Assembly (NCBI GenBank): GCA_036275915.1
Contig: DASUCV010000004.1
Coordinates: 451,238 to 515,237, forward strand
Origin: Candidatus Polarisedimenticolaceae bacterium
Lineage (GTDB): Bacteria > Acidobacteriota > Polarisedimenticolia > Polarisedimenticolales > DASRJG01
DNA length: 64,000 nt
Direction: 5' to 3'
Both the position numbers and the translations under genes were made by a program. Shown piece by piece: positions 1 through 64,000 of the stretch. A model generated the notes under the pieces. That model saw nothing but the letters and a program-made list of their open reading frames with translations. It was not told the DNA's origin and ran no database searches. The first letter of the stretch is position 1. Each line of letters starts with the position of its first letter.

Positions 1-141
1 GACGACCGGTCGATCCCGTTCGCGATTGCCTCTTTGGCGTACTCGCACGCGGTGACCGACATCGCCCAGGCCTGGCTCGCCGCGTGGCGGACCTGCCACG
101 GCGATCTCGCGGGGACGCCATACATGGCACCGTCTCGATGA
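1..141 (+). CDS. C-terminal end of an unidentified protein (5' truncated)
   Basis: An open frame runs in from the left edge and ends with TGA at 139-141. That stop overlaps the proposed purH start (ATGA), the same coupling seen throughout the window, so this is probably the real tail of an upstream gene. Only 46 residues are visible; they contain a mildly hydrophobic, aromatic stretch (AWLAAWRTCHGDLAG). I do not recognise the family, and the overlap is the main evidence that the frame is translated. Confidence 0.5.
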   Translation, partial: DDRSIPFAIASLAYSHAVTDIAQAWLAAWRTCHGDLAGTPYMAPSR

Positions 142-1697
142 CATCTCCCGTCCGTCGCGCTCTCCTGAGCGTCCACGACAAATCCGGCCTCGTCCCCTTC
201 GCCCGAGCGCTCCATGAGATGGGGATCGCGCTCCTGTCGACCGGCGGCACCGCGAAGATGCTCGAGGACGCCGGCCTCCCCGTCGTGCGCGTCGCCGATC
301 AGACCGGATTTCCGGAGATGCTCGACGGCCGCGTCAAGACGCTCCATCCGCGCATCCACGCCGGCATCCTCGCGATCCGCGGGAACGCGGAGCACATGCG
401 CGACCTCGCGGCGCACGGCATCGAGACGATCGATCTCGTCGTCGTCAATCTCTACCCGTTCGCGGCGACCGCCGCCGATCCCTCGAGGTCGTTGCCCGAC
501 GTCGTGGAGATGATCGACATCGGGGGCCCCTCGATGGTGCGCGGTGCGGCGAAGAACTGGGAGGACGTCGGCGTCATCGTCGACGCGGCGGACTACCCGG
601 GAATCCTCGCCGCCCTGCGCGAGCACGGGGGCCTCACGCGCGACACGCGCCTCGCCCTCTCCGCCAAGGCGTTCGCCCACACCGCGTCGTACGACGCCGC
701 GGTGGCGTGGTACCTGGGGCGCGCCGCCGGGCCGGGAGCCGGCGACGCCCTCCCGGGAACCCTCGGCCTCGTCTTTCCCAAGGCGTCCGATCTGGTCTAC
801 GGCGAGAACCCGCACCAGAAGGCCGCCTTCTATCGCGATCCTGCCGCCGCGGGCACGAGCCTCGTCACCGCCCGTCCGCTCGCCGGGAAGCCGCTCTCGT
901 TCAACAACATCCTCGACTTCGATGCCGCGCTGTCGCTCGCGGCAGATCTCGGGCGCGAAGCGTGCGTCATCGTCAAGCACGGGAACCCCTGCGGCGTCGG
1001 TCTCGCCGAGCGCCCCGACAGGGCGTTCCGCAACGCGCTGGCGTGCGATCCGACGAGCGCCTTCGGCGGCGTCATCGCCTTCGGCGACGAGATCGACGGC
1101 GACGCCGCGTCGGCGATCGTCGAGGCGTTCTACGAGGGGGTTCTGGCGCCCGGCTTCTCCGCCGATGCGATCGCGGTCTTCGCGAAGAAGAAGAACCTTC
1201 GCCTCCTCGAGACCGGGCCGCTCTCCGCGTACCGGAGGGAGGGCCTCGACCTACGCCGCGTCCAGGGAGGAATGCTCGCGCAAGAGTGGGACCGGCCCGA
1301 CCCGTCGATTCGCCAAGGCAAGGTGGCGACGAAGCGCGCCCCGACCGATGCGGAGTGGAGCGCGCTCCAGTTCGCGTGGACGGTCGTCCGCCACGTGAAA
1401 TCGAACGCGATCGTCTACGCCTTCGCCGATCGCACGGTGGGGATCGGCGCCGGCCAGATGAGCCGCGTCGACTCCGCGCGTTTCGGCATCCAGAAGGCGC
1501 AGACGTCGCTCCGTGGAGCCGCGATGGCCTCCGACGCCTTCTTCCCGTTTCGCGACGGTCTCGACGTCGCCGCCGAGGCGGGGATCACCGCCGTCGTTCA
1601 GCCCGGCGGCTCGATCCGCGACGACGAGGTCGTGCAAGCGGCGGACGAGCGCGGCGTCGCCATGGTCCTCGTGGGCCGCCGCCACTTCCGGCACTAA
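138..1697 (+). CDS. purH: Bifunctional AICAR transformylase / IMP cyclohydrolase
   Basis: PurH catalyses the last two steps of de novo purine synthesis, formylation of AICAR by 10-formyl-THF and cyclisation to IMP, in the cytoplasm. The 519-residue length fits the family. The N-terminal MGS-like cyclohydrolase domain shows LLSTGGTAKMLEDAG and GRVKTLHPRIHAGIL; the transformylase domain has the KHGNPCGVG active-site motif near residue 300; the C-terminus carries QPGGSIRDDEV. The ATG at 138 is chosen over an in-frame ATG at 84 because it begins exactly where family homology starts and overlaps the upstream stop as ATGA. The gene converges on a TPR gene, overlapping it by four bases. Confidence 0.96.
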   Translation: MTSPVRRALLSVHDKSGLVPFARALHEMGIALLSTGGTAKMLEDAGLPVVRVADQTGFPEMLDGRVKTLHPRIHAGILAIRGNAEHMRDLAAHGIETIDLVVVNLYPFAATAADPSRSLPDVVEMIDIGGPSMVRGAAKNWEDVGVIVDAADYPGILAALREHGGLTRDTRLALSAKAFAHTASYDAAVAWYLGRAAGPGAGDALPGTLGLVFPKASDLVYGENPHQKAAFYRDPAAAGTSLVTARPLAGKPLSFNNILDFDAALSLAADLGREACVIVKHGNPCGVGLAERPDRAFRNALACDPTSAFGGVIAFGDEIDGDAASAIVEAFYEGVLAPGFSADAIAVFAKKKNLRLLETGPLSAYRREGLDLRRVQGGMLAQEWDRPDPSIRQGKVATKRAPTDAEWSALQFAWTVVRHVKSNAIVYAFADRTVGIGAGQMSRVDSARFGIQKAQTSLRGAAMASDAFFPFRDGLDVAAEAGITAVVQPGGSIRDDEVVQAADERGVAMVLVGRRHFRH

Positions 1698-3442
1698 GAA
1701 GACGGCAGCGGCCGGAACTGGAGCGCCTCGACCTGGTCGAGGAACCCCCGGTCCTTGGGCGCGTCGGCGTACTTCGTCGCGAACTCGCGCAGCTTCGTCG
1801 CCTGAGGATCGGCCGGCACCGCGGCGAGCGCCTCGTCGAGATGCGAGATCGCCTCGCGGCAGTCGCCCGCCCGAAGCGCGACGACGGCGAGGTTGTACCA
1901 GCCGGCGAGCTTGATCCCGCTCACGAACGAGTCGGGCACCGTCGCCGGCAGGCGGTAGGCGACGCGCAGCGCCGAGGCGTATTCCCCTTCCTTGAAGCTC
2001 GTCTTGATCGAGCTCAGCGCGTCCTCTTCCGACTTGTGCGCCTTGTAGCGATCACCTGCCTCGTTGAGACCGGCCTTCGCGTCGAGGTTCGCCGGGTCGA
2101 GACGGAGCGCTTCGTTGTAGGCGACGACCGCGGCGCCGAAATCTCCCGCGGCCATCCTCGCGCCGCCGCGCTTCAGGCTGTCGTCGATCGCCTTCGCCTT
2201 CTCCGCGGCCGTCATGACCGGCACCGGTGCGGAGGCGGGACGCGCGGCCGGCTTCGCGGCCCGCGGCGGCGCCGGGACCTGCTTCGGCACTTTCTTCGAC
2301 GACAAGAATTGAGGCACCGCGATGAAAGCGCAGATCGCGGCGATCGCCAGCACCCCACCGCCGACGATCCACTTGAGCGGGGGGAGCTTCATCGAGCTCG
2401 AGCGCGGCGTGGCCGGGGCCTCGGGCGGAGGCAGCGCCGGGCGCGGCTTCGTCGATCCCGCCGCCTTGGCGGCCGGCGGACCGGCCGGTACCGCGAGCGG
2501 GACCGCCGCCGCGGCCGGCTTCGCCGCCGGAGCCGGCGCGGGAACCTCGGGCGGCGCGCCGCCGCCGAGAAGATCCTCGCCTTCGTGCCCGGCCCCGGGA
2601 ACGTGCGTGGGACCGGCGCGGCGCTCGCGCACCTTGTCGAGGTAGTGCTGCGCTTCGCGGTGGTCGGGGGCGAGCGCGAGTGCCGCCTGGAAGTGTCGCT
2701 CGGCGTCGTCGAGGCGGTCGGACTCGAGCGCCGCGACGCCCTCGATGATCGCCTCCTCGATCTTGTCGAGATCGGACGGCCCACCCTCGAGCAGCTTCGC
2801 GCGGAGAGCGATCGCGTCGGCGTTCTCCTCGTCGAGGATCGAGAGGCGCGAGAGAATCGCGAGCGCCTCGTCCTTCTCTCCCGCGTCGGCCTTCGCGTGC
2901 GCTTCCGCGAGGAGGTCGGCGACGCGGCGGTTCAGCTCGTGCGCGGCCGCGCTCGAGCTCGCCTGCGAGACTGGCTCGAGACCGAAGTGCTCCTCGACCG
3001 GCTCTTCCGTCTCGGCTTCCGGCTCCGTCTTGACGATCGGCGCGGAGTCGACGCTCCCGAGAGGAATCGCGCCCACGCCGGACAGGTCGCCGAAATCGAT
3101 CCCCTCCGTCTGGCGCGTCGGATCGGGCGCCGCCGCCGGGACAGGGGCGGAGGCGGAAGCGGCCGCCGTCGCCGCGGGCCGGCGATCGGGGCGCGCGGCG
3201 CCGAGGCTGTCGAACACCTTCAATCCTTGGTCGAGATCGTGCGCCACGTCCGCGCTGACGGCGGTCGCGGCCTCTCCGGGCTGCGCGAACTGGGACGCCA
3301 TGCGGACGCCGTCCATCGCCTGCTCGTTGGCTGGATCGAGCGCGAGCACGTCACGCCACGCCTGGAGCGCGTCCTGATAGTTTCCGTTGAGGTAGTGCTC
3401 GGATGCCTGTTCGTGCAGCCGCGCGATGCGATCGGCGCTCAT
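1694..3442 (-). CDS. TPR-repeat protein with one central membrane helix
   Basis: The 582-residue product has a TPR unit near residues 15-50, more TPR-like helices around 170-290 (for example SDRLDDAERHFQAALALA), an Ala/Pro-rich linker, one hydrophobic helix at about 357-379 (IVGGGVLAIAAICAFIAV), then further TPRs around 420-470. With no signal peptide, the N-terminal half is probably cytoplasmic and the C-terminal TPRs periplasmic; this topology is inference. TPRs mediate protein contacts, so no enzymatic role is claimed. A second TPR gene lies about 100 bases upstream on the same strand, and the two may be co-transcribed. The 3' end overlaps purH by four bases. Confidence 0.85.
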   Translation of the reverse strand: MSADRIARLHEQASEHYLNGNYQDALQAWRDVLALDPANEQAMDGVRMASQFAQPGEAATAVSADVAHDLDQGLKVFDSLGAARPDRRPAATAAASASAPVPAAAPDPTRQTEGIDFGDLSGVGAIPLGSVDSAPIVKTEPEAETEEPVEEHFGLEPVSQASSSAAAHELNRRVADLLAEAHAKADAGEKDEALAILSRLSILDEENADAIALRAKLLEGGPSDLDKIEEAIIEGVAALESDRLDDAERHFQAALALAPDHREAQHYLDKVRERRAGPTHVPGAGHEGEDLLGGGAPPEVPAPAPAAKPAAAAVPLAVPAGPPAAKAAGSTKPRPALPPPEAPATPRSSSMKLPPLKWIVGGGVLAIAAICAFIAVPQFLSSKKVPKQVPAPPRAAKPAARPASAPVPVMTAAEKAKAIDDSLKRGGARMAAGDFGAAVVAYNEALRLDPANLDAKAGLNEAGDRYKAHKSEEDALSSIKTSFKEGEYASALRVAYRLPATVPDSFVSGIKLAGWYNLAVVALRAGDCREAISHLDEALAAVPADPQATKLREFATKYADAPKDRGFLDQVEALQFRPLPSS

Positions 3443-3538
3443 CCCACTCTCCCACAGGAGCCGCAGACCCCACCCGGGCCGGCGCCCGGCGGAATATAGG
3501 TTTCGAGAGTTCGGGGGGCCAGGAAGGCGGGAAGCGGG

Positions 3539-4177
3539 CTACCGGGAGGCGGGTGCGGCTCCCGCCCGGGCCTTGTCGAGCGCGACGCGGAGCTCCGCCA
3601 GATTGGGGGCGTCCGGGTGGATCTGCTGGAGGCGGGCGAGCGCCGGGTCGGCGACGTCGAACCGGCCCATCCCGAGCCCGGCGACGACGACGGTGTTGTA
3701 GAGCGACTGCCAGTTCGCCGGGTCGGCCTTCTGCGCGCGGCCGAACATCTCGAGCGCCTTGTCGTACTGCTGCATCTCCTGATAGCAGATGCCCGTGTCG
3801 GTGAGGACGTTCGCGTCGTTCGGCGTCAGCTCGAGCACGCGCTTGTAGAAGTCGAGGGCCTGCGGAAACATCCTCGCGTCGTGGTAAATATTGCCGAGCC
3901 GCGTCCAAGCCGGAACGTCCTTGGGATCCTTGGTGACGCGCTCCTTGAGCGAGTTGATCTCCGCCATCATCGGCGCGCCGCCGCCTCCTGCGTTCGGAGC
4001 GCCGTTGACCGTCTCCGTCGGCGCCGCGGGACCGGCGGGCATCGGGATGTCGGCGGAGGCGGAGGCGGGCGCGGCCTCGGCTCCCGGACGCGTGGCGATC
4101 GCCTTGAAGAGGCCGAAGCCGAAGAGGAATCCGAAGGCGAGCCCGGCGACGAGGAACGCGAGATGATCCTTCTTCAA
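3539..4177 (-). CDS. N-terminally anchored TPR protein
   Basis: This 212-residue protein starts with a short positive segment and a glycine/phenylalanine-rich membrane helix (residues about 7-27, FLVAGLAFGFLFGFGLF) without a lipobox, so it is probably an inner-membrane anchor. A Pro/Ala-rich linker follows, then three TPR-like units between about 85 and 195 (RLGNIYHDARMFPQALDFY, NVLTDTGICYQEMQQYDKAL). The architecture resembles the TPR domains of cytochrome c biogenesis factors such as CcmI/NrfG, but no other ccm genes are nearby. It lies upstream of the other TPR gene on the same strand and diverges from rlmN. Confidence 0.85.
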   Translation of the reverse strand: MKKDHLAFLVAGLAFGFLFGFGLFKAIATRPGAEAAPASASADIPMPAGPAAPTETVNGAPNAGGGGAPMMAEINSLKERVTKDPKDVPAWTRLGNIYHDARMFPQALDFYKRVLELTPNDANVLTDTGICYQEMQQYDKALEMFGRAQKADPANWQSLYNTVVVAGLGMGRFDVADPALARLQQIHPDAPNLAELRVALDKARAGAAPASR

Positions 4178-4250
4178 ACAGCCACCTCGCGCGCACGCTA
4201 GCGGTCCCGGCCGGGCGGTGTCAAGGAACGTGGACCGCCGAGGGTTCCTT

Positions 4251-4256
4251 TACACT
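4251..4256 (+). promoter_or_regulatory. -10-like box of rlmN, probably leaderless
   Basis: TACACT ends 8 bases before the rlmN ATG. There is no purine-rich ribosome-binding site between it and the start, so transcription would begin at or next to the start codon. No convincing -35 box is visible. Confidence 0.4.
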
Positions 4257-4264
4257 GGGACGCG

Positions 4265-5317
4265 ATGACACGACCGAATCTGTACGGGATGTCGCGCGCG
4301 GAGCTTTCCGGTCATTTCTCGTCGCAGGGCGCGCCCGCGTACCACGCCGCTCAGGCCTTCCGATGGATGTACGCCCGCGGCCGCCTCGACCCGCGCGCGT
4401 GGAGCGATCTCCCGAAGGCGCTCCGCGCGCAGCTCACCGTCGGCGCCCGGATCGACGTCCCGAAGATCCGCTCGCGCGTCGAAGCACGGGACGGGACGAT
4501 CAAGTACGCGATCGATCTGCCCGGCGGCGGCACGGTCGAGAGCGTGTTCATGATCCAGCGCGAGCGCATCACCCTCTGCCTCTCGAGCCAGGTAGGCTGC
4601 GCTCTGGGCTGCGATTTCTGCCTCACCGCGCGCATGGGGCTCGTGCGCCATCTCACGGCCGGCGAGATCGTCGGCCAGGTCGCGGCGATCCGCGAGGATC
4701 GCGACCTTCCGGGCCCTTTTAACGTCGTCTTCATGGGTATGGGCGAGCCACTCCACAACTACGACGCGGTCGTCGATGCGTTCCGCATCCTCGTCGACCC
4801 GGACGGATTCGGCCTGGGAAAAAAGCGCGTGACGATCTCCACGTCGGGTCTCGCCCCCGCGATCGAGCGCCTCGCCGGCGAGCCGGAGCGCCCTCGTCTC
4901 GCCGTCTCCCTGAACGCGTCGAGCGACGCCGAGCGCGACCGTCTCATGCCGGTCAACCGGCGCTACCCGATGGCACGCCTGCTCGAGGCGTGCCGGAAGT
5001 TCGCCGCGGCGACCGGCGAGAAGTTCACGTTCGAGTACGTCCTCCTCGCGGGGATCAACGACACCGACGCCGACGTCCTCCGCCTCATGAAGATCCTCCG
5101 CAGCCACCCCGCGAAGCTCAACCTGATCCCGTTCAACGAGGTTCCGGGATGGCTCGCCTACCGCGCCCCGTCCCGCGCCCGCATCGTCGAGATCCGTGAC
5201 CGCCTGCTCGCGGCGGGACTTCCCGTGAGCATCCGCTGGAGCCGCGGCGCCGAAGCGCGCGCCGCGTGCGGCCAGCTCGCGCTCCTCCCCGACCGGCCCG
5301 ACGAGGTGTCCTCATGA
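4265..5317 (+). CDS. rlmN: 23S rRNA (adenine-2503-C2)-methyltransferase, radical SAM
   Basis: RlmN methylates C2 of A2503 in 23S rRNA (and A37 in some tRNAs) by a radical SAM mechanism. The 350-residue protein has the radical SAM cluster motif CALGCDFC near residues 111-118, the substrate region FMGMGEPLHNYD, and the C-terminal AACGQLA containing the second catalytic cysteine. The overall pattern fits RlmN rather than Cfr. The start is the ATG right after the -10-like TACACT. The stop overlaps the next gene's start as ATGA, so translation of the SDR gene is probably coupled to rlmN. Confidence 0.95.
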   Translation: MTRPNLYGMSRAELSGHFSSQGAPAYHAAQAFRWMYARGRLDPRAWSDLPKALRAQLTVGARIDVPKIRSRVEARDGTIKYAIDLPGGGTVESVFMIQRERITLCLSSQVGCALGCDFCLTARMGLVRHLTAGEIVGQVAAIREDRDLPGPFNVVFMGMGEPLHNYDAVVDAFRILVDPDGFGLGKKRVTISTSGLAPAIERLAGEPERPRLAVSLNASSDAERDRLMPVNRRYPMARLLEACRKFAAATGEKFTFEYVLLAGINDTDADVLRLMKILRSHPAKLNLIPFNEVPGWLAYRAPSRARIVEIRDRLLAAGLPVSIRWSRGAEARAACGQLALLPDRPDEVSS

Positions 5318-6069
5318 TCGATCTCAACGGAAAGTCCGCGCTCGTCACCGGCGGCGCCCGAGGCATCGGACGCGCCTGCTGCCTCATGCTCGCGCGCTCC
5401 GGGGCCTCGGTCGCGGTGAACTACCGCGTCGAGACCCCGTCGGCCGAGCTCCTGGTCGAGGAGATCGAAGCGATGGGCGCCGAGGCGTTCGCCCTGGCCG
5501 CTGACGTGAGCCAGCGGGCCGACGCCGAGATGCTCGTCGACGAGACGGTCGCGCGCTTCGGTGGGATCGACATCCTGGTGAACAACGCGGGAATCTGGAA
5601 GTCGTCGCCGATCGAGGAGATGTCCGACAACGAGTGGGCGGAGATGCTCGCCGTGAACCTCACCGGCGCCTTCCATTGCACACGCGCCGCCGTCCCCGCG
5701 ATGAAGGAGGCCAGGAGCGGCCGGATCATCAACATCGCGAGCACCGCGGGGCAGAGAGGCGAGGCGTTCTGCTCGCACTACGCGGCGACGAAGGGTGGGC
5801 TGATCTCGTTCACGAAATCGCTCGCCTCCGAGCTCGCATCCTCCGGGATCCTCGTGAACTGCGTCGCGCCGGGATGGGTCGTCACCGACATGACCCGCGA
5901 GGACCTCCTGGGCGCCCGCCGCGAATCGATCCTCCAAACGATCCCGCTCGCGCGCGCCGGGACGCCGGACGAGATCGCCGGTGCCGTGCTCTACCTCGCG
6001 TCCGACCTCTCGACGTTCGTGACGGGCGAGATCTTGAACGTCAACGGCGGCGCCGTCCTCGTCGGTTAG
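5314..6069 (+). CDS. SDR-family oxidoreductase (FabG-like)
   Basis: A classical short-chain dehydrogenase/reductase of 251 residues. The NAD(P)-binding TGGARGIGRA lies near residues 12-21, NNAG follows in mid-protein, and the catalytic Ser / YxxxK region reads STAGQRGEAFCSHYAATKGG. The C-terminus VTGEILNVNGG is typical of FabG-like enzymes, so 3-oxoacyl-ACP reductase is the nearest guess, though the substrate cannot be fixed from sequence. The start is the ATG overlapping the rlmN stop; an earlier in-frame start would lie inside rlmN. The 3' end overlaps the convergent aminotransferase gene by four bases. Confidence 0.9.
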   Translation: MIDLNGKSALVTGGARGIGRACCLMLARSGASVAVNYRVETPSAELLVEEIEAMGAEAFALAADVSQRADAEMLVDETVARFGGIDILVNNAGIWKSSPIEEMSDNEWAEMLAVNLTGAFHCTRAAVPAMKEARSGRIINIASTAGQRGEAFCSHYAATKGGLISFTKSLASELASSGILVNCVAPGWVVTDMTREDLLGARRESILQTIPLARAGTPDEIAGAVLYLASDLSTFVTGEILNVNGGAVLVG

Positions 6070-7223
6070 TGCAGCGCGCGCTCGAGTCGTGCCACCGCTT
6101 CGTCGAGCGTCTCCTTCCTCTTCGGGAAGGCGAAGCGCAGGAGCGTGCGGCCGAGCTCCGGGCGCGAGAAGAACGAAGATCCCGGAACCGCGCCGACGCC
6201 GGCGGTCTCGACGAGGCGGCGCGCGTAGCTGACGTCGTCGCGGCAGCCGACGGCCGTGGCATCGGCGAGGATGTAGTACGCCCCGCGCGGCGGCTCGCAC
6301 TGGAAGCCGACGCCGCGCAGCCCCTGGAGGAGGAGATCGCGCCGCGCGGCGTAGTCCCGCGCGAGCGCGTCGTAGTACGTCGCCGGGAGGCCGAGGGCGG
6401 CGGCGCCCGCTTCCTGAAGCGGAGCGGCCGCGCCGACGGTGAGGAAGTCGTGCACCTTCCTGATGCCCGAGGTCAGCTCAGGCGACGCGATCGTCCAGCC
6501 GACGCGCCAGCCGGTGACTGAGTAGGTCTTCGACAGCGCGTTGATCGTCACGGTGCGATCGGCCATGCCGGGGAGGGTCGCGATCGGCACGTGGACGGCG
6601 CCGTCGTAGAGGATGTGCTCGTAGATCTCGTCCGAGAAGGCGACGACGTCCCATTTGCGGCAGAGGGTCGCGATCGTCTCGAGCTCGTCCCGCGTGAAGA
6701 CCTTCCCGGTCGGGTTGTTCGGCGTATTCAGGATGATGCCGCGCGTGCGGTCGTTGAATGCGGCCGCCAGCTCGTCCGGTTCGAACGACCAGTCGGGGGG
6801 CCGCAAGGGAACGAAGCGCGGGGTCGCTCCGGCGAGGATCGCGTCGGGACCGTAGTTCTCGTAGAACGGCTCGAAGACGACGACCTCTTCCCCGGGATCG
6901 ACGATCGCCAAGATCGACGCGATCATCGCTTCGGTCGCGCCGCAGGTCACCGCGATCTCCCGCTCGGGATCGACGCTCATGCCGTAGGTGCGGCGCACCT
7001 TCTCGGCGATCGCGGTGCGCAGCGACGGGGCGCCCCAGGTGATCGCGTACTGGTTGACGTCGGCGCGGATCGCGCGGCAGGCCGCTTCCTTGATCTCCTC
7101 GGGCGCGGCGAAGTCCGGGAACCCCTGCGCGAGGTTGACGGCGCCGTGCTGGCGGCACAGGCGCGTCATCTCGCGGATCACCGACTCGGTGAAGCTCTTG
7201 GCCTTGCGGCTGAGGTCGAGCAC
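6066..7223 (-). CDS. Class I/II pyridoxal-phosphate aminotransferase
   Basis: A fold-type I aminotransferase of 385 residues, close in appearance to methionine/kynurenine/aspartate-type enzymes. Recognisable parts are AQGFPDF near the N-terminus, NTPNNPTGKVF, the SDEIYEHILYD segment, the PLP lysine in NALSKTYSVTGWRVGW, and a C-terminal arginine in LLRFAFPKRKETL. No ATG fits the family N-terminus; a GTG at 7223, two bases after the rho stop, gives the expected length and I use it. Position after rho suggests read-through coupling. The amino donor and acceptor are not decidable from sequence. Confidence 0.88.
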   Translation of the reverse strand: MLDLSRKAKSFTESVIREMTRLCRQHGAVNLAQGFPDFAAPEEIKEAACRAIRADVNQYAITWGAPSLRTAIAEKVRRTYGMSVDPEREIAVTCGATEAMIASILAIVDPGEEVVVFEPFYENYGPDAILAGATPRFVPLRPPDWSFEPDELAAAFNDRTRGIILNTPNNPTGKVFTRDELETIATLCRKWDVVAFSDEIYEHILYDGAVHVPIATLPGMADRTVTINALSKTYSVTGWRVGWTIASPELTSGIRKVHDFLTVGAAAPLQEAGAAALGLPATYYDALARDYAARRDLLLQGLRGVGFQCEPPRGAYYILADATAVGCRDDVSYARRLVETAGVGAVPGSSFFSRPELGRTLLRFAFPKRKETLDEAVARLERALH

Positions 7224-7225
7224 GA

Positions 7226-8524
7226 TCAGCTCAGGAGGTTCGCGAGGAACTCTTTGTTGGTCGGGTACTTCTCGATCCGGCCGACGAGGAGCTGCATCGC
7301 CTCGGCCGGACGCAAGGACGCGAGCGCGCGGCGCAGGAGCGTCACCCTTTGATATTCCTCGGGGGTGAACAGCTTCTCTTCCTTGCGGGTGCCGGTCTTC
7401 GAGATGTCGATCGCGGGGAAGATCCGGCGCTCGAAGAGGCCGCGATCCATCAGGATCTCCATGTTCCCGGTCCCCTTGAACTCCTGGAAGATCACCTCGT
7501 CCATCCGCGAGCCGGTATCGACGAGAGCCGTGCCGATCACGGTGAGCGAACCGCCGGAGACCGCCTTGCGCGCGGCGCCGAAGAAACGGCGCGGCTTCTC
7601 CATCGTGCGCGCGTCGATCCCGCCGGAGAGCACGCGGCCCGAGCCCTTCTGCTCGGTGTTGTACGCCCGCGAGAGGCGCGTGATCGAGTCGAGCAGGACC
7701 ACGACGTCGCGTCCGGACTCGACCAGGCGCTTGGCGCGCTCGAGTGCGATCTCCGCGACCTGGAGATGATTCCGGGCCAGTTCGTCCGAGCTCGAGGCGA
7801 TCACTTCGCCGCGCACGTTCCGGCGCATGTCGGTGACCTCCTCGGGGCGCTCGTCGACGAGGAGGACGATGAGATGGATCTCCGGATGGTTCGTCGTGAT
7901 CGAGCGCGCCATCTTCTGCAAGAGCACGGTCTTTCCGGCCTTGGGAGGGGCGACGATCAGGCACCTCTGGCCCTTCCCGATCGGCGCGATGAGGTCGACG
8001 ACACGCATCGACGTGTCGGAGGCGTCGGCTTCGAGCCGGATCCGCTCGGTCGGATCTTCCGCGACGAGGTTCTTGAACGGCGTCCGCTTCGCGTACGCCT
8101 CGGTGGGGAACCCGTTGATCGTCCCGATGCGCGCGACCCCGGGCGGGAATCCGGGCCGGGGCGACGGCACCGCGTGCGCGGCGAGCTCGACGCCGGTTTC
8201 GAGCGCCAGACTCTGGACGAGCTCGCGCGGCACCCACGGATCGTTCGGCTGCATCTCGAAATCGGTCGCGGCGGAGCGGAGGAAGCCGTGACCCTCGGGG
8301 GCGACCTGGAGAACGCCTTGGACCTCGAGGGTCGGCTCTTCGGTCGGGATCGGAGCTTCAGCGAGCGCCCGCGAGGGCCGCGCGCCCTGTTGTCCTCCCG
8401 GCCCGTTGCCTCCGTTCATCGGCGCCGGACCGCCGCTACCGCCGCCGCGTCTCCCGCGCCTGCGCCGTCTCCTCCGATTACCCCCTCCGAAGCCGTGCGG
8501 TCCCTGCTGCCCAGGCTGATTCAT
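7226..8524 (-). CDS. rho: Transcription termination factor Rho
   Basis: Rho is the hexameric RNA helicase that terminates transcription. The 432-residue product has the RNA-binding OB-fold (LQVAPEGHGFLR, PNDPWVP), the Walker A loop APPKAGKTVLL, the RPEEVTDM motif and the C-terminal FTPEEYQRVTLLRRAL. The first 50 residues are unusual: a run of seven arginines after GGGN, then glycine-rich and arginine-containing sequence, in place of the usual helical N-terminal domain. The ATG at 8524 overlaps the upstream stop as ATGA. The gene is followed two bases later by an aminotransferase start, so the three genes look like one operon. Confidence 0.95.
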   Translation of the reverse strand: MNQPGQQGPHGFGGGNRRRRRRRGRRGGGSGGPAPMNGGNGPGGQQGARPSRALAEAPIPTEEPTLEVQGVLQVAPEGHGFLRSAATDFEMQPNDPWVPRELVQSLALETGVELAAHAVPSPRPGFPPGVARIGTINGFPTEAYAKRTPFKNLVAEDPTERIRLEADASDTSMRVVDLIAPIGKGQRCLIVAPPKAGKTVLLQKMARSITTNHPEIHLIVLLVDERPEEVTDMRRNVRGEVIASSSDELARNHLQVAEIALERAKRLVESGRDVVVLLDSITRLSRAYNTEQKGSGRVLSGGIDARTMEKPRRFFGAARKAVSGGSLTVIGTALVDTGSRMDEVIFQEFKGTGNMEILMDRGLFERRIFPAIDISKTGTRKEEKLFTPEEYQRVTLLRRALASLRPAEAMQLLVGRIEKYPTNKEFLANLLS

Positions 8525-9021
8525 CGTGACTCCATCCGCATCCCTCCCGCGATCGCTCCCCACCATCCGTCGAGCCGTCCGAGCTCCGCACCGGCGAGAA
8601 TCCACAGCTCGGGCCCGGCCTCGAGCCGGCGCCCGGCCGCCGTCCGCTCGAGCGTCCACCCGCCGCCGTCGGCGCGCCCGATCACATAGGTCCCGGGCTG
8701 GTCCCAGAGACCAACCTCGAAGTGCGGATCCGACGCTCCGGCGAGCGCGAGCCGGAACAGGCGCCCATCGGAGAGCAGGAGCGACGACGGCGACGAGAGG
8801 TGGACGCTCTCGAGCGGCGTCGTGCGTCCCAACTCCCGTCCCCCTTCTTCCGCCACCAGAACCCAACCGGGCGTCGCAGCGTCCCAGGTGACGAGACACG
8901 CTTCCCGGGTGTAGACACGAAATCCGCCGTCCCGCGGGACGCCTTCGATCGCGTCGTCCGTGATCCCTTCCAGGCGAAAACCGCCGTCAGGCCGCCGCGT
9001 CAGGCGCACGGCCGGACGCAT
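8521..9021 (-). CDS. Conserved-looking hypothetical protein upstream of rho
   Basis: The 166-residue protein has no signal peptide or membrane helix and appears beta-rich, with alternating hydrophobic strands and many Gly/Asp turns (GGGWTLERTAAGRRLEAG). I do not recognise the family. The stop overlaps the rho ATG by four bases, which argues that it is translated and co-regulated with rho. It may be a small beta-barrel or FHA-like domain, but no FHA signature is clear. Confidence 0.7.
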   Translation of the reverse strand: MRPAVRLTRRPDGGFRLEGITDDAIEGVPRDGGFRVYTREACLVTWDAATPGWVLVAEEGGRELGRTTPLESVHLSSPSSLLLSDGRLFRLALAGASDPHFEVGLWDQPGTYVIGRADGGGWTLERTAAGRRLEAGPELWILAGAELGRLDGWWGAIAGGMRMESR

Positions 9022-9126
9022 GGAGAACCAGAGACCTTCACGGTGCGAACTCTCCGGCGTGTCGCGCGGCCCCGGGAAGAACCCCGTATCAGACGGGCCG
9101 TATCGCGGTCGGTGTTGGAAGCCGCA

Positions 9127-9930
9127 CTATACACCGCTTCCCGGCTTCCCATCATGGGCGGGAGCCGGGACGCTCGCCGGCGGCGGGGACGATCGCTCGA
9201 GGGACCGGCGGCCGCGCGCCGCCTCGGCTCGCACGAACTCGTTCGGATCGGCTTCGGCGGCGGCGAGGACGGCGGCCGACGCCGGATCGCCGGAGGCGCC
9301 GAGCACACGGGCGGCCGCTTCGCGGTTCTCCCAGTCGGGATCCTTCGCGCAGAGGTCCGAGACCCGATCGAGAGGTAAGAGTCCCGGGTGCGCGCTTCCG
9401 GCCTCGAGCGCCGCCCGGCGCACGTGGCGCACGGAGTCCGAAAGGGCCGCCACGATAGCCTCTTTCACGCCGGGATCGTCGATTCCGGCGATCGCATCGA
9501 GCGCGCGGCGGCGCACCTGCCACGCGGCGTCTTGCGACGCCATCGCCGCCAGCGCATGGGCTAATTCGAGATCGCCGGCGGCCTCGGAAGCGACGACCTC
9601 CACCGAGGCGCCTCGCACCACCCCGTCCACATCGGTCAGGGCGGCGCGGGCCAGCGTTTTCGCTCGGACCGGATCGACCTCGTTCAGGACGAGGAGGACG
9701 TTGGCGCGCACGTCCCGATCGGGATCGTGCACGAGGTCCGCGATCCGGTTCCGGTTCGGCTCGGTCGGTTTCCGCCCCAGGTCGTGGATCCGCTGGATCG
9801 TCGCTTCTTCGTCACCCCGGCAACCGGCCGAAAGCGCCATCGAGGCGACGAGGATCGTGGCCGCCACGATGTCTCTGGGATTAGTCGGAGGCTTCCGGCG
9901 GCCGTCGATCGAAACAGCTTCAAGATTCAT
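9127..9930 (-). CDS. HEAT-repeat lipoprotein
   Basis: The 267-residue protein has an N-terminal hydrophobic segment ending in the lipobox LSAGC (cysteine near residue 37), so it is probably lipid-anchored. The rest is a run of HEAT/PBS-lyase-like helical repeats of about 30 residues with the recurring pattern D-x-x-V-R (HDPDRDVRANVLLVLNEVD, DAAWQVRRRALDAIAGIDD, SDSVRHVRRAALEAG, DPNEFVRAEAARGRR). Such repeats form a solenoid for protein binding. The C-terminal 20 residues are Pro/Ser-rich. It diverges from the TPR gene at 10040 across an AT-rich spacer and lies about 100 bases upstream of the rho chain. Confidence 0.82.
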   Translation of the reverse strand: MNLEAVSIDGRRKPPTNPRDIVAATILVASMALSAGCRGDEEATIQRIHDLGRKPTEPNRNRIADLVHDPDRDVRANVLLVLNEVDPVRAKTLARAALTDVDGVVRGASVEVVASEAAGDLELAHALAAMASQDAAWQVRRRALDAIAGIDDPGVKEAIVAALSDSVRHVRRAALEAGSAHPGLLPLDRVSDLCAKDPDWENREAAARVLGASGDPASAAVLAAAEADPNEFVRAEAARGRRSLERSSPPPASVPAPAHDGKPGSGV

Positions 9931-10039
9931 CAGATAGTCATCCTGGCTGAATAAAATATGTTTTAGAAACTCATTGCACCATAGATAGTAGAGAAGTACC
10001 TATAGCAACGTCGGGGATGAACAGGAAGAGTTGGTCACC
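9931..10039. promoter_or_regulatory. AT-rich divergent promoter region
   Basis: About 110 bases separating two divergent genes are far more AT-rich than their surroundings, as expected for promoters facing both ways. TTGCAC at 9974-9979 could be a -35 box for the rightward gene, but the matching -10 is ambiguous (TACCTA or TATAGC). GGAAGAG at 10023-10029 is a plausible ribosome-binding site for the gene at 10040. Confidence 0.4.
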
Positions 10040-10546
10040 ATGCCTATACTCTCGGCCGAGAATAGCTTTCGGAAGGGCCTCGTCGCGCTGGTCGAGGGAG
10101 ACCCCGCGACCGCAGCCACCCACTTTCAATCGGCCATCCTGATCGAGCGCCAACACGGCGTCACGCGTCCCCAAATGCGCTACCTCTCCTATTACGGCCT
10201 GAGCCTCGCGCAGAGCCGGAGCGCCAGTCCCGAGGCGATCCAGGCGTGCGAGACCGCCTCACGCCGCGACTTCTTCAACCCCGACCTGCTGCTCAACCTC
10301 GGCCGCGTCTATCTCATCGCCGGCAAGACGACCAAAGCACTGGCCGCTTTCGAGCGCGGCCTGGCGATGGCGCCCGACCACAAGGCCCTCCGTGCGGAGC
10401 TCGGCAAGTTCGAGCGCCGCCAGGCGCCGCCGCTCTCGATGGTCTCGCGCTCTCACCCTCTGAACAAGGCGCTCGGCAAGCTGCGAGCGCTGTTCCTGCG
10501 CCGCATGCCGCGCGGTGAGAGCTACCACACCTCGACCTCTCCCTGA
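10040..10546 (+). CDS. Small TPR protein
   Basis: A 168-residue TPR protein without signal peptide. Two or three TPR-like units are visible: KGLVALVEGDPATAATHFQS near the N-terminus and LLLNLGRVYLIAGKTTKALA near residues 85-105, each followed by the second helix (AFERGLAMAPDHKALRAEL). The C-terminus is basic (ALGKLRALFLRRMPRGES). The ATG at 10040 is preferred over a TTG three codons earlier because of the GGAAGAG ribosome-binding site. A strong intrinsic terminator 55 bases after the stop suggests a single-gene transcript. Confidence 0.8.
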   Translation: MPILSAENSFRKGLVALVEGDPATAATHFQSAILIERQHGVTRPQMRYLSYYGLSLAQSRSASPEAIQACETASRRDFFNPDLLLNLGRVYLIAGKTTKALAAFERGLAMAPDHKALRAELGKFERRQAPPLSMVSRSHPLNKALGKLRALFLRRMPRGESYHTSTSP

Positions 10547-10601
10547 GGCCTGCCCCCTCCCTGACCGATACCTGGCGGAACGGCTCCAAACGCCGGTCCG
10601 G

Positions 10602-10632
10602 GGCGACCCGAAAAAAGGGTCGCCTTTTTTTT
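10602..10632 (+). terminator. Rho-independent terminator of the small TPR gene
   Basis: A perfect 8-bp stem (GGCGACCC / GGGTCGCC) with a 7-base GAAAAAA loop is followed by eight T residues. It acts rightward; on the other strand the stem is not followed by a T run. Confidence 0.92.
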
Positions 10633-10637
10633 GCCCG

Positions 10638-11375
10638 CTACCTACCTCGCATCAATCTCATCGCGACGTAACGCTGCGCGGCGCCGGCCGCGCGCGCCGG
10701 CGTCGCTCCGTGCGCGAGGTGTCCGGCGACCGCGGTGGCGTACGCGCCGGCGAGGCCCGCGACATGGCTCGCCTGAATCCGCGCGGCGTCGAGCAGCGTG
10801 ATCGTTCCCCCGTCGTCGACGACGTCGGCGACACGCCCGTGCGCCTGATAGCCGGCGACGATCGCCGCTCGCGCTCCCCGGCGGCGGAGGACGCCGGCGG
10901 CCGCCTTCAACGCGTCGAATCCCTCGACCGCGATTCCCGTCACGTGCTCCGCATCGTTCGCACGAAGCACCACGACACGGACCCGGCCGAACAGCTCCGC
11001 CTCGGCGGCGGCGAGGGTCGCCGCATCGAGGAGGGTCTCGCCATGGATCGACACGACGGGGGCGTACACCGCGACGTCTGGGACCGCGCGGTCGATCGCA
11101 GCGGCGATCGCGCGCACCTGCTCCGCATCGAGCACGAGGCCGATCAGCGCGCCTTCGGGACGCGGACCGGCGAAGGCAGCCGCGATCTGCCGCTCGAGCA
11201 GCGCCGCGGGAACGGGCTCGGCGAACCGCCGGCCGGGCGCGTGGCCGAGGAACGACGTGACGACCGGCACCGCCCGGCAGTCGATCTCGCTCAGAACCGC
11301 CGCGTCGCTCACGACGCCGTCGTTCGCCGTGGGGGCGACTGCACCCGCGGTGAGCACGACGGGCCGCGCGTTCAC
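10638..11375 (-). CDS. ThiD-like (ribokinase-fold) protein with an altered active site
   Basis: The 245-residue protein follows the fold of hydroxymethylpyrimidine/phosphomethylpyrimidine kinase: an N-terminal strand VVLTAGAV, VPVVTSFLG, the region APVVSIHGETLLDA that matches the DPV-M-x-x-xG-x-LL-stretch of ThiD, and VVVLRANDAEHVTG. The C-terminal anion-hole motif, normally G-T-G-C/D, here reads HVAGLAGAYATAVAG and lacks the expected Asp/Cys, so kinase activity is doubtful. No other thiamine genes are nearby. The start is a GTG at 11375 that overlaps the stop of the preceding small membrane-protein gene (GTGA). Confidence 0.65.
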   Translation of the reverse strand: MNARPVVLTAGAVAPTANDGVVSDAAVLSEIDCRAVPVVTSFLGHAPGRRFAEPVPAALLERQIAAAFAGPRPEGALIGLVLDAEQVRAIAAAIDRAVPDVAVYAPVVSIHGETLLDAATLAAAEAELFGRVRVVVLRANDAEHVTGIAVEGFDALKAAAGVLRRRGARAAIVAGYQAHGRVADVVDDGGTITLLDAARIQASHVAGLAGAYATAVAGHLAHGATPARAAGAAQRYVAMRLMRGR

Positions 11376-11620
11376 GGGGTCCCGCCGTCCGGCATCCTCA
11401 GGAAGGACCGCGCCTCGCTCCAGGCGACGGCGACGTTCAGCGCGCCGAGCCCGCTGACGAACCCGCGCACGAAGCCGCTCCGGAGCAAGGGGCCCGCGGC
11501 GGTGGGTAGAAAGGCCGAGGTCGCCGATTCCCAGACCGGCGACCAGGGCACCGCCAGGAGGAAGATCCCCACAGCCGCGAACGCGTAAATGATCAGCGCG
11601 GTCGTGAATCGGGCCGGCAA
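11372..11620 (-). CDS. Small membrane protein upstream of the ThiD-like gene
   Basis: An 82-residue protein with a clear N-terminal helix (residues 8-26, ALIIYAFAAVGIFLLAVPW) and a weaker second hydrophobic region (FVRGFVSGLGALNVAVAW). The start is a TTG at 11620 preceded by GGAGGA; the stop overlaps the ThiD-like GTG. Function unknown; I do not recognise the family. Confidence 0.65.
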   Translation of the reverse strand: MPARFTTALIIYAFAAVGIFLLAVPWSPVWESATSAFLPTAAGPLLRSGFVRGFVSGLGALNVAVAWSEARSFLRMPDGGTP

Positions 11621-11659
11621 GGGTCCTCCGAGGGGCGGATGTTAGCAGGGGGGTCGTTC

Positions 11660-11665
11660 TACAAT
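11660..11665 (+). promoter_or_regulatory. -10-like box ahead of the DegT aminotransferase
   Basis: TACAAT lies about 40 bases upstream of the TTG start. The gene also has a ribosome-binding site (GGGGAGG at 11694-11700), so unlike several other genes here this one would have a normal leader. No clear -35 box. Confidence 0.4.
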
Positions 11666-11706
11666 CCGGTCTTCACGGAACCGATCCCGCCACGGGGAGG
11701 CCGCCT

Positions 11707-12846
11707 TTGACCAACGTGCCGCTTCTCGATCTCAAGCCCCAGTTCCAGGCGATGCGCGACGACATCGAGCGCGCGATCCGGCGGGTCGTCGACTCGCAGA
11801 TGTTCATTCTGGGACCGGAGGTCGCGGCGTTCGAGCAGGAGATCGCCGCGTACGTCGGTGTCCCGCACGCGATCGGGTGCGCCTCGGGCACGGACGCGCT
11901 CGTCCTCTCGCTGCACGCCCTCGATCTCCGCCCGGGCGACGAGGTCGTCACCACGCCGTTCTCGTTCTTCGCGACCGCCTCGTGCATCACGCGCCACGGT
12001 GGGATCCCGGTCTTCGTCGACATCGATCCGCACACGTTCAATCTCGATCCCGCCCGCGTCGAGGCTGCGTTGACGCCCCGGACGAAGGCGATCCTGCCGG
12101 TCCACCTGTTCGGCCAGTGCGCCGACATGGACCCGATCTTGGCGCTGGCGAAGGCGCGCGGCATCGCCGTCGTCGAGGACGCGTGCCAGGCGATCGGGGC
12201 GACGTACCGGGGGAAGGGCGCCGGAAGCATGGGGACGACCGGCGCGTTCTCGTTCTTTCCGTCGAAGAATCTCGGCGCGTTCGGCGACGGCGGCGTCGTG
12301 ACGACGCACGACGACGCGCTCGCGGCGCGCCTCAAGATGCTGCGAGTCCACGGCGAGCGCGAGCGCTACAAGCACCAGGCGATCGGCTGGAACAGCCGGC
12401 TCGACGCGCTCCAGGCCGCGGTCCTACGCGTCAAGCTGAAGCACCTCGACGCGTGGTCCAAGGGGCGCATCGCCAACGCCGACCGCTACGACCGCCTGTT
12501 CGAGAGCGCGGGTCTCGTCGCGAGCGGACGCGTCGCGCTCCCCGTGCGCGCGCCGAGCGGCGGCCACATCTTCAATCAGTACACGATCCGCGTGAAGGGG
12601 CGCGACGCGCTCGGCGAGCACCTCAAGGCGCGCGGCATCGGGTGGGCCGTCTACTACCCGATCCCGCTCCACCTTCAGGAGTGCTTCGCCTCGCTCGGCT
12701 ACCGCGAGGGGGACATGCCGCACACCGAGGCGGCGGCCGCCGAGGTGCTGTCGCTGCCGATCTACCCGGAGCTCGATCCTTCGCAGCTCGAGCGCGTCGT
12801 CGAGGAGATCGCCGCGTTCTCGCAGAAGGCGATAGTTAACAGTTAA
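11707..12846 (+). CDS. DegT/DnrJ/EryC1/StrS-family sugar aminotransferase
   Basis: PLP enzymes of this family transaminate nucleotide-bound keto-sugars for surface polysaccharides, or serve related roles. The 379-residue protein has CASGTDALVLSL, the FSFFATA and FVDIDPHTFNLDP segments, the acid VVEDACQAIGATYRGK, and the PLP lysine in FFPSKNLGAFGDGG, followed by HGERERYKH. The start is a TTG six bases after GGGGAGG. It lies about 700 bases from the polysaccharide locus, so it may supply an amino sugar to it, but pyrE and a promoter lie between. The last codons and stop fall inside a short repeat at 12834. Confidence 0.9.
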   Translation: MTNVPLLDLKPQFQAMRDDIERAIRRVVDSQMFILGPEVAAFEQEIAAYVGVPHAIGCASGTDALVLSLHALDLRPGDEVVTTPFSFFATASCITRHGGIPVFVDIDPHTFNLDPARVEAALTPRTKAILPVHLFGQCADMDPILALAKARGIAVVEDACQAIGATYRGKGAGSMGTTGAFSFFPSKNLGAFGDGGVVTTHDDALAARLKMLRVHGERERYKHQAIGWNSRLDALQAAVLRVKLKHLDAWSKGRIANADRYDRLFESAGLVASGRVALPVRAPSGGHIFNQYTIRVKGRDALGEHLKARGIGWAVYYPIPLHLQECFASLGYREGDMPHTEAAAAEVLSLPIYPELDPSQLERVVEEIAAFSQKAIVNS

Positions 12847-12873
12847 CAGTTGACAGTACTGTCGACTGTGAAC
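12834..12873. repeat. Heptamer tandem repeat and inverted repeat between convergent genes
   Basis: Three 7-base units (AGTTAAC, AGTTAAC, AGTTGAC) run from 12834 to 12854. A 16-bp inverted repeat with two mismatches spans 12842-12857 and 12858-12873 with no loop. The DegT gene's final Val-Asn-Ser and stop codon are encoded by the repeat, and pyrE ends five bases beyond it. It could act as a two-way transcription end or be a small REP-like element; no T run follows it. Confidence 0.75.
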
Positions 12874-12877
12874 TTCT

Positions 12878-13432
12878 TCACGCCGTCACCTCTCCGAAGA
12901 TCTCGGAGCGCCTGAAGAGCGGGTGGAACGGATATCTCGCGAGCTTCGCGGCACCGCCTTCCTCGCGATCGACGAGACAGATGACGGCCACGACGTGGTG
13001 TCCCTCGTCCTCCGCGGCCTCGATCGCCTTCAAGGTCGAGCCGGCGGTCGTGACGACGTCGTCGACGATGATCACCTTGCTCCCCGCCGCGAGGTTCCCC
13101 TCGATCCGCCGGCCGGTGCCGTGCTCCTTGGCCTCTTTGCGAACGATGAACGCCCGGAGCGCCGGGCCCTCGGCGTGGCTGAGCGCGGCGACCGGGCAGA
13201 CGATCGGATCGGCGCCGAGCGTCAGGCCGCCGATGGCGTCGGCCTCGATCCCTTTCTCCCGGATGAGGCCCAGGATCGCTCGGGCGGTGAGCCACGCCCC
13301 GTCGGGGAGCAGCGTCGTTTTCTTCGAGTCGAAATAGAAGGTGCTCTTGCGCCCGGAGGCCAGGGTGAAGTCCCCGAACATGAGCGATTGGCCCTTCAAG
13401 AGCTGCCGCAATTGTTCGCGCTCGTTCTGCAT
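12878..13432 (-). CDS. pyrE: Orotate phosphoribosyltransferase
   Basis: PyrE transfers orotate to PRPP to give orotidine monophosphate in pyrimidine synthesis. The 184-residue protein shows the N-terminal FTLASGRKSTFYFDSK, the flexible-loop lysine region RKEAKEHGTGRRIEG and the PRPP-binding motif VIIVDDVVTTAGST. Length and motif order match family members. It stands alone, divergent from the polysaccharide operon and convergent with the DegT gene. Confidence 0.95.
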   Translation of the reverse strand: MQNEREQLRQLLKGQSLMFGDFTLASGRKSTFYFDSKKTTLLPDGAWLTARAILGLIREKGIEADAIGGLTLGADPIVCPVAALSHAEGPALRAFIVRKEAKEHGTGRRIEGNLAAGSKVIIVDDVVTTAGSTLKAIEAAEDEGHHVVAVICLVDREEGGAAKLARYPFHPLFRRSEIFGEVTA

Positions 13433-13448
13433 GAGTCGTCCTTTCCTC

Positions 13449-13478
13449 TTGACGAGGGGATCGTCGTCTTCCTATTCT
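13449..13478 (+). promoter_or_regulatory. Sigma-70-type promoter of the polysaccharide locus
   Basis: TTGACG (13449-13454) and TATTCT (13473-13478) are separated by 18 bases. This is the best-matching -35/-10 pair I found in the window. It lies 72 bases before the first small exported protein gene and would drive at least the chain up to the first BY-kinase and beyond. Confidence 0.65.
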
Positions 13479-13550
13479 TCACCCGCTGCGCTCCGGCCGG
13501 ACGGCCCGGCCGGTTTGCCGCTGCGAGGGTGGCGTCCGTTCACGGTGGGC

Positions 13551-14048
13551 ATGAAAAAGCTCGCAACTGCCGTCCTCACCGCCATCCTGCTGTCGCGTCC
13601 GGTCTGGGCGCTGCCCTCCGGCGCGCTCGCCGGCCGGGTCCTCCCGGGTCCGGACCGCCCCGAAGCGCGGGCCGTTCTCGTCGCCCCCGCATCGGATCCC
13701 GGCGCGGCGCTCCGAGCGCCCGTCGGAGCCGACGGATCGTTCCGCATCGACGGCGTTCCCGCCGGCCAAGCCGATCTCGCGGTCGAGACCGAGTCGGGCC
13801 TGTACGTTGTCGCTACTCCCGTGTCCATCGCTCCCGGTGCCACGCGCAATCTTCAGCTCGCGCTGGGCCGGCAGGATACCAGCCCGCCGCCCGGCGAGAA
13901 GAAGGCGAAGCGCGCCGGCGGCGTGTGGGCGAACCCTCTCTACGCGACGCTCATCGTGGTCGGCGCGGCCGTCGTCGTCGGGGTCGCGATCAGCGCCCTC
14001 ACCGAGACCAACAGCCATCCCGCGTCGCCTTCCAGCTCGTCCCAGTAG
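13551..14048 (+). CDS. Small exported TTR/CarboxypepD_reg-like protein, copy 1
   Basis: First of three adjacent paralogues (165 aa). Order: signal peptide (1-20, LATAVLTAILLSRPVWA), a beta-sandwich of about 80 residues with VGADGSFRIDGVPAGQ and ATPVSIAPGATRNLQLAL, a charged GEKKAKRAGG linker, a hydrophobic helix near 129-150 (LIVVGAAVVVGVAISAL) and a Ser/Pro tail. The sandwich resembles carboxypeptidase-regulatory/transthyretin-like domains, which are binding modules rather than enzymes. The product is probably held in a membrane with the sandwich outside the cytoplasm. The ATG at 13551 is chosen because it opens the signal peptide. Function unknown. Confidence 0.8.
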   Translation: MKKLATAVLTAILLSRPVWALPSGALAGRVLPGPDRPEARAVLVAPASDPGAALRAPVGADGSFRIDGVPAGQADLAVETESGLYVVATPVSIAPGATRNLQLALGRQDTSPPPGEKKAKRAGGVWANPLYATLIVVGAAVVVGVAISALTETNSHPASPSSSSQ

Positions 14049-14069
14049 ACCTTCACGAGGAGGTTTCCG

Positions 14070-14588
14070 ATGACGTCTTGCTTCGCGAGGAAGATCGTGG
14101 CGACGTCCGTCGCCGTGGCGTTGACCTCCACCGCATCGGTCTTCGCCATCCCGGCATCCGCGACGCTCCAGGGAACCGTCCTCGCGGCGGGCTCGTCGCC
14201 GCTCGCGGGAGCGACGGTGCGCGCGACCGACGATGCCGGAACGATGCGCGCCTCCGCCGTCACCGATGCCGACGGGAGCTTCCGCATCGAGGGCATGACG
14301 CCCGGGCGCCAGAGCCTCTCGATCGTCAGCGACGGCACGGCGTACGACGTGGCGACGCCGGTGACGCTTGCGCCCGGACAGACGAAGAGCGTGCACGTCG
14401 CGCTTCGTCGCTCGGGCGACGACGACAAGAAAAAAAAGAAAGGCGGTGCTCCCTACTGGACCGCGGGCGCCAAGGGAGCGATGATCGCGGTCCTCGTCGG
14501 CTTCGCCGCCGCGGGGGCGGTAGGAATCAGCCAGGCCGGTAACGACAGCACGCAGCCGTCGGCCAGCCCGTCCAATCCGAACGACTAG
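14070..14588 (+). CDS. Small exported TTR/CarboxypepD_reg-like protein, copy 2
   Basis: Second paralogue (172 aa), with GAGGAGG six bases before its ATG. Signal peptide 1-26, then the beta domain with SPLAGATVRATDD, DADGSFRIEGMTPGRQSL and VATPVTLAPGQTKSVHVAL. A DDDKKKKKGG linker precedes the hydrophobic helix (AMIAVLVGFAAAGAVGI) and a Ser/Asn/Pro tail. The lysine run is written with eight consecutive A residues containing the heptamer A-AAA-AAG in frame (14432-14438), a known type of slippery site. A -1 shift there would replace the membrane helix by an Arg-rich tail ending at 14542. Confidence 0.82.
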   Translation: MTSCFARKIVATSVAVALTSTASVFAIPASATLQGTVLAAGSSPLAGATVRATDDAGTMRASAVTDADGSFRIEGMTPGRQSLSIVSDGTAYDVATPVTLAPGQTKSVHVALRRSGDDDKKKKKGGAPYWTAGAKGAMIAVLVGFAAAGAVGISQAGNDSTQPSASPSNPND

Positions 14589-14621
14589 CGGCGTACGAAC
14601 GTCCGAAGCTGGGGGAACACC

Positions 14622-15152
14622 ATGGAGCAGAGAACGCACGTCAGGGTCTTCGCCACCCTTCTCGCCGTCGCGCTCGTCGCGACGACGATGCCGGCCGCGG
14701 CCTCGCCCGCGACCGCCACGCTCACGGGAACGGTGATCGGACCCGTCGCCACGACGCCGCTCGCCGGCGCGACGGTCGTCGTCCACAACGGTGACGCCGC
14801 CTTCACGTCCGCGCCGACCGGCACCGACGGCGCCTTCACCGTCCAGGGTGTGACGCCCGGTGTCTCGCGCATCGAGCTGAAGACCAAGGACGGCGCCTTC
14901 GAGGTCGCGACGCCGATCACGCTGGCTCCCGGCGAGACGCGCGGGCTGCACCTCGCCGTCCGCCAGGCCACGGACGACGACAAGAAGAAGAAAAAGGGCG
15001 GCGCCGCCGTTCCTCCCGACGGAGGGAAGCTCGCCGCGATGATCGTCACGATCGTCGGCTTCGCCGCGATGGGCGCCGGCGCGATCGACGCCAAGAACAA
15101 CAACAGCAGCACGACGCCCCCGGCCAGCCAGTCCAATCCCGGCGACAAGTAG
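14622..15152 (+). CDS. Small exported TTR/CarboxypepD_reg-like protein, copy 3
   Basis: Third paralogue (176 aa), closest to copy 2: both have the DDDKKKKKGG linker and the VATPxTLAPG motif. Signal peptide 1-28, beta domain with TPLAGATVVVHNGD and TDGAFTVQGVTPG, hydrophobic helix near 145-162 (MIVTIVGFAAMGAGAI) and an Asn/Ser/Pro tail ending QSNPGDK. It is 9 bases ahead of the first BY-kinase and almost certainly in the same transcript, so a role at the export site or in envelope attachment of the polysaccharide is plausible. No catalytic residues are evident. Confidence 0.82.
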   Translation: MEQRTHVRVFATLLAVALVATTMPAAASPATATLTGTVIGPVATTPLAGATVVVHNGDAAFTSAPTGTDGAFTVQGVTPGVSRIELKTKDGAFEVATPITLAPGETRGLHLAVRQATDDDKKKKKGGAAVPPDGGKLAAMIVTIVGFAAMGAGAIDAKNNNSSTTPPASQSNPGDK

Positions 15153-15161
15153 TCCCGGGCG

Positions 15162-17423
15162 ATGTCGACGCCGGAGACCGGAGCGACCGAACGGAGCGTC
15201 GTCCACCTTCGCGACTACGGACGCGTCCTCTCGGAGCGCCGGAACGTCGTCATCGCGTGCCTCGTCCTCGTCGTCTCGTTCACCGCGCTCTTCACCTTCC
15301 TGGCGCACCCGGTCTACCGGGCGACGACGACGATCCAGATCGAGCGCAAGACGCCCGACTCGCTGAACTTCGGCGACACGACGTCGAGCGATTTCTACGA
15401 CTACAACGACTTCTACCAGACGCAGTACAAGGTGCTGCAGAGCAAGACCGTCCTCAAGCTCGCGGCGGAGCGCCTCGATCTGCCGAACCGGCCGGAGTAC
15501 GCCTCGCGCAAGGGAAGCCCGCTCGGCCGGCTCGTCGCCTGGGGAATGGATCTCGTCTCGGGCACTTCGGCCGAGGACAGGGCCGCCGCGAGCGACCCCT
15601 GGCGGCGCGCGGTCTCGTTCATGGAGACACGGCTCACGGTCGAGCCGGTGAGGAACAGCAAGCTCGTCAAGCTGACCTTTCAGGACATCGACAAGAACCT
15701 CTGCGCGGACGCGGCGAACGCCGTTGCGGACGCCTACGAGCAGTTCAACACCGACACGCGATTCACCTCGTCGTCGCAGGCGCGCGAGTTTCTGACGAAG
15801 CAGGTCGCGCGCCTCCAGTCGGAGATCGCAGCGGAGGAGCGGCAGCTCCAGGACTACTCGACCAAGAAGGAGATCTTGGCGCTCTCCGACGGCACGCAGG
15901 ACATCAGCCAGAAGGCCCTCGGCGACATGAACGGGAAGCTCGTCGAGGCCAAGGGGCGTCTCGCTCTCGCCCAGGCGCGCTACGACGCCGTCGCAAGCGG
16001 CGCGGCCGATTCGCTCCCAGAGGTCCTGGCGAGCCCCCTCATCGTCGAGCTCAAGAAGCAGAACGCCGAGATCGAGCGCCAGCACTCGCAGATGTCCGAG
16101 CGCTTCAAGCCCGACTGGCCTCCCCTCCAGCAGCTCCAGGAAGAGCTCGACGGCGCTCGCGATAGGCTCCAGCTCGAGACCGATGCCATCGCGCGCCAGG
16201 TGCGCTCGGTCGCCAAGGCCGACCTCCAGAAAACGAGGGACGAGGTCGTTAACCTCGACCGTCAGGTCACGGTGCAGAAGGGCGAGGTCCAGCGTGTCGG
16301 CCGCGACGCGATCGAGTACTCCGGGCTCAAGGCCGGCATCGAGACGAAGCGGAAGATCCTCGCCGACCTCCTGACGCGCCAGAACGACACCGAGACGACG
16401 AACGCGCTCAAGGACAAGAACAGCGGATCGAACATGCGCATCGTCGATCACGCCGAGGTTCCCCGCGCCCCGTTCAAGCCGAACAAGCCGCTGAACCTCT
16501 TCCTCTCGCTCGTCTTCGGCCTCGGCCTCGGCGCCGCCGCCGCCCTGCTCCTGAACTATCTCGACAACACCGTCAAGAACGAGCAGGACATCCAGCGCCA
16601 CGCCGGCGTCCCCGCCCTCGGGTTCATCCCCCTCTACCAGCCGCTCCACGTCGTCGGGCCCGAAGAGTCGACCGCCAACAGCCAGTACGCCGCCGACATG
16701 GCCTGCCACGCCGACCCGCGCTCGTCGTTCGCCGAGGCGTTCAAGAGTCTCCGCACGGCGTTCCTCCTCGCCGCTCCCGAGCGCGCGCCCCGCCGGGTCG
16801 TCGTAACGTCCTGCGAGCCGCTCGACGGCAAATCGACGGTGATCACGAACCTCGCGATCGCGCTCACCCAGCTCGGACGCGCCGTCGTCATCGTCGACGC
16901 CGATCTCCGCCGCCCGCGCGTCCACAAGGTCTTCGGCATCGAGAACGGCGCCGGACTCTCGAGCTTCCTCTCCGGCAACGCCGAGGCCGACGAGATCGTG
17001 CGCGAGTCCGGGATCCCCGGGCTCCACGTCGTGACGAGCGGCCCCGTCCCGCCGAACCCGTCGGAGCTGCTCGCGAGCAAGGCGCTCGAGTCGTTCATGG
17101 AGAAGCTCGACGCGCAGGGCCCGTTCGACCACATCTTCTTCGACTCCCCGCCGCTCCTCCAGATGGCCGACGCGGTGCTCCTCGCGAACCGCATGGACGC
17201 CACGATCCTCGTCGCGCGCGAAGGCCGGACCGTCCATCAGGCGCTCGCCTCCGGCGTCAAGCGCCTCCGCCAATCGCGCGCGATGATCCTCGGCGCCGTC
17301 CTGAACGCGGTCGTCGAGCGCTTCGGAAACTACTACTACTACCGCTATCACCGTGACGAGCCCGCCGAACGGCGCAGCATCGCGACCGTCGCGCGCGTCC
17401 GCCGCGGCCGCAAGCGGGCGTGA
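15162..17423 (+). CDS. Wzz-domain tyrosine autokinase (polysaccharide co-polymerase), copy 1
   Basis: A 753-residue Wzc/GumC-type protein that would set chain length and gate export in Wzy-dependent polysaccharide synthesis. Order: Wzz domain with membrane helix at about 28-48, periplasmic coiled coil about 200-420, second helix near 445-468 (LFLSLVFGLGLGAAAALL), and BY-kinase domain with Walker A EPLDGKST (Lys557), Walker A' VIVDADLRRPR (Asp579) and DHIFFDSPP. The C-terminus has a tyrosine cluster FGNYYYYRYH, the usual autophosphorylation site. The stop overlaps the following GTG. A second copy is at 33940. Confidence 0.95.
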   Translation: MSTPETGATERSVVHLRDYGRVLSERRNVVIACLVLVVSFTALFTFLAHPVYRATTTIQIERKTPDSLNFGDTTSSDFYDYNDFYQTQYKVLQSKTVLKLAAERLDLPNRPEYASRKGSPLGRLVAWGMDLVSGTSAEDRAAASDPWRRAVSFMETRLTVEPVRNSKLVKLTFQDIDKNLCADAANAVADAYEQFNTDTRFTSSSQAREFLTKQVARLQSEIAAEERQLQDYSTKKEILALSDGTQDISQKALGDMNGKLVEAKGRLALAQARYDAVASGAADSLPEVLASPLIVELKKQNAEIERQHSQMSERFKPDWPPLQQLQEELDGARDRLQLETDAIARQVRSVAKADLQKTRDEVVNLDRQVTVQKGEVQRVGRDAIEYSGLKAGIETKRKILADLLTRQNDTETTNALKDKNSGSNMRIVDHAEVPRAPFKPNKPLNLFLSLVFGLGLGAAAALLLNYLDNTVKNEQDIQRHAGVPALGFIPLYQPLHVVGPEESTANSQYAADMACHADPRSSFAEAFKSLRTAFLLAAPERAPRRVVVTSCEPLDGKSTVITNLAIALTQLGRAVVIVDADLRRPRVHKVFGIENGAGLSSFLSGNAEADEIVRESGIPGLHVVTSGPVPPNPSELLASKALESFMEKLDAQGPFDHIFFDSPPLLQMADAVLLANRMDATILVAREGRTVHQALASGVKRLRQSRAMILGAVLNAVVERFGNYYYYRYHRDEPAERRSIATVARVRRGRKRA

Positions 17424-18832
17424 CCCCCGACCTCCTTCGCCGTCTCATCCGTTTCGGCGTCGCGTCCCTCATCGTCATCACCCCGCTCCCGTTCGGCTCG
17501 GTGCAATCCGGATGGGTGCTCGCGATCGAGCTCGTCGCCGCTGCTCTCGGCTTGCTGGCGATCCTGCTCATCGGCCGCGACGAGACGGCGCGTGCCTCCG
17601 TCCCGCGCGGTGCGTTATTGATTTGCGCCGGTGTGATCGCCCTCGGGATCTTCCAGATCATCCCGTGGCCGTTCTCGATCGCGGAGAAGTTCAACCCCAC
17701 GGCCGAGCTCATGAGGCCGCTCATCCCCTACCTCGGCCTCGACCATCCGCCGGCGGTTACGTGGAGCGTCGCCGCGCCGGAGACGACCGACGCCTTGCTC
17801 CGCTTCGTCGCCTACGTGCTCATCGGGCTGGCGGCCGCCGTCGCCTACGACACCTCCCGATCGCGACGGCGGTTCGCCGTCGTCCTCGTCGGCGCCGCCG
17901 TCTTCCAGGCCGTCTACGGCTCGGGCGAGTACCTCTCGGGGCACCAGCACATCTTCGGCTTCGCGAAGAAGTACTACCTCGATTCGGCGACGGGGACGTT
18001 CATCAACCGCAACCACATGGCGACGATGCTCGCGATGGCGCTGCCGTTTGCGCTGGTGCTCGCGCTTCCCGGCGACGGAGGTTCCTCGCGGCGAGAGCGT
18101 TCTTGGCGAGAGCGTTTGGTTGCGACTGGCGACGGCGGTGGACTGCGGAGGTTATTGGCGGTCGGAGCGTCGGCCGTCATCTGGATGGGCCTGCTCCTCT
18201 CACATTCGCGCGCCGGACTCCTGGCCGCGCTCGTCGCCGCGGGGATCGTGCTCGTGAGGTTTCGCGGAGTACGGGCGGCGCGCTGGTCGGCAGCGATCGG
18301 CGCCGCCGTCCTCCTGATCCTGCTCTCGGCCGAGCTGACCCAGGCGCCGGGCGAGCGCTTCTTCACCGTGAAGGACGACATGCAGTCGAAGGGTGGCCGC
18401 CTTACTGTGTGGCGCGACTCAATGGGCCTCGTGAAGCAGCGCCCCCTCCTCGGCTGGGGCTTCGGTACGTTCGAGAGCGCCTTCCCCACAGTCCAGTCGG
18501 AGGGGATCGATCTTCTCTACGACCACGCTCATGACGAGTGGGTGGAATGGACGACGGAGGGTGGCGCGCTGGCCTTGGGAGCGGCCGCCGGCCTCCTGAT
18601 CGTTTCGCTACGGGCGACGAGAAACTCGGGCGCTGGGCGATCGTTCGATGTAGCGTTCAGCGTCGCGTGTCGCGCGGCGATCGTCGCCGTGGCTCTGCAT
18701 GCGATCTGGGATTTTTCGCTGAGAATGCCGGCGGTCGCCGTTGCGCTTGGAGCTGTGGTCGCACTAGCGCCAAACCAGACGGCGCGCTCAGGTTCGGAGC
18801 AGGTAGGAATGCGCAGGATGCGATCTGCATAG
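17420..18832 (+). CDS. O-antigen-ligase/Wzy-family membrane protein, copy 1
   Basis: The 470-residue protein has about 10-12 membrane helices and the O-antigen ligase family pattern: a periplasmic loop with GQHQHIFGFAKKYYLDSAT followed by GTFINRNHMA, then late YDHAHDEWVEW, where the His-Asp-x-x pattern is typical of the family. The start is GTG overlapping the kinase stop (GTGA). Its place directly after a co-polymerase gene suggests a polymerase role; family members can also ligate chains to lipid carriers, and sequence alone does not decide. Copy 2 is at 36123. The last quarter looks less GC-rich, near the border with the AT-richer block. Confidence 0.88.
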   Translation: MTPDLLRRLIRFGVASLIVITPLPFGSVQSGWVLAIELVAAALGLLAILLIGRDETARASVPRGALLICAGVIALGIFQIIPWPFSIAEKFNPTAELMRPLIPYLGLDHPPAVTWSVAAPETTDALLRFVAYVLIGLAAAVAYDTSRSRRRFAVVLVGAAVFQAVYGSGEYLSGHQHIFGFAKKYYLDSATGTFINRNHMATMLAMALPFALVLALPGDGGSSRRERSWRERLVATGDGGGLRRLLAVGASAVIWMGLLLSHSRAGLLAALVAAGIVLVRFRGVRAARWSAAIGAAVLLILLSAELTQAPGERFFTVKDDMQSKGGRLTVWRDSMGLVKQRPLLGWGFGTFESAFPTVQSEGIDLLYDHAHDEWVEWTTEGGALALGAAAGLLIVSLRATRNSGAGRSFDVAFSVACRAAIVAVALHAIWDFSLRMPAVAVALGAVVALAPNQTARSGSEQVGMRRMRSA

Positions 18833-18840
18833 CGTGAGCA

Positions 18841-20004
18841 ATGTTGCGTTGGCTTGGTATCGTCGCGATTGGTAGCTTTGCTTGTGCAGCGGTGCTAGGT
18901 CATCGCTATGGCGAAGTCTCAATTACCTCATCCCAAAGCGAGTGTTCCTTCGTGGGACCAAAGGGCTGGGCGCTGCGGGCGACCGCAGATCGCTCGTTGA
19001 AGGAGGCGGTGGGTTCATTGGAGCGCTCCGAAAAGGATTCACCGTTGGGCGCATACACGCAGAAACTGACCCAAGCACAGGGTCTTCTTCGCTGCGCCAT
19101 TCGTGCGGACGTTGTCGATGGTCGGGCCATGCGCGCTCTTTCCATGACCCAACTGGAGCTCGAGACCGTTCAGGAACCCTCCCGGCCCGTCGGATATGCC
19201 GATCTCTTGGAGATCGCGCAGCAGAGTCGCCCGCGCGACGGCGCGTTCCAAATCGACATCGCGAGCACCTACCTCCGGATAGGAGATGTCGACGTGGCTT
19301 CGCCAATTCTCCGCAGCGTCGTAGCCGCGAAACCTGCCCTTGGTCAGCGCGCCGTCGCCGCACTCGATGAGGCCGGAGTCGATCCTCGGGAAATCGCGCG
19401 CACCTTGGGAGATGCTCCCGAGGTGCTCTACGCTCTGGAAGGGCCATTCACCGCTCATGGAATGACGGATGCGTTCATCGATGAGTTGGGTCGCTCGGTG
19501 TCCGCGGCGCCGGGAGCTGTGATCGACTTTTACGGCGACGTCTGCGAACGTAATGGTCAATGGTCGCGCGCACTCGCTACGCTGGGTTCGATGACTCCGC
19601 TTCGCAACCCAGTCGCCGACGCCGCCCGGCTCGCCGTCATAGCCCGGGCAGACCTCGCTCTCGGTAATCCGGAGGAGGCGGAACGCCATGCGTACGACGC
19701 CGTGCAGGCCTCGCCACAAAATGCTCGTTACAAGGAGCTACTCGCGGACTGCTCGGCCCGACTAGGCCGAGACGATGCGGCCATCGACGCTCTCACGAAG
19801 AGCCTCTCAACGGCTCTCGCCACTGGCACGTCGGCGGGTCAGCGTGGACGACTGTACAGAAAACTCGGTGAAGTCTACGAGCGCAAGGGGGAAGGCGACC
19901 GGGCTTACGACGCGTACCGTCGAGCACTCGAGCTCGTTCCTGGGGACCCAATCGCGACGCAACGGCTCAGCCACATTACGAACGAGAAGGTTCCCCAACA
20001 ATGA
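18841..20004 (+). CDS. Exported or membrane-anchored TPR protein of the polysaccharide locus, copy 1
   Basis: The 387-residue protein begins with a hydrophobic segment (residues 5-20, LGIVAIGSFACAAVLG) and continues with TPR-like helices, clearest near 265-375 (ADLALGNPEEAERHAYDAV, LYRKLGEVYERKGEGDRAY). It is the third member of a module repeated at 33940-38569 (kinase, ligase-like, TPR). Codon use is visibly less GC-rich than in the genes before it. The stop overlaps the next ATG by four bases. TPR proteins in such loci often scaffold the secretion complex; that role is inferred here. Confidence 0.8.
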   Translation: MLRWLGIVAIGSFACAAVLGHRYGEVSITSSQSECSFVGPKGWALRATADRSLKEAVGSLERSEKDSPLGAYTQKLTQAQGLLRCAIRADVVDGRAMRALSMTQLELETVQEPSRPVGYADLLEIAQQSRPRDGAFQIDIASTYLRIGDVDVASPILRSVVAAKPALGQRAVAALDEAGVDPREIARTLGDAPEVLYALEGPFTAHGMTDAFIDELGRSVSAAPGAVIDFYGDVCERNGQWSRALATLGSMTPLRNPVADAARLAVIARADLALGNPEEAERHAYDAVQASPQNARYKELLADCSARLGRDDAAIDALTKSLSTALATGTSAGQRGRLYRKLGEVYERKGEGDRAYDAYRRALELVPGDPIATQRLSHITNEKVPQQ

Positions 20005-21440
20005 ACGATCAGACCAAGTCGTTCTCGCCGGCTCTCGGCTTGGCCGTCGTGCTCGTCTGCGCGAGTGTAGGCGTCGCCACCGCGATCGCTCCCGTAGCTG
20101 GCGCGCTCGTGCCGCTCGCGCTGCTCATTCTCTTTGGCCTGACGCGATTGAAGCGACCCGCGCTGATCCTTTTCATCGCGTTTCTCGTGATTCAGGATCC
20201 GCTCCTTTTCTTCGTCGGAGGACCGGATTCCGGTGCGGGCTACATCATTAAACGGCTCGATGAGCTCTTCCTCTTCTTAATGGCTGCATGGATCCTCGTC
20301 ACCAACAGGACGGCTCAGCGATCCATCGGCGCGACGAAACTCGGCGTGTGCATCGCGTGCACGTTTCTCGCGATGGGTGTGTCCACGGTCCTGAGAGGGG
20401 TGCATTGGCAGCCCAGCCTCATGGACATGTTGCTCTTCTCCAAGCCATTCCTGCTCTTTGCGCTTGGTGCAAGCGTCGTCACTGAACGAGACGAACTCAG
20501 AAACGGGCTGCGCATCGCACTCCCCCTGATGCTTGGGGTCGTCGTGTTTGCCGTCGTATTTCTCGTGGCGCCTTCGCTCCAGGAATCCTACCTCGGAGAT
20601 ATGCGCGACATCGACCAACGACTGGGGATGAACTCGGCGCAAGGATTCTTCGACGGACCTGGACCGTACTCCTGGTTTTGCGCGGCGACGTTTGCGGTCG
20701 CGTATGCCGCTTACCTCTCCTTCGGGAAAAACCGGTATCTGTACAGTGCGATCACTGCCGCGACGTTCGCGGTGCTGTCGTGGCGGCGGAAGTCGATCGG
20801 CGGAATCGTCGCGATGGTCCTCATTGCCACCCTCATCAAGGCCGGGCGCGATTCGGCCAGCCGACGCCGTGCCGTGGCAGTGCTCGTGCTCGGCATTGTC
20901 CTTGGCATTTCGATCTTGACGCCGATCGTCGTGTCGCTATGGCAATACACGGTGCACGAATACGGTGGCGATCCGAATTCCATTGCGCGTGTGGCACTTC
21001 ACTACACGTCGTTCTTGATCGCGAAGGACTACTTCCCGTTCGGTACCGGTTTCGGAACTTTCGGGAGCTATGCTTCGTCGGTGTACTACAGCGAAGTCTA
21101 TGCGCAATACGGGCTCACCGAAGTGTGGGGGCTGACGCCAGATCATCCGGCGTTCATCACTGACACCTTCTGGCCCATGGTAATGGGCCAAGGCGGAATT
21201 GCCGGGCTCGTGCCCTACGTTGCATTCTTCGTCATATTGCTTCGGACGACCTGGCGGGCCGCACGATCGTCCGCCAGCAATGACGAAGATAGATTCCTGT
21301 CCGCGTTCACTCTGTTCGTTCTCGTAGCGTCCCTTCTGGAATCGACGTCGAGTCATATCTACGACACATCGATGCAATCTGCTTTTGTCATGATCCCTGC
21401 GGGAATGGCGTGGACGCGATTCAGAACGCGGGCCGCGTGA
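20001..21440 (+). CDS. O-antigen/exopolysaccharide polymerase-like membrane protein (Wzy)
   Basis: A 479-residue polytopic protein with about 10-11 membrane helices, including a run near the N-terminus (LALLILFGLTRL), and a long loop around residues 320-390 with HYTSFLIAKDYFPFGTGFG and DTFWPMVMGQGG. That G-x-G-F-G-x-F plus late-loop arrangement is typical of Wzy/O-antigen polymerases. It differs from the ligase-like proteins at 17420 and 36123, so the locus has one extra polymerase candidate. It lies next to the flippase. Overlaps at both ends indicate co-translation. Confidence 0.82.
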   Translation: MNDQTKSFSPALGLAVVLVCASVGVATAIAPVAGALVPLALLILFGLTRLKRPALILFIAFLVIQDPLLFFVGGPDSGAGYIIKRLDELFLFLMAAWILVTNRTAQRSIGATKLGVCIACTFLAMGVSTVLRGVHWQPSLMDMLLFSKPFLLFALGASVVTERDELRNGLRIALPLMLGVVVFAVVFLVAPSLQESYLGDMRDIDQRLGMNSAQGFFDGPGPYSWFCAATFAVAYAAYLSFGKNRYLYSAITAATFAVLSWRRKSIGGIVAMVLIATLIKAGRDSASRRRAVAVLVLGIVLGISILTPIVVSLWQYTVHEYGGDPNSIARVALHYTSFLIAKDYFPFGTGFGTFGSYASSVYYSEVYAQYGLTEVWGLTPDHPAFITDTFWPMVMGQGGIAGLVPYVAFFVILLRTTWRAARSSASNDEDRFLSAFTLFVLVASLLESTSSHIYDTSMQSAFVMIPAGMAWTRFRTRAA

Positions 21441-22840
21441 CCGACTCCGCCCCGCGAGGGCGGTCGCTTTCGTATGTCGTGTCGGTTGGAATAACGCTCG
21501 CCGCGCTCGGATTGTCGCGGCTTCTCTTCAACACGGTCGGCAACCGCACGGTCGGCTTGTCCACAGTCGGCTCAGCGAACATCGCGCTGTCGCTCGCGCT
21601 CCTGTGTGGATTGCCCGTGTCCGCAGGCCTGGCGATGGCACTGTCGCGGTTCGTCCCGCTGCTGGACGGCGCTAGGCAGATCACTCGTGCCGTGCGCCTT
21701 TCGACGCTCTTGGGAATTGCGAGCACGCTGCCGGTTCTGGCGGTTACCTGTTGGGCGTATGTGCGTACGAGCGTCGACCCTCCGAGTTGGTCGCGTCTTG
21801 CGCTGATCGCAGCGTGGGCTCTGATTTATGCCCAGTACGCGATCGGCCGCTCCCTGCTCTTCGCCAGAGGCGCGATTCGCCGGGTTTTGGCACTTGAGAT
21901 TCTGGGATTCGGGCTGTTTGCATGCGCGCTTGCAGCGACCTTTCATTCGCCTCGCGACTGGTGGTTGCCATTCACTCTGTACCCGCTGCCCATGGCGGGA
22001 TGGTCGCTATGGCAGAGCTTTTCGTTTCCCTCTGGGGAGCGGACGGTGGCCGAGCGTGACTTCCTTCGCTTTGCGGCGCTCGGGCTTCTGGGATCCGCGG
22101 CGGGCCAGGGGATACAGTATGGGAGCACGCTAGCGGGCGCGGCACTGGCGGGACGGGATGGCGCCGGTCTTTGGGCGATCCTTCTAAGCGTAAGCGCGCC
22201 CGTGCTCCTGCTACCGAGAAGCTTGAGCACCTCGTACTTGCCTCGGCTGTCGGCTCTCAGTTCCACTGATGGCAATGCGTTCGCCGAAACGTCGCGAGAG
22301 CATCAGAGGTTTTCAGGACTCTTGGCGCTGCCCGCGACCATCGGTTTGATGATCGCTGGCCGGACCTTCGGAGAGCGGCTTTTCCCCGCCCCGACGGCGA
22401 TCGATCCTCTCCCTATCTGGCTCACACTGTGCGTCATGACGTTCGTGACGTGCAGAGGGGAGCCGATCCTTACGGCGATCGCGGCTCGCGGGAAGGCCGG
22501 CATCAATGCGGCGGCGGCGCTCGCTGGAGCGGCGATGTGCGCTGCGATCTGGCTGGTCGGCTACCCTCGGGCAGGCCTCCTTCGCGTCGCCGCCGGCCTT
22601 GCGGTCTACTCCATAGCTGTTCCACTCGTCGCGGCATTTATCGCTCGCTTCTCGTTGGGTCCGTTGCGGCCGCGGCTGTACGCTCAGGCCTCGGACGGGA
22701 TCGCGCTGCTTGCCTTACCGCTGATGGTCGCGTGCGGTGAGTCTCGCTGGGTTCTGCTCGCTACTGCACTCGCTACCGCGATTGCAGCGGCCTACGACGC
22801 TCGACACCTCATTGGATCCATCCGACGAGTTGCACCTTGA
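21437..22840 (+). CDS. Polysaccharide flippase (Wzx/MATE-like)
   Basis: The 467-residue protein has about 12 membrane helices in the order expected of oligosaccharide flippases, which move lipid-linked repeat units across the inner membrane. It has an N-terminal VSVGITLAALGLSRLLF helix and mid-protein GLLGSAAGQGIQYGSTLAG. The GTG at 21437 overlaps the preceding stop (GTGA) and is preferred to an ATG at 21410, which would force a 31-base overlap. The stop overlaps the next TTG. Codon use is AT-richer than in the flanking housekeeping genes. Confidence 0.85.
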   Translation: MTDSAPRGRSLSYVVSVGITLAALGLSRLLFNTVGNRTVGLSTVGSANIALSLALLCGLPVSAGLAMALSRFVPLLDGARQITRAVRLSTLLGIASTLPVLAVTCWAYVRTSVDPPSWSRLALIAAWALIYAQYAIGRSLLFARGAIRRVLALEILGFGLFACALAATFHSPRDWWLPFTLYPLPMAGWSLWQSFSFPSGERTVAERDFLRFAALGLLGSAAGQGIQYGSTLAGAALAGRDGAGLWAILLSVSAPVLLLPRSLSTSYLPRLSALSSTDGNAFAETSREHQRFSGLLALPATIGLMIAGRTFGERLFPAPTAIDPLPIWLTLCVMTFVTCRGEPILTAIAARGKAGINAAAALAGAAMCAAIWLVGYPRAGLLRVAAGLAVYSIAVPLVAAFIARFSLGPLRPRLYAQASDGIALLALPLMVACGESRWVLLATALATAIAAAYDARHLIGSIRRVAP

Positions 22841-23817
22841 AAGTCCTGATGATCAGCGGTCCACTTCCGTCCCCGTCCCGGCCGGGGAGCCTGGCGCCGG
22901 TGGCTCGCCAGATCGCAGCCGTCCAACGACTCGGGGTCGATGTATCCACCGCAGAAATCAACGGGCCGCCGAAGCTCAAGTACCTGACAATACTCCCGAC
23001 GATCGTCAAGAAAGCGAAAGCTGTCGACTTGGTCCATGCGCACTTTGGCTACTCGGGCTGGGTAGCGCTTGCGCAGCGGTCTCGGCCGGTCGTCATCTCA
23101 TTCATGGGCAATGATCTTCTCGGGAAGACGATAGGAAGCGGTCGCCGCTCGATCGGAAGCGCGCTCTCGATTGCGCTGAATCAGATGGCCGCACGGCTCG
23201 CATCGAGCGCGATCGTCAAGTCGGCTGAGATGGCGTCGATGTTGGAAGGAGTCGACCCGTTCGTCATCCCAAACGGAGTGGATCTCGATGCGTTCGCTCC
23301 CATCGATCGGGAGGAAGCTCGGCGGCGCCTGGGTTGGCCGACGGACAGACTTATCGCTCTCTTCCCAGGAAACCCCGACTTCCCAAACAAGGGTTATTCC
23401 GTCTTTGCGGGCGCAGCCGCCACGGCCGCAGACATTCTCGGTCAACCGGTTGAGACGAGAGTTCTGTGGGGAATCCAGCCCGATCTTGTTCCAATCGTGA
23501 TGTCGGCGACAGACGCGTTGGTTCTAGCGTCGCAGACAGAAGGTTCGCCCAACGTCGTCAAGGAGGCGCTCGCCTGCGAACTTCCCGTCGTCGCGACGCG
23601 CGTGGGTGATGTGCCATGGCTTCTGGACGGTGCGGAAGGGTGCTTCTTGACCGATCGTGAACCTGGGCCGATGGGCAGAGCGCTCGCACGCGCGCTCAGC
23701 TGTGGGCGCCTGAACTGCGGCCGACGAATCTTGCGGGAGAGAGGACTTGACGACGCGAGCGTCGCCAGACGAATCGTCGCCGTTTATGATGGCGTGCTCA
23801 AGAAGGTGTCGGCGTGA
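22837..23817 (+). CDS. Glycosyltransferase family 4 (GT-B)
   Basis: The 326-residue enzyme begins at a TTG overlapping the flippase stop. VDLVHAHFGYSGW lies in the acceptor-side domain, IPNGVDLDAFAPIDR marks the domain border, FPGNPDFPNKGY and the E-x7-E region SQTEGSPNVVKEALACE belong to the donor-binding domain. It probably adds one sugar of the repeat unit at the cytoplasmic face. Donor unknown. It is shorter than many GT4 enzymes (usually 360-400 aa), mainly through a compact C-terminus. Confidence 0.88.
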   Translation: MKVLMISGPLPSPSRPGSLAPVARQIAAVQRLGVDVSTAEINGPPKLKYLTILPTIVKKAKAVDLVHAHFGYSGWVALAQRSRPVVISFMGNDLLGKTIGSGRRSIGSALSIALNQMAARLASSAIVKSAEMASMLEGVDPFVIPNGVDLDAFAPIDREEARRRLGWPTDRLIALFPGNPDFPNKGYSVFAGAAATAADILGQPVETRVLWGIQPDLVPIVMSATDALVLASQTEGSPNVVKEALACELPVVATRVGDVPWLLDGAEGCFLTDREPGPMGRALARALSCGRLNCGRRILRERGLDDASVARRIVAVYDGVLKKVSA

Positions 23818-25181
23818 GTATCGAGCAGGCGATCTTCGGACGACTCATTTTGCCGCTTGCGTACCGGGCCACGGACGATCGCCGACTGCGCGACATTCCA
23901 CCGCTGTTGGCGTCTGAGCGATGGGAACCCGAGAGACTGCGTGAGGCTCAGCTTTCCAAGCTGCGGACGCTTCTTGTGCGCGCGGACGCCCACGTACCCT
24001 ACTATCGTGAATTGTTTCGAGATCTGTCGTTCGACCCGAACGAAACCCGGTCCGGCGATCTTGGTCGCTTGCCGGTCCTCACGCGGGAGATCATCAAAGA
24101 ACGGCTTCCTGACCTGCGAGACGAGTCGATCCTCGACGTTGACGTCGTGCGCGACGCCACGGGAGGCTCGACCGGCACGCCGATGGAGTTCTTCCACGAT
24201 AGGCGATACCGCGCCCTCGCCGTCGCGTCGGCGTACCGCACACGAATGTGGGCCGGCTGGCGGCCTGGTGCGCGGATGGCATGGATTTGGGGCGCCCCGC
24301 AGGAAACACGTGCTTGGACGACTCCCAGGGGTCGCGCGATCGGATGGGCCAACCGCAACATCTATTTCGATGCTTTCAGTGCAGGTCGCCGCGAGATGAC
24401 GGCTTGGGCGGATCGCATCCGGCGGTTTTCTCCGGAGTTCGTCTATGGGTATGCAAGCTCGATTGCGTATTTCGCTCAGCACTTGAGCGATCGCGGCGAC
24501 ACGATTTCTGGAATCCGGGGCGTGTTTTCCACCGCGGAACGCCTTCACGGCTGGCAGCGATCGATTATCGAAAGCGTGCTGGGCGCTAAGGTCTATGACC
24601 ACTACGGAAGCCGCGAGGTTAAGTCGATCGCAGCGCAATGCGAAGCGGGAAACCTGCACGTACTCGCTGACATGAACGTGGTCGACGTGGAGGAGCCCGG
24701 AACAGAAGGGTCACCGCTGGTCATTACGTGTCTCGACAATCATGCGATGCCCTTCGTTCGATACAGGATTGGAGACGTTGGCCGACTGCGACCTGGTCTG
24801 TGTTCCTGCGGTCGCACGTTGCCCATGATGGATCTCGACATCGGACGCGAGACTGACATCTTCGTCACACCGGAAGGTCGGCATTTCCACGGCGAGTATT
24901 TCACCCACTTGTTCTACGGAGTGAGCGGCGTCGCGCGGTTCCAGTTCTACCAGCCGGCGGTAGAGAAGGTAATCCTCCGCTTCGTCCCCGAGCCATCCTT
25001 CGATGCCTCGACGCGCGCCACACTCGAGAGCTTCCAGGAGAGGGTGCGCAAGGACATCAGCCCATCGCTCGCGCTCGAACTGGCAGCGGTCAAGGACATC
25101 CCACTAAGCCCGACCGGCAAATTCCGGTTCACGTGGTCGGACGTTAGCGTCGGCCGACCGGACCCGACGGCGCGCCCATGA
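23814..25181 (+). CDS. CapK / phenylacetate-CoA ligase-like adenylate-forming protein
   Basis: The 455-residue protein belongs to the ANL superfamily branch that includes PaaK and capsule protein CapK. The phosphate-binding motif ATGGSTGTPMEF lies near residues 119-130; FVYGYASSIAYFAQHL, YDHYGSREVKSIAAQCE (metal/AMP region) and RYRIGDVGRL follow. The C-terminal LSPTGKFRF lysine region is present. The start is a GTG overlapping the GT4 stop. Relatives in capsule loci are thought to activate an acyl or amino-acid group for transfer to the polysaccharide; the substrate is unknown. Confidence 0.85.
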   Translation: MSIEQAIFGRLILPLAYRATDDRRLRDIPPLLASERWEPERLREAQLSKLRTLLVRADAHVPYYRELFRDLSFDPNETRSGDLGRLPVLTREIIKERLPDLRDESILDVDVVRDATGGSTGTPMEFFHDRRYRALAVASAYRTRMWAGWRPGARMAWIWGAPQETRAWTTPRGRAIGWANRNIYFDAFSAGRREMTAWADRIRRFSPEFVYGYASSIAYFAQHLSDRGDTISGIRGVFSTAERLHGWQRSIIESVLGAKVYDHYGSREVKSIAAQCEAGNLHVLADMNVVDVEEPGTEGSPLVITCLDNHAMPFVRYRIGDVGRLRPGLCSCGRTLPMMDLDIGRETDIFVTPEGRHFHGEYFTHLFYGVSGVARFQFYQPAVEKVILRFVPEPSFDASTRATLESFQERVRKDISPSLALELAAVKDIPLSPTGKFRFTWSDVSVGRPDPTARP

Positions 25182-26677
25182 GACCTGTCGTCGCCTTGGC
25201 GCGCGATCCCGCAGCGACGTATCCTCTGCGGACGCCGTTCGACCCGCATGTGAAGTATCCGGAGATGGCTTCGACGACTTGGGCGGCGCACACCGCCGAC
25301 GAGCCGAATGCGCCCTACGCTCTCGTCCGAGAGTGCCTGCGGCATCTTGGGCTCGACGCCGAACGCTTCGGAACCCCTACGTGGAATCCCCTGCAAACCA
25401 TCGTTTCCCAGGGGTCGCGCGTCGTCATCAAACCGAACTTCGTCCTTCACGAGCGCGGTGCACAACGCGGCCGCCATTGCCTCGTCACGCACGCCTCCGT
25501 TCTGCGAGCGGTTATCGATTATGTCTTACTGGCCGGAGGGAGGTCGTGCCGAATCGCGATCGTCGACGCGCCGTTGCAGCAAGCGGAGTTCGACGCGCTC
25601 CTCCGAGATTCCGGAATGAACGAGGTCATCGCGCACTATCGTGCGAACGCCGGCATCGAGATCGAGACGATCGACCTTCGTCGCACCCGCGTGGCCGTCG
25701 ACGAGCACCGCGTCATTCGCTCACAACATTCACTGCCGGGAGATCCGCGCGGCTATGCGATCGTTCGGCTTAACCGGTCTAGCGCCCTCGAGCCGATTAC
25801 AAGAGAGGACACGCGGTTTGCGGTTACCGACTATGACAAATCCGAGATGACGAAGCATCACGGTCGGGGCCGCCATGAGTATCTGATTTCCCGGTCCGTC
25901 CTCGAGGCAGATACGTTCATCAACGTCCCGAAACTCAAGACCCATCAGAAGGTCGGGGTGACGCTGGCGTTGAAGAACCTCGTCGGCATCAACGGCAGTA
26001 AGGATTGGCTGCCGCACTATCGTCCCGGCGCACCGGCTTCGGGCGGCGACGAGTTTCCGTCTCGAAACGTCGTGAGCTCCCTCCACAGCCGTGTTCGAGC
26101 GGCGTTGCAGGGCCGGAGTCCGCGCGCCATGCGGACTGCGCAAGCAATTTGGCATGCGTACCGACGCTGGCTGGAACCTGAGCGTGCCCCGGGTGATCAG
26201 GAAACGGGAAATCGGACGCTCAGCGGCGCTTGGTACGGAAACGACACCACTTGGCGGATGGTCCTCGATCTCAACCGCGCACTCTTCCATGCTTCACCCG
26301 ACGGATCAATGGAGGCGCGGCGGACATTTCGCTATCTGGCACTGATCGATGGCATCGTCGGGGGCGATGGTGACGGGCCGCTCTCGCCACACCCGAGGCA
26401 TGCCGGACTCATCGCGGCGAGTTCCGATCCCGTCGCCCTCGACCGTGTTTGCGCTGCCATCATGGGATTCGACCCGGACCGGATGCCAATGCTCCGCGAG
26501 GCGCTCAGATCTTCGCCGTTCCCGATCACGACACTCGACGGCGCGCAGGGGCCGGAAGTGCGGGCCGGGTCGGGCGACTGGTCGGAATGGAACCTCGGCT
26601 TTCGGCCGGCCCCCGGATGGACCGGGCAGGTTGAGCGGCCGGCTACGGATACGGTCGGCGCCCGCGCCGCCCGCTAA
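25178..26677 (+). CDS. DUF362-domain protein
   Basis: The 499-residue protein has the DUF362 pattern: VVIKPNFVLHERGAQ near residue 85, then NVPKLKTHQKVGVTLALKN and LVGINGSKDWLPHYRPG in the middle, and LIAASSDPVALDRVCAAIM towards the C-terminus. I see no ferredoxin-type Cys clusters, which some DUF362 proteins carry. The family has no settled biochemical role, though members often sit in polysaccharide loci. It follows the CapK-like gene with an ATGA overlap and ends tail-to-tail with the asparagine synthase gene, overlapping by four bases. Confidence 0.85.
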   Translation: MRPVVALARDPAATYPLRTPFDPHVKYPEMASTTWAAHTADEPNAPYALVRECLRHLGLDAERFGTPTWNPLQTIVSQGSRVVIKPNFVLHERGAQRGRHCLVTHASVLRAVIDYVLLAGGRSCRIAIVDAPLQQAEFDALLRDSGMNEVIAHYRANAGIEIETIDLRRTRVAVDEHRVIRSQHSLPGDPRGYAIVRLNRSSALEPITREDTRFAVTDYDKSEMTKHHGRGRHEYLISRSVLEADTFINVPKLKTHQKVGVTLALKNLVGINGSKDWLPHYRPGAPASGGDEFPSRNVVSSLHSRVRAALQGRSPRAMRTAQAIWHAYRRWLEPERAPGDQETGNRTLSGAWYGNDTTWRMVLDLNRALFHASPDGSMEARRTFRYLALIDGIVGGDGDGPLSPHPRHAGLIAASSDPVALDRVCAAIMGFDPDRMPMLREALRSSPFPITTLDGAQGPEVRAGSGDWSEWNLGFRPAPGWTGQVERPATDTVGARAAR

Positions 26678-28593
26678 GTCGATCTCGACTCCTCACGAAG
26701 CGTCGAGGCACCGCAAGGCCCCGGCCGCGAGCCTCCGATGAATGCCTCGTGCCACATCTCGAACGAGATCAGGGTGAAAAGTTGCCAATGCAGGTCTCGA
26801 CGCCCATTGCGATGCAAGGTGAAGAGAGACCGAATCTCTTCAGGCCGCGCGAACTCCGAACACGCGGATCCGGACGAGGACAGGCGCTCTTCCACGTCGG
26901 CCAGTTGCCCGCCGCGAAGCCATTCGGACAGGGGTGTCTCGAACGCGATCTTAGGGCGACTGGCATATGCCGGGGGTAACCAGCGAGCCATCGCGCGCTT
27001 CAACACCCACTTACCAGATCGACCCCGGATCTTGAGCCGGGTGGGGATGCTCTCCGCGTAACTCATTAGATCGAGATCGAGGAACGGTACTCTCGCCTCA
27101 AGGGAGACCGCCATCGACATCTTGTCGGTGTACATGAGGAGATTGTCGGGCAGAGAAAATCGAGCGTCGACGTAGAGCATCTGCGCAAGCCCGTCCTGGT
27201 CCGCGACATCGGCCTGCCAGTAGCCCACGGCTTCTTCCGCGGCGCGCTCGCCCCGCCCGCCATCCTTCAGAAGACGTGCCCGAGCTTCGCCATTCAAGGT
27301 CGAATAGACGGCGCGAAGCCGCGCGGCGGCGGAGCTCTCGGCCAGTCCATGTACGGCCCGCTTCAGTCTCTCGTTACGCGGCAGTCGATCCACGAGTGGA
27401 AGGAGGACTGTCGACCGCAACAGTGACGGGATACTTCGGACCAGTCCGCCCCATCGCTCACCGAAATGCCTCGGGTAGCCGGCGAAAGGCTCATCCGCCC
27501 CCTGCCCCGTGAGAACCACCTTCACGTGTTCACGCGCGAGCCGGCAGACCTCCATCAGTGGGAGGGTCGACGACGTGGCGATTGGCTCTTCCAACAAACG
27601 CGCCGATCGTGCCAGCGCACCTGCATAGTCCGTCGCCGAGAGCACGACATCGTGATGTTCCGCACCGAGGCGCGCAGCGGTGGCATGAGCGGCAGCGCGC
27701 TCATCGCGATCGAAAGCCCCATCGAATCCGACGGTAAACGTCTGAGGTGCTCGACCGAGGACGTGACGCATGATTGTCACGAGCGCGGTAGAGTCAACGC
27801 CCCCACTGAGAAGGACTCCAACCGGCACGTCCGCTACTCGCTGGCGGTCGACCGCGGCTGTGAGACGTGCCGCCAGTTCCTCGACGATCTCATCCGTCCG
27901 AACAGCGGAGAGATCGATTCTTCGCGTGCGATGAAACCGGTGAACGCGGACCTTGCCGTCCTCGACGACCATTGCGTGACCGGGACGAAGCTTCTTGATG
28001 CCGCGGAAGGCGGTCCACGGCGAAGGCACGAAGCGAAACGTGAAAAAAAGTTCGAGCCCTTCAGGGTCGACTGATCGTTCCACGGATGGATCCGCGAGAA
28101 TGGCCCGAATTTCCGAGGCAAAGGACAGCTCGCTTCCTGTGTCCCTCACGTAAAGTGGCTTGATCCCGAATGGATCTCGAGCAACCACGAGCCGCCGGGA
28201 CCTCGAATCCCAGATCGCAAGACCGAACATTCCGTTCAAGCGCGCGAGACACTCGAGTCCCCATTCCTCGTAGGCGTGCAGCGGGATTTCGCTATCCGAA
28301 CGCGTCTTGAAGACGTGGCCATTCGCTTCCAGCTCGTTGCGGAGTTCCCTGAAGTTGTAGATCTCCCCGTTCACGACGATGTGAATGGTGCCGTCCTCGT
28401 TGGAGATCGGTTGGCGACCGCCCGCGAGATCGATGATGCTGAGCCGACGCATGCCGAGACCCGCATCGCCATCGATGAACAACCCGTCGTCGTCGGGCCC
28501 CCTGTGGACCATTGCATCGGTCATCGACTGAAGGAGGCGGGGGTCGGCGGGGCGTCGTGTCCGGTAGTTGAAGACGCCGCAAATGCCGCACAT
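26674..28593 (-). CDS. asnB: Glutamine-hydrolysing asparagine synthase-like amidotransferase
   Basis: Class II glutamine amidotransferase joined to an asparagine synthase domain, 639 residues. The start MCGICGVF gives the nucleophile Cys2; VHRGPDDDG, RRLSIIDLAGG and NGEIYNF are the glutaminase motifs; the PPi loop is LLSGGVDSTALV, and LTGQGADEPFAGY and SLEARVPFLD follow. Paralogues in polysaccharide loci amidate sugar acids or attach amide groups rather than making free asparagine, and that is likely here from context. It is the only minus-strand gene between 13.5 and 39.3 kb. The ATG at 28593 is fixed by the need for Cys2. Confidence 0.9.
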   Translation of the reverse strand: MCGICGVFNYRTRRPADPRLLQSMTDAMVHRGPDDDGLFIDGDAGLGMRRLSIIDLAGGRQPISNEDGTIHIVVNGEIYNFRELRNELEANGHVFKTRSDSEIPLHAYEEWGLECLARLNGMFGLAIWDSRSRRLVVARDPFGIKPLYVRDTGSELSFASEIRAILADPSVERSVDPEGLELFFTFRFVPSPWTAFRGIKKLRPGHAMVVEDGKVRVHRFHRTRRIDLSAVRTDEIVEELAARLTAAVDRQRVADVPVGVLLSGGVDSTALVTIMRHVLGRAPQTFTVGFDGAFDRDERAAAHATAARLGAEHHDVVLSATDYAGALARSARLLEEPIATSSTLPLMEVCRLAREHVKVVLTGQGADEPFAGYPRHFGERWGGLVRSIPSLLRSTVLLPLVDRLPRNERLKRAVHGLAESSAAARLRAVYSTLNGEARARLLKDGGRGERAAEEAVGYWQADVADQDGLAQMLYVDARFSLPDNLLMYTDKMSMAVSLEARVPFLDLDLMSYAESIPTRLKIRGRSGKWVLKRAMARWLPPAYASRPKIAFETPLSEWLRGGQLADVEERLSSSGSACSEFARPEEIRSLFTLHRNGRRDLHWQLFTLISFEMWHEAFIGGSRPGPCGASTLREESRST

Positions 28594-28734
28594 GCGCGGG
28601 TCAACGCTAACATGCGGCAAGGTCGCGTGCCGTGTTCTTTGGGAGGAATCATCACTAGGGACATTCGTGTGTCGTTCAGGTTGAGAACGCGGCGGAACAA
28701 AGGTGCCATCCACCGGACTGATCGAAGAGACCTC

Positions 28735-28740
28735 TAGAAT
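28735..28740 (+). promoter_or_regulatory. -10-like box of the WecG-family gene
   Basis: TAGAAT is followed by 7 bases and then ATG at 28748, with no ribosome-binding site in between. The spacing fits leaderless transcription from that ATG. No clear -35. Confidence 0.4.
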
Positions 28741-28747
28741 GCGGCTC

Positions 28748-29497
28748 ATGCCCTCCCGCGCATTCTTCCTCGGCGTCCCGCTCGATCTCTTGACGATGGA
28801 TGAGTCGGTCGAGCGGTGCGCGGCGCTCATCCGCGAGGGGCGTCCGGTGCAGCACGTCGTCATCAACGCGGGAAAGTGCGTCCTCATGGAGGACGATCCG
28901 GGCGTGCGCGAGATCGTGCGGCATTGCGAGATCGTCAACGCCGACGGTCAGAGTGTCGTGTGGGGGGCGCGCTTCCTCGGCATCAAGGCGCCGGAGCGCG
29001 TCGCCGGCATCGACCTCATGGGGCGGATGATCGAGCGGTGCGAGCGCGAGGGCTGGCCGGTCTATCTCCTCGGCGCGAAGGACGAGGTCCTCGCAGCTTT
29101 CGTCGCGGAGGCGCGGCGGCGCCATCCCCGGCTCGTCGTCGCCGGCGCGCGGAACGGATACTTCTCCGCCGACCAAGAAGTCGGCATAGCGGAGACGATC
29201 CGTAATTCGGGCGCACGTCTCCTGCTGGTCGGGATTTCGAGTCCGAAGAAGGAGCGATTTCTCGCGGAGCATTTGCCGCGGATGGGCGCAGTGTTGGCGA
29301 TGGGCGTCGGCGGCAGCTTCGACGTTTGGGCCGGAAAGACGCGCCGGGCGCCGATGTGGATGCAGAAGGCCGGCCTCGAGTGGTTCTATCGCTTCGCTCA
29401 GGAACCGGGGCGCATGTGGCGGCGTTACCTGATCGGCAACCTCAGGTTCGGTGCTCTCGTGCTTCGTGCGCGGTTCGGAGCGCGATCCGCCGAATGA
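28748..29497 (+). CDS. WecG/TagA/CpsF-family glycosyltransferase
   Basis: GT26 enzymes transfer a sugar such as ManNAcA or ManNAc to a lipid-linked acceptor early in polysaccharide or teichoic acid synthesis. The 249-residue protein has the family motifs NADGQSVVWGARFLG, VAGIDLMGRM, VYLLGAKDEVL, GISSPKKERF and AMGVGGSFDVWAGKTRRAP. Alternative starts exist at 28703 (GTG) and 28739 (ATG, eight bases after GAAGAG); 28748 is preferred from its spacing to the -10-like TAGAAT. The neighbouring glycosylphosphotransferase would make the lipid-linked acceptor. Confidence 0.9.
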   Translation: MPSRAFFLGVPLDLLTMDESVERCAALIREGRPVQHVVINAGKCVLMEDDPGVREIVRHCEIVNADGQSVVWGARFLGIKAPERVAGIDLMGRMIERCEREGWPVYLLGAKDEVLAAFVAEARRRHPRLVVAGARNGYFSADQEVGIAETIRNSGARLLLVGISSPKKERFLAEHLPRMGAVLAMGVGGSFDVWAGKTRRAPMWMQKAGLEWFYRFAQEPGRMWRRYLIGNLRFGALVLRARFGARSAE

Positions 29498-29515
29498 AAT
29501 CCTTTCGACCTCGGT

Positions 29516-29521
29516 TAGAAT
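29516..29521 (+). promoter_or_regulatory. -10-like box of the glycosylphosphotransferase gene
   Basis: TAGAAT lies 7 bases before the GTG start at 29529, the same layout as at 28735 and 62725. It falls between the WecG-family stop and the next start. Confidence 0.4.
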
Positions 29522-29528
29522 CCGCGCC

Positions 29529-30950
29529 GTGATCAGCCAGCGTGCCAGGCAGGCGTCGTACCTCCTCGGCCTCGTCGACGCGATGCTCTTGGTGCTGGCG
29601 CTTCTCCTCGCGTTTGCTGTCCGCTCGCTGATTCCCTTCCCCTGGCTCCGTGACGGTCTAGGGATGGATTTGCCGGTCCACACCTGGCTTCTCACGCTCG
29701 GCATCCCGATCTATTGGCTCTTGGCCTACGGGCACAAGCTCTACGACCCCACGTCGCTCCGTGGCAAGGCATCGACGACAGCCGCGCTCCTCTGGGTCTT
29801 CGGGTACTTGACGGCAATCCTCGGCCTCGCGATCTTCATCTTCCAGGTCAAGGCATACTCGCGCGCGATCTTCTTCCTGTTCCTGGGCCTCGGCTTTCTG
29901 CTCGTAACGGCGACGCGCATCGCGATCCTGTGGTTCGGTAAGCACACCGGCCGCGACGCTGCCGACATCCGCAACGTCGTGATCGTCGGAACGGGCCCCG
30001 AGGCGCTCGAGATGCGTGCAAAGCTCGAAGCGCACAACGAGTTGGGGATGCGCGTGGTGGGCCATCTCCCCGGGCCGTTCCCCGCGCCGATGAGCGTCGA
30101 GCCCGAGGAGGTCGTCGGAAAGCTGTCGGACCTGAAGCAGATCCTCTCGGAACGCGTCGTTGACGACGTCGTCTTCGGGATCCCCGTCGTCGAGGCGCTC
30201 TCGTGCGAGCGCGAGATCGCGTGGTGCGAGGAAGTCGGGGTCACCGTTCACCTGCGTGCCGATCTCGTGCGCACGCTCTTCGCACGGATGTATCCGACCG
30301 ATCTCGACGGGACGCCGATGCTCACGGTCTCCGCGACGCCACGGCAGCCGGCGGCGCTCCTCTTGAAGCGGACGACGGATCTCGTCACCTCGGTCGCGGC
30401 CCTCGCCGTCTTGTCGCCGGTCTTCCTCGTCACCGCGATCCTGGTGAGGCTGACGTCGCCGGGAACGATCTTCTTCCGGCAGACGCGCGTGGGCTTGAAC
30501 GGGCGCAAGTTCACGCTCTACAAGTTCCGGTCGATGTACCGCGATGCGGAAACACGCAAAGCCGCACTCGAGCACCGAAACGAGATGACTGGGCCGGTGT
30601 TCAAGATCAAGGACGATCCGCGCATCACGCCGGTCGGCAAGTGGATCCGCCGCTTCTCGATCGACGAGATCCCGCAGTTCTGGAACGTGCTCAAGGGCGA
30701 CATGAGTCTCGTGGGCCCCCGGCCTCCGATCCCCGAGGAGGTCAAGAAGTACGAGCGATGGCAGCGCCGGCGCCTCTCGATGAAACCGGGGATCACCTGC
30801 CTCTGGCAGGTCTCCGGACGGAACGGCGTGGACTTCGAGAACTGGATGCGTCTGGATCTCGCCTATATCGATACGTGGTCGCTCCGCCTCGACGTCCAGA
30901 TCCTGCTCCGCACGGTGCCGGTGGTTCTGACGGCGAGGGGCGCGCACTGA
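29529..30950 (+). CDS. Polyprenyl glycosylphosphotransferase (WbaP/PssY-type priming enzyme)
   Basis: This membrane enzyme would load the first sugar phosphate onto undecaprenyl phosphate and so start the repeat unit. The 473-residue protein has about five N-terminal membrane helices (for example LVDAMLLVLALLLAFAVRSL), a CoA-binding-like Rossmann middle region (VVIVGTGPEALEMR), a further helix after KRTTDLVTS, and the bacterial sugar transferase domain with GLNGRKFTLYKFRSM, RRFSIDEIPQFWNVLKGDM and KPGITCLWQVSGR. The GTG at 29529 is used because it begins just before the first helix and 7 bases after a -10-like box; an ATG at 29451 would overlap the upstream gene. Confidence 0.92.
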   Translation: MISQRARQASYLLGLVDAMLLVLALLLAFAVRSLIPFPWLRDGLGMDLPVHTWLLTLGIPIYWLLAYGHKLYDPTSLRGKASTTAALLWVFGYLTAILGLAIFIFQVKAYSRAIFFLFLGLGFLLVTATRIAILWFGKHTGRDAADIRNVVIVGTGPEALEMRAKLEAHNELGMRVVGHLPGPFPAPMSVEPEEVVGKLSDLKQILSERVVDDVVFGIPVVEALSCEREIAWCEEVGVTVHLRADLVRTLFARMYPTDLDGTPMLTVSATPRQPAALLLKRTTDLVTSVAALAVLSPVFLVTAILVRLTSPGTIFFRQTRVGLNGRKFTLYKFRSMYRDAETRKAALEHRNEMTGPVFKIKDDPRITPVGKWIRRFSIDEIPQFWNVLKGDMSLVGPRPPIPEEVKKYERWQRRRLSMKPGITCLWQVSGRNGVDFENWMRLDLAYIDTWSLRLDVQILLRTVPVVLTARGAH

Positions 30951-30960
30951 GGGCAGGTCG

Positions 30961-31704
30961 ATGTTGGGCCTGCTCCGCTCTCTCGCCCGTGCCGCCGTCA
31001 GGCGCGACGACGCATCCCGCTTCCAGCTCCTGACCGACTTCGGGGCGAAGGTGTTCCCGAAGTACCGCTTCCACTGGCCGCAGATGGACTGGTGGAACGA
31101 CGCGGAATTCAACGCCTACCTTGCGAAAATCGGCGAGCTTCCGAGCTTCAACACCGAGCGGAAGTGGACCCTCGCCCAACTCCTGCGCCTCGTGGCCCAC
31201 GTCCCAGGCGACACTGCCGAATGCGGCGTCAACCTCGGGGCGTCTTCGTACCTGATTTGCCGAGCCAACGCGGCGAGCCGGCAGGAGAAGTGGCATCACG
31301 GCTTCGACTCGTTCGAAGGCCTCTCGCAGCCAGGCGCGCAAGACGGCTCATTCTGGAAGGGCGGAGACCTGGCGGTTTCGCTCGAGACCGCCGCCGCGAA
31401 TCTGGCCGGGTTTTCGCGGTGCCGCCTCTACAAGGGCTGGATCCCTGAGCGGTTCCCGGAGGTCGCCGGCCGGTCGTTCTCCTTCGTCCATGTCGACGTC
31501 GACATCTACGAGCCGACAAAAGCGAGCGTCGAGTTCTTCTACCCGCGGTTGGCCGTAGGTGGGCTCCTCGTCTGCGACGACTACGGCTTCACGACGTGCC
31601 CCGGCGCGACACGGTCCATCGACGAGTTCCTGAAGGACAAGCCGGAAAAGATGATCGCGCTTGCGGACGGGGGTGGCGTCTTCATCAAGGGCGTGCGGGT
31701 GTGA
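30961..31704 (+). CDS. TylF-family O-methyltransferase
   Basis: The 247-residue protein matches TylF/macrocin O-methyltransferase relatives, SAM-dependent enzymes acting on sugar hydroxyls and common in polysaccharide loci. Motifs are TAECGVNLGASS (SAM-binding, around residues 84-95), HHGFDSFEGLSQP, the metal-binding HVDVDIYEPTKAS, and LVCDDYGF. Its likely job is methylation of one sugar of the repeat unit. The stop overlaps the next GTG by four bases. Confidence 0.87.
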   Translation: MLGLLRSLARAAVRRDDASRFQLLTDFGAKVFPKYRFHWPQMDWWNDAEFNAYLAKIGELPSFNTERKWTLAQLLRLVAHVPGDTAECGVNLGASSYLICRANAASRQEKWHHGFDSFEGLSQPGAQDGSFWKGGDLAVSLETAAANLAGFSRCRLYKGWIPERFPEVAGRSFSFVHVDVDIYEPTKASVEFFYPRLAVGGLLVCDDYGFTTCPGATRSIDEFLKDKPEKMIALADGGGVFIKGVRV

Positions 31705-32996
31705 CGAGGAAGCTGCTTGTCGCGTTGATTCTCGGGCTGGCGACGCTCTCCGCGCGCGCCCAGGAGATCTCCCCTCTCGAGCCACCCGATACCTCGCGCT
31801 ACTTGCAGTGGGGACCGCTCCGGGTCCGGCCCGGCCTCATCATCCCGACGTTCGGTTATGACGACAACGTCTACGCGATCCCGAACGACTCGACGTTTCC
31901 CAGGTTGGGCACCTACTTCGTCGCGCTCGCGCCACGAGCCGAGGGCCTGGTGCTCTTCAAGCACTGGGCGTTTCTCACTTTCGACGAGAAGCTCGAGTTC
32001 TACCTGTACGCCCCCGTCAAGAACAGCGACAGCTATCCGGTCGCGCTCCAGAAGGCTATCGAACAGACGAACCTGAACTACTTCAACCAGTACGGCACGG
32101 CGCGCCTCACCGTCCCGTTCCGCCGCATCGGCATCTACTGGGACTTCGGCTTCAACCGCACGCGCGACCGGCCCTACGACGCGCAGTCGATCCGTCCGAT
32201 CCGGAAGGAATACCCGCTCGGGATCGGGCTCGTCACGAAGTTCGGCTGGCGGACCGATTCCGAGATCGGGGTCTTCAGCACCCGCATGAATGCGGAGTTA
32301 TCCAACGACCCATGCGAGGCGCCCGGAGCCGGGTGCGCCACCGTCGCCCAGGTCAACAACCGGACGGAGAGCGGCGCGCGCTGGAAGGCGCGCTACTTGA
32401 TGTTCGGGCGCACGCGGCTGCTCGTCGACGTGGGGGCGCGAAAGATCGACTTCGACGATCCCGTGACCGCCGCGCACCGGAACGGCGACGAGAGGCGCTT
32501 CACCGCCGGCCTCGACTTCGGTCTCGGCGGGCGCATCTTCGGGAACTTCCACGTCGGAGAAGCAACGTTCGATCTCACCGATCCGACACAAGCGGACTTC
32601 CGCGGCGTGGTCGCCGACGTCGCGCTCGGCTACGACTTCGGATCGTCGGGGAGCCGGGTCATCGTGACCGGAACGCGCGACGTCCGATACTCGATCTACG
32701 ACGTCAGCCCCCTCTACCTCTACACGGGGGGCGACGCGACGTTCATCAAGTACTTCAACCGCTTCATCGGGATGGAAATCTCCGGCGGGCTGGCCGCGCT
32801 GGACTTTCTCGGCAGCGACCGAGTCGACGACATCACCACTGGCGGCGCCGGCATCCGCTTCCGGGTCTCGGAGAACGACCTCGGGAGGCGTGTCGAGTAC
32901 GCCTTCCGCTATACGAGGACGAAGATCGATTCGAGTGTTGCGACGAACAACCAGAACCGCGGAACGGTCGGTTTCGGCGTCACCGTCGGGTACTGA
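31701..32996 (+). CDS. Outer-membrane beta-barrel protein of the polysaccharide locus
   Basis: The 431-residue protein has a signal peptide (1-20, LLVALILGLATLSARA) and is rich in alternating strands with aromatic residues (LTVPFRRIGIYWDFGFNR). It ends in a C-terminal aromatic strand GTVGFGVTVGY, as expected for BAM-assembled barrels. It resembles the putative outer-membrane barrels that accompany GumB/Wza-type export genes. The GTG start overlaps the TylF stop. It may form or support the outer-membrane exit of the polysaccharide together with the next gene; that is inference from context. Confidence 0.78.
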   Translation: MTRKLLVALILGLATLSARAQEISPLEPPDTSRYLQWGPLRVRPGLIIPTFGYDDNVYAIPNDSTFPRLGTYFVALAPRAEGLVLFKHWAFLTFDEKLEFYLYAPVKNSDSYPVALQKAIEQTNLNYFNQYGTARLTVPFRRIGIYWDFGFNRTRDRPYDAQSIRPIRKEYPLGIGLVTKFGWRTDSEIGVFSTRMNAELSNDPCEAPGAGCATVAQVNNRTESGARWKARYLMFGRTRLLVDVGARKIDFDDPVTAAHRNGDERRFTAGLDFGLGGRIFGNFHVGEATFDLTDPTQADFRGVVADVALGYDFGSSGSRVIVTGTRDVRYSIYDVSPLYLYTGGDATFIKYFNRFIGMEISGGLAALDFLGSDRVDDITTGGAGIRFRVSENDLGRRVEYAFRYTRTKIDSSVATNNQNRGTVGFGVTVGY

Positions 32997-33013
32997 AGGG
33001 AAAGGAAAGGCGA

Positions 33014-33940
33014 ATGCTAGACTCAGGCGCCATGCTCGCGCTCCTGGCCACCGTTCTCCTTGCACAGGCTACACCTCCGCCCTCGGCCGAGCCTCCGCCT
33101 TCGGCGGAGCCGCCGCAGGTGCTGGAGGCGCGGCCGATCGAGACGCCGTCGATCACCGCAATCGAGAAGCGCGGCGGAACCGACTACAAGATCGGCCGTC
33201 AGGACCTGCTCGAGCTGTCGGTCTTCGACCTCAAGGAGCTCGATCAGACCGTCCGCGTCGCGGACGACGGATCGATCACGCTGCCGCTCCTCGGGCGGCT
33301 GCAGGTCGCCGGCCTCACGAAGGGCGATCTCGAAGCGACGATCGCGCGCCTCCTCGAGGAGCGCTACGTCAGGAACCCGCAGGTCACGATCTTCGTGAAG
33401 GAGTACGTCTCGAAGAAGGTCGCGGTCTCCGGCGCCGTGAAGAAGCCCGACACCTACGAGATGCTCGGCCAGAAGACCCTGCTCGAGATGATCTCGCTCG
33501 CCGGCGGCCTCGACAAGGATCTCGGGAAAGAGATCGTCATCTTCCGCTCGAAGGACGACGGCGACGCCGAGCGCCTCTCGATCGACCTCGACAAGCTCGT
33601 CTACGAGGCCGACCCGTCGCTCAACGTCCTCGTCATGCCCGGCGACATCGTCTACGTCCCCTCGGTCGAGAAGGTGCGCATCTTCGTGACCGGTGCCGTC
33701 AGGACGCCGAACCTCTACGAGGTGCCGCGCTCCGAGCCGGTGACGGTCCTGAAGGCGGTCACCCTCGCGGGCGGCACGACCGATCGCGCCTCCGAGTCGC
33801 GCGTGCAGATCATCCGCACCGATGCCGACGGTCGTCGCATCACGATCCCGGTCAACCTCAAGAAGGTGAAGCGCGGGAAGGCCGAAGATCCGGTCCTCAT
33901 GCGCGACGACCTCGTGCTCGTTCCCGAGTCGTTCTTCTGA
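33014..33940 (+). CDS. Wza/GumB-type polysaccharide export protein (SLBB domains)
   Basis: The 308-residue protein has an N-terminal hydrophobic signal, a Pro-rich stretch, a polysaccharide-export (Poly_export) domain (DYKIGRQDLLELSVFDLKEL) and two SLBB repeats (KVAVSGAVKKPDTYEM and IFVTGAVRTPNLYEV). These form the periplasmic/outer-membrane channel for polysaccharides. Unlike E. coli Wza there is no lipobox cysteine. The ATG at 33014 follows AGGA by seven bases; an alternative ATG at 33032 lies 8 bases after a TAGACT -10-like box, so the start is uncertain by six codons. The stop overlaps the next ATG (TGATG). Confidence 0.92.
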   Translation: MLDSGAMLALLATVLLAQATPPPSAEPPPSAEPPQVLEARPIETPSITAIEKRGGTDYKIGRQDLLELSVFDLKELDQTVRVADDGSITLPLLGRLQVAGLTKGDLEATIARLLEERYVRNPQVTIFVKEYVSKKVAVSGAVKKPDTYEMLGQKTLLEMISLAGGLDKDLGKEIVIFRSKDDGDAERLSIDLDKLVYEADPSLNVLVMPGDIVYVPSVEKVRIFVTGAVRTPNLYEVPRSEPVTVLKAVTLAGGTTDRASESRVQIIRTDADGRRITIPVNLKKVKRGKAEDPVLMRDDLVLVPESFF

Positions 33941-36126
33941 TGTCCGAGAGGGAGCGCGCCCGCGACCTCCGCGACTACTGGAGCATCCTCCAGAGGCGCC
34001 GCGGGGTGATCGCGCTCTGCGCGGCCGCGGTCACGCTCGCAACACTCGTCGGGTCGTTCCTCGTGACCCCGCTCTACCGGTCGACGGCGACGGTGCAGAT
34101 CGAGCGGCAGAACCCCGACATCCTGAACGTCCGCGAGCTGGGCTCGCTCGACTACTCGTTCGCCGCCTACGCCGATTTCTACCAGACGCAGTACCGGATC
34201 CTGTCGTCCGACGCGGTCGCCCGGAAGACGGTCGCGCGGCTCGGCCTCGTCTCCCATCCGCTCTTCGCGGTGGGCGACAGCCGTCCCACGCTGTGGTCGC
34301 GGTTCCGCGCGATGCTCCCCGGGACGGTGCCGAAGGTTCCCACGGATCCCGAGGACGTCGCGGCCAAGCAGCTCCTGAAAGGACTCGAGATCGCCCCGAT
34401 CCGGAACTCGCACCTCGTCGCGGTGTCGTGGGTCGCTCCCGATCCGGTGCTCGCCTCCGACATCGCGAACGCCGTCGTCGACGCGTACATCGGGTTCAAC
34501 ATCGAGTCGAGCTATACGACGAGCGATCAAGCATCGGAGTTCCTCGTCGACCAGATCGCGGCGCTCAAGAAGGAGATCGTCGACCTCGAGGCGAAGCTCC
34601 AAGGGTACGGCGAGGCGAAGCGCATCGTCTCCGCCGACGACGCGACCAACATCACGATGAAGGCGCTCTCCGACATCGCGACGAAGCGCACCGAGGCGCG
34701 CACCGTGCTCGCGCAGAAGGAGGCTGCCTACAAGGCCGCGCTCGCGACGCCGGCCGCCGCCCTCCCGGAAGCGCAGAAGTCCGAGCTCATCGCGCGCCTG
34801 AAGCAGGAGTACGCCTCCTACGAAGCCGAGTACTCGGAGAAGTCGAAGCTGTTCAAGGACGAGTGGCCCGGCATGCAGCAGCTCAAGTCGAAGATGGAGC
34901 AGGCGGAGACCCGCCTCGACCTCGAGACCGAGGAGATCGGGACCAACGTGCGGCGCGCGGCGGAATCCGAGTACCGTCAGGCGCTCGAAGAGGTCCGCGG
35001 CCTCGGCGCGCTCCTCGACGATCAGCAGGAGGCCGCGCAGAGCTTGAAGCGCGACGCGGTCGAGTTCAAGAGCCTCCTCTCCGACGTGCAGAAGAAGCGC
35101 GAGACGCTGGACGCGCTCATGAAACGGCAGAACGAGATGGCGCTGACGACGCGCCTCAAGGATCTGGACGCGACGTCGTCGAACATCCGCGTCGTCGATC
35201 GCGCCCGGCCGGCACCGGCGCCGTTCCGCCCGAACAAGAAGCTCAACTTGATCCTCGGGCTCCTCGTGGGCGTCGGGCTCGGGATCGGCGCGGCGCTCTT
35301 CCTCGACTATCTCGACAACACGGTCGGCAACGCCGCGGAGATCGACCGCCTGATCCACCTCCCCGTCCTCGCCGCCGTGCCGCACCACGGCGCGGCGTCG
35401 GCGAAGCTCTCGGTCGCCGAGACGGTCGATCTCGTCGCCCATCGCGACCGCAAGGCGCCGGCGTCCGAGGCGTATCGCGAGCTGCGCACCGGGCTCCTCC
35501 TCTCGAATCCCGGGCACCCGCCCCGCCAGATCATGGTGACGAGCGCGATCCCCGAGGACGGCAAGTCCTCGACGGTCATGAACCTCGCCGTCGTCCTCGC
35601 GCAATCGGGGCGGCGCGTGCTCCTGGTCGACGCCGATCTGAGGCGCCCGCGCCTCCACCGCGTCTTCGGCGTCGATCCGTCGCGTGGCCTCTCGAGCATC
35701 CTCTCCGGTCTCGAGGCCGACCCGGTCGCCCTCGCGCAGAAGACCTCGGTCGAAGGGCTCTCGGTCCTCGTGAGCGGCCCGGTGCCTCCGGATCCCTCCG
35801 AGCTGCTCGACTCGCCGACGTTCGCAGGGCTCGGCCCCAAGCTCCTCGCCGCCGGGTTCGACCACATCCTCTACGACTCCCCGCCCGCGCTCGCAGTCGC
35901 CGATCCGGTCATCGTCGCGTCGGTCGTCGAGGCGTCGGTCCTCGTCTGCCGCGCGGGCCGCACGCCGCGGGAATCGCTGCAGCGCGCGCATCAGAAGTTC
36001 GTGCAGGCGGGGATCAAGCCGATCGGGGTTGTCCTGAACGACGTCGACACGAGCCGTCCGGGCTACGGAACCTACGCCTACTACGGGCACTCGGACGAGC
36101 GGGAGAAGTCGACGGCGAACGGTTGA
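33940..36126 (+). CDS. Wzz-domain tyrosine autokinase (polysaccharide co-polymerase), copy 2
   Basis: The 728-residue paralogue of the protein at 15162, with the same layout: Wzz domain and helix near 26-46, coiled coil about 180-400, second helix near 430-455, then a BY-kinase domain with Walker A IPEDGKSST (Lys542), Walker A' LLVDADLRRPR (Asp564) and DHILYDSPP. The C-terminal tyrosines are fewer (GYGTYAYYGHSDE). Shared segments such as ADFYQTQYRIL versus NDFYQTQYKVL show common origin. It is followed by its own ligase-like and TPR genes. Confidence 0.95.
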   Translation: MSERERARDLRDYWSILQRRRGVIALCAAAVTLATLVGSFLVTPLYRSTATVQIERQNPDILNVRELGSLDYSFAAYADFYQTQYRILSSDAVARKTVARLGLVSHPLFAVGDSRPTLWSRFRAMLPGTVPKVPTDPEDVAAKQLLKGLEIAPIRNSHLVAVSWVAPDPVLASDIANAVVDAYIGFNIESSYTTSDQASEFLVDQIAALKKEIVDLEAKLQGYGEAKRIVSADDATNITMKALSDIATKRTEARTVLAQKEAAYKAALATPAAALPEAQKSELIARLKQEYASYEAEYSEKSKLFKDEWPGMQQLKSKMEQAETRLDLETEEIGTNVRRAAESEYRQALEEVRGLGALLDDQQEAAQSLKRDAVEFKSLLSDVQKKRETLDALMKRQNEMALTTRLKDLDATSSNIRVVDRARPAPAPFRPNKKLNLILGLLVGVGLGIGAALFLDYLDNTVGNAAEIDRLIHLPVLAAVPHHGAASAKLSVAETVDLVAHRDRKAPASEAYRELRTGLLLSNPGHPPRQIMVTSAIPEDGKSSTVMNLAVVLAQSGRRVLLVDADLRRPRLHRVFGVDPSRGLSSILSGLEADPVALAQKTSVEGLSVLVSGPVPPDPSELLDSPTFAGLGPKLLAAGFDHILYDSPPALAVADPVIVASVVEASVLVCRAGRTPRESLQRAHQKFVQAGIKPIGVVLNDVDTSRPGYGTYAYYGHSDEREKSTANG

Positions 36127-37457
36127 TCCTCCTCGAGATCGGTCTCGTCCTCATCCTCCTCGCGGCGCCCCTGCCGTTCGGCGCCGTCGGTCCCGCCGGT
36201 CGCGCCGCCCTCGAGATCGGTGCGCTCACGCTCACGGCGCTCTGGGCGGTTCTCGCGCTCACGCGTCCCGTCGCCCTTCCGCCTCGCGCCGCCCGCGTGG
36301 CGATCGTCGCCCTTCTCGGATTGGCGGCGCTGCAGGCCGTTCCGCTCGGGCACGGCGTCGTCCAAGCCTTGTCACCGCGTGCGGAGGCGCTCCGGGCGGG
36401 GCTCGATCCCGCAGCGGCGGCGACGCTGTCGCTCGCTCCCGGGGCGACGGCGTCGGCGCTCAGGACCGGCGCCGCGCTCGCCGGGATCCTCCTCGTCGCC
36501 ACCTCGGTCGCCGCCGAGCGCGGCGCGACGCGGCTCGCCTTGGCGGGGCTCGTGTCGGCGGCGTTCCAGGGGCTGTACGGCCTCCTCGCCCTCGCCTCGG
36601 GGCACGCGCGGATCTGGAACGTCGCGAAGACCGCGTATCTCGACAGCGCGACCGGGACGTTCGTCAACAAGAACCACTTCGCCGGTTTCCTCGCCGCGAC
36701 GATCCCGATGGGGATCGGCCTGGCCGTGCTCGCCGGGCGGGAGGCGCGTGCCCTCGGCCGGCGCCGGCGCGGCCTCCTCCTCGCCTTCGGTCCCGGCGGC
36801 ACCCGCGCGCTCTTCCTCGTTCTCTTGCTCCTTCCCGCGCTCGGCGGATTGCTCCTCTCGTTCTCGCGGGCGGGGATCGCGCTCGGCCTCGCGGGCGCGG
36901 CGGCGACCGCCTTCCTCTCGATCTCCGCCCGCCCTCGCACCCGCATCGCCGCGATCGTACTCGTCGTCGCGATCGCCGCGGTTCCCCTCGTCGATCTCGG
37001 CGCCGAGCGGCTGGCCGGGCGGTACGCGACGAGCGGATCCGACCTCGGCGCCGCCGGCGGCCGCGGCACCGTCTGGCTCGGCACGCTCGCGATCGTCCGG
37101 GCGTTCCCCGCGACCGGCTGCGGGTTCGGCTCCTTCACGTGGGTCTTCCCCGTCTTCAGCGATCCGGAGGTCCGCCTCCACTACACGCACGCGCACAACG
37201 ATCTCCTCCAGCTGGGCGCCGAAGGGGGAATCGGAGCCTGGATCTTGCTCGGTGCGCTGCTCGCAGCGCTCGCGGGCGCGGGGCGCCTCGCCCTCCGGAG
37301 CGACCCGAGCCCGGTCGTGATCGGCGCCGCGGCGGGGCTCGCGGCGATCCTGCTCCACGGCCTCGTCGACTTCGACTTCCACATCCCCGCGGATGCGGCG
37401 ATCGCCGCCGTGCTCGCGGGCATTCTCTTCGGTACGGCATGGAACGCGCGCCCCTGA
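36123..37457 (+). CDS. O-antigen-ligase/Wzy-family membrane protein, copy 2
   Basis: The 444-residue paralogue of 17420, starting at a TTG that overlaps the kinase stop. It has about 11-12 membrane helices, the loop HARIWNVAKTAYLDSAT then GTFVNKNHFAG (matching YYLDSATGTFINRNHMA in copy 1), and the late loop HYTHAHNDLLQLGAEGG. The HxHND motif fits the O-antigen ligase family. GC content is higher than in copy 1's C-terminal part. Likely a polymerase or ligase working with the adjacent co-polymerase. Confidence 0.88.
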   Translation: MILLEIGLVLILLAAPLPFGAVGPAGRAALEIGALTLTALWAVLALTRPVALPPRAARVAIVALLGLAALQAVPLGHGVVQALSPRAEALRAGLDPAAAATLSLAPGATASALRTGAALAGILLVATSVAAERGATRLALAGLVSAAFQGLYGLLALASGHARIWNVAKTAYLDSATGTFVNKNHFAGFLAATIPMGIGLAVLAGREARALGRRRRGLLLAFGPGGTRALFLVLLLLPALGGLLLSFSRAGIALGLAGAAATAFLSISARPRTRIAAIVLVVAIAAVPLVDLGAERLAGRYATSGSDLGAAGGRGTVWLGTLAIVRAFPATGCGFGSFTWVFPVFSDPEVRLHYTHAHNDLLQLGAEGGIGAWILLGALLAALAGAGRLALRSDPSPVVIGAAAGLAAILLHGLVDFDFHIPADAAIAAVLAGILFGTAWNARP

Positions 37458-38569
37458 GGCTCGTCCGCGACGATCCCCGTCCGAAGCGCTCGCCGCGAGC
37501 GGCCGCGCTCGGTCTCGCCGTGCTCGCCACGGGCACGGTAGCGACCTTCCTCGGCGCCGATGCGTCGCGCCACGCGCCGGACCCGGCCGAGCTCGCCGAG
37601 TCCGCGCTCGCCGCAACGCTCTCGGGAGCCGATCCGTCGGCGGCGGAGGCCGCGATCGCCCGCCTGCGCGCGCGCCTCGCCGCGGTGCCTCTCGATCCCA
37701 CCGCGCGCACCGCCTTGGCGAACCTCACCATCGAGGCCGCGGGCGCGAGCGACGCTCGGGAGCTTGCGGCGGCCCAGGCGCTCACCGCGACCCGGCTCGC
37801 GCCCTCGGACGCTGTCGTCGCGCGAGCCGCCGCGCGGGTTCTCGCCCGCTGCGGGCGCGAGGTCGATGCCCTCGCCACGGTGCGTACCGCGTTCCGGTAT
37901 GCCCCCGATCAGGCGGCGATCGCCCTCGCCGACGTCGAGCCGTTCGTTTCCGACTCGTCGATCGAGGGCGGGATCCCGGAGACTCCCGCCGCCTGGCTCG
38001 CCTGGTCGATCCGCCTCCGCACGATGGGACGCGAGCAGGAGGCGGACGACCGGCTGGCCTCGCTCCTCGGACGGTGGCCCGACGACCCGAGAGCGCTCCT
38101 CGTCGCCGCGGGCGTGGCAGCGGGGCGCGACCGGCTCGACGAGATCGATCGGCTCCTCCCCGCATCGCGCACGCTGCCGGAAGCGCGCGAGACCGCGGCG
38201 CTCTTCGCGTATCGTGCGCGCGCCCGCGCGGGACGTGACGACGCCGACGGCGCGCGGGCCGACGCGGCACACGCGCTCGCCCTGGACGGCGACGGCATCG
38301 CCACGGCGGTCGCGTGCGGCGACGCGCTCATGACGATCGACCCCTCGCAGGCGCGCCGCCTGTGGACCGGCGCCGTCTACCGCTTGGAAGCCCTCGGCGC
38401 CGGGGGCGACAGCCTGTTGTGGGTCCGCTTCCGTCTCGCCCGCCTCGACGACCGCGAAGGGCGCGGGGCGGATGCGCTCAGGACCTGGCGTAGCATTCTC
38501 GCCGCCCGTCCCGACAGCGAGGAAGCGCAGCGTCGCGTGCGGGAGCTGAGCGGAGGAAGCGTCCGATGA
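37439..38569 (+). CDS. TPR protein of the polysaccharide locus, copy 2
   Basis: The 376-residue protein has a basic N-terminus, one hydrophobic helix near 23-40 ([18 protein letters not shown]) and an Ala/Arg-rich helical remainder with degenerate TPRs ([36 protein letters not shown]). It occupies the same slot after the ligase-like gene as the TPR protein at 18841, but sequence similarity between the two is weak by eye. Its ATG lies 19 bases inside the ligase-like gene; its stop overlaps the next ATG. Confidence 0.8.
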
Positions 38570-39270
38570 GCCGGCTGAGCGTCGTCATCCCGGTGTACAA
38601 CGAAGAGCGGACGGTCGCGTCCCTCGTCGCGTCAGTGCTCGGCGTGCCGCTTCCGGACGGCGTCGAGCGCGAGATCGTGGTCGTCGACGACGGGTCGACC
38701 GACGGGACTCGGGGAGCGCTCGCGGGGCTCACCGTCGATCCGCGCGTCCGCCTCTTCGCGCAGGACATGAACCGCGGGAAGGGGGCTGCGCTCCGCCGCG
38801 GATTCGCGGAAGCGACCGGCGACTTCACGATCGTGCAGGACGCCGATCTCGAATACGACCCTCGCGAGTACGCGAAGCTCTTGGCACCGATCCTCGAGGG
38901 GAAGGCCGACGTGGTGTTCGGCTCGCGGTTCGCCGGGAGCGAGGCGCGCCGCGTGCTCTTCTTCTGGCACATGGTCGGCAACCGCGTCCTCACGCTGCTC
39001 TCGAACATGACGACGAACCTCAACCTCACCGACATGGAGACCTGCTACAAGCTCTTCCGGACGGACGTCCTGCGGCGGATCCGCATCGAGGAGGACCGCT
39101 TCGGGTTCGAGCCGGAGATCACGGCGAAGGTCGCGCGGCTGAACGTGAGGATCTTCGAGGTCGGGATCAGCTACTCGGGACGCACCTACGAGGAAGGCAA
39201 GAAGATCGGCTGGAAGGACGGCGTGCGGGCGCTGTGGTGCATTCTGAAGTACGGAGTCGGTAGCTCGTAG
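38566..39270 (+). CDS. GT2-family glycosyltransferase (DPM1/DpgS-like)
   Basis: The 234-residue GT-A enzyme has [16 protein letters not shown] at the N-terminus, [11 protein letters not shown], the DXD-type motif [10 protein letters not shown] and FGSRFAG, as in polyprenyl-phosphate mannose/glucose synthases. There are no C-terminal membrane helices, so it resembles single-domain DPM1. It probably makes a polyprenyl-phosphate sugar used as donor outside the cytoplasm, such as by the GT39-like protein at 60424. The last five residues (GVGSS) and stop come from a small direct repeat. Confidence 0.9.
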
Positions 39271-39277
39271 TCGGTAG
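39255..39277. repeat. Nonamer direct repeat overlapping a stop codon
   Basis: AGTCGGTAG occurs at 39255-39263 and again at 39269-39277, straddling the TAG stop of the GT2 gene at 39268-39270. It resembles the repeat at 12834 in placement: short repeats at the 3' end of a gene next to a convergent gene. Confidence 0.6.
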
Positions 39278-39280
39278 TTC

Positions 39281-39565
39281 TCATCGCCGCTTCGCTTCCC
39301 TGTACGCGCGCGAGATGACCGCGCCGCCGATGACGGCGATGATCGCGGCGGGCGCGAGGTACCCGGCGACGTTCAATCCGGGGCGGGCGCTGGCCGCACC
39401 CTCGGCCTGCATCGCCGCCAGAAGCGCGAGGATTCCGACGAGAAAGCCCCAGAGCGCCGCCGCGCTGAAGTAGGTCACCCGGATCCTGCCGCTCCGCATG
39501 CTTCGGGACGCGTGGCGCTGCGAAGTCGCTTCGCTATACTCGGGACGTTCGTCGGCTGCAGTCAT
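39281..39565 (-). CDS. Small two-helix membrane protein
   Basis: The 94-residue protein has a polar, Arg/Ser-rich N-terminus of about 30 residues, a first helix (FSAAALWGFLVGILALLAAM) and a second near 67-85 (YLAPAAIIAVIGGAVI), then a basic tail. I do not recognise the family. It converges on the GT2 gene and diverges from the exported protein at 39650. Confidence 0.65.
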   Translation of the reverse strand: MTAADERPEYSEATSQRHASRSMRSGRIRVTYFSAAALWGFLVGILALLAAMQAEGAASARPGLNVAGYLAPAAIIAVIGGAVISRAYREAKRR

Positions 39566-39649
39566 CCGGCCCCCTCTGGATGTCCGCGGCGCGGACCTTT
39601 CGTTCCTTGCTGTGTTAGACCGTACGGGGCTGATGGAGGCCGGTCAACG

Positions 39650-40264
39650 GTGTTTTTTGATTCGAGGGGACAGACGCGATTTCTTGCGGTGCTCTTGACC
39701 GCGCTCCTCGTGTCTCCGTTGCCTGCAGCGGCGAAGTCTAAAAAAGTTCAACCCGCGCCGGGCAGCACGCTGACGGGCAAGATCACCGGCAGCGACGGCA
39801 AGCCGCTCCGCGGCGCGGTCGTTCTGGTCCACTCGCTCGACAGCGAAGCGTCGTGGACGAGCGCTCCGGCCGACCGCCGCGGCAAGTACGTCGTCAAAGG
39901 AATGCACTACGGCTGGGCCGAGGTGACCGTCAAGACGGAAACAGGCTCGTTCCTGGGCGATCAGGCCATGAACCTTCCGCCCGGGAAGAGCGCCGAGATC
40001 AACTTCTCTCTCATCGAAACCAGGGACAAGCCGGCATCGTGGTGGGCCGACCGTAGAGTCGAGCCGCCGAAGGGCGAGCACGCGGCCGAGGTTGCCGGGA
40101 TGGTGCAGTCGTCGCAGAAGCTGACCGGAGTCGAGTACTGGAAGAGCCCGGCGGGCATCGCGATCATCGTGGCGGTCGGCGCCGTCGCGCTGGCCTTCAT
40201 CGCGTCCGGTGGCTCGTACAAGGCTCCGGCGTCCACGACTCCGGTGACGCCCATCACTCCGTAG
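39650..40264 (+). CDS. Small exported TTR/CarboxypepD_reg-like protein, copy 4
   Basis: The 204-residue protein shows the same order as the 13551-15152 trio: signal peptide (to about residue 28, AVLLTALLVSPLPAAA), a beta-sandwich with TGKITGSDGKPLRGAVVLVH and DRRGKYVVKGMHYGW, a longer charged linker, a hydrophobic helix near 175-192 (AIIVAVGAVALAFIASGG) and a Thr/Pro tail. The GTG at 39650 is used; GGAGG lies ten bases before it and the signal peptide follows. The longer linker (WWADRRVEPPKGEHAAEVAG) sets it apart. Function unknown. Confidence 0.75.
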   Translation: MFFDSRGQTRFLAVLLTALLVSPLPAAAKSKKVQPAPGSTLTGKITGSDGKPLRGAVVLVHSLDSEASWTSAPADRRGKYVVKGMHYGWAEVTVKTETGSFLGDQAMNLPPGKSAEINFSLIETRDKPASWWADRRVEPPKGEHAAEVAGMVQSSQKLTGVEYWKSPAGIAIIVAVGAVALAFIASGGSYKAPASTTPVTPITP

Positions 40265-40356
40265 CGGACTTGTCGCAGCGGGACGGCGTTCCGGACCTTG
40301 ACGGGAGATGCCAAGCGTCGGACAATCCCGCCTCCACACGTCCGGAGGACCCCGAC

Positions 40357-40893
40357 ATGCTCGCGCTTGCGCCCCGCCTTCGCCGTTCGACCGCCATCGC
40401 CGTCACGCTCGGCCTCTTCATGATGGTCTCCTCCGGCGTTCTCTTCGCCGGCACGCCGTCGACCTTGTCGGGGCGGGTGCTCGGCGCCAACGGCGCCGAT
40501 CCAAGATCGGGAGTCGTCGTCACCCTGGTCGATCCCGCCTCGGAGACGATGTACAAGTCGTCGCCGACCGATGCCAAGGGCGCGTTCTCGATCGGCACAG
40601 CACCGGCCGGCAACTACGCCCTCGTCGTCGAGGCCCCGGAAGGCGCGTTCCTCGCGTCGTCGAACCTCCAGCTCGCCCCCGGCGTCAACCGCCCGGTCGC
40701 GCTCGCGCTCAAGCCGGGCAAGCAGGGCACCCCGGCGCCGGCCGGCGCTCCGGCGGGAACGCCGCCGCCTTCTGCGAAGAAGGGCCTTCCGACCTGGGCC
40801 AAGTGGGTGATCGCCGGCGGCATCGTCGTCGGCGCGGCGATCGTGGTCGACGCCGTCACCAGCAATTCGAACAACGAGGCGTCGTCGTTCTAG
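40357..40893 (+). CDS. Small exported TTR/CarboxypepD_reg-like protein, copy 5
   Basis: The 178-residue fifth member: signal peptide (1-31), beta domain with STLSGRVLGANGADPRSG, TDAKGAFSIGTAPAGNY and LQLAPGVNRPVALAL, a Pro/Ala/Gly linker ending SAKKGLPTWAKW, a hydrophobic helix (VIAGGIVVGAAIVVDAV) and a short Ser/Asn tail. The ATG at 40357 is preceded by GGAGGA and is preferred to one at 40270 because it opens the signal peptide. rarA starts 8 bases after its stop. Confidence 0.82.
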   Translation: MLALAPRLRRSTAIAVTLGLFMMVSSGVLFAGTPSTLSGRVLGANGADPRSGVVVTLVDPASETMYKSSPTDAKGAFSIGTAPAGNYALVVEAPEGAFLASSNLQLAPGVNRPVALALKPGKQGTPAPAGAPAGTPPPSAKKGLPTWAKWVIAGGIVVGAAIVVDAVTSNSNNEASSF

Positions 40894-40900
40894 GAGCGTT

Positions 40901-42241
40901 TTGGGCCTCTTCGACGACGCCCCTCCCGAGCAGCCCGCCACGACGTCTGCTTCGCGTCCGCCCCTGGCGGATCGCATGCGCCCGTCGACCCTCGACGAGA
41001 TCGTCGGCCAGCAGGCGCTGCTCGGTCCCGGGACACCGCTCCGTCGCGCGATCGAGGCCGACGAGCTCCGCTCGCTGATCCTCTGGGGGCCGCCCGGCTG
41101 CGGCAAGACGACCCTCGCGCGTGTGATCGCCGGCCGGACGCGGGCGACGTTCCTCCCCTTCTCCGCGGTCCTCTCGGGGATCAAAGAGGTGCGGGAAATC
41201 ATGCAGCAGGCCGCCGCGGCGAAGCGCGCGACCGGCCGGCGGACGATCGTCTTCATCGACGAGATCCATCGCTTCAACAAGGCGCAGCAGGACGCGTTCC
41301 TGCCGTTCGTCGAGGACGGCACGATCGTGCTCATCGGGGCGACGACCGAGAACCCGTCGTTCGAGGTGAACGCGGCGCTGCTCTCGCGCTCGCGCGTCTG
41401 CCGCCTCGAGCGGCTCTCGGAGGAGGACCTCGTCGCGCTCGCGCGGCGGGCGCTCGCCGACCGCGAGCGCGGCCTCGGCGCGGCCCGCGTCACGATCGAC
41501 GACGGCGTGCTCGAGGCGCTCGCGGCGCAGTCCCAGGGGGATGCGCGGGCGGTCCTGAACGGCCTCGAGTTCGCGGTGGCGACCGCCCCCGAGGGGAGGC
41601 TCACCCTCGAGCATCTGCGCCAGGCGCTCCAGAAAGCGGCCCTGTACCACGACCGCGCCGGCGAGGAGCACTTCAACCTCATCTCCGCGCTCCACAAGTC
41701 GATGAGGAACTCCGACGCCGACGCGACGATGTACTGGCTTGCGCGGATGCTCGAAGCGGGCGACGACCCGCTCTACGTCGCGCGCCGGATCGTCCGCTTC
41801 GCCTCGGAGGACATCGGGCTCGCCGATCCGCGCGCGCTCGACATGGCGCTCGCCGCGAAGGAGGCGGTGGCGTTCGTCGGCCGCCCGGAGGCCGACCTCG
41901 CGCTCGCGCAGGCGGCCGTCTACGGGGCGCTCGCCCCCAAGTCGAACGCCCTCTACGCCGGATGGAAGGACGTGCTCGAGACGATCCGCGAGGGGGCGAC
42001 CGACCCGGTGCCGATGTCGATCAGGAACGCGGTGACCGGGCTCATGAAGTCCGAAGGGTACGGCAGCGGCTACGAGTACGCGCACGACCACGAGGACGCG
42101 GTCACGGCGCTCGAATGCCTCCCCGAACGCTTGCGAGGGCGCAGGTTCTACCGTCCGACGTCGCGCGGGCTCGAGGCGGAGCTCGCGACACGGATCGACG
42201 CGTGGATCGAGGCGCGCGAGCGCCTGAAGCGGCGCGACTGA
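40901..42241 (+). CDS. rarA: Replication-associated recombination protein A (AAA+ ATPase)
   Basis: RarA (MgsA) is a clamp-loader-like ATPase acting at stalled replication forks. The 446-residue protein has RPSTLDEIVGQ, Walker A GPPGCGKTTLA, the Walker B region FIDEIHRFNKAQQDAFLP, GATTENPSFEVN, then the C-terminal RarA tetramerisation region with YWLARMLEAGDDPLYVARR. The start is a TTG with AGGAG five bases before it, directly after copy 5 of the exported family; that linkage is odd for a DNA-repair gene and may be simple packing. Confidence 0.95.
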   Translation: MGLFDDAPPEQPATTSASRPPLADRMRPSTLDEIVGQQALLGPGTPLRRAIEADELRSLILWGPPGCGKTTLARVIAGRTRATFLPFSAVLSGIKEVREIMQQAAAAKRATGRRTIVFIDEIHRFNKAQQDAFLPFVEDGTIVLIGATTENPSFEVNAALLSRSRVCRLERLSEEDLVALARRALADRERGLGAARVTIDDGVLEALAAQSQGDARAVLNGLEFAVATAPEGRLTLEHLRQALQKAALYHDRAGEEHFNLISALHKSMRNSDADATMYWLARMLEAGDDPLYVARRIVRFASEDIGLADPRALDMALAAKEAVAFVGRPEADLALAQAAVYGALAPKSNALYAGWKDVLETIREGATDPVPMSIRNAVTGLMKSEGYGSGYEYAHDHEDAVTALECLPERLRGRRFYRPTSRGLEAELATRIDAWIEARERLKRRD

Positions 42242-42242
42242 G

Positions 42243-43178
42243 ATGCCCGCGATCAGCGTCGTCATCCCGACCTACAACCGGGCCGGCCTCGTGGTCCAGG
42301 CGATCGAGAGCGCGCTCGGGCAGACGTTCGCCGATCGGGAGATCGTGGTCGTCGACGACGGCTCGACCGACGGCACCACCGAGACGCTCGCACGCTTCGG
42401 CTCGAGGATCCGCGTCGTGCGCCAGGAGAACGGCGGCGAGGCACGCGCGCGCAACCGCGGCGTGCGCGAAGCCGCCGGCACCTGGGTCGCCTTCCTCGAC
42501 TCCGACGACCTGTGGGAGCCGGAGGCGCTCGAGCGTCTCGCCGCCGCGGCGGAGGCGACGCCGGCCGCCGGTCTCATCGCGATGAAGGCGCGCGCGATCC
42601 TCGCCGACGGCACAAGGACGCCGCGCATCCATGGGAAGAAATCCGCCGGACCCGAGTTCACGACCCGGTCGCTACTCTGGGGAGACGCGGGCGGCGTCCT
42701 GATGCCGATGGTGCGCCGCGACCTCCTGCTCGCCGAAGGCGGCTTCGACGAGAGCCTGCGCCAGGCCACCGACTGCGACATGTGGCTCCGCCTCTCGTTC
42801 CGCACCGGGATGATCGCCGTCCCGGCCCCGCTCCTCCTCTGCCGCGTCCACCCCGAAAACGCGAGCGCCGACAGGACGGTGAACGCGGCAATGTGGCTCC
42901 GCATCCTCGACAAGCTCGCGCGCGCCCAGCCGGGGTGGGTCGCGGCCAACCCCTGGACCTACCGCCGCGCGCTCGGGAAGGAGCGCCTTCGCCTCGGCCG
43001 CGAGCGGCTCGCCGCGTGGGATGGAACGCGCGAAGGGCTGAAGCTCGCGCGCGAGGCGCTCCGCGGCAGCGTGGCCGCCTTCCCGTTCTTCGCGCGGGCG
43101 TGGCTCTATCTCCTGTGGAGCCTCGTCGCCCCGCGCGGTTACGCCGCGTGGCGGCGCGTCGAGATGAGGCATCGTTGA
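42243..43178 (+). CDS. GT2-family glycosyltransferase
   Basis: The 311-residue GT-A enzyme starts one base after rarA. It has [52 protein letters not shown] (DXD-type metal site) and FDESLRQATDCDMWLRLSF (acceptor-side ED-type region). The C-terminus has a hydrophobic patch but no clear membrane helix. It heads a four-gene chain with overlapping ends that includes a second, related GT2 at 44665; the two share the pattern up to DSDDLWE/DADDLWE, suggesting duplication. Confidence 0.88.
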   Translation: MPAISVVIPTYNRAGLVVQAIESALGQTFADREIVVVDDGSTDGTTETLARFGSRIRVVRQENGGEARARNRGVREAAGTWVAFLDSDDLWEPEALERLAAAAEATPAAGLIAMKARAILADGTRTPRIHGKKSAGPEFTTRSLLWGDAGGVLMPMVRRDLLLAEGGFDESLRQATDCDMWLRLSFRTGMIAVPAPLLLCRVHPENASADRTVNAAMWLRILDKLARAQPGWVAANPWTYRRALGKERLRLGRERLAAWDGTREGLKLAREALRGSVAAFPFFARAWLYLLWSLVAPRGYAAWRRVEMRHR

Positions 43179-44668
43179 AGACGGTCTTGAAGTTCCTCGC
43201 CGTTCCGGTGGCGCTCGCGGCAATCGTCGGGCTCCTGCTGCTCAGCGACTGGCTGCGCGACGATCCGGAGCCGTCGTCGGAGCCGGTGCGCCGCACTTCC
43301 GTCATCGAGAGCTGGAACCCGCCCTGGCCGGCACCGACGGCGTCCTCCGAGCCCGTCGCCCGCAAGTGGCTCGTCATCGGATGGGACGGCGCCTCGTGGG
43401 ATCTGATCCTCCCGCTTCTCGAGGCCGGCAAGATGCCGCACCTCGCCGCGCTCATGCAGCGCGGGGCGTACGGCCCGCTCGCGACCTTTCAGCCGACCCT
43501 CTCCCCCGTTCTCTGGACGACCGTCGCGACCGGGGTTCCTCCCGCCGCCCACGGAATCCGCGGGTTCGACGTCCCGAAGTCGAAGGTCGACAAGCGCCTC
43601 GAGCGCCTGACCCACTGGGGCAAGCTGCAGCGCCACCTCTACAACAACACCGATCGGCGCGTGCGCGCGATCTGGAACCTGCTCTCCGACGCGGGGCGGC
43701 CGGTGCTCATCGCCGGCTACCACAACACGTATCCCGCCGAAGAGGTGCACGGCCTCATGGTCTCGAACTACCTCATGCAAGACCTCATGAGCAAGTGGAT
43801 GCACGCCTCCGGCGGCGTCGACCCCGAGCTCGCAGAAACGCTCGTCCACCCGGTCGCGGAGCTGCCGACCGTGCTCGCGATCGAGTCGAAGGTCCGCAAG
43901 GGCCTCCACGACGCGCTCCCGCGCTTCGCCGACCTCGACCTCGCCGAGACCCGCGCGATCCTCGCGGGGCAAGGGCTCGACCCCGAGACGCACCACCGAC
44001 TCTTCTTCCTGCGGCAGGCGTATCTCGGCGACACCTTCGACGCCGCGGTCGCCGAGCACTACCTGCCGTTGATCCGTCCCGATCTGGCGATGGTCCACTT
44101 CCAGGCGATCGACCTCGCCTCGCACTACTACCTCTACTATCACGAGCCGCAGGCGTACGCGTCCTTGCCGCTGACTCCCGCGGCGCGCGCGGATCTCGAC
44201 GCCGACCGGGCGCACTTCACGCGGACGGTCGAGGCGTTCCACGTCTACCTCGACGAGTGGCTCGGGCGTCTCGTCGCCGCGGTCCCCCCGGATACCGGAA
44301 TCGTCGTCCTCTCGGATCACGGGTTCGGTCCGGTCGCGGACGCGCACCGGCCCGGAGGCCACGAGGACGCCCCGCCCGGGATCCTCGTCGTCGCCGGGCC
44401 CGGCATCGCCCGCGGCGCCCGCATCGACGGAGCGAGCCTCTACGACGTCTTCCCGACGCTCGCCGAAGCGCTCGGCCTCCCCCTCTCGCGCGAGCTCCAC
44501 GGCGGGCCGATCGCCCAGGCGTTCCGCCCCGGCGCTCTCGACGCCGCCGCCGCGCCCCCGGTCGCGACCTACGAGGTCGGCGAGCGCTACGTCCCCCGGG
44601 TCGCGCCGCCCGCGGCGCTCGGGGCCGAGCTCGAGCGCCAGCTCAAGTCGCTCGGCTACATCAAGTGA
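43175..44668 (+). CDS. Type I phosphodiesterase / nucleotide pyrophosphatase-family protein
   Basis: An alkaline-phosphatase-superfamily hydrolase of 497 residues with one N-terminal membrane helix (5-22). Metal-binding and catalytic motifs are VIGWDGASWDLI (Asp), PTLSPVLWTTVATG (likely Thr nucleophile), VHFQAIDLASHYYLYY and LSDHGFGPVADAHRPGGH. Such enzymes cleave phosphodiesters or transfer phosphate-linked groups on lipids and sugars at the outer face of the inner membrane. The TTG start overlaps the GT2 stop. Set between two glycosyltransferases, it may modify or release a glycolipid; the substrate is unknown. Confidence 0.85.
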   Translation: MKTVLKFLAVPVALAAIVGLLLLSDWLRDDPEPSSEPVRRTSVIESWNPPWPAPTASSEPVARKWLVIGWDGASWDLILPLLEAGKMPHLAALMQRGAYGPLATFQPTLSPVLWTTVATGVPPAAHGIRGFDVPKSKVDKRLERLTHWGKLQRHLYNNTDRRVRAIWNLLSDAGRPVLIAGYHNTYPAEEVHGLMVSNYLMQDLMSKWMHASGGVDPELAETLVHPVAELPTVLAIESKVRKGLHDALPRFADLDLAETRAILAGQGLDPETHHRLFFLRQAYLGDTFDAAVAEHYLPLIRPDLAMVHFQAIDLASHYYLYYHEPQAYASLPLTPAARADLDADRAHFTRTVEAFHVYLDEWLGRLVAAVPPDTGIVVLSDHGFGPVADAHRPGGHEDAPPGILVVAGPGIARGARIDGASLYDVFPTLAEALGLPLSRELHGGPIAQAFRPGALDAAAAPPVATYEVGERYVPRVAPPAALGAELERQLKSLGYIK

Positions 44669-45534
44669 TCAGCGTCGTCATCTGCACCTACAACCACGGC
44701 CGCTTCATCACTGAAGCGGTCGAAAGCGTGCTCGGACAGACGCTCACCGATCGCGAGCTGATCGTCGTCGACGACGGCTCGACCGACGGGACCGGCACGA
44801 TCCTCGCGCGGTACGGCGACGCACTCCGTTATCACTTCCACGAGAACCGTGGCGCCTTCGCCTCGAGGAACGTCGGGCGGAGCCTCTCGCGCGGCGCGCG
44901 GATCGCCTTCCTCGACGCCGACGACCTGTGGGAGGCGCGCGCCCTCGAGCGCCTCGACGCCCTGCTCGACGCCGATCCCTCGATCGGGGTCGCCGCCGGA
45001 ACCTACGTTCCGATCGACGCCGAGGGGCGCGTCACCGGCCCGGCCTACCGCCGGCGCGCGCCCGAGGCGCCGGTGACGATCGAGAGCCTCCTCCTCACCG
45101 ACGCCGACGTGCCGGGGTGCCTCTACCGTCGCGAGGCGCTCGAGGCCGCCGGGCCGTTCTCGGAGACGAACCGCTACTCCGGCGACTACGAGCTGTGGCT
45201 CGAGCTCGTCTCCTCGTGGGGGATCCGGGTCGTGGACGATCCGCTCCTGAGGAAGCGCGAGCACGGAACGAACCTCACCGGCGAGGCGCTCCGGATGATC
45301 CCGTCGAAGATCGCCGCGGTCGATCGATGGGCGGCGCGCCGCCCCGACTGGGCGAGGGACCACGCCGCGCTCCTCAAGAGAGCGCAGGCCAAGAACCACG
45401 AGCGCCTCGCGAAGTGGTGCCTGAGGTCGCAGGACCCGGCGACGCGCGCGCTGGCGCGCGAGCACGTGGGGCGCGCGCTGGCACTCAATCCGTGGCGGCC
45501 GAAGCTCTATCTCCTCCGCGCGAGGGCCGGATGA
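44665..45534 (+). CDS. GT2-family glycosyltransferase, paralogue of 42243
   Basis: The 289-residue enzyme begins at a GTG overlapping the phosphodiesterase stop. It shows [52 protein letters not shown] and RYSGDYELWLELVSSWG, closely parallel to the GT2 at 42243. Donor and acceptor are unknown. The stop overlaps the next ATG. Confidence 0.88.
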   Translation: MISVVICTYNHGRFITEAVESVLGQTLTDRELIVVDDGSTDGTGTILARYGDALRYHFHENRGAFASRNVGRSLSRGARIAFLDADDLWEARALERLDALLDADPSIGVAAGTYVPIDAEGRVTGPAYRRRAPEAPVTIESLLLTDADVPGCLYRREALEAAGPFSETNRYSGDYELWLELVSSWGIRVVDDPLLRKREHGTNLTGEALRMIPSKIAAVDRWAARRPDWARDHAALLKRAQAKNHERLAKWCLRSQDPATRALAREHVGRALALNPWRPKLYLLRARAG

Positions 45535-46262
45535 CATCGCCCTACGACCCGCGCTTCTACGAAGCGGTGCGCGAGGGAGCGCGGCGGTCGGCGGAGTGCA
45601 TCGTCCCGCTCGTCCTCGACCTCGTCGCCCCGGCGTCGGTCGTCGACATCGGCTGCGGGGACGGAACCTGGCTCGCCGCATTCGCCGCCCGGGGGATCGT
45701 CGATTACCTCGGTCTCGACGGCGATTACGTCGACCTGAAAACGCTCGCGATTCCTCGTGAGAGATTCGCGGCGACCGATCTCACGATGCCGCTCACCCTC
45801 GGCCGCAGCTTCGATCTCGCCGTGTCGCTCGAGGTCGCGGAGCACCTGCCGCCCGAGCGGGCGGAGGCGTTCGTCGCGTCGCTCTGCGCCGCGGCGCCGG
45901 CGGTTCTCTTCTCGGCGGCGGTCCCCCATCAGGGCGGGCGCGATCACCGGAACGAGCGGTGGCCCGAGTACTGGGCCGGGCTCTTCGCCGCGCGCGGCTA
46001 TCTCGCCGCCGACGCGATCCGCGACCGGATCTGGGACGAGCCCGCCGTCGACTGGTGGTACGCGCAGAACACGATCGTCTACGCCCGGAGCGAGACGCTC
46101 GCGGCGAGGCCCGACCTCCGGGTCGCGGCGGCGCGCACCGACGCTGCGCGCCTGACGCGCATCCATCCGAGGAATTACGAGCGAATCGGGGAGCTCATCG
46201 CCGAGAAGGAGCGGCGCCGCAACCGGTTCATTCGCCGGGTCGGCCGCTTCCTTCGAGGTTGA
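45531..46262 (+). CDS. SAM-dependent methyltransferase
   Basis: The 243-residue class I methyltransferase has VVDIGCGDGTWLAAFAARG (motif I, SAM binding) at residues 37-56, the acidic YLGLDGDYVDL, and FDLAVSLEVAEHLPPE as motif IV/post-motif. The closing IHPRNYERIGELIAEKERRR is typical of methyltransferases found in glycan loci. It ends a four-gene chain and would methylate a sugar or lipid-linked intermediate. The 3' end overlaps the convergent gene at 46228 by 35 bases. Confidence 0.88.
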   Translation: MTSPYDPRFYEAVREGARRSAECIVPLVLDLVAPASVVDIGCGDGTWLAAFAARGIVDYLGLDGDYVDLKTLAIPRERFAATDLTMPLTLGRSFDLAVSLEVAEHLPPERAEAFVASLCAAAPAVLFSAAVPHQGGRDHRNERWPEYWAGLFAARGYLAADAIRDRIWDEPAVDWWYAQNTIVYARSETLAARPDLRVAAARTDAARLTRIHPRNYERIGELIAEKERRRNRFIRRVGRFLRG

Positions 46263-47373
46263 TCCTCGAGGCGAGCGCCGCGGCCTCGTCGGCGCTGGCG
46301 TCGCGCCAGATGCCGAGCTTTCGCTTCCGCTCGATCGCGTCCTTGCTGTAGCGCACGCTCGACACGAGCTTGCCGTCCCGCGTGTAGAAGTGCATGCGGC
46401 CGCGCTCGCCGGCGACGACGAGCGTGCCGTGGCGCTCGTCGACCATGACGTCTTCCGGCCGTGCCCCGCGGGCATCCTCGATCGCCATCTTCGTCGGCCG
46501 CCGCCCCTTCGCGTGGTGCTCGGCGGCGTGGCGCGTCCTGCGCCCGCTCGCGCGCCGCTCGTGCGCGAGGCGCCGCTCGAGGCCGCGGAGGATCCCGTCG
46601 ATGCGGGCGCGCACCTCCTCGTCCTTTCGCCGCCGCCCACGATCGAGGGTCTGGAGCGCGGCCTGCGCCCAGCTCACCGCTCCCTTCCACGGGATGAGAT
46701 CTTGCCGCTCCCAGAGGAGATCGAGCGGCTCTCCCTGCGGAGTGCGGCCGAGCACGTTGAGCCCGAAGCGCTGCGAGCGGCCGATCTGGAACGTGAGGGC
46801 GAGAACGCCGCGCCCTTCACCGTCGCGCGTGCGGACGGGAAAGAAGCCGGCGGCGACCTGGCCCATGAGCTCGTACCCGGCCGCGCCGCGAAAGGCGTCG
46901 AGGAGCGCCGCGTTCAGCTCGGCTCCGCTGCGCACGAGCGACACGAACGCGGGAGGATCGGCGTAGAGCCGATCGACCTCAGGGTGACGCAGGTCGAGGC
47001 AGAGCTGGGCGAAGTCCTCCCAGCGGGGCGCGCCGGTCGGCGTGTACCCGGCGAAGACGTGGCGGTGAGAAGGCGCCGCCGAGTGCTCGCACGGAGTGAC
47101 GCCGCACCGGTGGCAGAAGGCGTGGCCGGGCCGGAACGACGCCGCGTGCTGGATCGCCGCGTCGAGGATCCTGTCGATCTGATCGACGAGAGCCCGGGCG
47201 AACGCCTCGCCGGGAGCGGGGAGGCCCCGGAGCGGCAGCGCCACCTCGAGCGTGATCCGGTCGATCGCCCCCTCGATCAGGTGGGCGCCGGCCTTCCTCG
47301 ACAGGCGCTCCCGGACCAGCCGGTGGAGCACGTCCCACGCGATCTCGCCGAGCGCGAGCGACCGGTCTTCCAT
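46228..47373 (-). CDS. Hypothetical protein with a Cys/His cluster
   Basis: The 381-residue protein has no signal peptide. A possible zinc site CHRCGVTPCEHS lies near residues 86-97, followed by HRHVFAGYTPTGAPRW. Residues 245-295 are strongly basic (ERRLAHERRASGRRTRH), and the C-terminus has beta-strand-like GTLVVAGERGRMHFYTRDG. I do not recognise the family; the basic region suggests nucleic-acid contact. The ATG at 47373 is preferred to a more distal start because a CATAAT -10-like box lies 6 bases before it. It overlaps the methyltransferase gene tail-to-tail by 35 bases. Confidence 0.7.
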   Translation of the reverse strand: MEDRSLALGEIAWDVLHRLVRERLSRKAGAHLIEGAIDRITLEVALPLRGLPAPGEAFARALVDQIDRILDAAIQHAASFRPGHAFCHRCGVTPCEHSAAPSHRHVFAGYTPTGAPRWEDFAQLCLDLRHPEVDRLYADPPAFVSLVRSGAELNAALLDAFRGAAGYELMGQVAAGFFPVRTRDGEGRGVLALTFQIGRSQRFGLNVLGRTPQGEPLDLLWERQDLIPWKGAVSWAQAALQTLDRGRRRKDEEVRARIDGILRGLERRLAHERRASGRRTRHAAEHHAKGRRPTKMAIEDARGARPEDVMVDERHGTLVVAGERGRMHFYTRDGKLVSSVRYSKDAIERKRKLGIWRDASADEAAALASRINLEGSGRPGE

Positions 47374-47379
47374 GCCTCC

Positions 47380-47385
47380 ATTATG
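47380..47385 (-). promoter_or_regulatory. -10-like box of the Cys/His-cluster gene
   Basis: On the minus strand CATAAT is followed by GGAGGC and then ATG at 47373. The GGAGG is too close to the ATG for good ribosome binding, so leaderless initiation is possible. Confidence 0.3.
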
Positions 47386-47453
47386 TTCGGATCGTTGGTT
47401 TTGCGCCGGAACTCGACGTACTCTCAAACCACGACCCGTCGGAGGGAGACGAC

Positions 47454-47876
47454 ATGAAGACCAAGATCATCGGTGCGCTCGCCGCTCTCGGCCTCGTGGC
47501 TGCGGCGGCTTCCGCACAGGACGTCCCGAAGAAGCCGCTCCGGCTCTCGGGCACGTACAGCTTGAGCCACGTCACGACGTCGGACGACGGCAGCGTGAGC
47601 TGCGACTTCAGGGCGACGATCACGAACGGCGGCGACAACGACCTCGACTCGAAGATCGTCCTCCGCAACCGGAACGACGCCACGGACGTCTGGGGACGGT
47701 TCGGCGACTACACGATCGAGGCGGGCGGCAACGTCACCGTCTCGGGCAGCGTGACCGTGCCGCAGCGCTCGTTCGCCGCGTGGCAGACCGGCCGTCCGCC
47801 GCTCTTCGTCTATACGCAGGACGACCGCGGGACGGCGACGATGTTCGAGGTGCCGCTCAGCAAGATTCCGGGGTAA
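47454..47876 (+). CDS. Small exported protein of unknown function
   Basis: The 140-residue protein has a signal peptide (1-21, GALAALGLVAAAASAQ) and a beta-rich mature part (LSGTYSLSHVTTSDDG, GGNVTVSGSVTVPQRSFA). It has one mid-domain cysteine and no membrane helix. GGAGGGAG lies just before the ATG. Four bases separate its stop from the convergent gene at 47881. Family not recognised; an immunoglobulin-like fold is plausible from the strand pattern. Confidence 0.75.
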   Translation: MKTKIIGALAALGLVAAAASAQDVPKKPLRLSGTYSLSHVTTSDDGSVSCDFRATITNGGDNDLDSKIVLRNRNDATDVWGRFGDYTIEAGGNVTVSGSVTVPQRSFAAWQTGRPPLFVYTQDDRGTATMFEVPLSKIPG

Positions 47877-47880
47877 GCCG

Positions 47881-48441
47881 CTACTTCTTCGCTGGCGCCT
47901 TTGCCGATTTCTTCAGCTTCACGACGACGGCGTTCTCGACGCCGGACTTGAGCTGGACGACAACCGGATCGCCGGATTCGTACCCGTCCGCGGTGGCGAC
48001 GATGAGCGTCTCGCCCTCCGACATGTTCGACAGCTTCACGCCCGCGCGGTTGAACGGGACGGCCGATCCGATGCTCTTCCCCGACGGCAGGTGGAACGCG
48101 ACGGTCCCCTTCGAGATGGGGTGGCCGGTCGCGACATCGACGACGGTCACTTTGAGACCGACCGCCGGCCGAAGCACGACCGGCTCGTTGACCGGGGCGG
48201 CCAGGACGGCCATCGCCTTGTAGCCGGCGGCCTGGACGAGGAGGTTCGGGACCGCCGGGTTGTCCATGCGGTAGTACCCCTTCGCGTCGGTCGTCACGCA
48301 CCCGAGCTTCAGTCCCGCGGTGTCGAATGCGCAGACCTCGGCCCCCGCGACGGGGCTGCCGTTCGGCGCCACGACCTGCCCCGAGGCGAAATGCCCGCTC
48401 GAGGCGGCGGCTGCGAGGAGGAGGACCGCGAGCGTCGTCAT
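47881..48441 (-). CDS. Exported protein with CarboxypepD_reg-like domain
   Basis: The 186-residue protein has a signal sequence (1-18, LAVLLLAAAASS), then GQVVAPNGSPVAGAEVCAFD and DAKGYYRMDNPAVPNLLVQA, the pattern of carboxypeptidase regulatory-like domains, followed by a second strand-rich region (GLKVTVVDVATGHPISKG) and a Lys/Ala tail. It resembles the exported family at 13551 and 39650 in domain type but has no C-terminal membrane helix. A longer in-frame start at 48492 is possible; the ATG at 48441 opens the signal sequence. Function unknown. Confidence 0.75.
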   Translation of the reverse strand: MTTLAVLLLAAAASSGHFASGQVVAPNGSPVAGAEVCAFDTAGLKLGCVTTDAKGYYRMDNPAVPNLLVQAAGYKAMAVLAAPVNEPVVLRPAVGLKVTVVDVATGHPISKGTVAFHLPSGKSIGSAVPFNRAGVKLSNMSEGETLIVATADGYESGDPVVVQLKSGVENAVVVKLKKSAKAPAKK

Positions 48442-48497
48442 GGAGCCGGTTAGGGTACGACGAAGAGCGAGAGCCGGCGAGGACGAACCCAAACCAT

Positions 48498-48517
48498 CCC
48501 CAAACTCTATTGGGGAA
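48498..48517. other. Short hairpin in an intergenic spacer
   Basis: TCCCCAA (48498-48504) and TTGGGGA (48511-48517) form a 7-bp perfect stem with a six-base loop. It lies in the 221-base spacer between the divergent exported protein and the lipoprotein. The rest of the spacer holds a purine-rich ribosome-binding site (AGGAGA) ahead of 48663 and no other clear signal; no T run follows the stem. Confidence 0.4.
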
Positions 48518-48662
48518 GGGGTACTTTCATTTTCCGGGGGATCGTAGTAGCGTGTCCGGGCCCGGTGCGGAGCCCTACGAGATTCCGCCGGGGCACAAGG
48601 GATGAGGTAGGCGCTTCGCCCTCCTCGACGAGGGGGTAGGAAGAAAAAGGAGATTCGAAAGT

Positions 48663-49289
48663 ATGCGCAAGATGCTGGCCGTTCTGCCGTTGGTGTTCGT
48701 GGTTGCCCTCATGGTCGGGTGCGCCAAGCCCCCGCAGGATCAGATCAACGCCGCCCAGGCTTCCCTCGACGCCGCGAAGCCGCTCGCGTCCGAGTACGCA
48801 CCGGACTCGCTGCGCGCCGCTGAGGACGCCAAGGCTGCGCTCGACGCCGAGCTGAAGGCCCAGGAGGCCAAGTTCGCTCTGTTCCGCTCGTACAAGAAGA
48901 CCGACGAGCTGGTGAGCGACCTCAAGGCGAAGTCGGAGAAGGCGGCTGCGGACGGTAAGGCCGGCGAGGAGCAGGCCAAGAACGACGCCACCACCGCGAT
49001 CAACGACGCGACGACGGCGGTCACCGACGCCAAGGCGCAGCTCGAGAAGGCGCCGAAGGGCAAGGGAACGGCCGCCGACCTCGAGGCGATGAAGGCCGAT
49101 CTCGCCGCCGCCGAGTCCACCATCAACGATGCCAACACCGCGATGTCCGGCGGCAAGTACAAGGACGCGAAGGCGAAGGCCGAGGCCGCGAAGGCGTCGG
49201 CTTCGAACGTCGTCAGCCAGATCCAGGCGGCGATGGAAGCCAAGAAGGCTGGCGCGCATCCCGCGGCCGCCGGCCACAAGAAGCACTGA
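48663..49289 (+). CDS. Alanine/lysine-rich helical lipoprotein
   Basis: The 208-residue protein has a lipoprotein signal ending VALMVGC (Cys about residue 20). The mature part is almost entirely alpha-helical and Ala/Lys/Asp/Glu-rich (DAKAALDAELKAQEAKFAL, AEAAKASASNVVSQIQAAM), with coiled-coil character. The segment YAPDSLRAAEDAKAALDA resembles the N-terminal helical part of the L,D-transpeptidase at 49423 (WAPDEMVQAEAAVKAAFA). It ends GHKKH. A surface lipoprotein linked to peptidoglycan, like Lpp, is a possibility. A strong terminator follows directly, suggesting its own abundant transcript. Confidence 0.82.
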   Translation: MRKMLAVLPLVFVVALMVGCAKPPQDQINAAQASLDAAKPLASEYAPDSLRAAEDAKAALDAELKAQEAKFALFRSYKKTDELVSDLKAKSEKAAADGKAGEEQAKNDATTAINDATTAVTDAKAQLEKAPKGKGTAADLEAMKADLAAAESTINDANTAMSGGKYKDAKAKAEAAKASASNVVSQIQAAMEAKKAGAHPAAAGHKKH

Positions 49290-49311
49290 GGACCCTGCAA
49301 TAGTCTCGACG

Positions 49312-49345
49312 AAGGGCACGGCGACTTGCGCGCCGTGCCCTTTTT
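49312..49345 (+). terminator. Rho-independent terminator of the lipoprotein gene
   Basis: A 12-bp stem (AAGGGCACGGCG / CGCCGTGCCCTT) with a 7-base loop ends in a T run (49341-49345). It begins about 20 bases after the lipoprotein stop and points rightward. Confidence 0.9.
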
Positions 49346-49410
49346 CACATCCGCGGCGCCGTTTCGTCGTTCCCTCCGCTTCTGCGCTGGATCGGATCGC
49401 AAGAATCCCT

Positions 49411-49416
49411 TAAATT
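49411..49416 (+). promoter_or_regulatory. -10-like box of the L,D-transpeptidase operon
   Basis: TAAATT is followed by 6 bases and the GTG start at 49423; no ribosome-binding site lies between. It lies beyond the preceding terminator, so the transpeptidase genes have their own promoter. Confidence 0.35.
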
Positions 49417-49422
49417 CGTCCT

Positions 49423-50646
49423 GTGGGCCCGAAAAGGAAGAGCGTGATCAAGAGCACCTTCTTCAGCCGCTGGCGCTGGCGCTTCTTCGGCGCCGGGGTG
49501 GGACTCCTCGCCCTCGGGGCCGTCACCGCGGTGATCTGGCCGATCGCCTCCGGACGGACCGATTCCCCGTTCTTCTCGCGGAAATCGACCCAGGAGCTCC
49601 TGGCCGACGTTCGCCGGTCCGGCGCACCGAAGTGGGCGCCGGACGAGATGGTCCAGGCGGAGGCGGCGGTGAAGGCGGCCTTCGCGGCGTACCGGTTCGA
49701 GGAGGTCAAGCTCCTCCCCCTCCGTGATTTCCGCGGGGTGCGCGACGCCCTCGATTACGCGACGTACAAGTGCCAGTCGGCGCTCGCCGCCGGGAACCGG
49801 AACCGGATGGATGCGAGGGCCTCGGCCGACGAGGCGCTCGCGGCCGCCGGACGGGATACCGGCCGCACCGGCGACGTCGCCGACGCGATGCACCTCGGCG
49901 CCTACAACCGGACCCTCCTCCAGAAGAGCCAGATCGCGCTCCGCGAGGCGCAGATCATGTACGACCGCGGCGACTACGTGCAGGCGGCGTCGAAAGCGGG
50001 CGAGGCCGGGGCGCAGTCGCGCGTCGTCAGCCAGAACGCGGTGCAGGCCGCCGCGCGGTACGCCGACCCGTCGCTCGTGGGCCGCTGGCGCCGGATGATC
50101 GACGAGACGGTCGGCTGGTCGCGCAGCACCGGCAATCCGGCGCTCGTCGTCCTCAAGGAGAACCATCGCGTCGACCTCTACGACAACGGGCGCGTCGTCC
50201 GCTCGTACCAGGCCGACATCGGCTACCGCTCGATCAACGACAAGCAGCGCTCGGGAGACGCCGCCACGCCCGAAGGCCGCTACAAGGTCACGGCGAAGAA
50301 GTCGGCGTCGCACTTCTACCGCGCGCTCGCGATCAACTATCCGAACGACGACGACCGCGCCGAGTTCGACAGGCTGAAGCGCGCCGGGGTGATCCCGCGC
50401 GGCGCCAGCCCGGGCGGCCTCATCGAGATCCACGGCGAGGGCGGGCGGAACAAGGACTGGACGAACGGCTGCGTCGCTCTGTCGAACAAGGACATCGACG
50501 ACCTCTTCCCCCGCGTCGGCGTGGGCACGCCGGTGACGATCGTCGGCGGCGACGGCCAGGGGATGTTCGCGAAGCTCGCGCGCATGCAGGTTGGCGGCAA
50601 CAACACGCCGAGCGGAGGGAGCGGCGGCGGAGGCGGCACCCCATGA
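49423..50646 (+). CDS. L,D-transpeptidase (YkuD) with N-terminal helical domain
   Basis: The 407-residue protein has a membrane helix near 22-42 (FFGAGVGLLALGAVTAVIW), an all-helical region of about 180 residues with repeats (WAPDEMVQAEAAVKAAFAAY, IALREAQIMYDRGDYVQAAS), then the YkuD domain with the active-site motif IHGEGGRNKDWTNGCVALSN (Cys near 353). YkuD enzymes cross-link peptidoglycan or attach proteins to it. It ends in a Gly/Ser-rich tail. The GTG start is 6 bases after a -10-like box. The next gene overlaps by ATGA and encodes another YkuD protein. Confidence 0.92.
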   Translation: MGPKRKSVIKSTFFSRWRWRFFGAGVGLLALGAVTAVIWPIASGRTDSPFFSRKSTQELLADVRRSGAPKWAPDEMVQAEAAVKAAFAAYRFEEVKLLPLRDFRGVRDALDYATYKCQSALAAGNRNRMDARASADEALAAAGRDTGRTGDVADAMHLGAYNRTLLQKSQIALREAQIMYDRGDYVQAASKAGEAGAQSRVVSQNAVQAAARYADPSLVGRWRRMIDETVGWSRSTGNPALVVLKENHRVDLYDNGRVVRSYQADIGYRSINDKQRSGDAATPEGRYKVTAKKSASHFYRALAINYPNDDDRAEFDRLKRAGVIPRGASPGGLIEIHGEGGRNKDWTNGCVALSNKDIDDLFPRVGVGTPVTIVGGDGQGMFAKLARMQVGGNNTPSGGSGGGGGTP

Positions 50647-51389
50647 TGGAAGGCTATCCGCTCACCGAAGAGAACGAGAGCACTCCGCGCAGAGGCCGCG
50701 GCGTCGCGATCATCTTCCCCTCGCCGAAGCGGCGGTGGGGCCTCGTCGTCATCGCGGTGCTGCTCGCGGCGGTTGCGATCGCGATGGTCGCCGGTCACGG
50801 CACCGGTTACGCCTACGGAGACGCCTCCGCGAGGACGGCGCTCCCGGCGGTCGACGTCCCGCAGAACGCCGCCGCCGCGAAGAAGCTCCAGGCGAAGCTC
50901 GTGGCGCAGAACAAGCAGCTCACCGGCGCGCTCCAGAAGCTGGCGCCGTCCGGCACGTACATCGTCGTCGATCAGACCCAGAACCGGCTGTACATCATGA
51001 ACGACGACAAGATCGTGAAGACCTCGGTCTGCTCGGCAGGCTCGGGGATGATCTTGAAGGACGCGGGCAGCAAGAGGAAGTGGGTGTTCGACACGCCGCG
51101 CGGCGTGTTCAAGGTGCACAATCGCATCTCGAACCCGATCTGGAAGAAGCCGGACTGGGCGTTCGCCGAGGAAGGGAAGACGATCCCGAAGAACCCGGAA
51201 GACCGCTTCGAGTCGGGGACGCTCGGGAAGTACGCGCTCTATCTCGAAGACGGCTACATGATCCACGGCACGCTCTACACGCGTCTCCTCGGGCGCAGCG
51301 TGACGCACGGCTGCATCCGCCTCGGCCCCGACGATCTCCAGGCGGTGTGGGACGCCGCGCCGATCGGCACGCCCGTCTACATCTTCTGA
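50643..51389 (+). CDS. L,D-transpeptidase (YkuD), second copy
   Basis: The 248-residue protein has an N-terminal basic segment, a membrane helix near 34-52 (LVVIAVLLAAVAIAMVAG), a linker, and a YkuD domain beginning at YIVVDQTQNRLYIMND. The catalytic motif is MIHGTLYTRLLGRSVTHGC followed by IRL, the classical HxxxxxxxxxSHGC(I/V)R form, so it looks fully active. It has a normal C-terminus (PIGTPVYIF). It starts inside the end of the first transpeptidase gene and is followed 8 bases later by a third exported gene. Confidence 0.93.
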   Translation: MMEGYPLTEENESTPRRGRGVAIIFPSPKRRWGLVVIAVLLAAVAIAMVAGHGTGYAYGDASARTALPAVDVPQNAAAAKKLQAKLVAQNKQLTGALQKLAPSGTYIVVDQTQNRLYIMNDDKIVKTSVCSAGSGMILKDAGSKRKWVFDTPRGVFKVHNRISNPIWKKPDWAFAEEGKTIPKNPEDRFESGTLGKYALYLEDGYMIHGTLYTRLLGRSVTHGCIRLGPDDLQAVWDAAPIGTPVYIF

Positions 51390-51397
51390 GCGCTCCC

Positions 51398-52096
51398 ATG
51401 AAGGCCACGCTCTTCGCGGCGATCGTGACGACGGCCACGGCGGTCGTCGCCGCCTCGGCTCCGGCACCCGCGCCACCGTCGAGCGACGACCTCGCGCGCC
51501 TCGCCTTCAAGAACGATCTCCTGCAGAAGCGCTTCGACCTCGCGAGCAGCAAGGAGTTCTATCTCGTCCTCGACCCGGCACAGAAGAGCATGTCGCTCAT
51601 GTACAAGGCGGCGCTCCTCCAGTCGTACGCCGTCGAGGGTCTCGAGGTCGGCGTGCCGCAGGTCCTCTACAAGAGCCGCTCGGACGCGTCGGGCTGGGAA
51701 TCCAAGGTGTGGCACAAGGGTGCGCTCGATCCCGTGCGCGAGCTCGATCGCGTCGAGGTCGTGGCGCCGCCACCGACGGCGGAGGGCACCGAGATCGAGG
51801 TCCAGGTCCCGCAAACTCCGGAGGAGAAGTATCCCGTTCCTCCGCGTTACCACATCCGCTTCGAGGGCGGCCTGTCGATCGAGGTGCGCCCGCCGGGCAG
51901 CGACGCCGAGGGCGGATTCTGGGCGCGGCTCGGTCAACGGTGGAACGCGTGGTGGGCCGACGCGAAAGCCGCCAGCAGCGGCGACAACGCCGACACGGTT
52001 CGCTTGCACGTGGTGATGTCGAAGAAGGACGCCGACTCGCTCTATCGCGCCCTGCCGCCGAACACGGCGCTCCTCGTGGTGCCGCCGAGCCCCTGA
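51398..52096 (+). CDS. Exported protein resembling a YkuD domain without active site
   Basis: The 232-residue protein has a signal peptide (1-20, LFAAIVTTATAVVAASA). The segment EFYLVLDPAQKSMSLMYKAA matches the first strands of YkuD domains (compare YIVVDQTQNRLYIMND next door), and YAVEGLEVGVPQV follows as the equivalent of the product-side strand. However, no HG...S-x-GC active site follows; instead there is an acidic, Pro-rich stretch and KYPVPPRYHIRFEGGLSIE. I read it as a degenerate relative that may regulate or assist the two active enzymes. Similarity is by eye, so confidence is moderate. The GGGGACAGC inverted repeat starts two bases after its stop. Confidence 0.65.
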   Translation: MKATLFAAIVTTATAVVAASAPAPAPPSSDDLARLAFKNDLLQKRFDLASSKEFYLVLDPAQKSMSLMYKAALLQSYAVEGLEVGVPQVLYKSRSDASGWESKVWHKGALDPVRELDRVEVVAPPPTAEGTEIEVQVPQTPEEKYPVPPRYHIRFEGGLSIEVRPPGSDAEGGFWARLGQRWNAWWADAKAASSGDNADTVRLHVVMSKKDADSLYRALPPNTALLVVPPSP

Positions 52097-52098
52097 AA

Positions 52099-52158
52099 CA
52101 CAGAGGGGACAGCGTCCGAAACTCTGAAGTACGAGTTTCGGAAGCTGTCCCCTCTGTG
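52099..52158. repeat. Inverted repeat A (GGGGACAGC family)
   Basis: Two 26-base arms with one mismatch and an 8-base loop, starting two bases after a stop codon. The arm contains AGAGGGGACAGC followed by TCCGAAACT, nearly the same as element B at 58033. The spacer to the next gene contains one more GCTGTCC fragment. Confidence 0.93.
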
Positions 52159-52185
52159 TAAGAAAAACTTGGTTGCTGTCCCGGA

Positions 52186-52758
52186 TCAGTGTGCGACGGC
52201 GTTCTTCTTGGCGATGTCGTCGCCGGAGCGATGGGAACGCTCCTTCGGCCCCTTCGTCTCGGGCGCCCACTTCATGATCGTGTCCTCGCGCACGCCGCCG
52301 ATCTCGAGGAGCTTTTCCTTGTCGAAGATCATGAGCTCGCGCGAGTGGCCGACGACGGCGTAGGTCTTCGACATGAAGATCGCCTCTTCGGGGCAGGCTT
52401 CTTCGCAGAGGCCGCAGTAGATGCAACGCAGCATGTTGATGTCGAACTTCTCGGGGTACTTCTCGATCTGGTGGAGCGGGCTGTCCTTCGGATATTCGGC
52501 CGCCTCGATCGTGATCGCGAGCGGCGGGCAGACCCACTGGCACATGTAGCAGGCCACGCACTTCGTGCGGCCGTCCTGGTCCTTCACGAGCGCCGGGACG
52601 CCGCGGTAGCGCGGGCCGAAGACGTGCTTCTCCTCGGGGTACTGGATCGTGTCCTTCTTCCGAAACATGTGCTTAAAGGTGAGGATGAGACCCGAGATGA
52701 TCGGCGGCAGGTAGATCCGCTGGGCGAAGCTGGGCTTAGGCGCTCTCTTCACCTGCAT
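52186..52758 (-). CDS. NuoI-like 2x[4Fe-4S] ferredoxin subunit
   Basis: The 190-residue protein has the two ferredoxin clusters CVACYMCQWVCP and CIYCGLCEEACP and the amphipathic N-terminal IYLPPIISGLILTFKHMF of NADH-quinone oxidoreductase subunit I. No other nuo genes lie in the window. The ATG at 52758 is preferred for its GGAGGA ribosome-binding site four bases upstream; an ATG at 52791 would add 11 residues. Either start lies inside the end of the Rieske gene, so the two are probably co-translated. A role in an electron-transfer chain with the Rieske and HdrD-like proteins is inferred. Confidence 0.85.
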   Translation of the reverse strand: MQVKRAPKPSFAQRIYLPPIISGLILTFKHMFRKKDTIQYPEEKHVFGPRYRGVPALVKDQDGRTKCVACYMCQWVCPPLAITIEAAEYPKDSPLHQIEKYPEKFDINMLRCIYCGLCEEACPEEAIFMSKTYAVVGHSRELMIFDKEKLLEIGGVREDTIMKWAPETKGPKERSHRSGDDIAKKNAVAH

Positions 52759-53077
52759 CGGGTCCTCCGGGAAGCTCGATTTCGACATCATCGCCGCTCC
52801 GTCGCGTAGCGTAGCACGCGACCGAATCCTCAGGAACGACGAGACACTTCCCCGTCGTGACGTCGAAGATCCAGTTATGCATCGGGCAGATCACCCGGCA
52901 CTCGTGATACGTGCCCTCTCCCAGCGAAGCCCCCTGATGCGGGCAGGTATCGTCGATCGCGAAGAAGCCGCGGTCGGCGTCGTGGAAGAGCGCGATCGGG
53001 TGGCGGTCGACCCAGATCGTCCGCCCCTCGCCCGGCGGGACCTCGGTGGCCTTCGCCGCCCGGACCCAACGCCCCAA
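52736..53077 (-). CDS. Small Rieske [2Fe-2S] protein (NirD-like)
   Basis: The 113-residue protein has the Rieske ligands C-P-H in DDTCPHQGASLGEG and C-x2-H in RVICPMHNWIFDVTTGK. It resembles the small Rieske ferredoxins of dioxygenases and NirD in length and motif. It starts with a TTG two bases after the stop of the Fe-S oxidoreductase; no better start exists before the conserved region. It probably carries electrons for a neighbouring Fe-S enzyme. Confidence 0.85.
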   Translation of the reverse strand: MGRWVRAAKATEVPPGEGRTIWVDRHPIALFHDADRGFFAIDDTCPHQGASLGEGTYHECRVICPMHNWIFDVTTGKCLVVPEDSVACYATRRSGDDVEIELPGGPDAGEESA

Positions 53078-53079
53078 CG

Positions 53080-55044
53080 TCAGCGGACCATCTTGGCGGC
53101 GACGATCTGCGCGACGTCTTGCACCTGCATCGCTTCGGCGCGGCCGGTCTCGTTGATGCCGTCGGCGAGCATGGTCATGCAGAACGGGCACGCGGAGGCG
53201 ACGAGCGGTGCGTTCGTCGTCGCGGCTTCGTCGACGCGCGCGGTGTTGACCTTCGTCCCGATCTTCTCTTCCATCCACATGCGGCCGCCGCCGGCGCCGC
53301 AGCAGAAGCCGTTCTCGCGGCTCCTCGGCATCTCGATGATGTTCAGGCCGGCCGACGACAGCGCCTGGCGCGGCGCGTCGTAGACGCCGTTGTGCCGCCC
53401 GAGGTAGCACGAGTCGTGGAAGGTGACGGTCTGCCCCGCCCCATCGCCGTTCATCTTGATCTTGCCGTCGGCGATCAGGCGCGCGATCAGCTCGGTGTGG
53501 TGGACGACCTCGTACCGGCCGCCGAGCTGCGGGTACTCGTTCAAGAGCGTGTTGAAGCAGTGCGGGCACTGCGCGACGATCTTCTTGACCTTGTAGTTGT
53601 TCAGCGTCTCGACGTTCTGCTGCGCGAGCATCTGGTAGAGATACTCGTTCCCGGTACGCCGTGCGGGATCGCCGGTGCACGTCTCTTCGGGGCCGAGCGC
53701 GGCGAACTTCACACCCGCCTGCTTGAGGATCTCCGCCGTCGCGCGGGCGACCTTCTTGCCACGATCGTCGTAGGCGCCGGCGCAGCCGACCCACATGACG
53801 TACTCGACCTCGCCGGGGCCGTCGCTCATCCACGGCACATCGAGACCGTTCGCCCAGTCGCCGCGATTCGACGGGCTCTGGCCCCACGGATTCCCGGCCT
53901 TCTCGAGGTTCTTGTAGGTGTTCGTCAGCTCCTGCGGGAACGAGCTGTCCTCGAGGACGAGCTTCCGGCGCATGCCGACGATCCGGTCGATGAACTCGAT
54001 GAAGAGCGGGCACGCCTGCTCGCACGCGCGGCAAGTCGTGCACGACCAGAGGACGTCGTCGTGGATCGTCTGCGACGGGAGGACCGGCAGCTCCATCCCT
54101 TCGGGCTTCGGCTTCTGCCCGGCGAGGATCGGGAGGAGCGGCATCATGACGTGGCGCATGTCCTCGTTGATCTTCTTCGGGTTGAGCGGCTTTCCGGTCG
54201 CGTACGCCGGGCACGCCGCCTGGCAGCGGCCGCACTCGGTGCACGAGTAGACGTCGAGAAGGTCCTTCCACCGCATGTCGGTGAACGTCGTGATCCCGAA
54301 CTTCTCCGAGTTCTCGAGGTCGATCATCGGCAGGGAGCCGGTGTCGAGCCTGCGGAAGAGGACGGAGGGGAGCGACGTCACGACGTGGAAGTGCTTCGAG
54401 ATCGGCAGGTAGCAGAGGAAGCCGAGGAGGGTCGCCGCATGGAGCCACCACGCGACCTGGAACAGGATGGTCCGGCCGGCGAGGAACGGACCGAACAGAC
54501 GTCCGACCGGCGACGGCTGGCCTTCGATCGCGGTGATCAGGAGGTCGGTGACCATGAGCGTCGCGATCATCGAGAGGATCGCGAACGCGTCGCCGGAGAG
54601 CGTGAGCCGCTTCGGCGGCGCGAACAGCCTCCTCGACGCCGCGACCACCACCATCGCGATGACGGCGAGCTCGAAGAGATCGCGCAGGAAGAGATAGGCG
54701 CGGCCGAGCACCGACGCCGGCCCGAGGAACGGCAGGTGGAACTCCGGGACGAACCCGCCCACGAGGAAGTGGAACGAGTTCAACGCGACGGCGAGGAACC
54801 CCCAGAAGATGAACGCGTGCATGAGCCCGGCGCCGAGGTAACCGGGGCTCAGGATCCGCTTCTGCCCGAGGAATTGCGTGAGCACGCCCTTCCATCGCTC
54901 CCCCCACCGGTCGAGGCGCGCCGACGGCTGTGCCGCTTGGAGCAGGAGCCATCTCTGCCGGATCAGATAGACGAAGGTCGCGGTCGAGGCGAGGAGGAGG
55001 AACGTGAACGCGAAGAGGCCGGGAAGGGTGGCGGTCGGTCTCAC
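53080..55044 (-). CDS. Membrane-bound HdrD-like Fe-S oxidoreductase (CCG domains)
   Basis: The 654-residue protein has an N-terminal membrane part with about five helices (FAFTFLLLASTATFVYLI, IAMVVVAASRRLF), then two [4Fe-4S] motifs (CTECGRCQAACP, CTTCRACEQACP) and two CCG domains (CPHCFNTLLNEYPQLGG with FHDSCYLGRHNG; GFCCGAGGGRMW with ACPFCMTMLA). This is the layout of the electron-bifurcation or quinone-linked heterodisulfide-reductase-like proteins. The start is a GTG at 55044. It probably moves electrons between a membrane carrier and the Rieske/NuoI-like partners; the substrate is unknown. Confidence 0.9.
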   Translation of the reverse strand: MRPTATLPGLFAFTFLLLASTATFVYLIRQRWLLLQAAQPSARLDRWGERWKGVLTQFLGQKRILSPGYLGAGLMHAFIFWGFLAVALNSFHFLVGGFVPEFHLPFLGPASVLGRAYLFLRDLFELAVIAMVVVAASRRLFAPPKRLTLSGDAFAILSMIATLMVTDLLITAIEGQPSPVGRLFGPFLAGRTILFQVAWWLHAATLLGFLCYLPISKHFHVVTSLPSVLFRRLDTGSLPMIDLENSEKFGITTFTDMRWKDLLDVYSCTECGRCQAACPAYATGKPLNPKKINEDMRHVMMPLLPILAGQKPKPEGMELPVLPSQTIHDDVLWSCTTCRACEQACPLFIEFIDRIVGMRRKLVLEDSSFPQELTNTYKNLEKAGNPWGQSPSNRGDWANGLDVPWMSDGPGEVEYVMWVGCAGAYDDRGKKVARATAEILKQAGVKFAALGPEETCTGDPARRTGNEYLYQMLAQQNVETLNNYKVKKIVAQCPHCFNTLLNEYPQLGGRYEVVHHTELIARLIADGKIKMNGDGAGQTVTFHDSCYLGRHNGVYDAPRQALSSAGLNIIEMPRSRENGFCCGAGGGRMWMEEKIGTKVNTARVDEAATTNAPLVASACPFCMTMLADGINETGRAEAMQVQDVAQIVAAKMVR

Positions 55045-55057
55045 CGGGCGGATCGTA

Positions 55058-57067
55058 TCAGACCGGCCGGAGGATCACGAGATCGGCCCGGGGGTTGACC
55101 CGCTCGATCCTGAGACGCACGCGATCGCCGAGATTGACTCCCGACAGCGAAGGTACGACTTCCTCGAGGAGCGTCTCGTCGAGCACGACGATCGGACGCG
55201 GAGAGGTCTCGACGACGACGCCGGTCACGCTGCCGCCGCGCGCGCGGTCGAGCCACCTGAGCATCCAGTAGCGCGCGACGGCGCGCTCGGAGCGGCGCGC
55301 CTCGAGCTCGGCCCTCTCCGTCGCCGCGAGGATGCGCTGCATCGCGGGGACGTCGTACGGCGGCGGTCCGCCGCCGAGCACCGCGGCGATCTGGCGATGG
55401 ACCGCAAGGTCCTGATAGCGCCGGAGCGGCGACGTCACCTGCGCGTACGCCGCGACCCCGAGGCCGTGGTGCGGTCCGGGCTGGAGCGAGGTCTCGGCGC
55501 GCTTGAGCATGCGCCGCACCGCGCGCACGTGCACGGCGAACGGGAGCGCGGGATCGGCTTCCGGGAGGCGGCCGTCGGACGGTGCCTGGCGCCGGAAGAT
55601 CGCGGGGATCCCGCGCGCCGTCAGCCAGCCCGCCGCCATCTCCCCCGCGAGGATCATCGCTTCCGAGACGATCCGCTGCGACGGCGTGTCGGGATCGCGC
55701 CGCGTGAGCGTCATGGCACCGCCCTCGCCGACGCGGATCTCGGCCTCGGGAGCGCGGAGCGACACCGCGCCCGCCGCGCGACGGACCGCGTCGCGCGCCT
55801 CGGCGAACGCGAGGAGCCGTGCGAGGAGTGCCGCGTGCGGCCCGACGGCGGAGCTCAAGGCGGCGTCCGCCTCGTCGTAGTCGAGACGCGCGCCGATGCG
55901 GAGGAGCGAGCGCGCGATCTCGAAGCTCACCGTGCGGCCGCCGGCATCGACGGTCGCGAGGAAGCTGACCCCCGGCCGCTCCTTCCCCTGGACGAGGCTC
56001 GCCTCGTCCTCCGAGACGGCGCCCGGGAGCATGAGGAGCTTCCGCTCGGGGAAGTAATAGGTCGTCCCGCGCGCAAGCGCCTCGACGTCGACCGGTCCGT
56101 CGATCGGAACGACGGCGGCGGGATCGGCGATGTGGATGCCGACGACGACCTTCCCATCGCCGGCGTCGGTGACGGAGAGCGCGTCGTCGATCTCGCGAGT
56201 CTGCGGATCGTCGATCGTGACCATCGGAACCGCGGTCAGGTCGAGCCGTCCCTCGCGCGCAAACGGCGCGACCGCAGGGAACGGCGGGAACTCCGTTCTC
56301 AGGCCGTAACGGACGATCATGAGGTTCTCGTCGTCCGAGGCGAACCGGCCGGTCAGTCGGAGGAGACGGAACGCGGCCTCCGGCAGCCGGTCCGCGGGAA
56401 TGCGCGAGGCGGTGATCGCCTCGTGGGCGAGCGCGCGCTCCTTCTCCGGCGTGTCGAGCTCGTCGAGCGCGACCGCCTCGAGCGCGGCGAGGATCTTCCG
56501 TTCGGTCTCCGAGCCCGAGGGAACGAACGCATCCCCGCGCACCGCCCGAACGAGCGCCTCGATCGCGGACCCCTTCTCCGCCGCGCGCTCAGCCGCCTTC
56601 CGGCGCCCGTCGAGGATCTCGGTGACTACCGCCGCGTCGCGCGGCAGCCACCCCGAAGTCTTCCGCTGGAAGCGGACGCCGTCGGCGCCGAGCGCGATGA
56701 CGGTCGCGAGGCGCGCCGCCTCGTCCACCCGCCCGAGGGCGAGATCGGCGAGGGTCGACTCCGAGAGCGTCTCCCCCCGCTCGTGGACCAGGTCCCACAG
56801 CGTCGGCACGTCGACGGCGTCGACGAGCCGTCCCACGGCTTCCCCCGCCGCCGCCGCGCGCGCCGCCGCCTCGCGCACCCCCTCGCTCGTCCGCGCGGGT
56901 GCGATCCCTCCGGCGAGGACGGCGGTCACGCGCGCCGGCGCGACCCGCTCGTCCTTCCCTTCGCGGGTCACGACGACGAGGCGCTGCTTCTCTTCCCCGA
57001 TGACGACGCCGTAGGCCATCGTGTCGTCGCGCCAGTACGCCACGGTGCTGCCGGGCGCGGGCGCCAT
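55058..57067 (-). CDS. RNase II/R-family 3'-5' exoribonuclease
   Basis: The 669-residue protein has the RNB catalytic motif TIDDPQTREIDDALSV (metal-binding Asp cluster), HIADPAAVVPIDGP, and YAQVTSPLRRYQDLAVHRQI, and a C-terminal OB/S1-like domain. The N-terminal 200 residues differ from E. coli RNase R/II and resemble the shorter cyanobacterial/chloroplast RNR type (AYGVVIGEEKQRLVVVTREG). The ATG overlaps the VWA stop. Its place within a MoxR-VWA chain is unusual. Confidence 0.9.
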   Translation of the reverse strand: MAPAPGSTVAYWRDDTMAYGVVIGEEKQRLVVVTREGKDERVAPARVTAVLAGGIAPARTSEGVREAAARAAAAGEAVGRLVDAVDVPTLWDLVHERGETLSESTLADLALGRVDEAARLATVIALGADGVRFQRKTSGWLPRDAAVVTEILDGRRKAAERAAEKGSAIEALVRAVRGDAFVPSGSETERKILAALEAVALDELDTPEKERALAHEAITASRIPADRLPEAAFRLLRLTGRFASDDENLMIVRYGLRTEFPPFPAVAPFAREGRLDLTAVPMVTIDDPQTREIDDALSVTDAGDGKVVVGIHIADPAAVVPIDGPVDVEALARGTTYYFPERKLLMLPGAVSEDEASLVQGKERPGVSFLATVDAGGRTVSFEIARSLLRIGARLDYDEADAALSSAVGPHAALLARLLAFAEARDAVRRAAGAVSLRAPEAEIRVGEGGAMTLTRRDPDTPSQRIVSEAMILAGEMAAGWLTARGIPAIFRRQAPSDGRLPEADPALPFAVHVRAVRRMLKRAETSLQPGPHHGLGVAAYAQVTSPLRRYQDLAVHRQIAAVLGGGPPPYDVPAMQRILAATERAELEARRSERAVARYWMLRWLDRARGGSVTGVVVETSPRPIVVLDETLLEEVVPSLSGVNLGDRVRLRIERVNPRADLVILRPV

Positions 57068-58341
57068 CACAGCCTCCGGACCAGCTCGGCGACGCCGGCC
57101 GCGAGGCCGTCGAGATCGTTCGCCTGAGCGACGACGTCGACCGAGAGGAGATACGCGGGAAGCGCCGAGTCCGCGGTCCCCCATCGCGACGCCGGCTCGG
57201 GAACGAGCCAGATCAGCGCCCGGCACCCGCGCGCGATCTCCTCGAGCGCCCAGGGAAGCGGATCGAAGCGGTTCGTCCTGCCGTCGCCGAGGACGACGAG
57301 GACCATGTCGCGCCCGCGCGGTCTGAGCCTTCCTGCGAGCAGGGAATGGAACGCGCGCCCGTAGTCGCTCGGCGCGTCGAGGTTGAGACCCTCGATCCCG
57401 TCGAGGACGTCGGCGAAGGCGACGCCGCGCCGCGCGATCCCGTCGCCCGGCCGGGCACCCCGGCGCTTCTTGGGCGACGCGAGGCGCGAACGCCCGCGCG
57501 CCCAGCGCGCGATCGCCGCCGTCGCATCGACCGGCTTGTCGACGAAAGCGAGCACACGCGCGCGCCGGCCGAGATCGAGGAACGCCGACGCCATGAGCAG
57601 GAAGAGTCCCGCCGCCCTCGCGACCGAGAACGACACGTCGACGAGGAGGATGACGCGCGCCGTCTTGCGCTTCGGCCTCCGATACGGGAGCACGAACGGC
57701 ACGCCGCCCGAGGCGAGGCTCTCGCGCATCGCGCGGCGCATCCACGGCCGGCCCGCGCGCGCGCGCTCCATCCGCCGCGCGCGCCGGAGATCGATCTCGC
57801 GCACGAGCCGCGGGATCTCCCGTGCGAGGGCGCGCTCCTCGTCGGTGGTCATCCGCCGCGACAGCTCGGCACGGCACGGCGACGCCGCGTCGGCGGGAGC
57901 AGGCATCACGATCCGTTTGCGGAGGCGGCCGGGGCGCCGCTCGTCCCGCTTCCGTTCGGAGCGGCCTTCCTCGTTCGCTCCCGCAGCCGCGCGCGGATGC
58001 TTCGGCTCCGTTTCCTGCGGCCGGAGCTTTCGAGAGGGGACAGCTTCCGAAACTTGTCGTGCAGAGTTTCGGAAGCTGTCCCCTCTTCCAGCAGGGCGCC
58101 CGACTCCCTCGCCCTTCCCCGGGAGCTTCGGCGCCGTGAAGAACGCGTCGAACAGGCGATCGAAGGCGAGGGCCGAGCGGCGATCCTTCGCGAGCGTCGC
58201 GCGGAGCGCCGAGCGCACCTCGTGGCGCTTCTCGAGGCCGACGAGATCGAGCGCACGTGACGCGTCGATCAGCTCCGCGGGCGAGACCGGGTGTCCCGAG
58301 CGGCGGAGCGCGTCGGCGAATCGTACGAGAGCCGGAATCAT
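57067..58341 (-). CDS. VWA-domain protein (CoxE-like), partner of MoxR
   Basis: The 424-residue protein has a helical N-terminus, then an Arg-rich linker, then a VWA domain with the MIDAS motif ILLVDVSFSVARAAG (D-x-S-x-S), VLAFVDKPVDATAAI and VLVVLGDGRTNRFD. MoxR-VWA pairs act as chaperone-like or metal-insertion machines. An 18-codon block (residues 86-103, RGDSFRNSARQVSEAVPS) is exactly the inverted repeat at 58033-58086, inserted without breaking the frame. The ATG at 58341 overlaps the MoxR stop. Confidence 0.88.
   Translation of the reverse strand: MIPALVRFADALRRSGHPVSPAELIDASRALDLVGLEKRHEVRSALRATLAKDRRSALAFDRLFDAFFTAPKLPGKGEGVGRPAGRGDSFRNSARQVSEAVPSRKLRPQETEPKHPRAAAGANEEGRSERKRDERRPGRLRKRIVMPAPADAASPCRAELSRRMTTDEERALAREIPRLVREIDLRRARRMERARAGRPWMRRAMRESLASGGVPFVLPYRRPKRKTARVILLVDVSFSVARAAGLFLLMASAFLDLGRRARVLAFVDKPVDATAAIARWARGRSRLASPKKRRGARPGDGIARRGVAFADVLDGIEGLNLDAPSDYGRAFHSLLAGRLRPRGRDMVLVVLGDGRTNRFDPLPWALEEIARGCRALIWLVPEPASRWGTADSALPAYLLSVDVVAQANDLDGLAAGVAELVRRL
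58033..58086. repeat. Inverted repeat B (GGGGACAGC family), inside the VWA coding sequence
   Basis: Two perfect 22-base arms (58033-58054 and 58065-58086) with a 10-base loop. Its arm (AGAGGGGACAGCTTCCGAAA) is nearly identical to element A. Its length of 54 bases and its boundaries coincide with codon borders of the VWA gene, adding 18 residues and no stop in that frame. Confidence 0.95.
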
Positions 58342-59252
58342 CCGCGGAAGCGCGACGGATCGGCGAGGACACGCTCGACGTCCTCGCGGTTCTTGAGGAG
58401 CGCGCCGAGCGTCTTCTTGAGCGCTCCCGCCGAGAGCCCGTCGGCGCCGACGGCGACGAGCGCGAGCGCCCAGTCCACGACCTCGGCGATCCCGGGCGCC
58501 TTCTTGAGGTCGGCCTTGCGGAGCGACTGCGCAAAGCGCACGAGACGCTCGGTCAGCGCGACGGAAATCCCCGGCACGCGCGCCTCGACGATCCGGATCT
58601 CGTCCTCGGTCGTCGGGTAGTCGACGTAGAGGTAGAGGCAGCGGCGGCGAAGCGCGTCCGACAGCTCGCGCGTGTCGTTCGACGTCAGGACGACCCGCGG
58701 CGGATGCGCGGCTTTCAGCGTTCCGAGCTCGGGGATCGACACCTGATGGTCGGAGAGGACCTCGAGCAGGAACGCCTCGAACTCCTCGTCCGAGCGGTCG
58801 ACCTCGTCGACGAGAAGGACCGCCGGTCGCTTCGTGAGAATCGCCTGGAGGAGCGGCCGTGGCAGCAGGAAGTCGCGCGAGAAGAAGCCGTCGGCCTCGT
58901 CCCTCAGAATCGCGATCGCCCCCGCGAGGTCGGCGGCACGTCCGAGAATCTCCCCCGTCTTGTCGCGCAAGAGCTGCGCGTAGAGCATCTGCTTCCCGTA
59001 CGACCACTCGTAGAGCGCTTTCGCCTCGTCGAGCCCTTCGTAGCATTGGAGGCGGATCAGCTCCGCGTCGTGGTACTGAGCCCAGAGCTTCGCGATCTCC
59101 GTCTTGCCGACGCCCGGCGGTCCCTCGAGGAGGAGCGGCTTCCCGAGCGCGTCCGCCAAGAAGAGCGAGGTCGCGACTTCCGGCGCCGCGATGAACCCTG
59201 ACTCGGCGAACCGGGCCGCGATCGTCTCGGGCGATATTTCCTTGCGGGACAT
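58338..59252 (-). CDS. MoxR-family AAA+ ATPase
   Basis: The 304-residue ATPase has Walker A LEGPPGVGKTEIAKLWA, Walker B VLLVDEVDRSDEEFEAFLLE, and the sensor-like VVLTSNDTRELSDALRRRC, followed by YVDYPTTEDEIRIV. Together with the following VWA gene (ATGA overlap) it forms a typical MoxR-VWA pair, used elsewhere for maturation of metalloenzymes and stress functions. The ATG at 59252 is preferred because it lies 7 bases after a TACAAT -10-like box; an ATG at 59261 would sit inside that box. The chain continues through RNase, HdrD-like, Rieske and NuoI-like genes. Confidence 0.92.
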   Translation of the reverse strand: MSRKEISPETIAARFAESGFIAAPEVATSLFLADALGKPLLLEGPPGVGKTEIAKLWAQYHDAELIRLQCYEGLDEAKALYEWSYGKQMLYAQLLRDKTGEILGRAADLAGAIAILRDEADGFFSRDFLLPRPLLQAILTKRPAVLLVDEVDRSDEEFEAFLLEVLSDHQVSIPELGTLKAAHPPRVVLTSNDTRELSDALRRRCLYLYVDYPTTEDEIRIVEARVPGISVALTERLVRFAQSLRKADLKKAPGIAEVVDWALALVAVGADGLSAGALKKTLGALLKNREDVERVLADPSRFRG

Positions 59253-59259
59253 CGGCGTC

Positions 59260-59265
59260 ATTGTA
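59260..59265 (-). promoter_or_regulatory. -10-like box of the MoxR operon
   Basis: Read on the minus strand this is TACAAT, followed by GACGCCG and the ATG at 59252. It is the mirror image of the box at 59350 within inverted repeat C. Confidence 0.5.
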
Positions 59266-59349
59266 GGTGACGGGAATTAATAAGGGGACAGCTACCGAAT
59301 TTCGCACTTCAGAAATTCGGTAGCTGTCCCCTTATTAATTCCCGTCACC

Positions 59350-59355
59350 TACAAT
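59350..59355 (+). promoter_or_regulatory. -10-like box of the thioesterase-FAH fusion gene
   Basis: TACAAT is followed by GCGCGCG and the ATG at 59363. No ribosome-binding site lies between, and no clear -35 is visible in the arm. Confidence 0.5.
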
Positions 59356-59362
59356 GCGCGCG

Positions 59363-60427
59363 ATGCAGGCGCCGCCCTTCAACCAGTACCTCGGCATCCA
59401 CGTCGACCGCATGGAGGGTGGCGAGGCGGTCGCGCGCATCGAGCTGGGCCCGCACCACACGAACAATCGCGGCGTCGCGCACGGCGGGGTCGTACTCTCG
59501 CTCCTCGACTCCGCGATGGGCGCCGCGGTGATCTCGGCCATCCCGAAGGAGTGGTGGTGCGCGACGACGGGGCTCAACGTGCAGTTCCTCACCGGGCCTC
59601 GCGAGGGGAACATCACGGCCGAGGGGCGCGTGACGCGCCGGGGGCGGACGGTCGCCTTCGCCGAGGGCCGCGCGCACGACTCGAAGGGGACGCTCGTCGC
59701 GACCGCCCAGGGCACGTGGCACCTGTGGCCGCACAAGCCGGAGATCGACGGCCGCGACGCCGGCGAAACGGTCGTCGTCCAGGGAACGGGAGCGCGCCTC
59801 CGCGTCGGCAAGATCCTCGCCGTCGGCCGCAACTACGCCGATCACAACGTCGAGATGGGTGGCACCCCCGCGACGCCTCCGGTCTTGTTCCTGAAGCCTC
59901 CGTCGGCGCTTGCCGGCGACGGCGCGCGCCTCACGCTGCCCGAGGGTTTCGGCCAGGTCCACCACGAGGTCGAGATGGTCGTCGTCATCGGGAAGCGTGG
60001 CCGCACGATCGCCGAAGCCGACGCGATGGATCACGTGCTCGGGTACGCCGTCGGTCTCGACCTGACGTTGCGCGATCTTCAGAACGAGGCGAAGAAGAAG
60101 GGCGAGCCCTGGGACCTCGCGAAGGGGTTCGACGGGTCGGCGCCGGTCTCGCTCGTCGTTCCGAAAGAAGCCGCGGGCGACGCGGGCCGGCTCGCGCTCA
60201 CGCTCGACGTCAACGGGACCCGCCGCCAATCGGGGAGCACCGCGCAGATGCAGCACAAGATCCCCGCGCTCGTCGCGCTCGCCTCGCGGCTCATCACGCT
60301 CGAGCGCGGAGATCTCCTCTTCACCGGCACGCCGGCGGGCGTCGGTCCGATCGTTCCCGGCGACCGCCTCGAGGCGCACCTGGGCGATCTCGTCTCGCTC
60401 CGGGTCACCGTCGAGCCTCCCAGGTGA
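59363..60427 (+). CDS. PaaI-type thioesterase fused to a fumarylacetoacetate hydrolase domain
   Basis: The 354-residue protein joins two domains. Residues 1-130 are a hotdog-fold thioesterase (NNRGVAHGGVVLSLLDSAMG; the H-G-G and Asp of PaaI-like enzymes; RRGRTVAFAEGRAHDSKG). Residues 150-354 are an FAH-family domain with VGRNYADHNVEMGG, metal-ligand region VHHEVEMVVVIGKRGRTIAE, and LDLTLRDLQNEAKKKGEPWD. Separately, these domains act in aromatic and acyl-CoA breakdown; their fusion suggests two consecutive steps. The ATG at 59363 is 7 bases after a -10-like box; an ATG at 59354 would add three residues. The stop overlaps the next GTG. Confidence 0.88.
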   Translation: MQAPPFNQYLGIHVDRMEGGEAVARIELGPHHTNNRGVAHGGVVLSLLDSAMGAAVISAIPKEWWCATTGLNVQFLTGPREGNITAEGRVTRRGRTVAFAEGRAHDSKGTLVATAQGTWHLWPHKPEIDGRDAGETVVVQGTGARLRVGKILAVGRNYADHNVEMGGTPATPPVLFLKPPSALAGDGARLTLPEGFGQVHHEVEMVVVIGKRGRTIAEADAMDHVLGYAVGLDLTLRDLQNEAKKKGEPWDLAKGFDGSAPVSLVVPKEAAGDAGRLALTLDVNGTRRQSGSTAQMQHKIPALVALASRLITLERGDLLFTGTPAGVGPIVPGDRLEAHLGDLVSLRVTVEPPR

Positions 60428-62727
60428 CGCGCGGCAGGATTGGCCTGGTCCTGATCCTCGCCGCCTTCGCCGTCCTCGGGGCGCTCCGGCTCAACCGCTT
60501 CTGCCTCCTCGAGCCGGATTCGCCCGGCTACCTGTTCCAGGCACGCGCGCTCGCGACGGGACACGGCTACCGGGAGATCGATCATCCCGGCGAGCCGCTT
60601 CACACGTTCCGTCCGCCGGGGCTTTCGATCCTGCTCGCCCCGCTCGCGCTCGTGGCCCCGTACTCGGCCGTCGCGGCGAAGGCGATCGTGCTCCTCACCG
60701 CCCTTTGCGCTCTCGCGCTGACATGGGCGCTCGCCGCGCGCGGCGGGAGCGCCCTGGGGGCCACCGTCGCGCTCACCGTCGTCGCGTCGTCGCCGTACGC
60801 GCTCCTTCACGCGTCGGAGGTCGTCACCGAGTTCCCTTACCTCGCCCTCTCGCTCGCGGCGATCCACTGGGTCACGCGCCGCGAAGGCAAGCCGTCCCCT
60901 TTCGACGTCGCCGTGCTCGCGGCCGTCCTCACGTGCCTGCCGTTCCTCAGGACGATCGGGATCGCGCTCGTGGGGGCGATCGCGCTCTGGTGCCTCTCGG
61001 GCCGCTCGCGGCGCGCATGGCTCCCCGCGCCCGCCGCTGCGATCGTCGCGACCGGCCTGTGGTCGCTGCGGAATCATCTCGCCGGCGGCCCGACCTACTT
61101 CGGCGCGATCGCGCACGCGGGGATCTCCGGCATCGCGAAGCGGATCGTGGACGCCTGCGTGTTCTACGGGTCACGCTTCCTGGACGTACTCCTTCCCGGG
61201 TTCTGGCCGGGCCGCCCGCTCTACGAGCGCTTGACCGTCGGCGGCACGACCGACCTCGGCGGGCTCCACGGCGGCGCCCGGCTCGTCGCCGCGGTGGTCC
61301 TCGGCCTCGCGGCGCTCGGCGCGTGGCGGAGGCGCGAGCGGGAGGGCAGCCTGATCGCGATCTACGCTGCGCTCTTCGGCGCCGTGCTCGTCCTCTACCC
61401 ACCGAGGCACGAGCGGCTCACGTGGCCTCTCGTGCCGCTCGTCGTCGCGCTCGCCCCCGCCGGCGTCGCTGCGATCGGCCGGCGCACGGCCGCGGCGGTG
61501 GCGATCGCGCTCGCCTCCGCCCTCGTGCTCTGGCAGTCGCTCGCGTCGGTCGCGATCGTCCGCGACAACCTCGCGTGCGAGCGCGCGCCGGAGCGGTTCT
61601 ACGCCGAGCGCATCCCGCCGATCTACTTCGCCGATTGGCAGGCGGCGGGGACCTGGCTCGCCGCGCATGCGCCGCGCGGCGCCCGCGCGCTCACGCGGCA
61701 CTCCGACGTCGGATTCACGTCGCGCCTCCACCAGGAGTCGATCCGGTTCGAGGAGCTCCCGCCCGCCGCGTGGCGCGCCCGCCTCGCACAAGCCGGCGCC
61801 CGGTACCTCGTCGTCCCGACGTCGCTCTTCGGGAAGTTCTTCCCGATGGGGCTCCTGCGCTCCGATCCGATCTACAGCTACGAGGTCGTCTGGCAAGGCT
61901 CGGACGTGGCCGTCGTCGCCGTGTCGCCGAACCGAACCGGCGCCGTCCTCCCGCCGGCCCCGCCCGCCACCGAGTCGGCCGCGTGCGAAGCCGCGCGCGA
62001 GCGCGAGCCGGGCCGCGTCGATCTCGAGAGCCGCTGTGCCGAGCTCCTCGCCGCCGCGGGAAAGCCCGACGCGGCGATCGAGCGCCTGCGGACGATCGTT
62101 CGCGGCGGCCGCGCCGACGTGCGGATCCAGGTCGCTCTCGGCCAGCTCCTCCTCGACCAGAAGCGGGACGCGGAGGCGCTCGACGCGTTCCGCGCCGCGG
62201 CTCTCATGCCCGAGGCCGACCTCCTCGAGCAGACGATCGCCCGCGGGACCTCCGCGGCGGCGGAGCTCGCGGCGGCGAGCGGGATCGACAAGACGGTGCG
62301 CGCGCACGCCGCGATCGCCCGTGCGCGCCAGCGCATGGAGGACCTGCGCTGGGGCGACGCCAGGCTTCTCGTCGAGGAAGCGATCGTCTTCGCGCCTTAC
62401 GATCCTCTCGTCGTGGCGACGGCGGGCGACGTCGCGCTCCGGCGGCAGGACTACGGAACCGCGGTCGGCCTCTACGATCAGGCCGGCCGCGAGGGCGACG
62501 CCGTCTCGGCGGCCAAGTCGAAGGCGCTGGACGCGACGCTCAGGACCGAAGCGTCGCTCGACGCCGCCGAACCGCCGGCGATCGTCGCGGCGGCCTCCTT
62601 CTGGACGCAGACCGGAACGCCGGGCCGCGCGCTCGATCTCCTCGAGCGCGCCCTGGCGAAGCGGCCGGGCGATCCCGCGCTCGCTGGACCTCTTGGCGAG
62701 CTTCGCCGCTTCTACGGCCTCGACTAA
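60424..62727 (+). CDS. GT39/ArnT-like polytopic glycosyltransferase with C-terminal TPRs
   Basis: The 767-residue protein begins at a GTG overlapping the previous stop. The N-terminal part has about 10-12 membrane helices with the early acidic motif LLEPDSPGYLFQARALATG and a long periplasmic loop; this is the layout of PMT/ArnT-type enzymes using polyprenyl-phosphate sugars. After about residue 520, TPR-like helices follow (CAELLAAAGKPDAAIERL, GQLLLDQKRDAEALDAFRAA). Such a fusion may direct the enzyme to protein or lipid acceptors. The GT2 at 38566 could supply its donor. Confidence 0.82.
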   Translation: MTRGRIGLVLILAAFAVLGALRLNRFCLLEPDSPGYLFQARALATGHGYREIDHPGEPLHTFRPPGLSILLAPLALVAPYSAVAAKAIVLLTALCALALTWALAARGGSALGATVALTVVASSPYALLHASEVVTEFPYLALSLAAIHWVTRREGKPSPFDVAVLAAVLTCLPFLRTIGIALVGAIALWCLSGRSRRAWLPAPAAAIVATGLWSLRNHLAGGPTYFGAIAHAGISGIAKRIVDACVFYGSRFLDVLLPGFWPGRPLYERLTVGGTTDLGGLHGGARLVAAVVLGLAALGAWRRREREGSLIAIYAALFGAVLVLYPPRHERLTWPLVPLVVALAPAGVAAIGRRTAAAVAIALASALVLWQSLASVAIVRDNLACERAPERFYAERIPPIYFADWQAAGTWLAAHAPRGARALTRHSDVGFTSRLHQESIRFEELPPAAWRARLAQAGARYLVVPTSLFGKFFPMGLLRSDPIYSYEVVWQGSDVAVVAVSPNRTGAVLPPAPPATESAACEAAREREPGRVDLESRCAELLAAAGKPDAAIERLRTIVRGGRADVRIQVALGQLLLDQKRDAEALDAFRAAALMPEADLLEQTIARGTSAAAELAAASGIDKTVRAHAAIARARQRMEDLRWGDARLLVEEAIVFAPYDPLVVATAGDVALRRQDYGTAVGLYDQAGREGDAVSAAKSKALDATLRTEASLDAAEPPAIVAAASFWTQTGTPGRALDLLERALAKRPGDPALAGPLGELRRFYGLD

Positions 62728-62730
62728 GAT
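62725..62730 (+). promoter_or_regulatory. -10-like box of the SDR gene
   Basis: TAAGAT is followed by 7 bases (CCGCTCC) and the ATG at 62738. It overlaps the stop codon of the upstream gene (62725-62727). Confidence 0.4.
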
Positions 62731-62737
62731 CCGCTCC

Positions 62738-63517
62738 ATGGCGCGCGCTTTCGCGGGGAAGACCGTCCTCATCACCGGCGCCTCGAGCGGCATCGGGAAG
62801 GCCGCGGCGTCGGCGTTCGCGGCCCAGGGAGCGCAGGTCATCGCGATCGCGCGCGACCGGGAGAAGCTCGACGCGCTCGCCGCCGGGAACTCTTCGATCG
62901 TGCCTCTCGTGTGCGACGTGACGGACGGCCCCGCGATGGAGACGCTCGCACGGACGGTCCTGGAGCGCTTCGGCGCACCCGACGTCGTCGTCGCGAACGC
63001 CGGCCGCGGTGTCGACGCGCCGTTCGTCGCGACGTCGGACGACGCGTACCGGGCGCTCTTCGAGGTCAACGTCCTCGGCGTCGTGCGGACGATCCGCCCG
63101 TTCCTTCCCGCCATGATCGCGCGCGGGAGCGGCCGCGTCCTCATCGTGTCGTCGATCGTCGGCAAGCGCGGCGTCCCGAACTACAGCGCCTACGCGGCGA
63201 GCAAGTTCGCCCTCCACGGCATCCTCGACGCCCTCCGCCCGGAGCTCTCCGGCACCGGCGTGAGCGCGGGGATCGTCTGCCCCTCGTCGACCGAGACGGA
63301 GTTCGACAGCCGCAAGCTGCGAGCGGGAACTCCGCAGAACAAGGTTCGGGTGCAGCGGCACTCCGCCGAGTCGGTCGCTCGCGCCCTCGTCCGCATGGCG
63401 CGATGGACGCGGCGGGAGATGGTGATCTCGCCCGAAGGAAAGCTCATGGTCGTCGTCGATCGCCTCGCGCCTTCGCTCATGGACTGGATCCTGGCGCGCA
63501 CCCTCGTCAAGAGATAA
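62738..63517 (+). CDS. SDR-family oxidoreductase
   Basis: The 259-residue short-chain dehydrogenase has TGASSGIGKAAASAF near residues 14-28, VVVANAGRGVDAP, VSSIVGKRGVPNYSAYAASK with the Ser and YxxxK catalytic residues, and PSSTETEFDSR. It resembles the DltE/YqjQ-like branch rather than FabG; the substrate is unknown. The ATG follows a -10-like box. Its last arginine and stop (AGATAA) are supplied by inverted repeat D. Confidence 0.9.
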   Translation: MARAFAGKTVLITGASSGIGKAAASAFAAQGAQVIAIARDREKLDALAAGNSSIVPLVCDVTDGPAMETLARTVLERFGAPDVVVANAGRGVDAPFVATSDDAYRALFEVNVLGVVRTIRPFLPAMIARGSGRVLIVSSIVGKRGVPNYSAYAASKFALHGILDALRPELSGTGVSAGIVCPSSTETEFDSRKLRAGTPQNKVRVQRHSAESVARALVRMARWTRREMVISPEGKLMVVVDRLAPSLMDWILARTLVKR

Positions 63518-63640
63518 GGGGACAGCTACCGAATTCCCACCCAAAGAAAGAGGTTCTTCACACACAACTCAGCCTGGGTTGTGTGTGAAGAAACCATCCC
63601 TCTTTCTTTGGGTGGGAATTCGGTAGCTGTCCCCTTATCT
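63512..63640. repeat. Inverted repeat D (GGGGACAGC family)
   Basis: Outer arms of 41 perfect bases (63512-63552 and 63600-63640) and inner arms of 15 bases (63554-63568 and 63578-63592) with a small asymmetry between. The arms contain AGATAAGGGGACAGCTACCG. Both convergent genes end with AGA TAA taken from the two tips. Confidence 0.96.
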
Positions 63641-64000
63641 CAGTCCGAGGCGGTAGAACGCCGCCACCACGAGCGCGTGGGTGATCGCGCCCGAGCGAAT
63701 CAATGCGGGGACTTCGGCCAAGGGATACGTGACGACCTCGAATGCTTCGTCCTCGTCCGGATCGGGCGGCCCCGCGAAGCGCGCATTGCGGGCGAGGAAG
63801 GTGTGGCAGCGGTTCGTCTGGACGGCGGGGTTCGGATGGACCCAACCGAGGTCGACGAGGTCGTCGGTGTCGTAGCCTGTCTCTTCGCGTAGCTCGCGGC
63901 GCGCGGCGATCGGCGGCGGCTCGGCGGGATCGCACATCCCGCCGGGGATCTCGAGTGTGACCTCGTCGATCCCGAAGCGGAACTGGCGGATGAAGACGAC
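63635..64000 (-). CDS. Nudix hydrolase (5' end outside the window)
   Basis: The 121 visible residues contain a complete Nudix box, starting GGMCDPAEPPPIAARRELRE and ending ETGY (pattern G-x5-E-x7-R-E-U-x-E-E-x-G-U), preceded by QFRFGIDEVTLEIP as in ADP-ribose pyrophosphatase-type enzymes. Family members hydrolyse nucleoside diphosphate derivatives. The gene enters from the right edge, so its start is not seen. Its last codon and stop (AGA TAA) lie in inverted repeat D, where it converges with the SDR gene. Confidence 0.9.
   Translation of the reverse strand, partial: VVFIRQFRFGIDEVTLEIPGGMCDPAEPPPIAARRELREETGYDTDDLVDLGWVHPNPAVQTNRCHTFLARNARFAGPPDPDEDEAFEVVTYPLAEVPALIRSGAITHALVVAAFYRLGLR

Follow-up and report, generated by a model that had tools for sequence, protein, structure and literature searches.

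The window, i.e., the whole stretch of 64,000 nucleotides that we analyzed, contains a palindrome of the layout AGAGGGGACAGCTTCCGAAACT - TGTCGTGCAG - AGTTTCGGAAGCTGTCCCCTCT inside a protein-coding gene. Its two perfect arms are separated by 10 nucleotides. The host gene and the neighboring gene for a MoxR-type ATPase likely form an operon. We list these features below, together with related hairpins in the window.

57067..58341, minus strand: intact gene, with the element inside, for a VWA (CoxE-like) protein of 424 aa (Pfam PF05762, E 3.7e-24)
58338..59261, minus strand: gene for a MoxR-type AAA ATPase (Pfam AAA_5, ORF call), with a 4-bp overlap with the VWA start
58033..58086, minus strand: 54-bp palindromic element of the CTTCC subtype, in phase 0, encoding RGDSFRNSARQVSEAVPS
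58033..58054, no strand: left arm of the element, 22 bp, whose GGGGACAG core begins at 58036
58065..58086, no strand: right arm of the element, 22 bp, 100% complementary to the left arm
52102..52155, no strand: second CTTCC-subtype copy, abutting the stop codon of a plus-strand gene, between convergent genes
59281..59334, no strand: related hairpin of the CTACC subtype, between divergent start codons
63515..63637, no strand: related hairpin of the CTACC subtype with a longer inner stem-loop, intergenic; the SDR-type gene upstream takes its stop codon from it

On the minus strand, the element is bounded by codon borders, and RGDSFRNSARQVSEAVPS forms residues 86-103 of the VWA protein. An earlier note on this DNA had described a 54-bp palindrome lying in phase with the gene, and had stated that the same family is intergenic elsewhere in the window; the perfect arms, the codon borders and the last three features listed above agree with this description. 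When folded as RNA, the element reaches -42.4 kcal/mol (z -10.7), and none of 200 shuffled sequences was equally stable. A separate observation concerns the CTACC-type hairpin that separates the MoxR gene from the divergent hydrolase-type gene. At 59250-59365, this hairpin extends to 54-bp arms that are 93% complementary. These extended arms reach both start codons, and the entire intergenic region is therefore one inverted repeat.

The element was also said to lie in a linker that precedes the VWA domain. A structure prediction supports this placement in that residues 70-152 have pLDDT < 50 and are predicted to be disordered, in a moderate-quality model built from six sequences. Aligning VWA homologues, a check that had been proposed with the original observation, showed that the orthologues (43-59% identity) are without the element's peptide. 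The linker comprises 117 aa here versus 99-142 aa in four orthologues, and because its length is so variable, no net insertion is measurable in this protein. Since the linker, predicted to be disordered, is not longer than in the orthologues, we infer an insertion from the repeat family. Most likely, the VWA copy is a neutral passenger in the disordered linker.

The arm pattern AGGGGACAGCTNCCGAA has 66+62 matches in the 4.53-Mb genome, and the reversed control pattern has 0, so its abundance is not due to chance. The CTTCC family comprises about 60 copies. Among the matches listed, which cover stretches around most copies, there are at least 52 CTTCC-subtype pairs, a count that leaves out a few degenerate copies beyond the hundred listed places. 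Exactly 54 bp with AGA/TCT edges is found in 36 of the 52 pairs, and the length is a multiple of 3 in 44 of them. In the 36 standard copies, only 1.3% of arm positions deviate from the consensus. Their 8-nt loops are unique in 33 of 36 cases, with a mean identity of 51% versus 34% expected from shuffled composition. This combination of near-invariant arms and variable loops could also come from selection or gene conversion, rather than from recent movement.

The same genome contains the sister subtypes CTACC, TAACC, GCACC and TCACC. Among 99 relatives searched, none has the exact CTTCC subtype. Related GGGGACAGNNNCCGA hairpins, which belong to other subtypes, are abundant in a handful of genomes and were seen in G002, G006, G209, G235 and G249. 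We looked for in-frame copies in genomes G002, G006 and G001, and found none that were convincing. Rfam gave no match over the gathering score, only sub-threshold matches to generic hairpins, and a literature search for the literal repeat motif returned no relevant paper. Several contig ends (e.g., those of C1, C3, C6, C9, C10 and C15) lie within about 100 bases of a hairpin. The assembly is therefore probably interrupted by the palindromes or by a repeat that lies behind them, and some copies, or a gene for a transposase, may have escaped the analysis.

When the flanks were scanned for codon usage, six copies, i.e., 6 of the 52 pairs, were placed within open genes. Their host genes, whose names are supported by Pfam, and the peptides that the copies encode are as follows.

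VWA gene, window 58033-58086: RGDSFRNS-x-VSEAVPS type
Penicillin-acylase-type protein (PenA), L047: RGDSFRNS or close variant ... VSEAVPS
Kynureninase (Kyn), L066: RGDSFRNS or close variant ... VSEAVPS
O-antigen ligase/TPR protein (OAg), L071: RGDSFRNS or close variant ... VSEAVPS
LigD (DNA ligase D), L085: RGDSFRNS or close variant ... VSEAVPS
PEP-utilising/PPDK_N protein, L074:1582-2841: element in another frame, EGTASET...EFRKLSPL

The element is palindromic and spans 18 codons, so both orientations lead to the same peptide except for the loop. In a scan of the 52 pairs, most copies were stop-free in most reading frames. Given this lack of stops and the prevalence of lengths divisible by three, the in-frame state is largely automatic and does not strongly indicate that coding is selected. 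The use of the same frame in five of six host genes is no more than suggestive. The small number of intragenic copies would fit the removal of most insertions into genes. Two further genes, in L053 and L072, were considered as being split by a copy; we rejected both, as the element was found at gene ends instead. In L053, the frame of a methyltransferase-type gene closes in a 53-bp copy at 2475-2527 (C-terminal EGTASET and a stop), and a dienelactone-hydrolase-type gene follows closely.

None of the orthologues of the host genes from relatives has the element's peptide in our alignments. The idea in the earlier note that a palindrome can create in-frame, stop-free protein sequence is thus borne out in part: the element is dispersed, occurs in five more genes and has no counterpart in orthologous proteins. 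It does not, however, cleanly lengthen its hosts, as it stands where orthologues have native residues.

We assessed this by comparing the stretch between conserved anchors in the host with that in aligned orthologues from relatives. Because these orthologues are only 40-70% identical, the replacement reading rests on protein alignments of variable regions. In kynureninase, the anchored stretch has 17 residues, all derived from the element, versus 6-7 in 11 orthologues. The stretch in the O-antigen ligase has 22 residues versus 14-17 in eight orthologues, with the element in the place of about 10. The LigD linker has 24 residues versus 21-25 in four orthologues, so that the element occupies the position of a linker of roughly the same length, and the penicillin acylase stretch has 27 versus 19-20 in the two nearest relatives and 28-35 in others. 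The extreme case is the PEP enzyme, where 33 residues stand against 227-228 in five orthologues; about 195 are missing, and the element lies at the junction. Judging by these alignments, the element stands in place of native residues in several hosts, and these residues would have been lost either with the insertion or later.

The sites in the host proteins are tolerant positions. At the kynureninase site, the loop is likewise long in human kynureninase, in PenA, the insert stops 5 residues short of the Ser that begins the mature beta chain, and the LigD site is an interdomain linker. A length of 18 codons, a hydrophilic peptide and the usual lack of stops would explain why proteins tolerate the element.

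For the 52 copies, we looked for signs of how the element arrived. Direct repeats at the edges, as expected from a target-site duplication, are at chance level (1 observed versus 1.0 expected at k=3). Palindromic flanks are in excess, with 11 versus 2.0 expected at k=3 and 6 versus 0.3 at k=6. The copies in L050, L051 and L060 are nested inside GGGGACAGTAACC hairpins, and these three and the copy in L062 sit at the exact center of hairpins of other subtypes.

Only two Y1 transposase genes were found in the genome, in L038 and L031. The L038 gene is intact, carries NHVH and YIELNP motifs and is bounded by GGGGACAGTAACCGAGTTTTTCTTAC inverted repeats; its protein matches the NCBIfam model REP_Tyr_transpos with E 1.6e-18, which is below the model's cut-off. 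The GGGGACAGTAACCGAG repeats that flank one Y1 gene are a sister subtype. The L031 gene has no paired GGGGACAG repeats flanking it. We also observed that this second intact Y1 gene (L031:1477-2154, REP_Tyr_transpos) has TGGGGACATTCTGCTTTTTC upstream; the nested L062 copy is flanked by this sequence as well. Neither of the two Y1 genes in the assembly is flanked by arms of the CTTCC subtype. It is plausible, from motif and nesting, that this subtype is tied to TIRYT transposases.

We consider it probable that 58033-58086 is a palindromic mobile element that is non-autonomous and whose terminal inverted repeats are of the GGGG[A/T][C/G]A[C/G] type, a kind linked to TIRYT (RAYT-like Y1/HUH) transposases. 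Such an element would be an inverted-repeat pair closed by a short loop, and would move as a hairpin of single-stranded DNA, mobilized in trans by a Y1 transposase. Its insertion would displace a short piece of the target instead of simply adding to it, and it would be retained in genes only where its 17-18 codons are harmless, i.e., in surface loops, interdomain linkers or a propeptide. A bolder proposal is that the hairpin replaces target DNA rather than adding to it, consuming hairpin loops, native loop codons or whole gene segments while its own loop varies. By this exchange, it would act as a patch that keeps the reading frame and puts a standard peptide of 17-18 residues where protein loops had been. 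We regard this proposal as tentative and somewhat unlikely.

Some of the observations would also follow if the palindrome were a fixed regulatory or structural DNA site (a terminator or protein-binding site) that is homogenized by selection or gene conversion, with the intragenic copies being accidental. The arms are indeed near-invariant despite differing loops, and several copies directly adjoin a gene end or separate convergent genes. However, this subtype is present in only one genome, the one under study, among 100 searched, and the nesting in other hairpins and the transposase bounded by related repeats point to mobility, which makes a fixed site improbable. We likewise see only a small chance that single arms were copied by fold-back (snap-back) events in replication or break repair, which would renew the loop and remove adjacent target DNA with no need for a transposase. 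This process could account for the nested copies that are perfectly symmetrical including their outer flanks, for variable loops and truncated single arms, and for the loss of native residues, up to the approximately 195 aa in the PEP enzyme. However, palindromic flanks of at least 4 bp occur in only 10 of the 52 pairs, and fold-back copying alone fails to account for dispersal to about 60 sites.

It is also conceivable that the VWA copy is under selection, either because its peptide functions as a linker or because its hairpin pauses the ribosome or polymerase between the domains, as had been raised originally. The hairpin is extremely stable, and its position in the protein is a linker, predicted to be disordered, that joins the N-terminal domain to the VWA domain. 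However, the same hairpin occurs at unrelated positions in unrelated genes and mostly between genes, and the orthologues do without the element with linkers of 99-142 aa, so we find such selection very unlikely. Because unrelated genes share the element, we rejected a linker function specific to VWA as the main reading.

Coding palindromes are known mainly from Rickettsia, Wolbachia and a number of REP-rich genomes, and what moves them is often unclear. Here they are present in protein-coding genes of another genome, with a plausible link to TIRYTs, six hosts and signs that native residues were lost. Six hosts in one genome make up a natural series in which to ask where proteins can tolerate a standard insert of 18 residues, and how such elements move. 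In-frame palindromes as such are already known from Rickettsia (reviewed in PMC10969869) and among GTAG/CGTC REPs (PMC3733652).

The Rickettsia palindromic elements (RPEs; Ogata et al. 2000, 2002) are described, in the reviews PMC10969869 and PMC2996958, as in-frame palindromic repeats that encode a conserved peptide in unrelated protein genes, typically in non-structured protein segments. The element studied here is similar in being in frame in six unrelated genes, five with the same frame and a conserved peptide. However, RPEs are about 150 bp long according to the review, while the present copies have 54 bp, perfect arms and GGGGACAG ends, lie in another genome and come with a loss of native residues at the site. 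Judged by these descriptions, the CTTCC element is probably a repeat family other than the RPEs. Perfect palindromes within translated genes are also found in mitochondria of Nematomorpha, but there, the arms encode conserved protein positions and there is no dispersed repeat family (PMC6649704). Classical MITEs of DDE transposases differ by the target-site duplication, which is absent from the 52 copies here.

REPs and REPINs of the GTAG type with their RAYTs are closer, being short, many-copy, Y1/HUH-linked hairpins that are sometimes intragenic (PMC3733652 and PMC3116915). However, the present element has no GTAG/GGAG foot, has edges of the form (C/A)AGAGGGG...CCCCTCT(T/G) in most copies, and its one stem is long, perfectly paired and has terminal GGGG. 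The name TIRYT was given to transposases whose flanking inverted repeats contain GGGGWSAS (Di Nocera et al. 2013, PMC3733652; PMC6006769), and TIRYT elements belong mostly to subclass 2.1 in PMC6006769. In the text consulted from PMC3733652, the repeats with intragenic units are those of the GTAG and CGTC types; TIR repeats are not among them. Unlike TIRYTs and TIRtrons, the CTTCC subtype comes with no dedicated transposase in this assembly. Nevertheless, it shares with them the GGGGWSAS motif, the arm core GGGGACAG being present in nearly all paired copies, and the arrangement in inverted pairs (dimers), and the same genome has a Y1 transposase that is flanked by such repeats and carries an HUH motif and catalytic Tyr (NHVH and YIELNP in L038). 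Based on these sequence features, the CTTCC element probably works like the TIR repeats of the TIRYT type and is probably derived from them.
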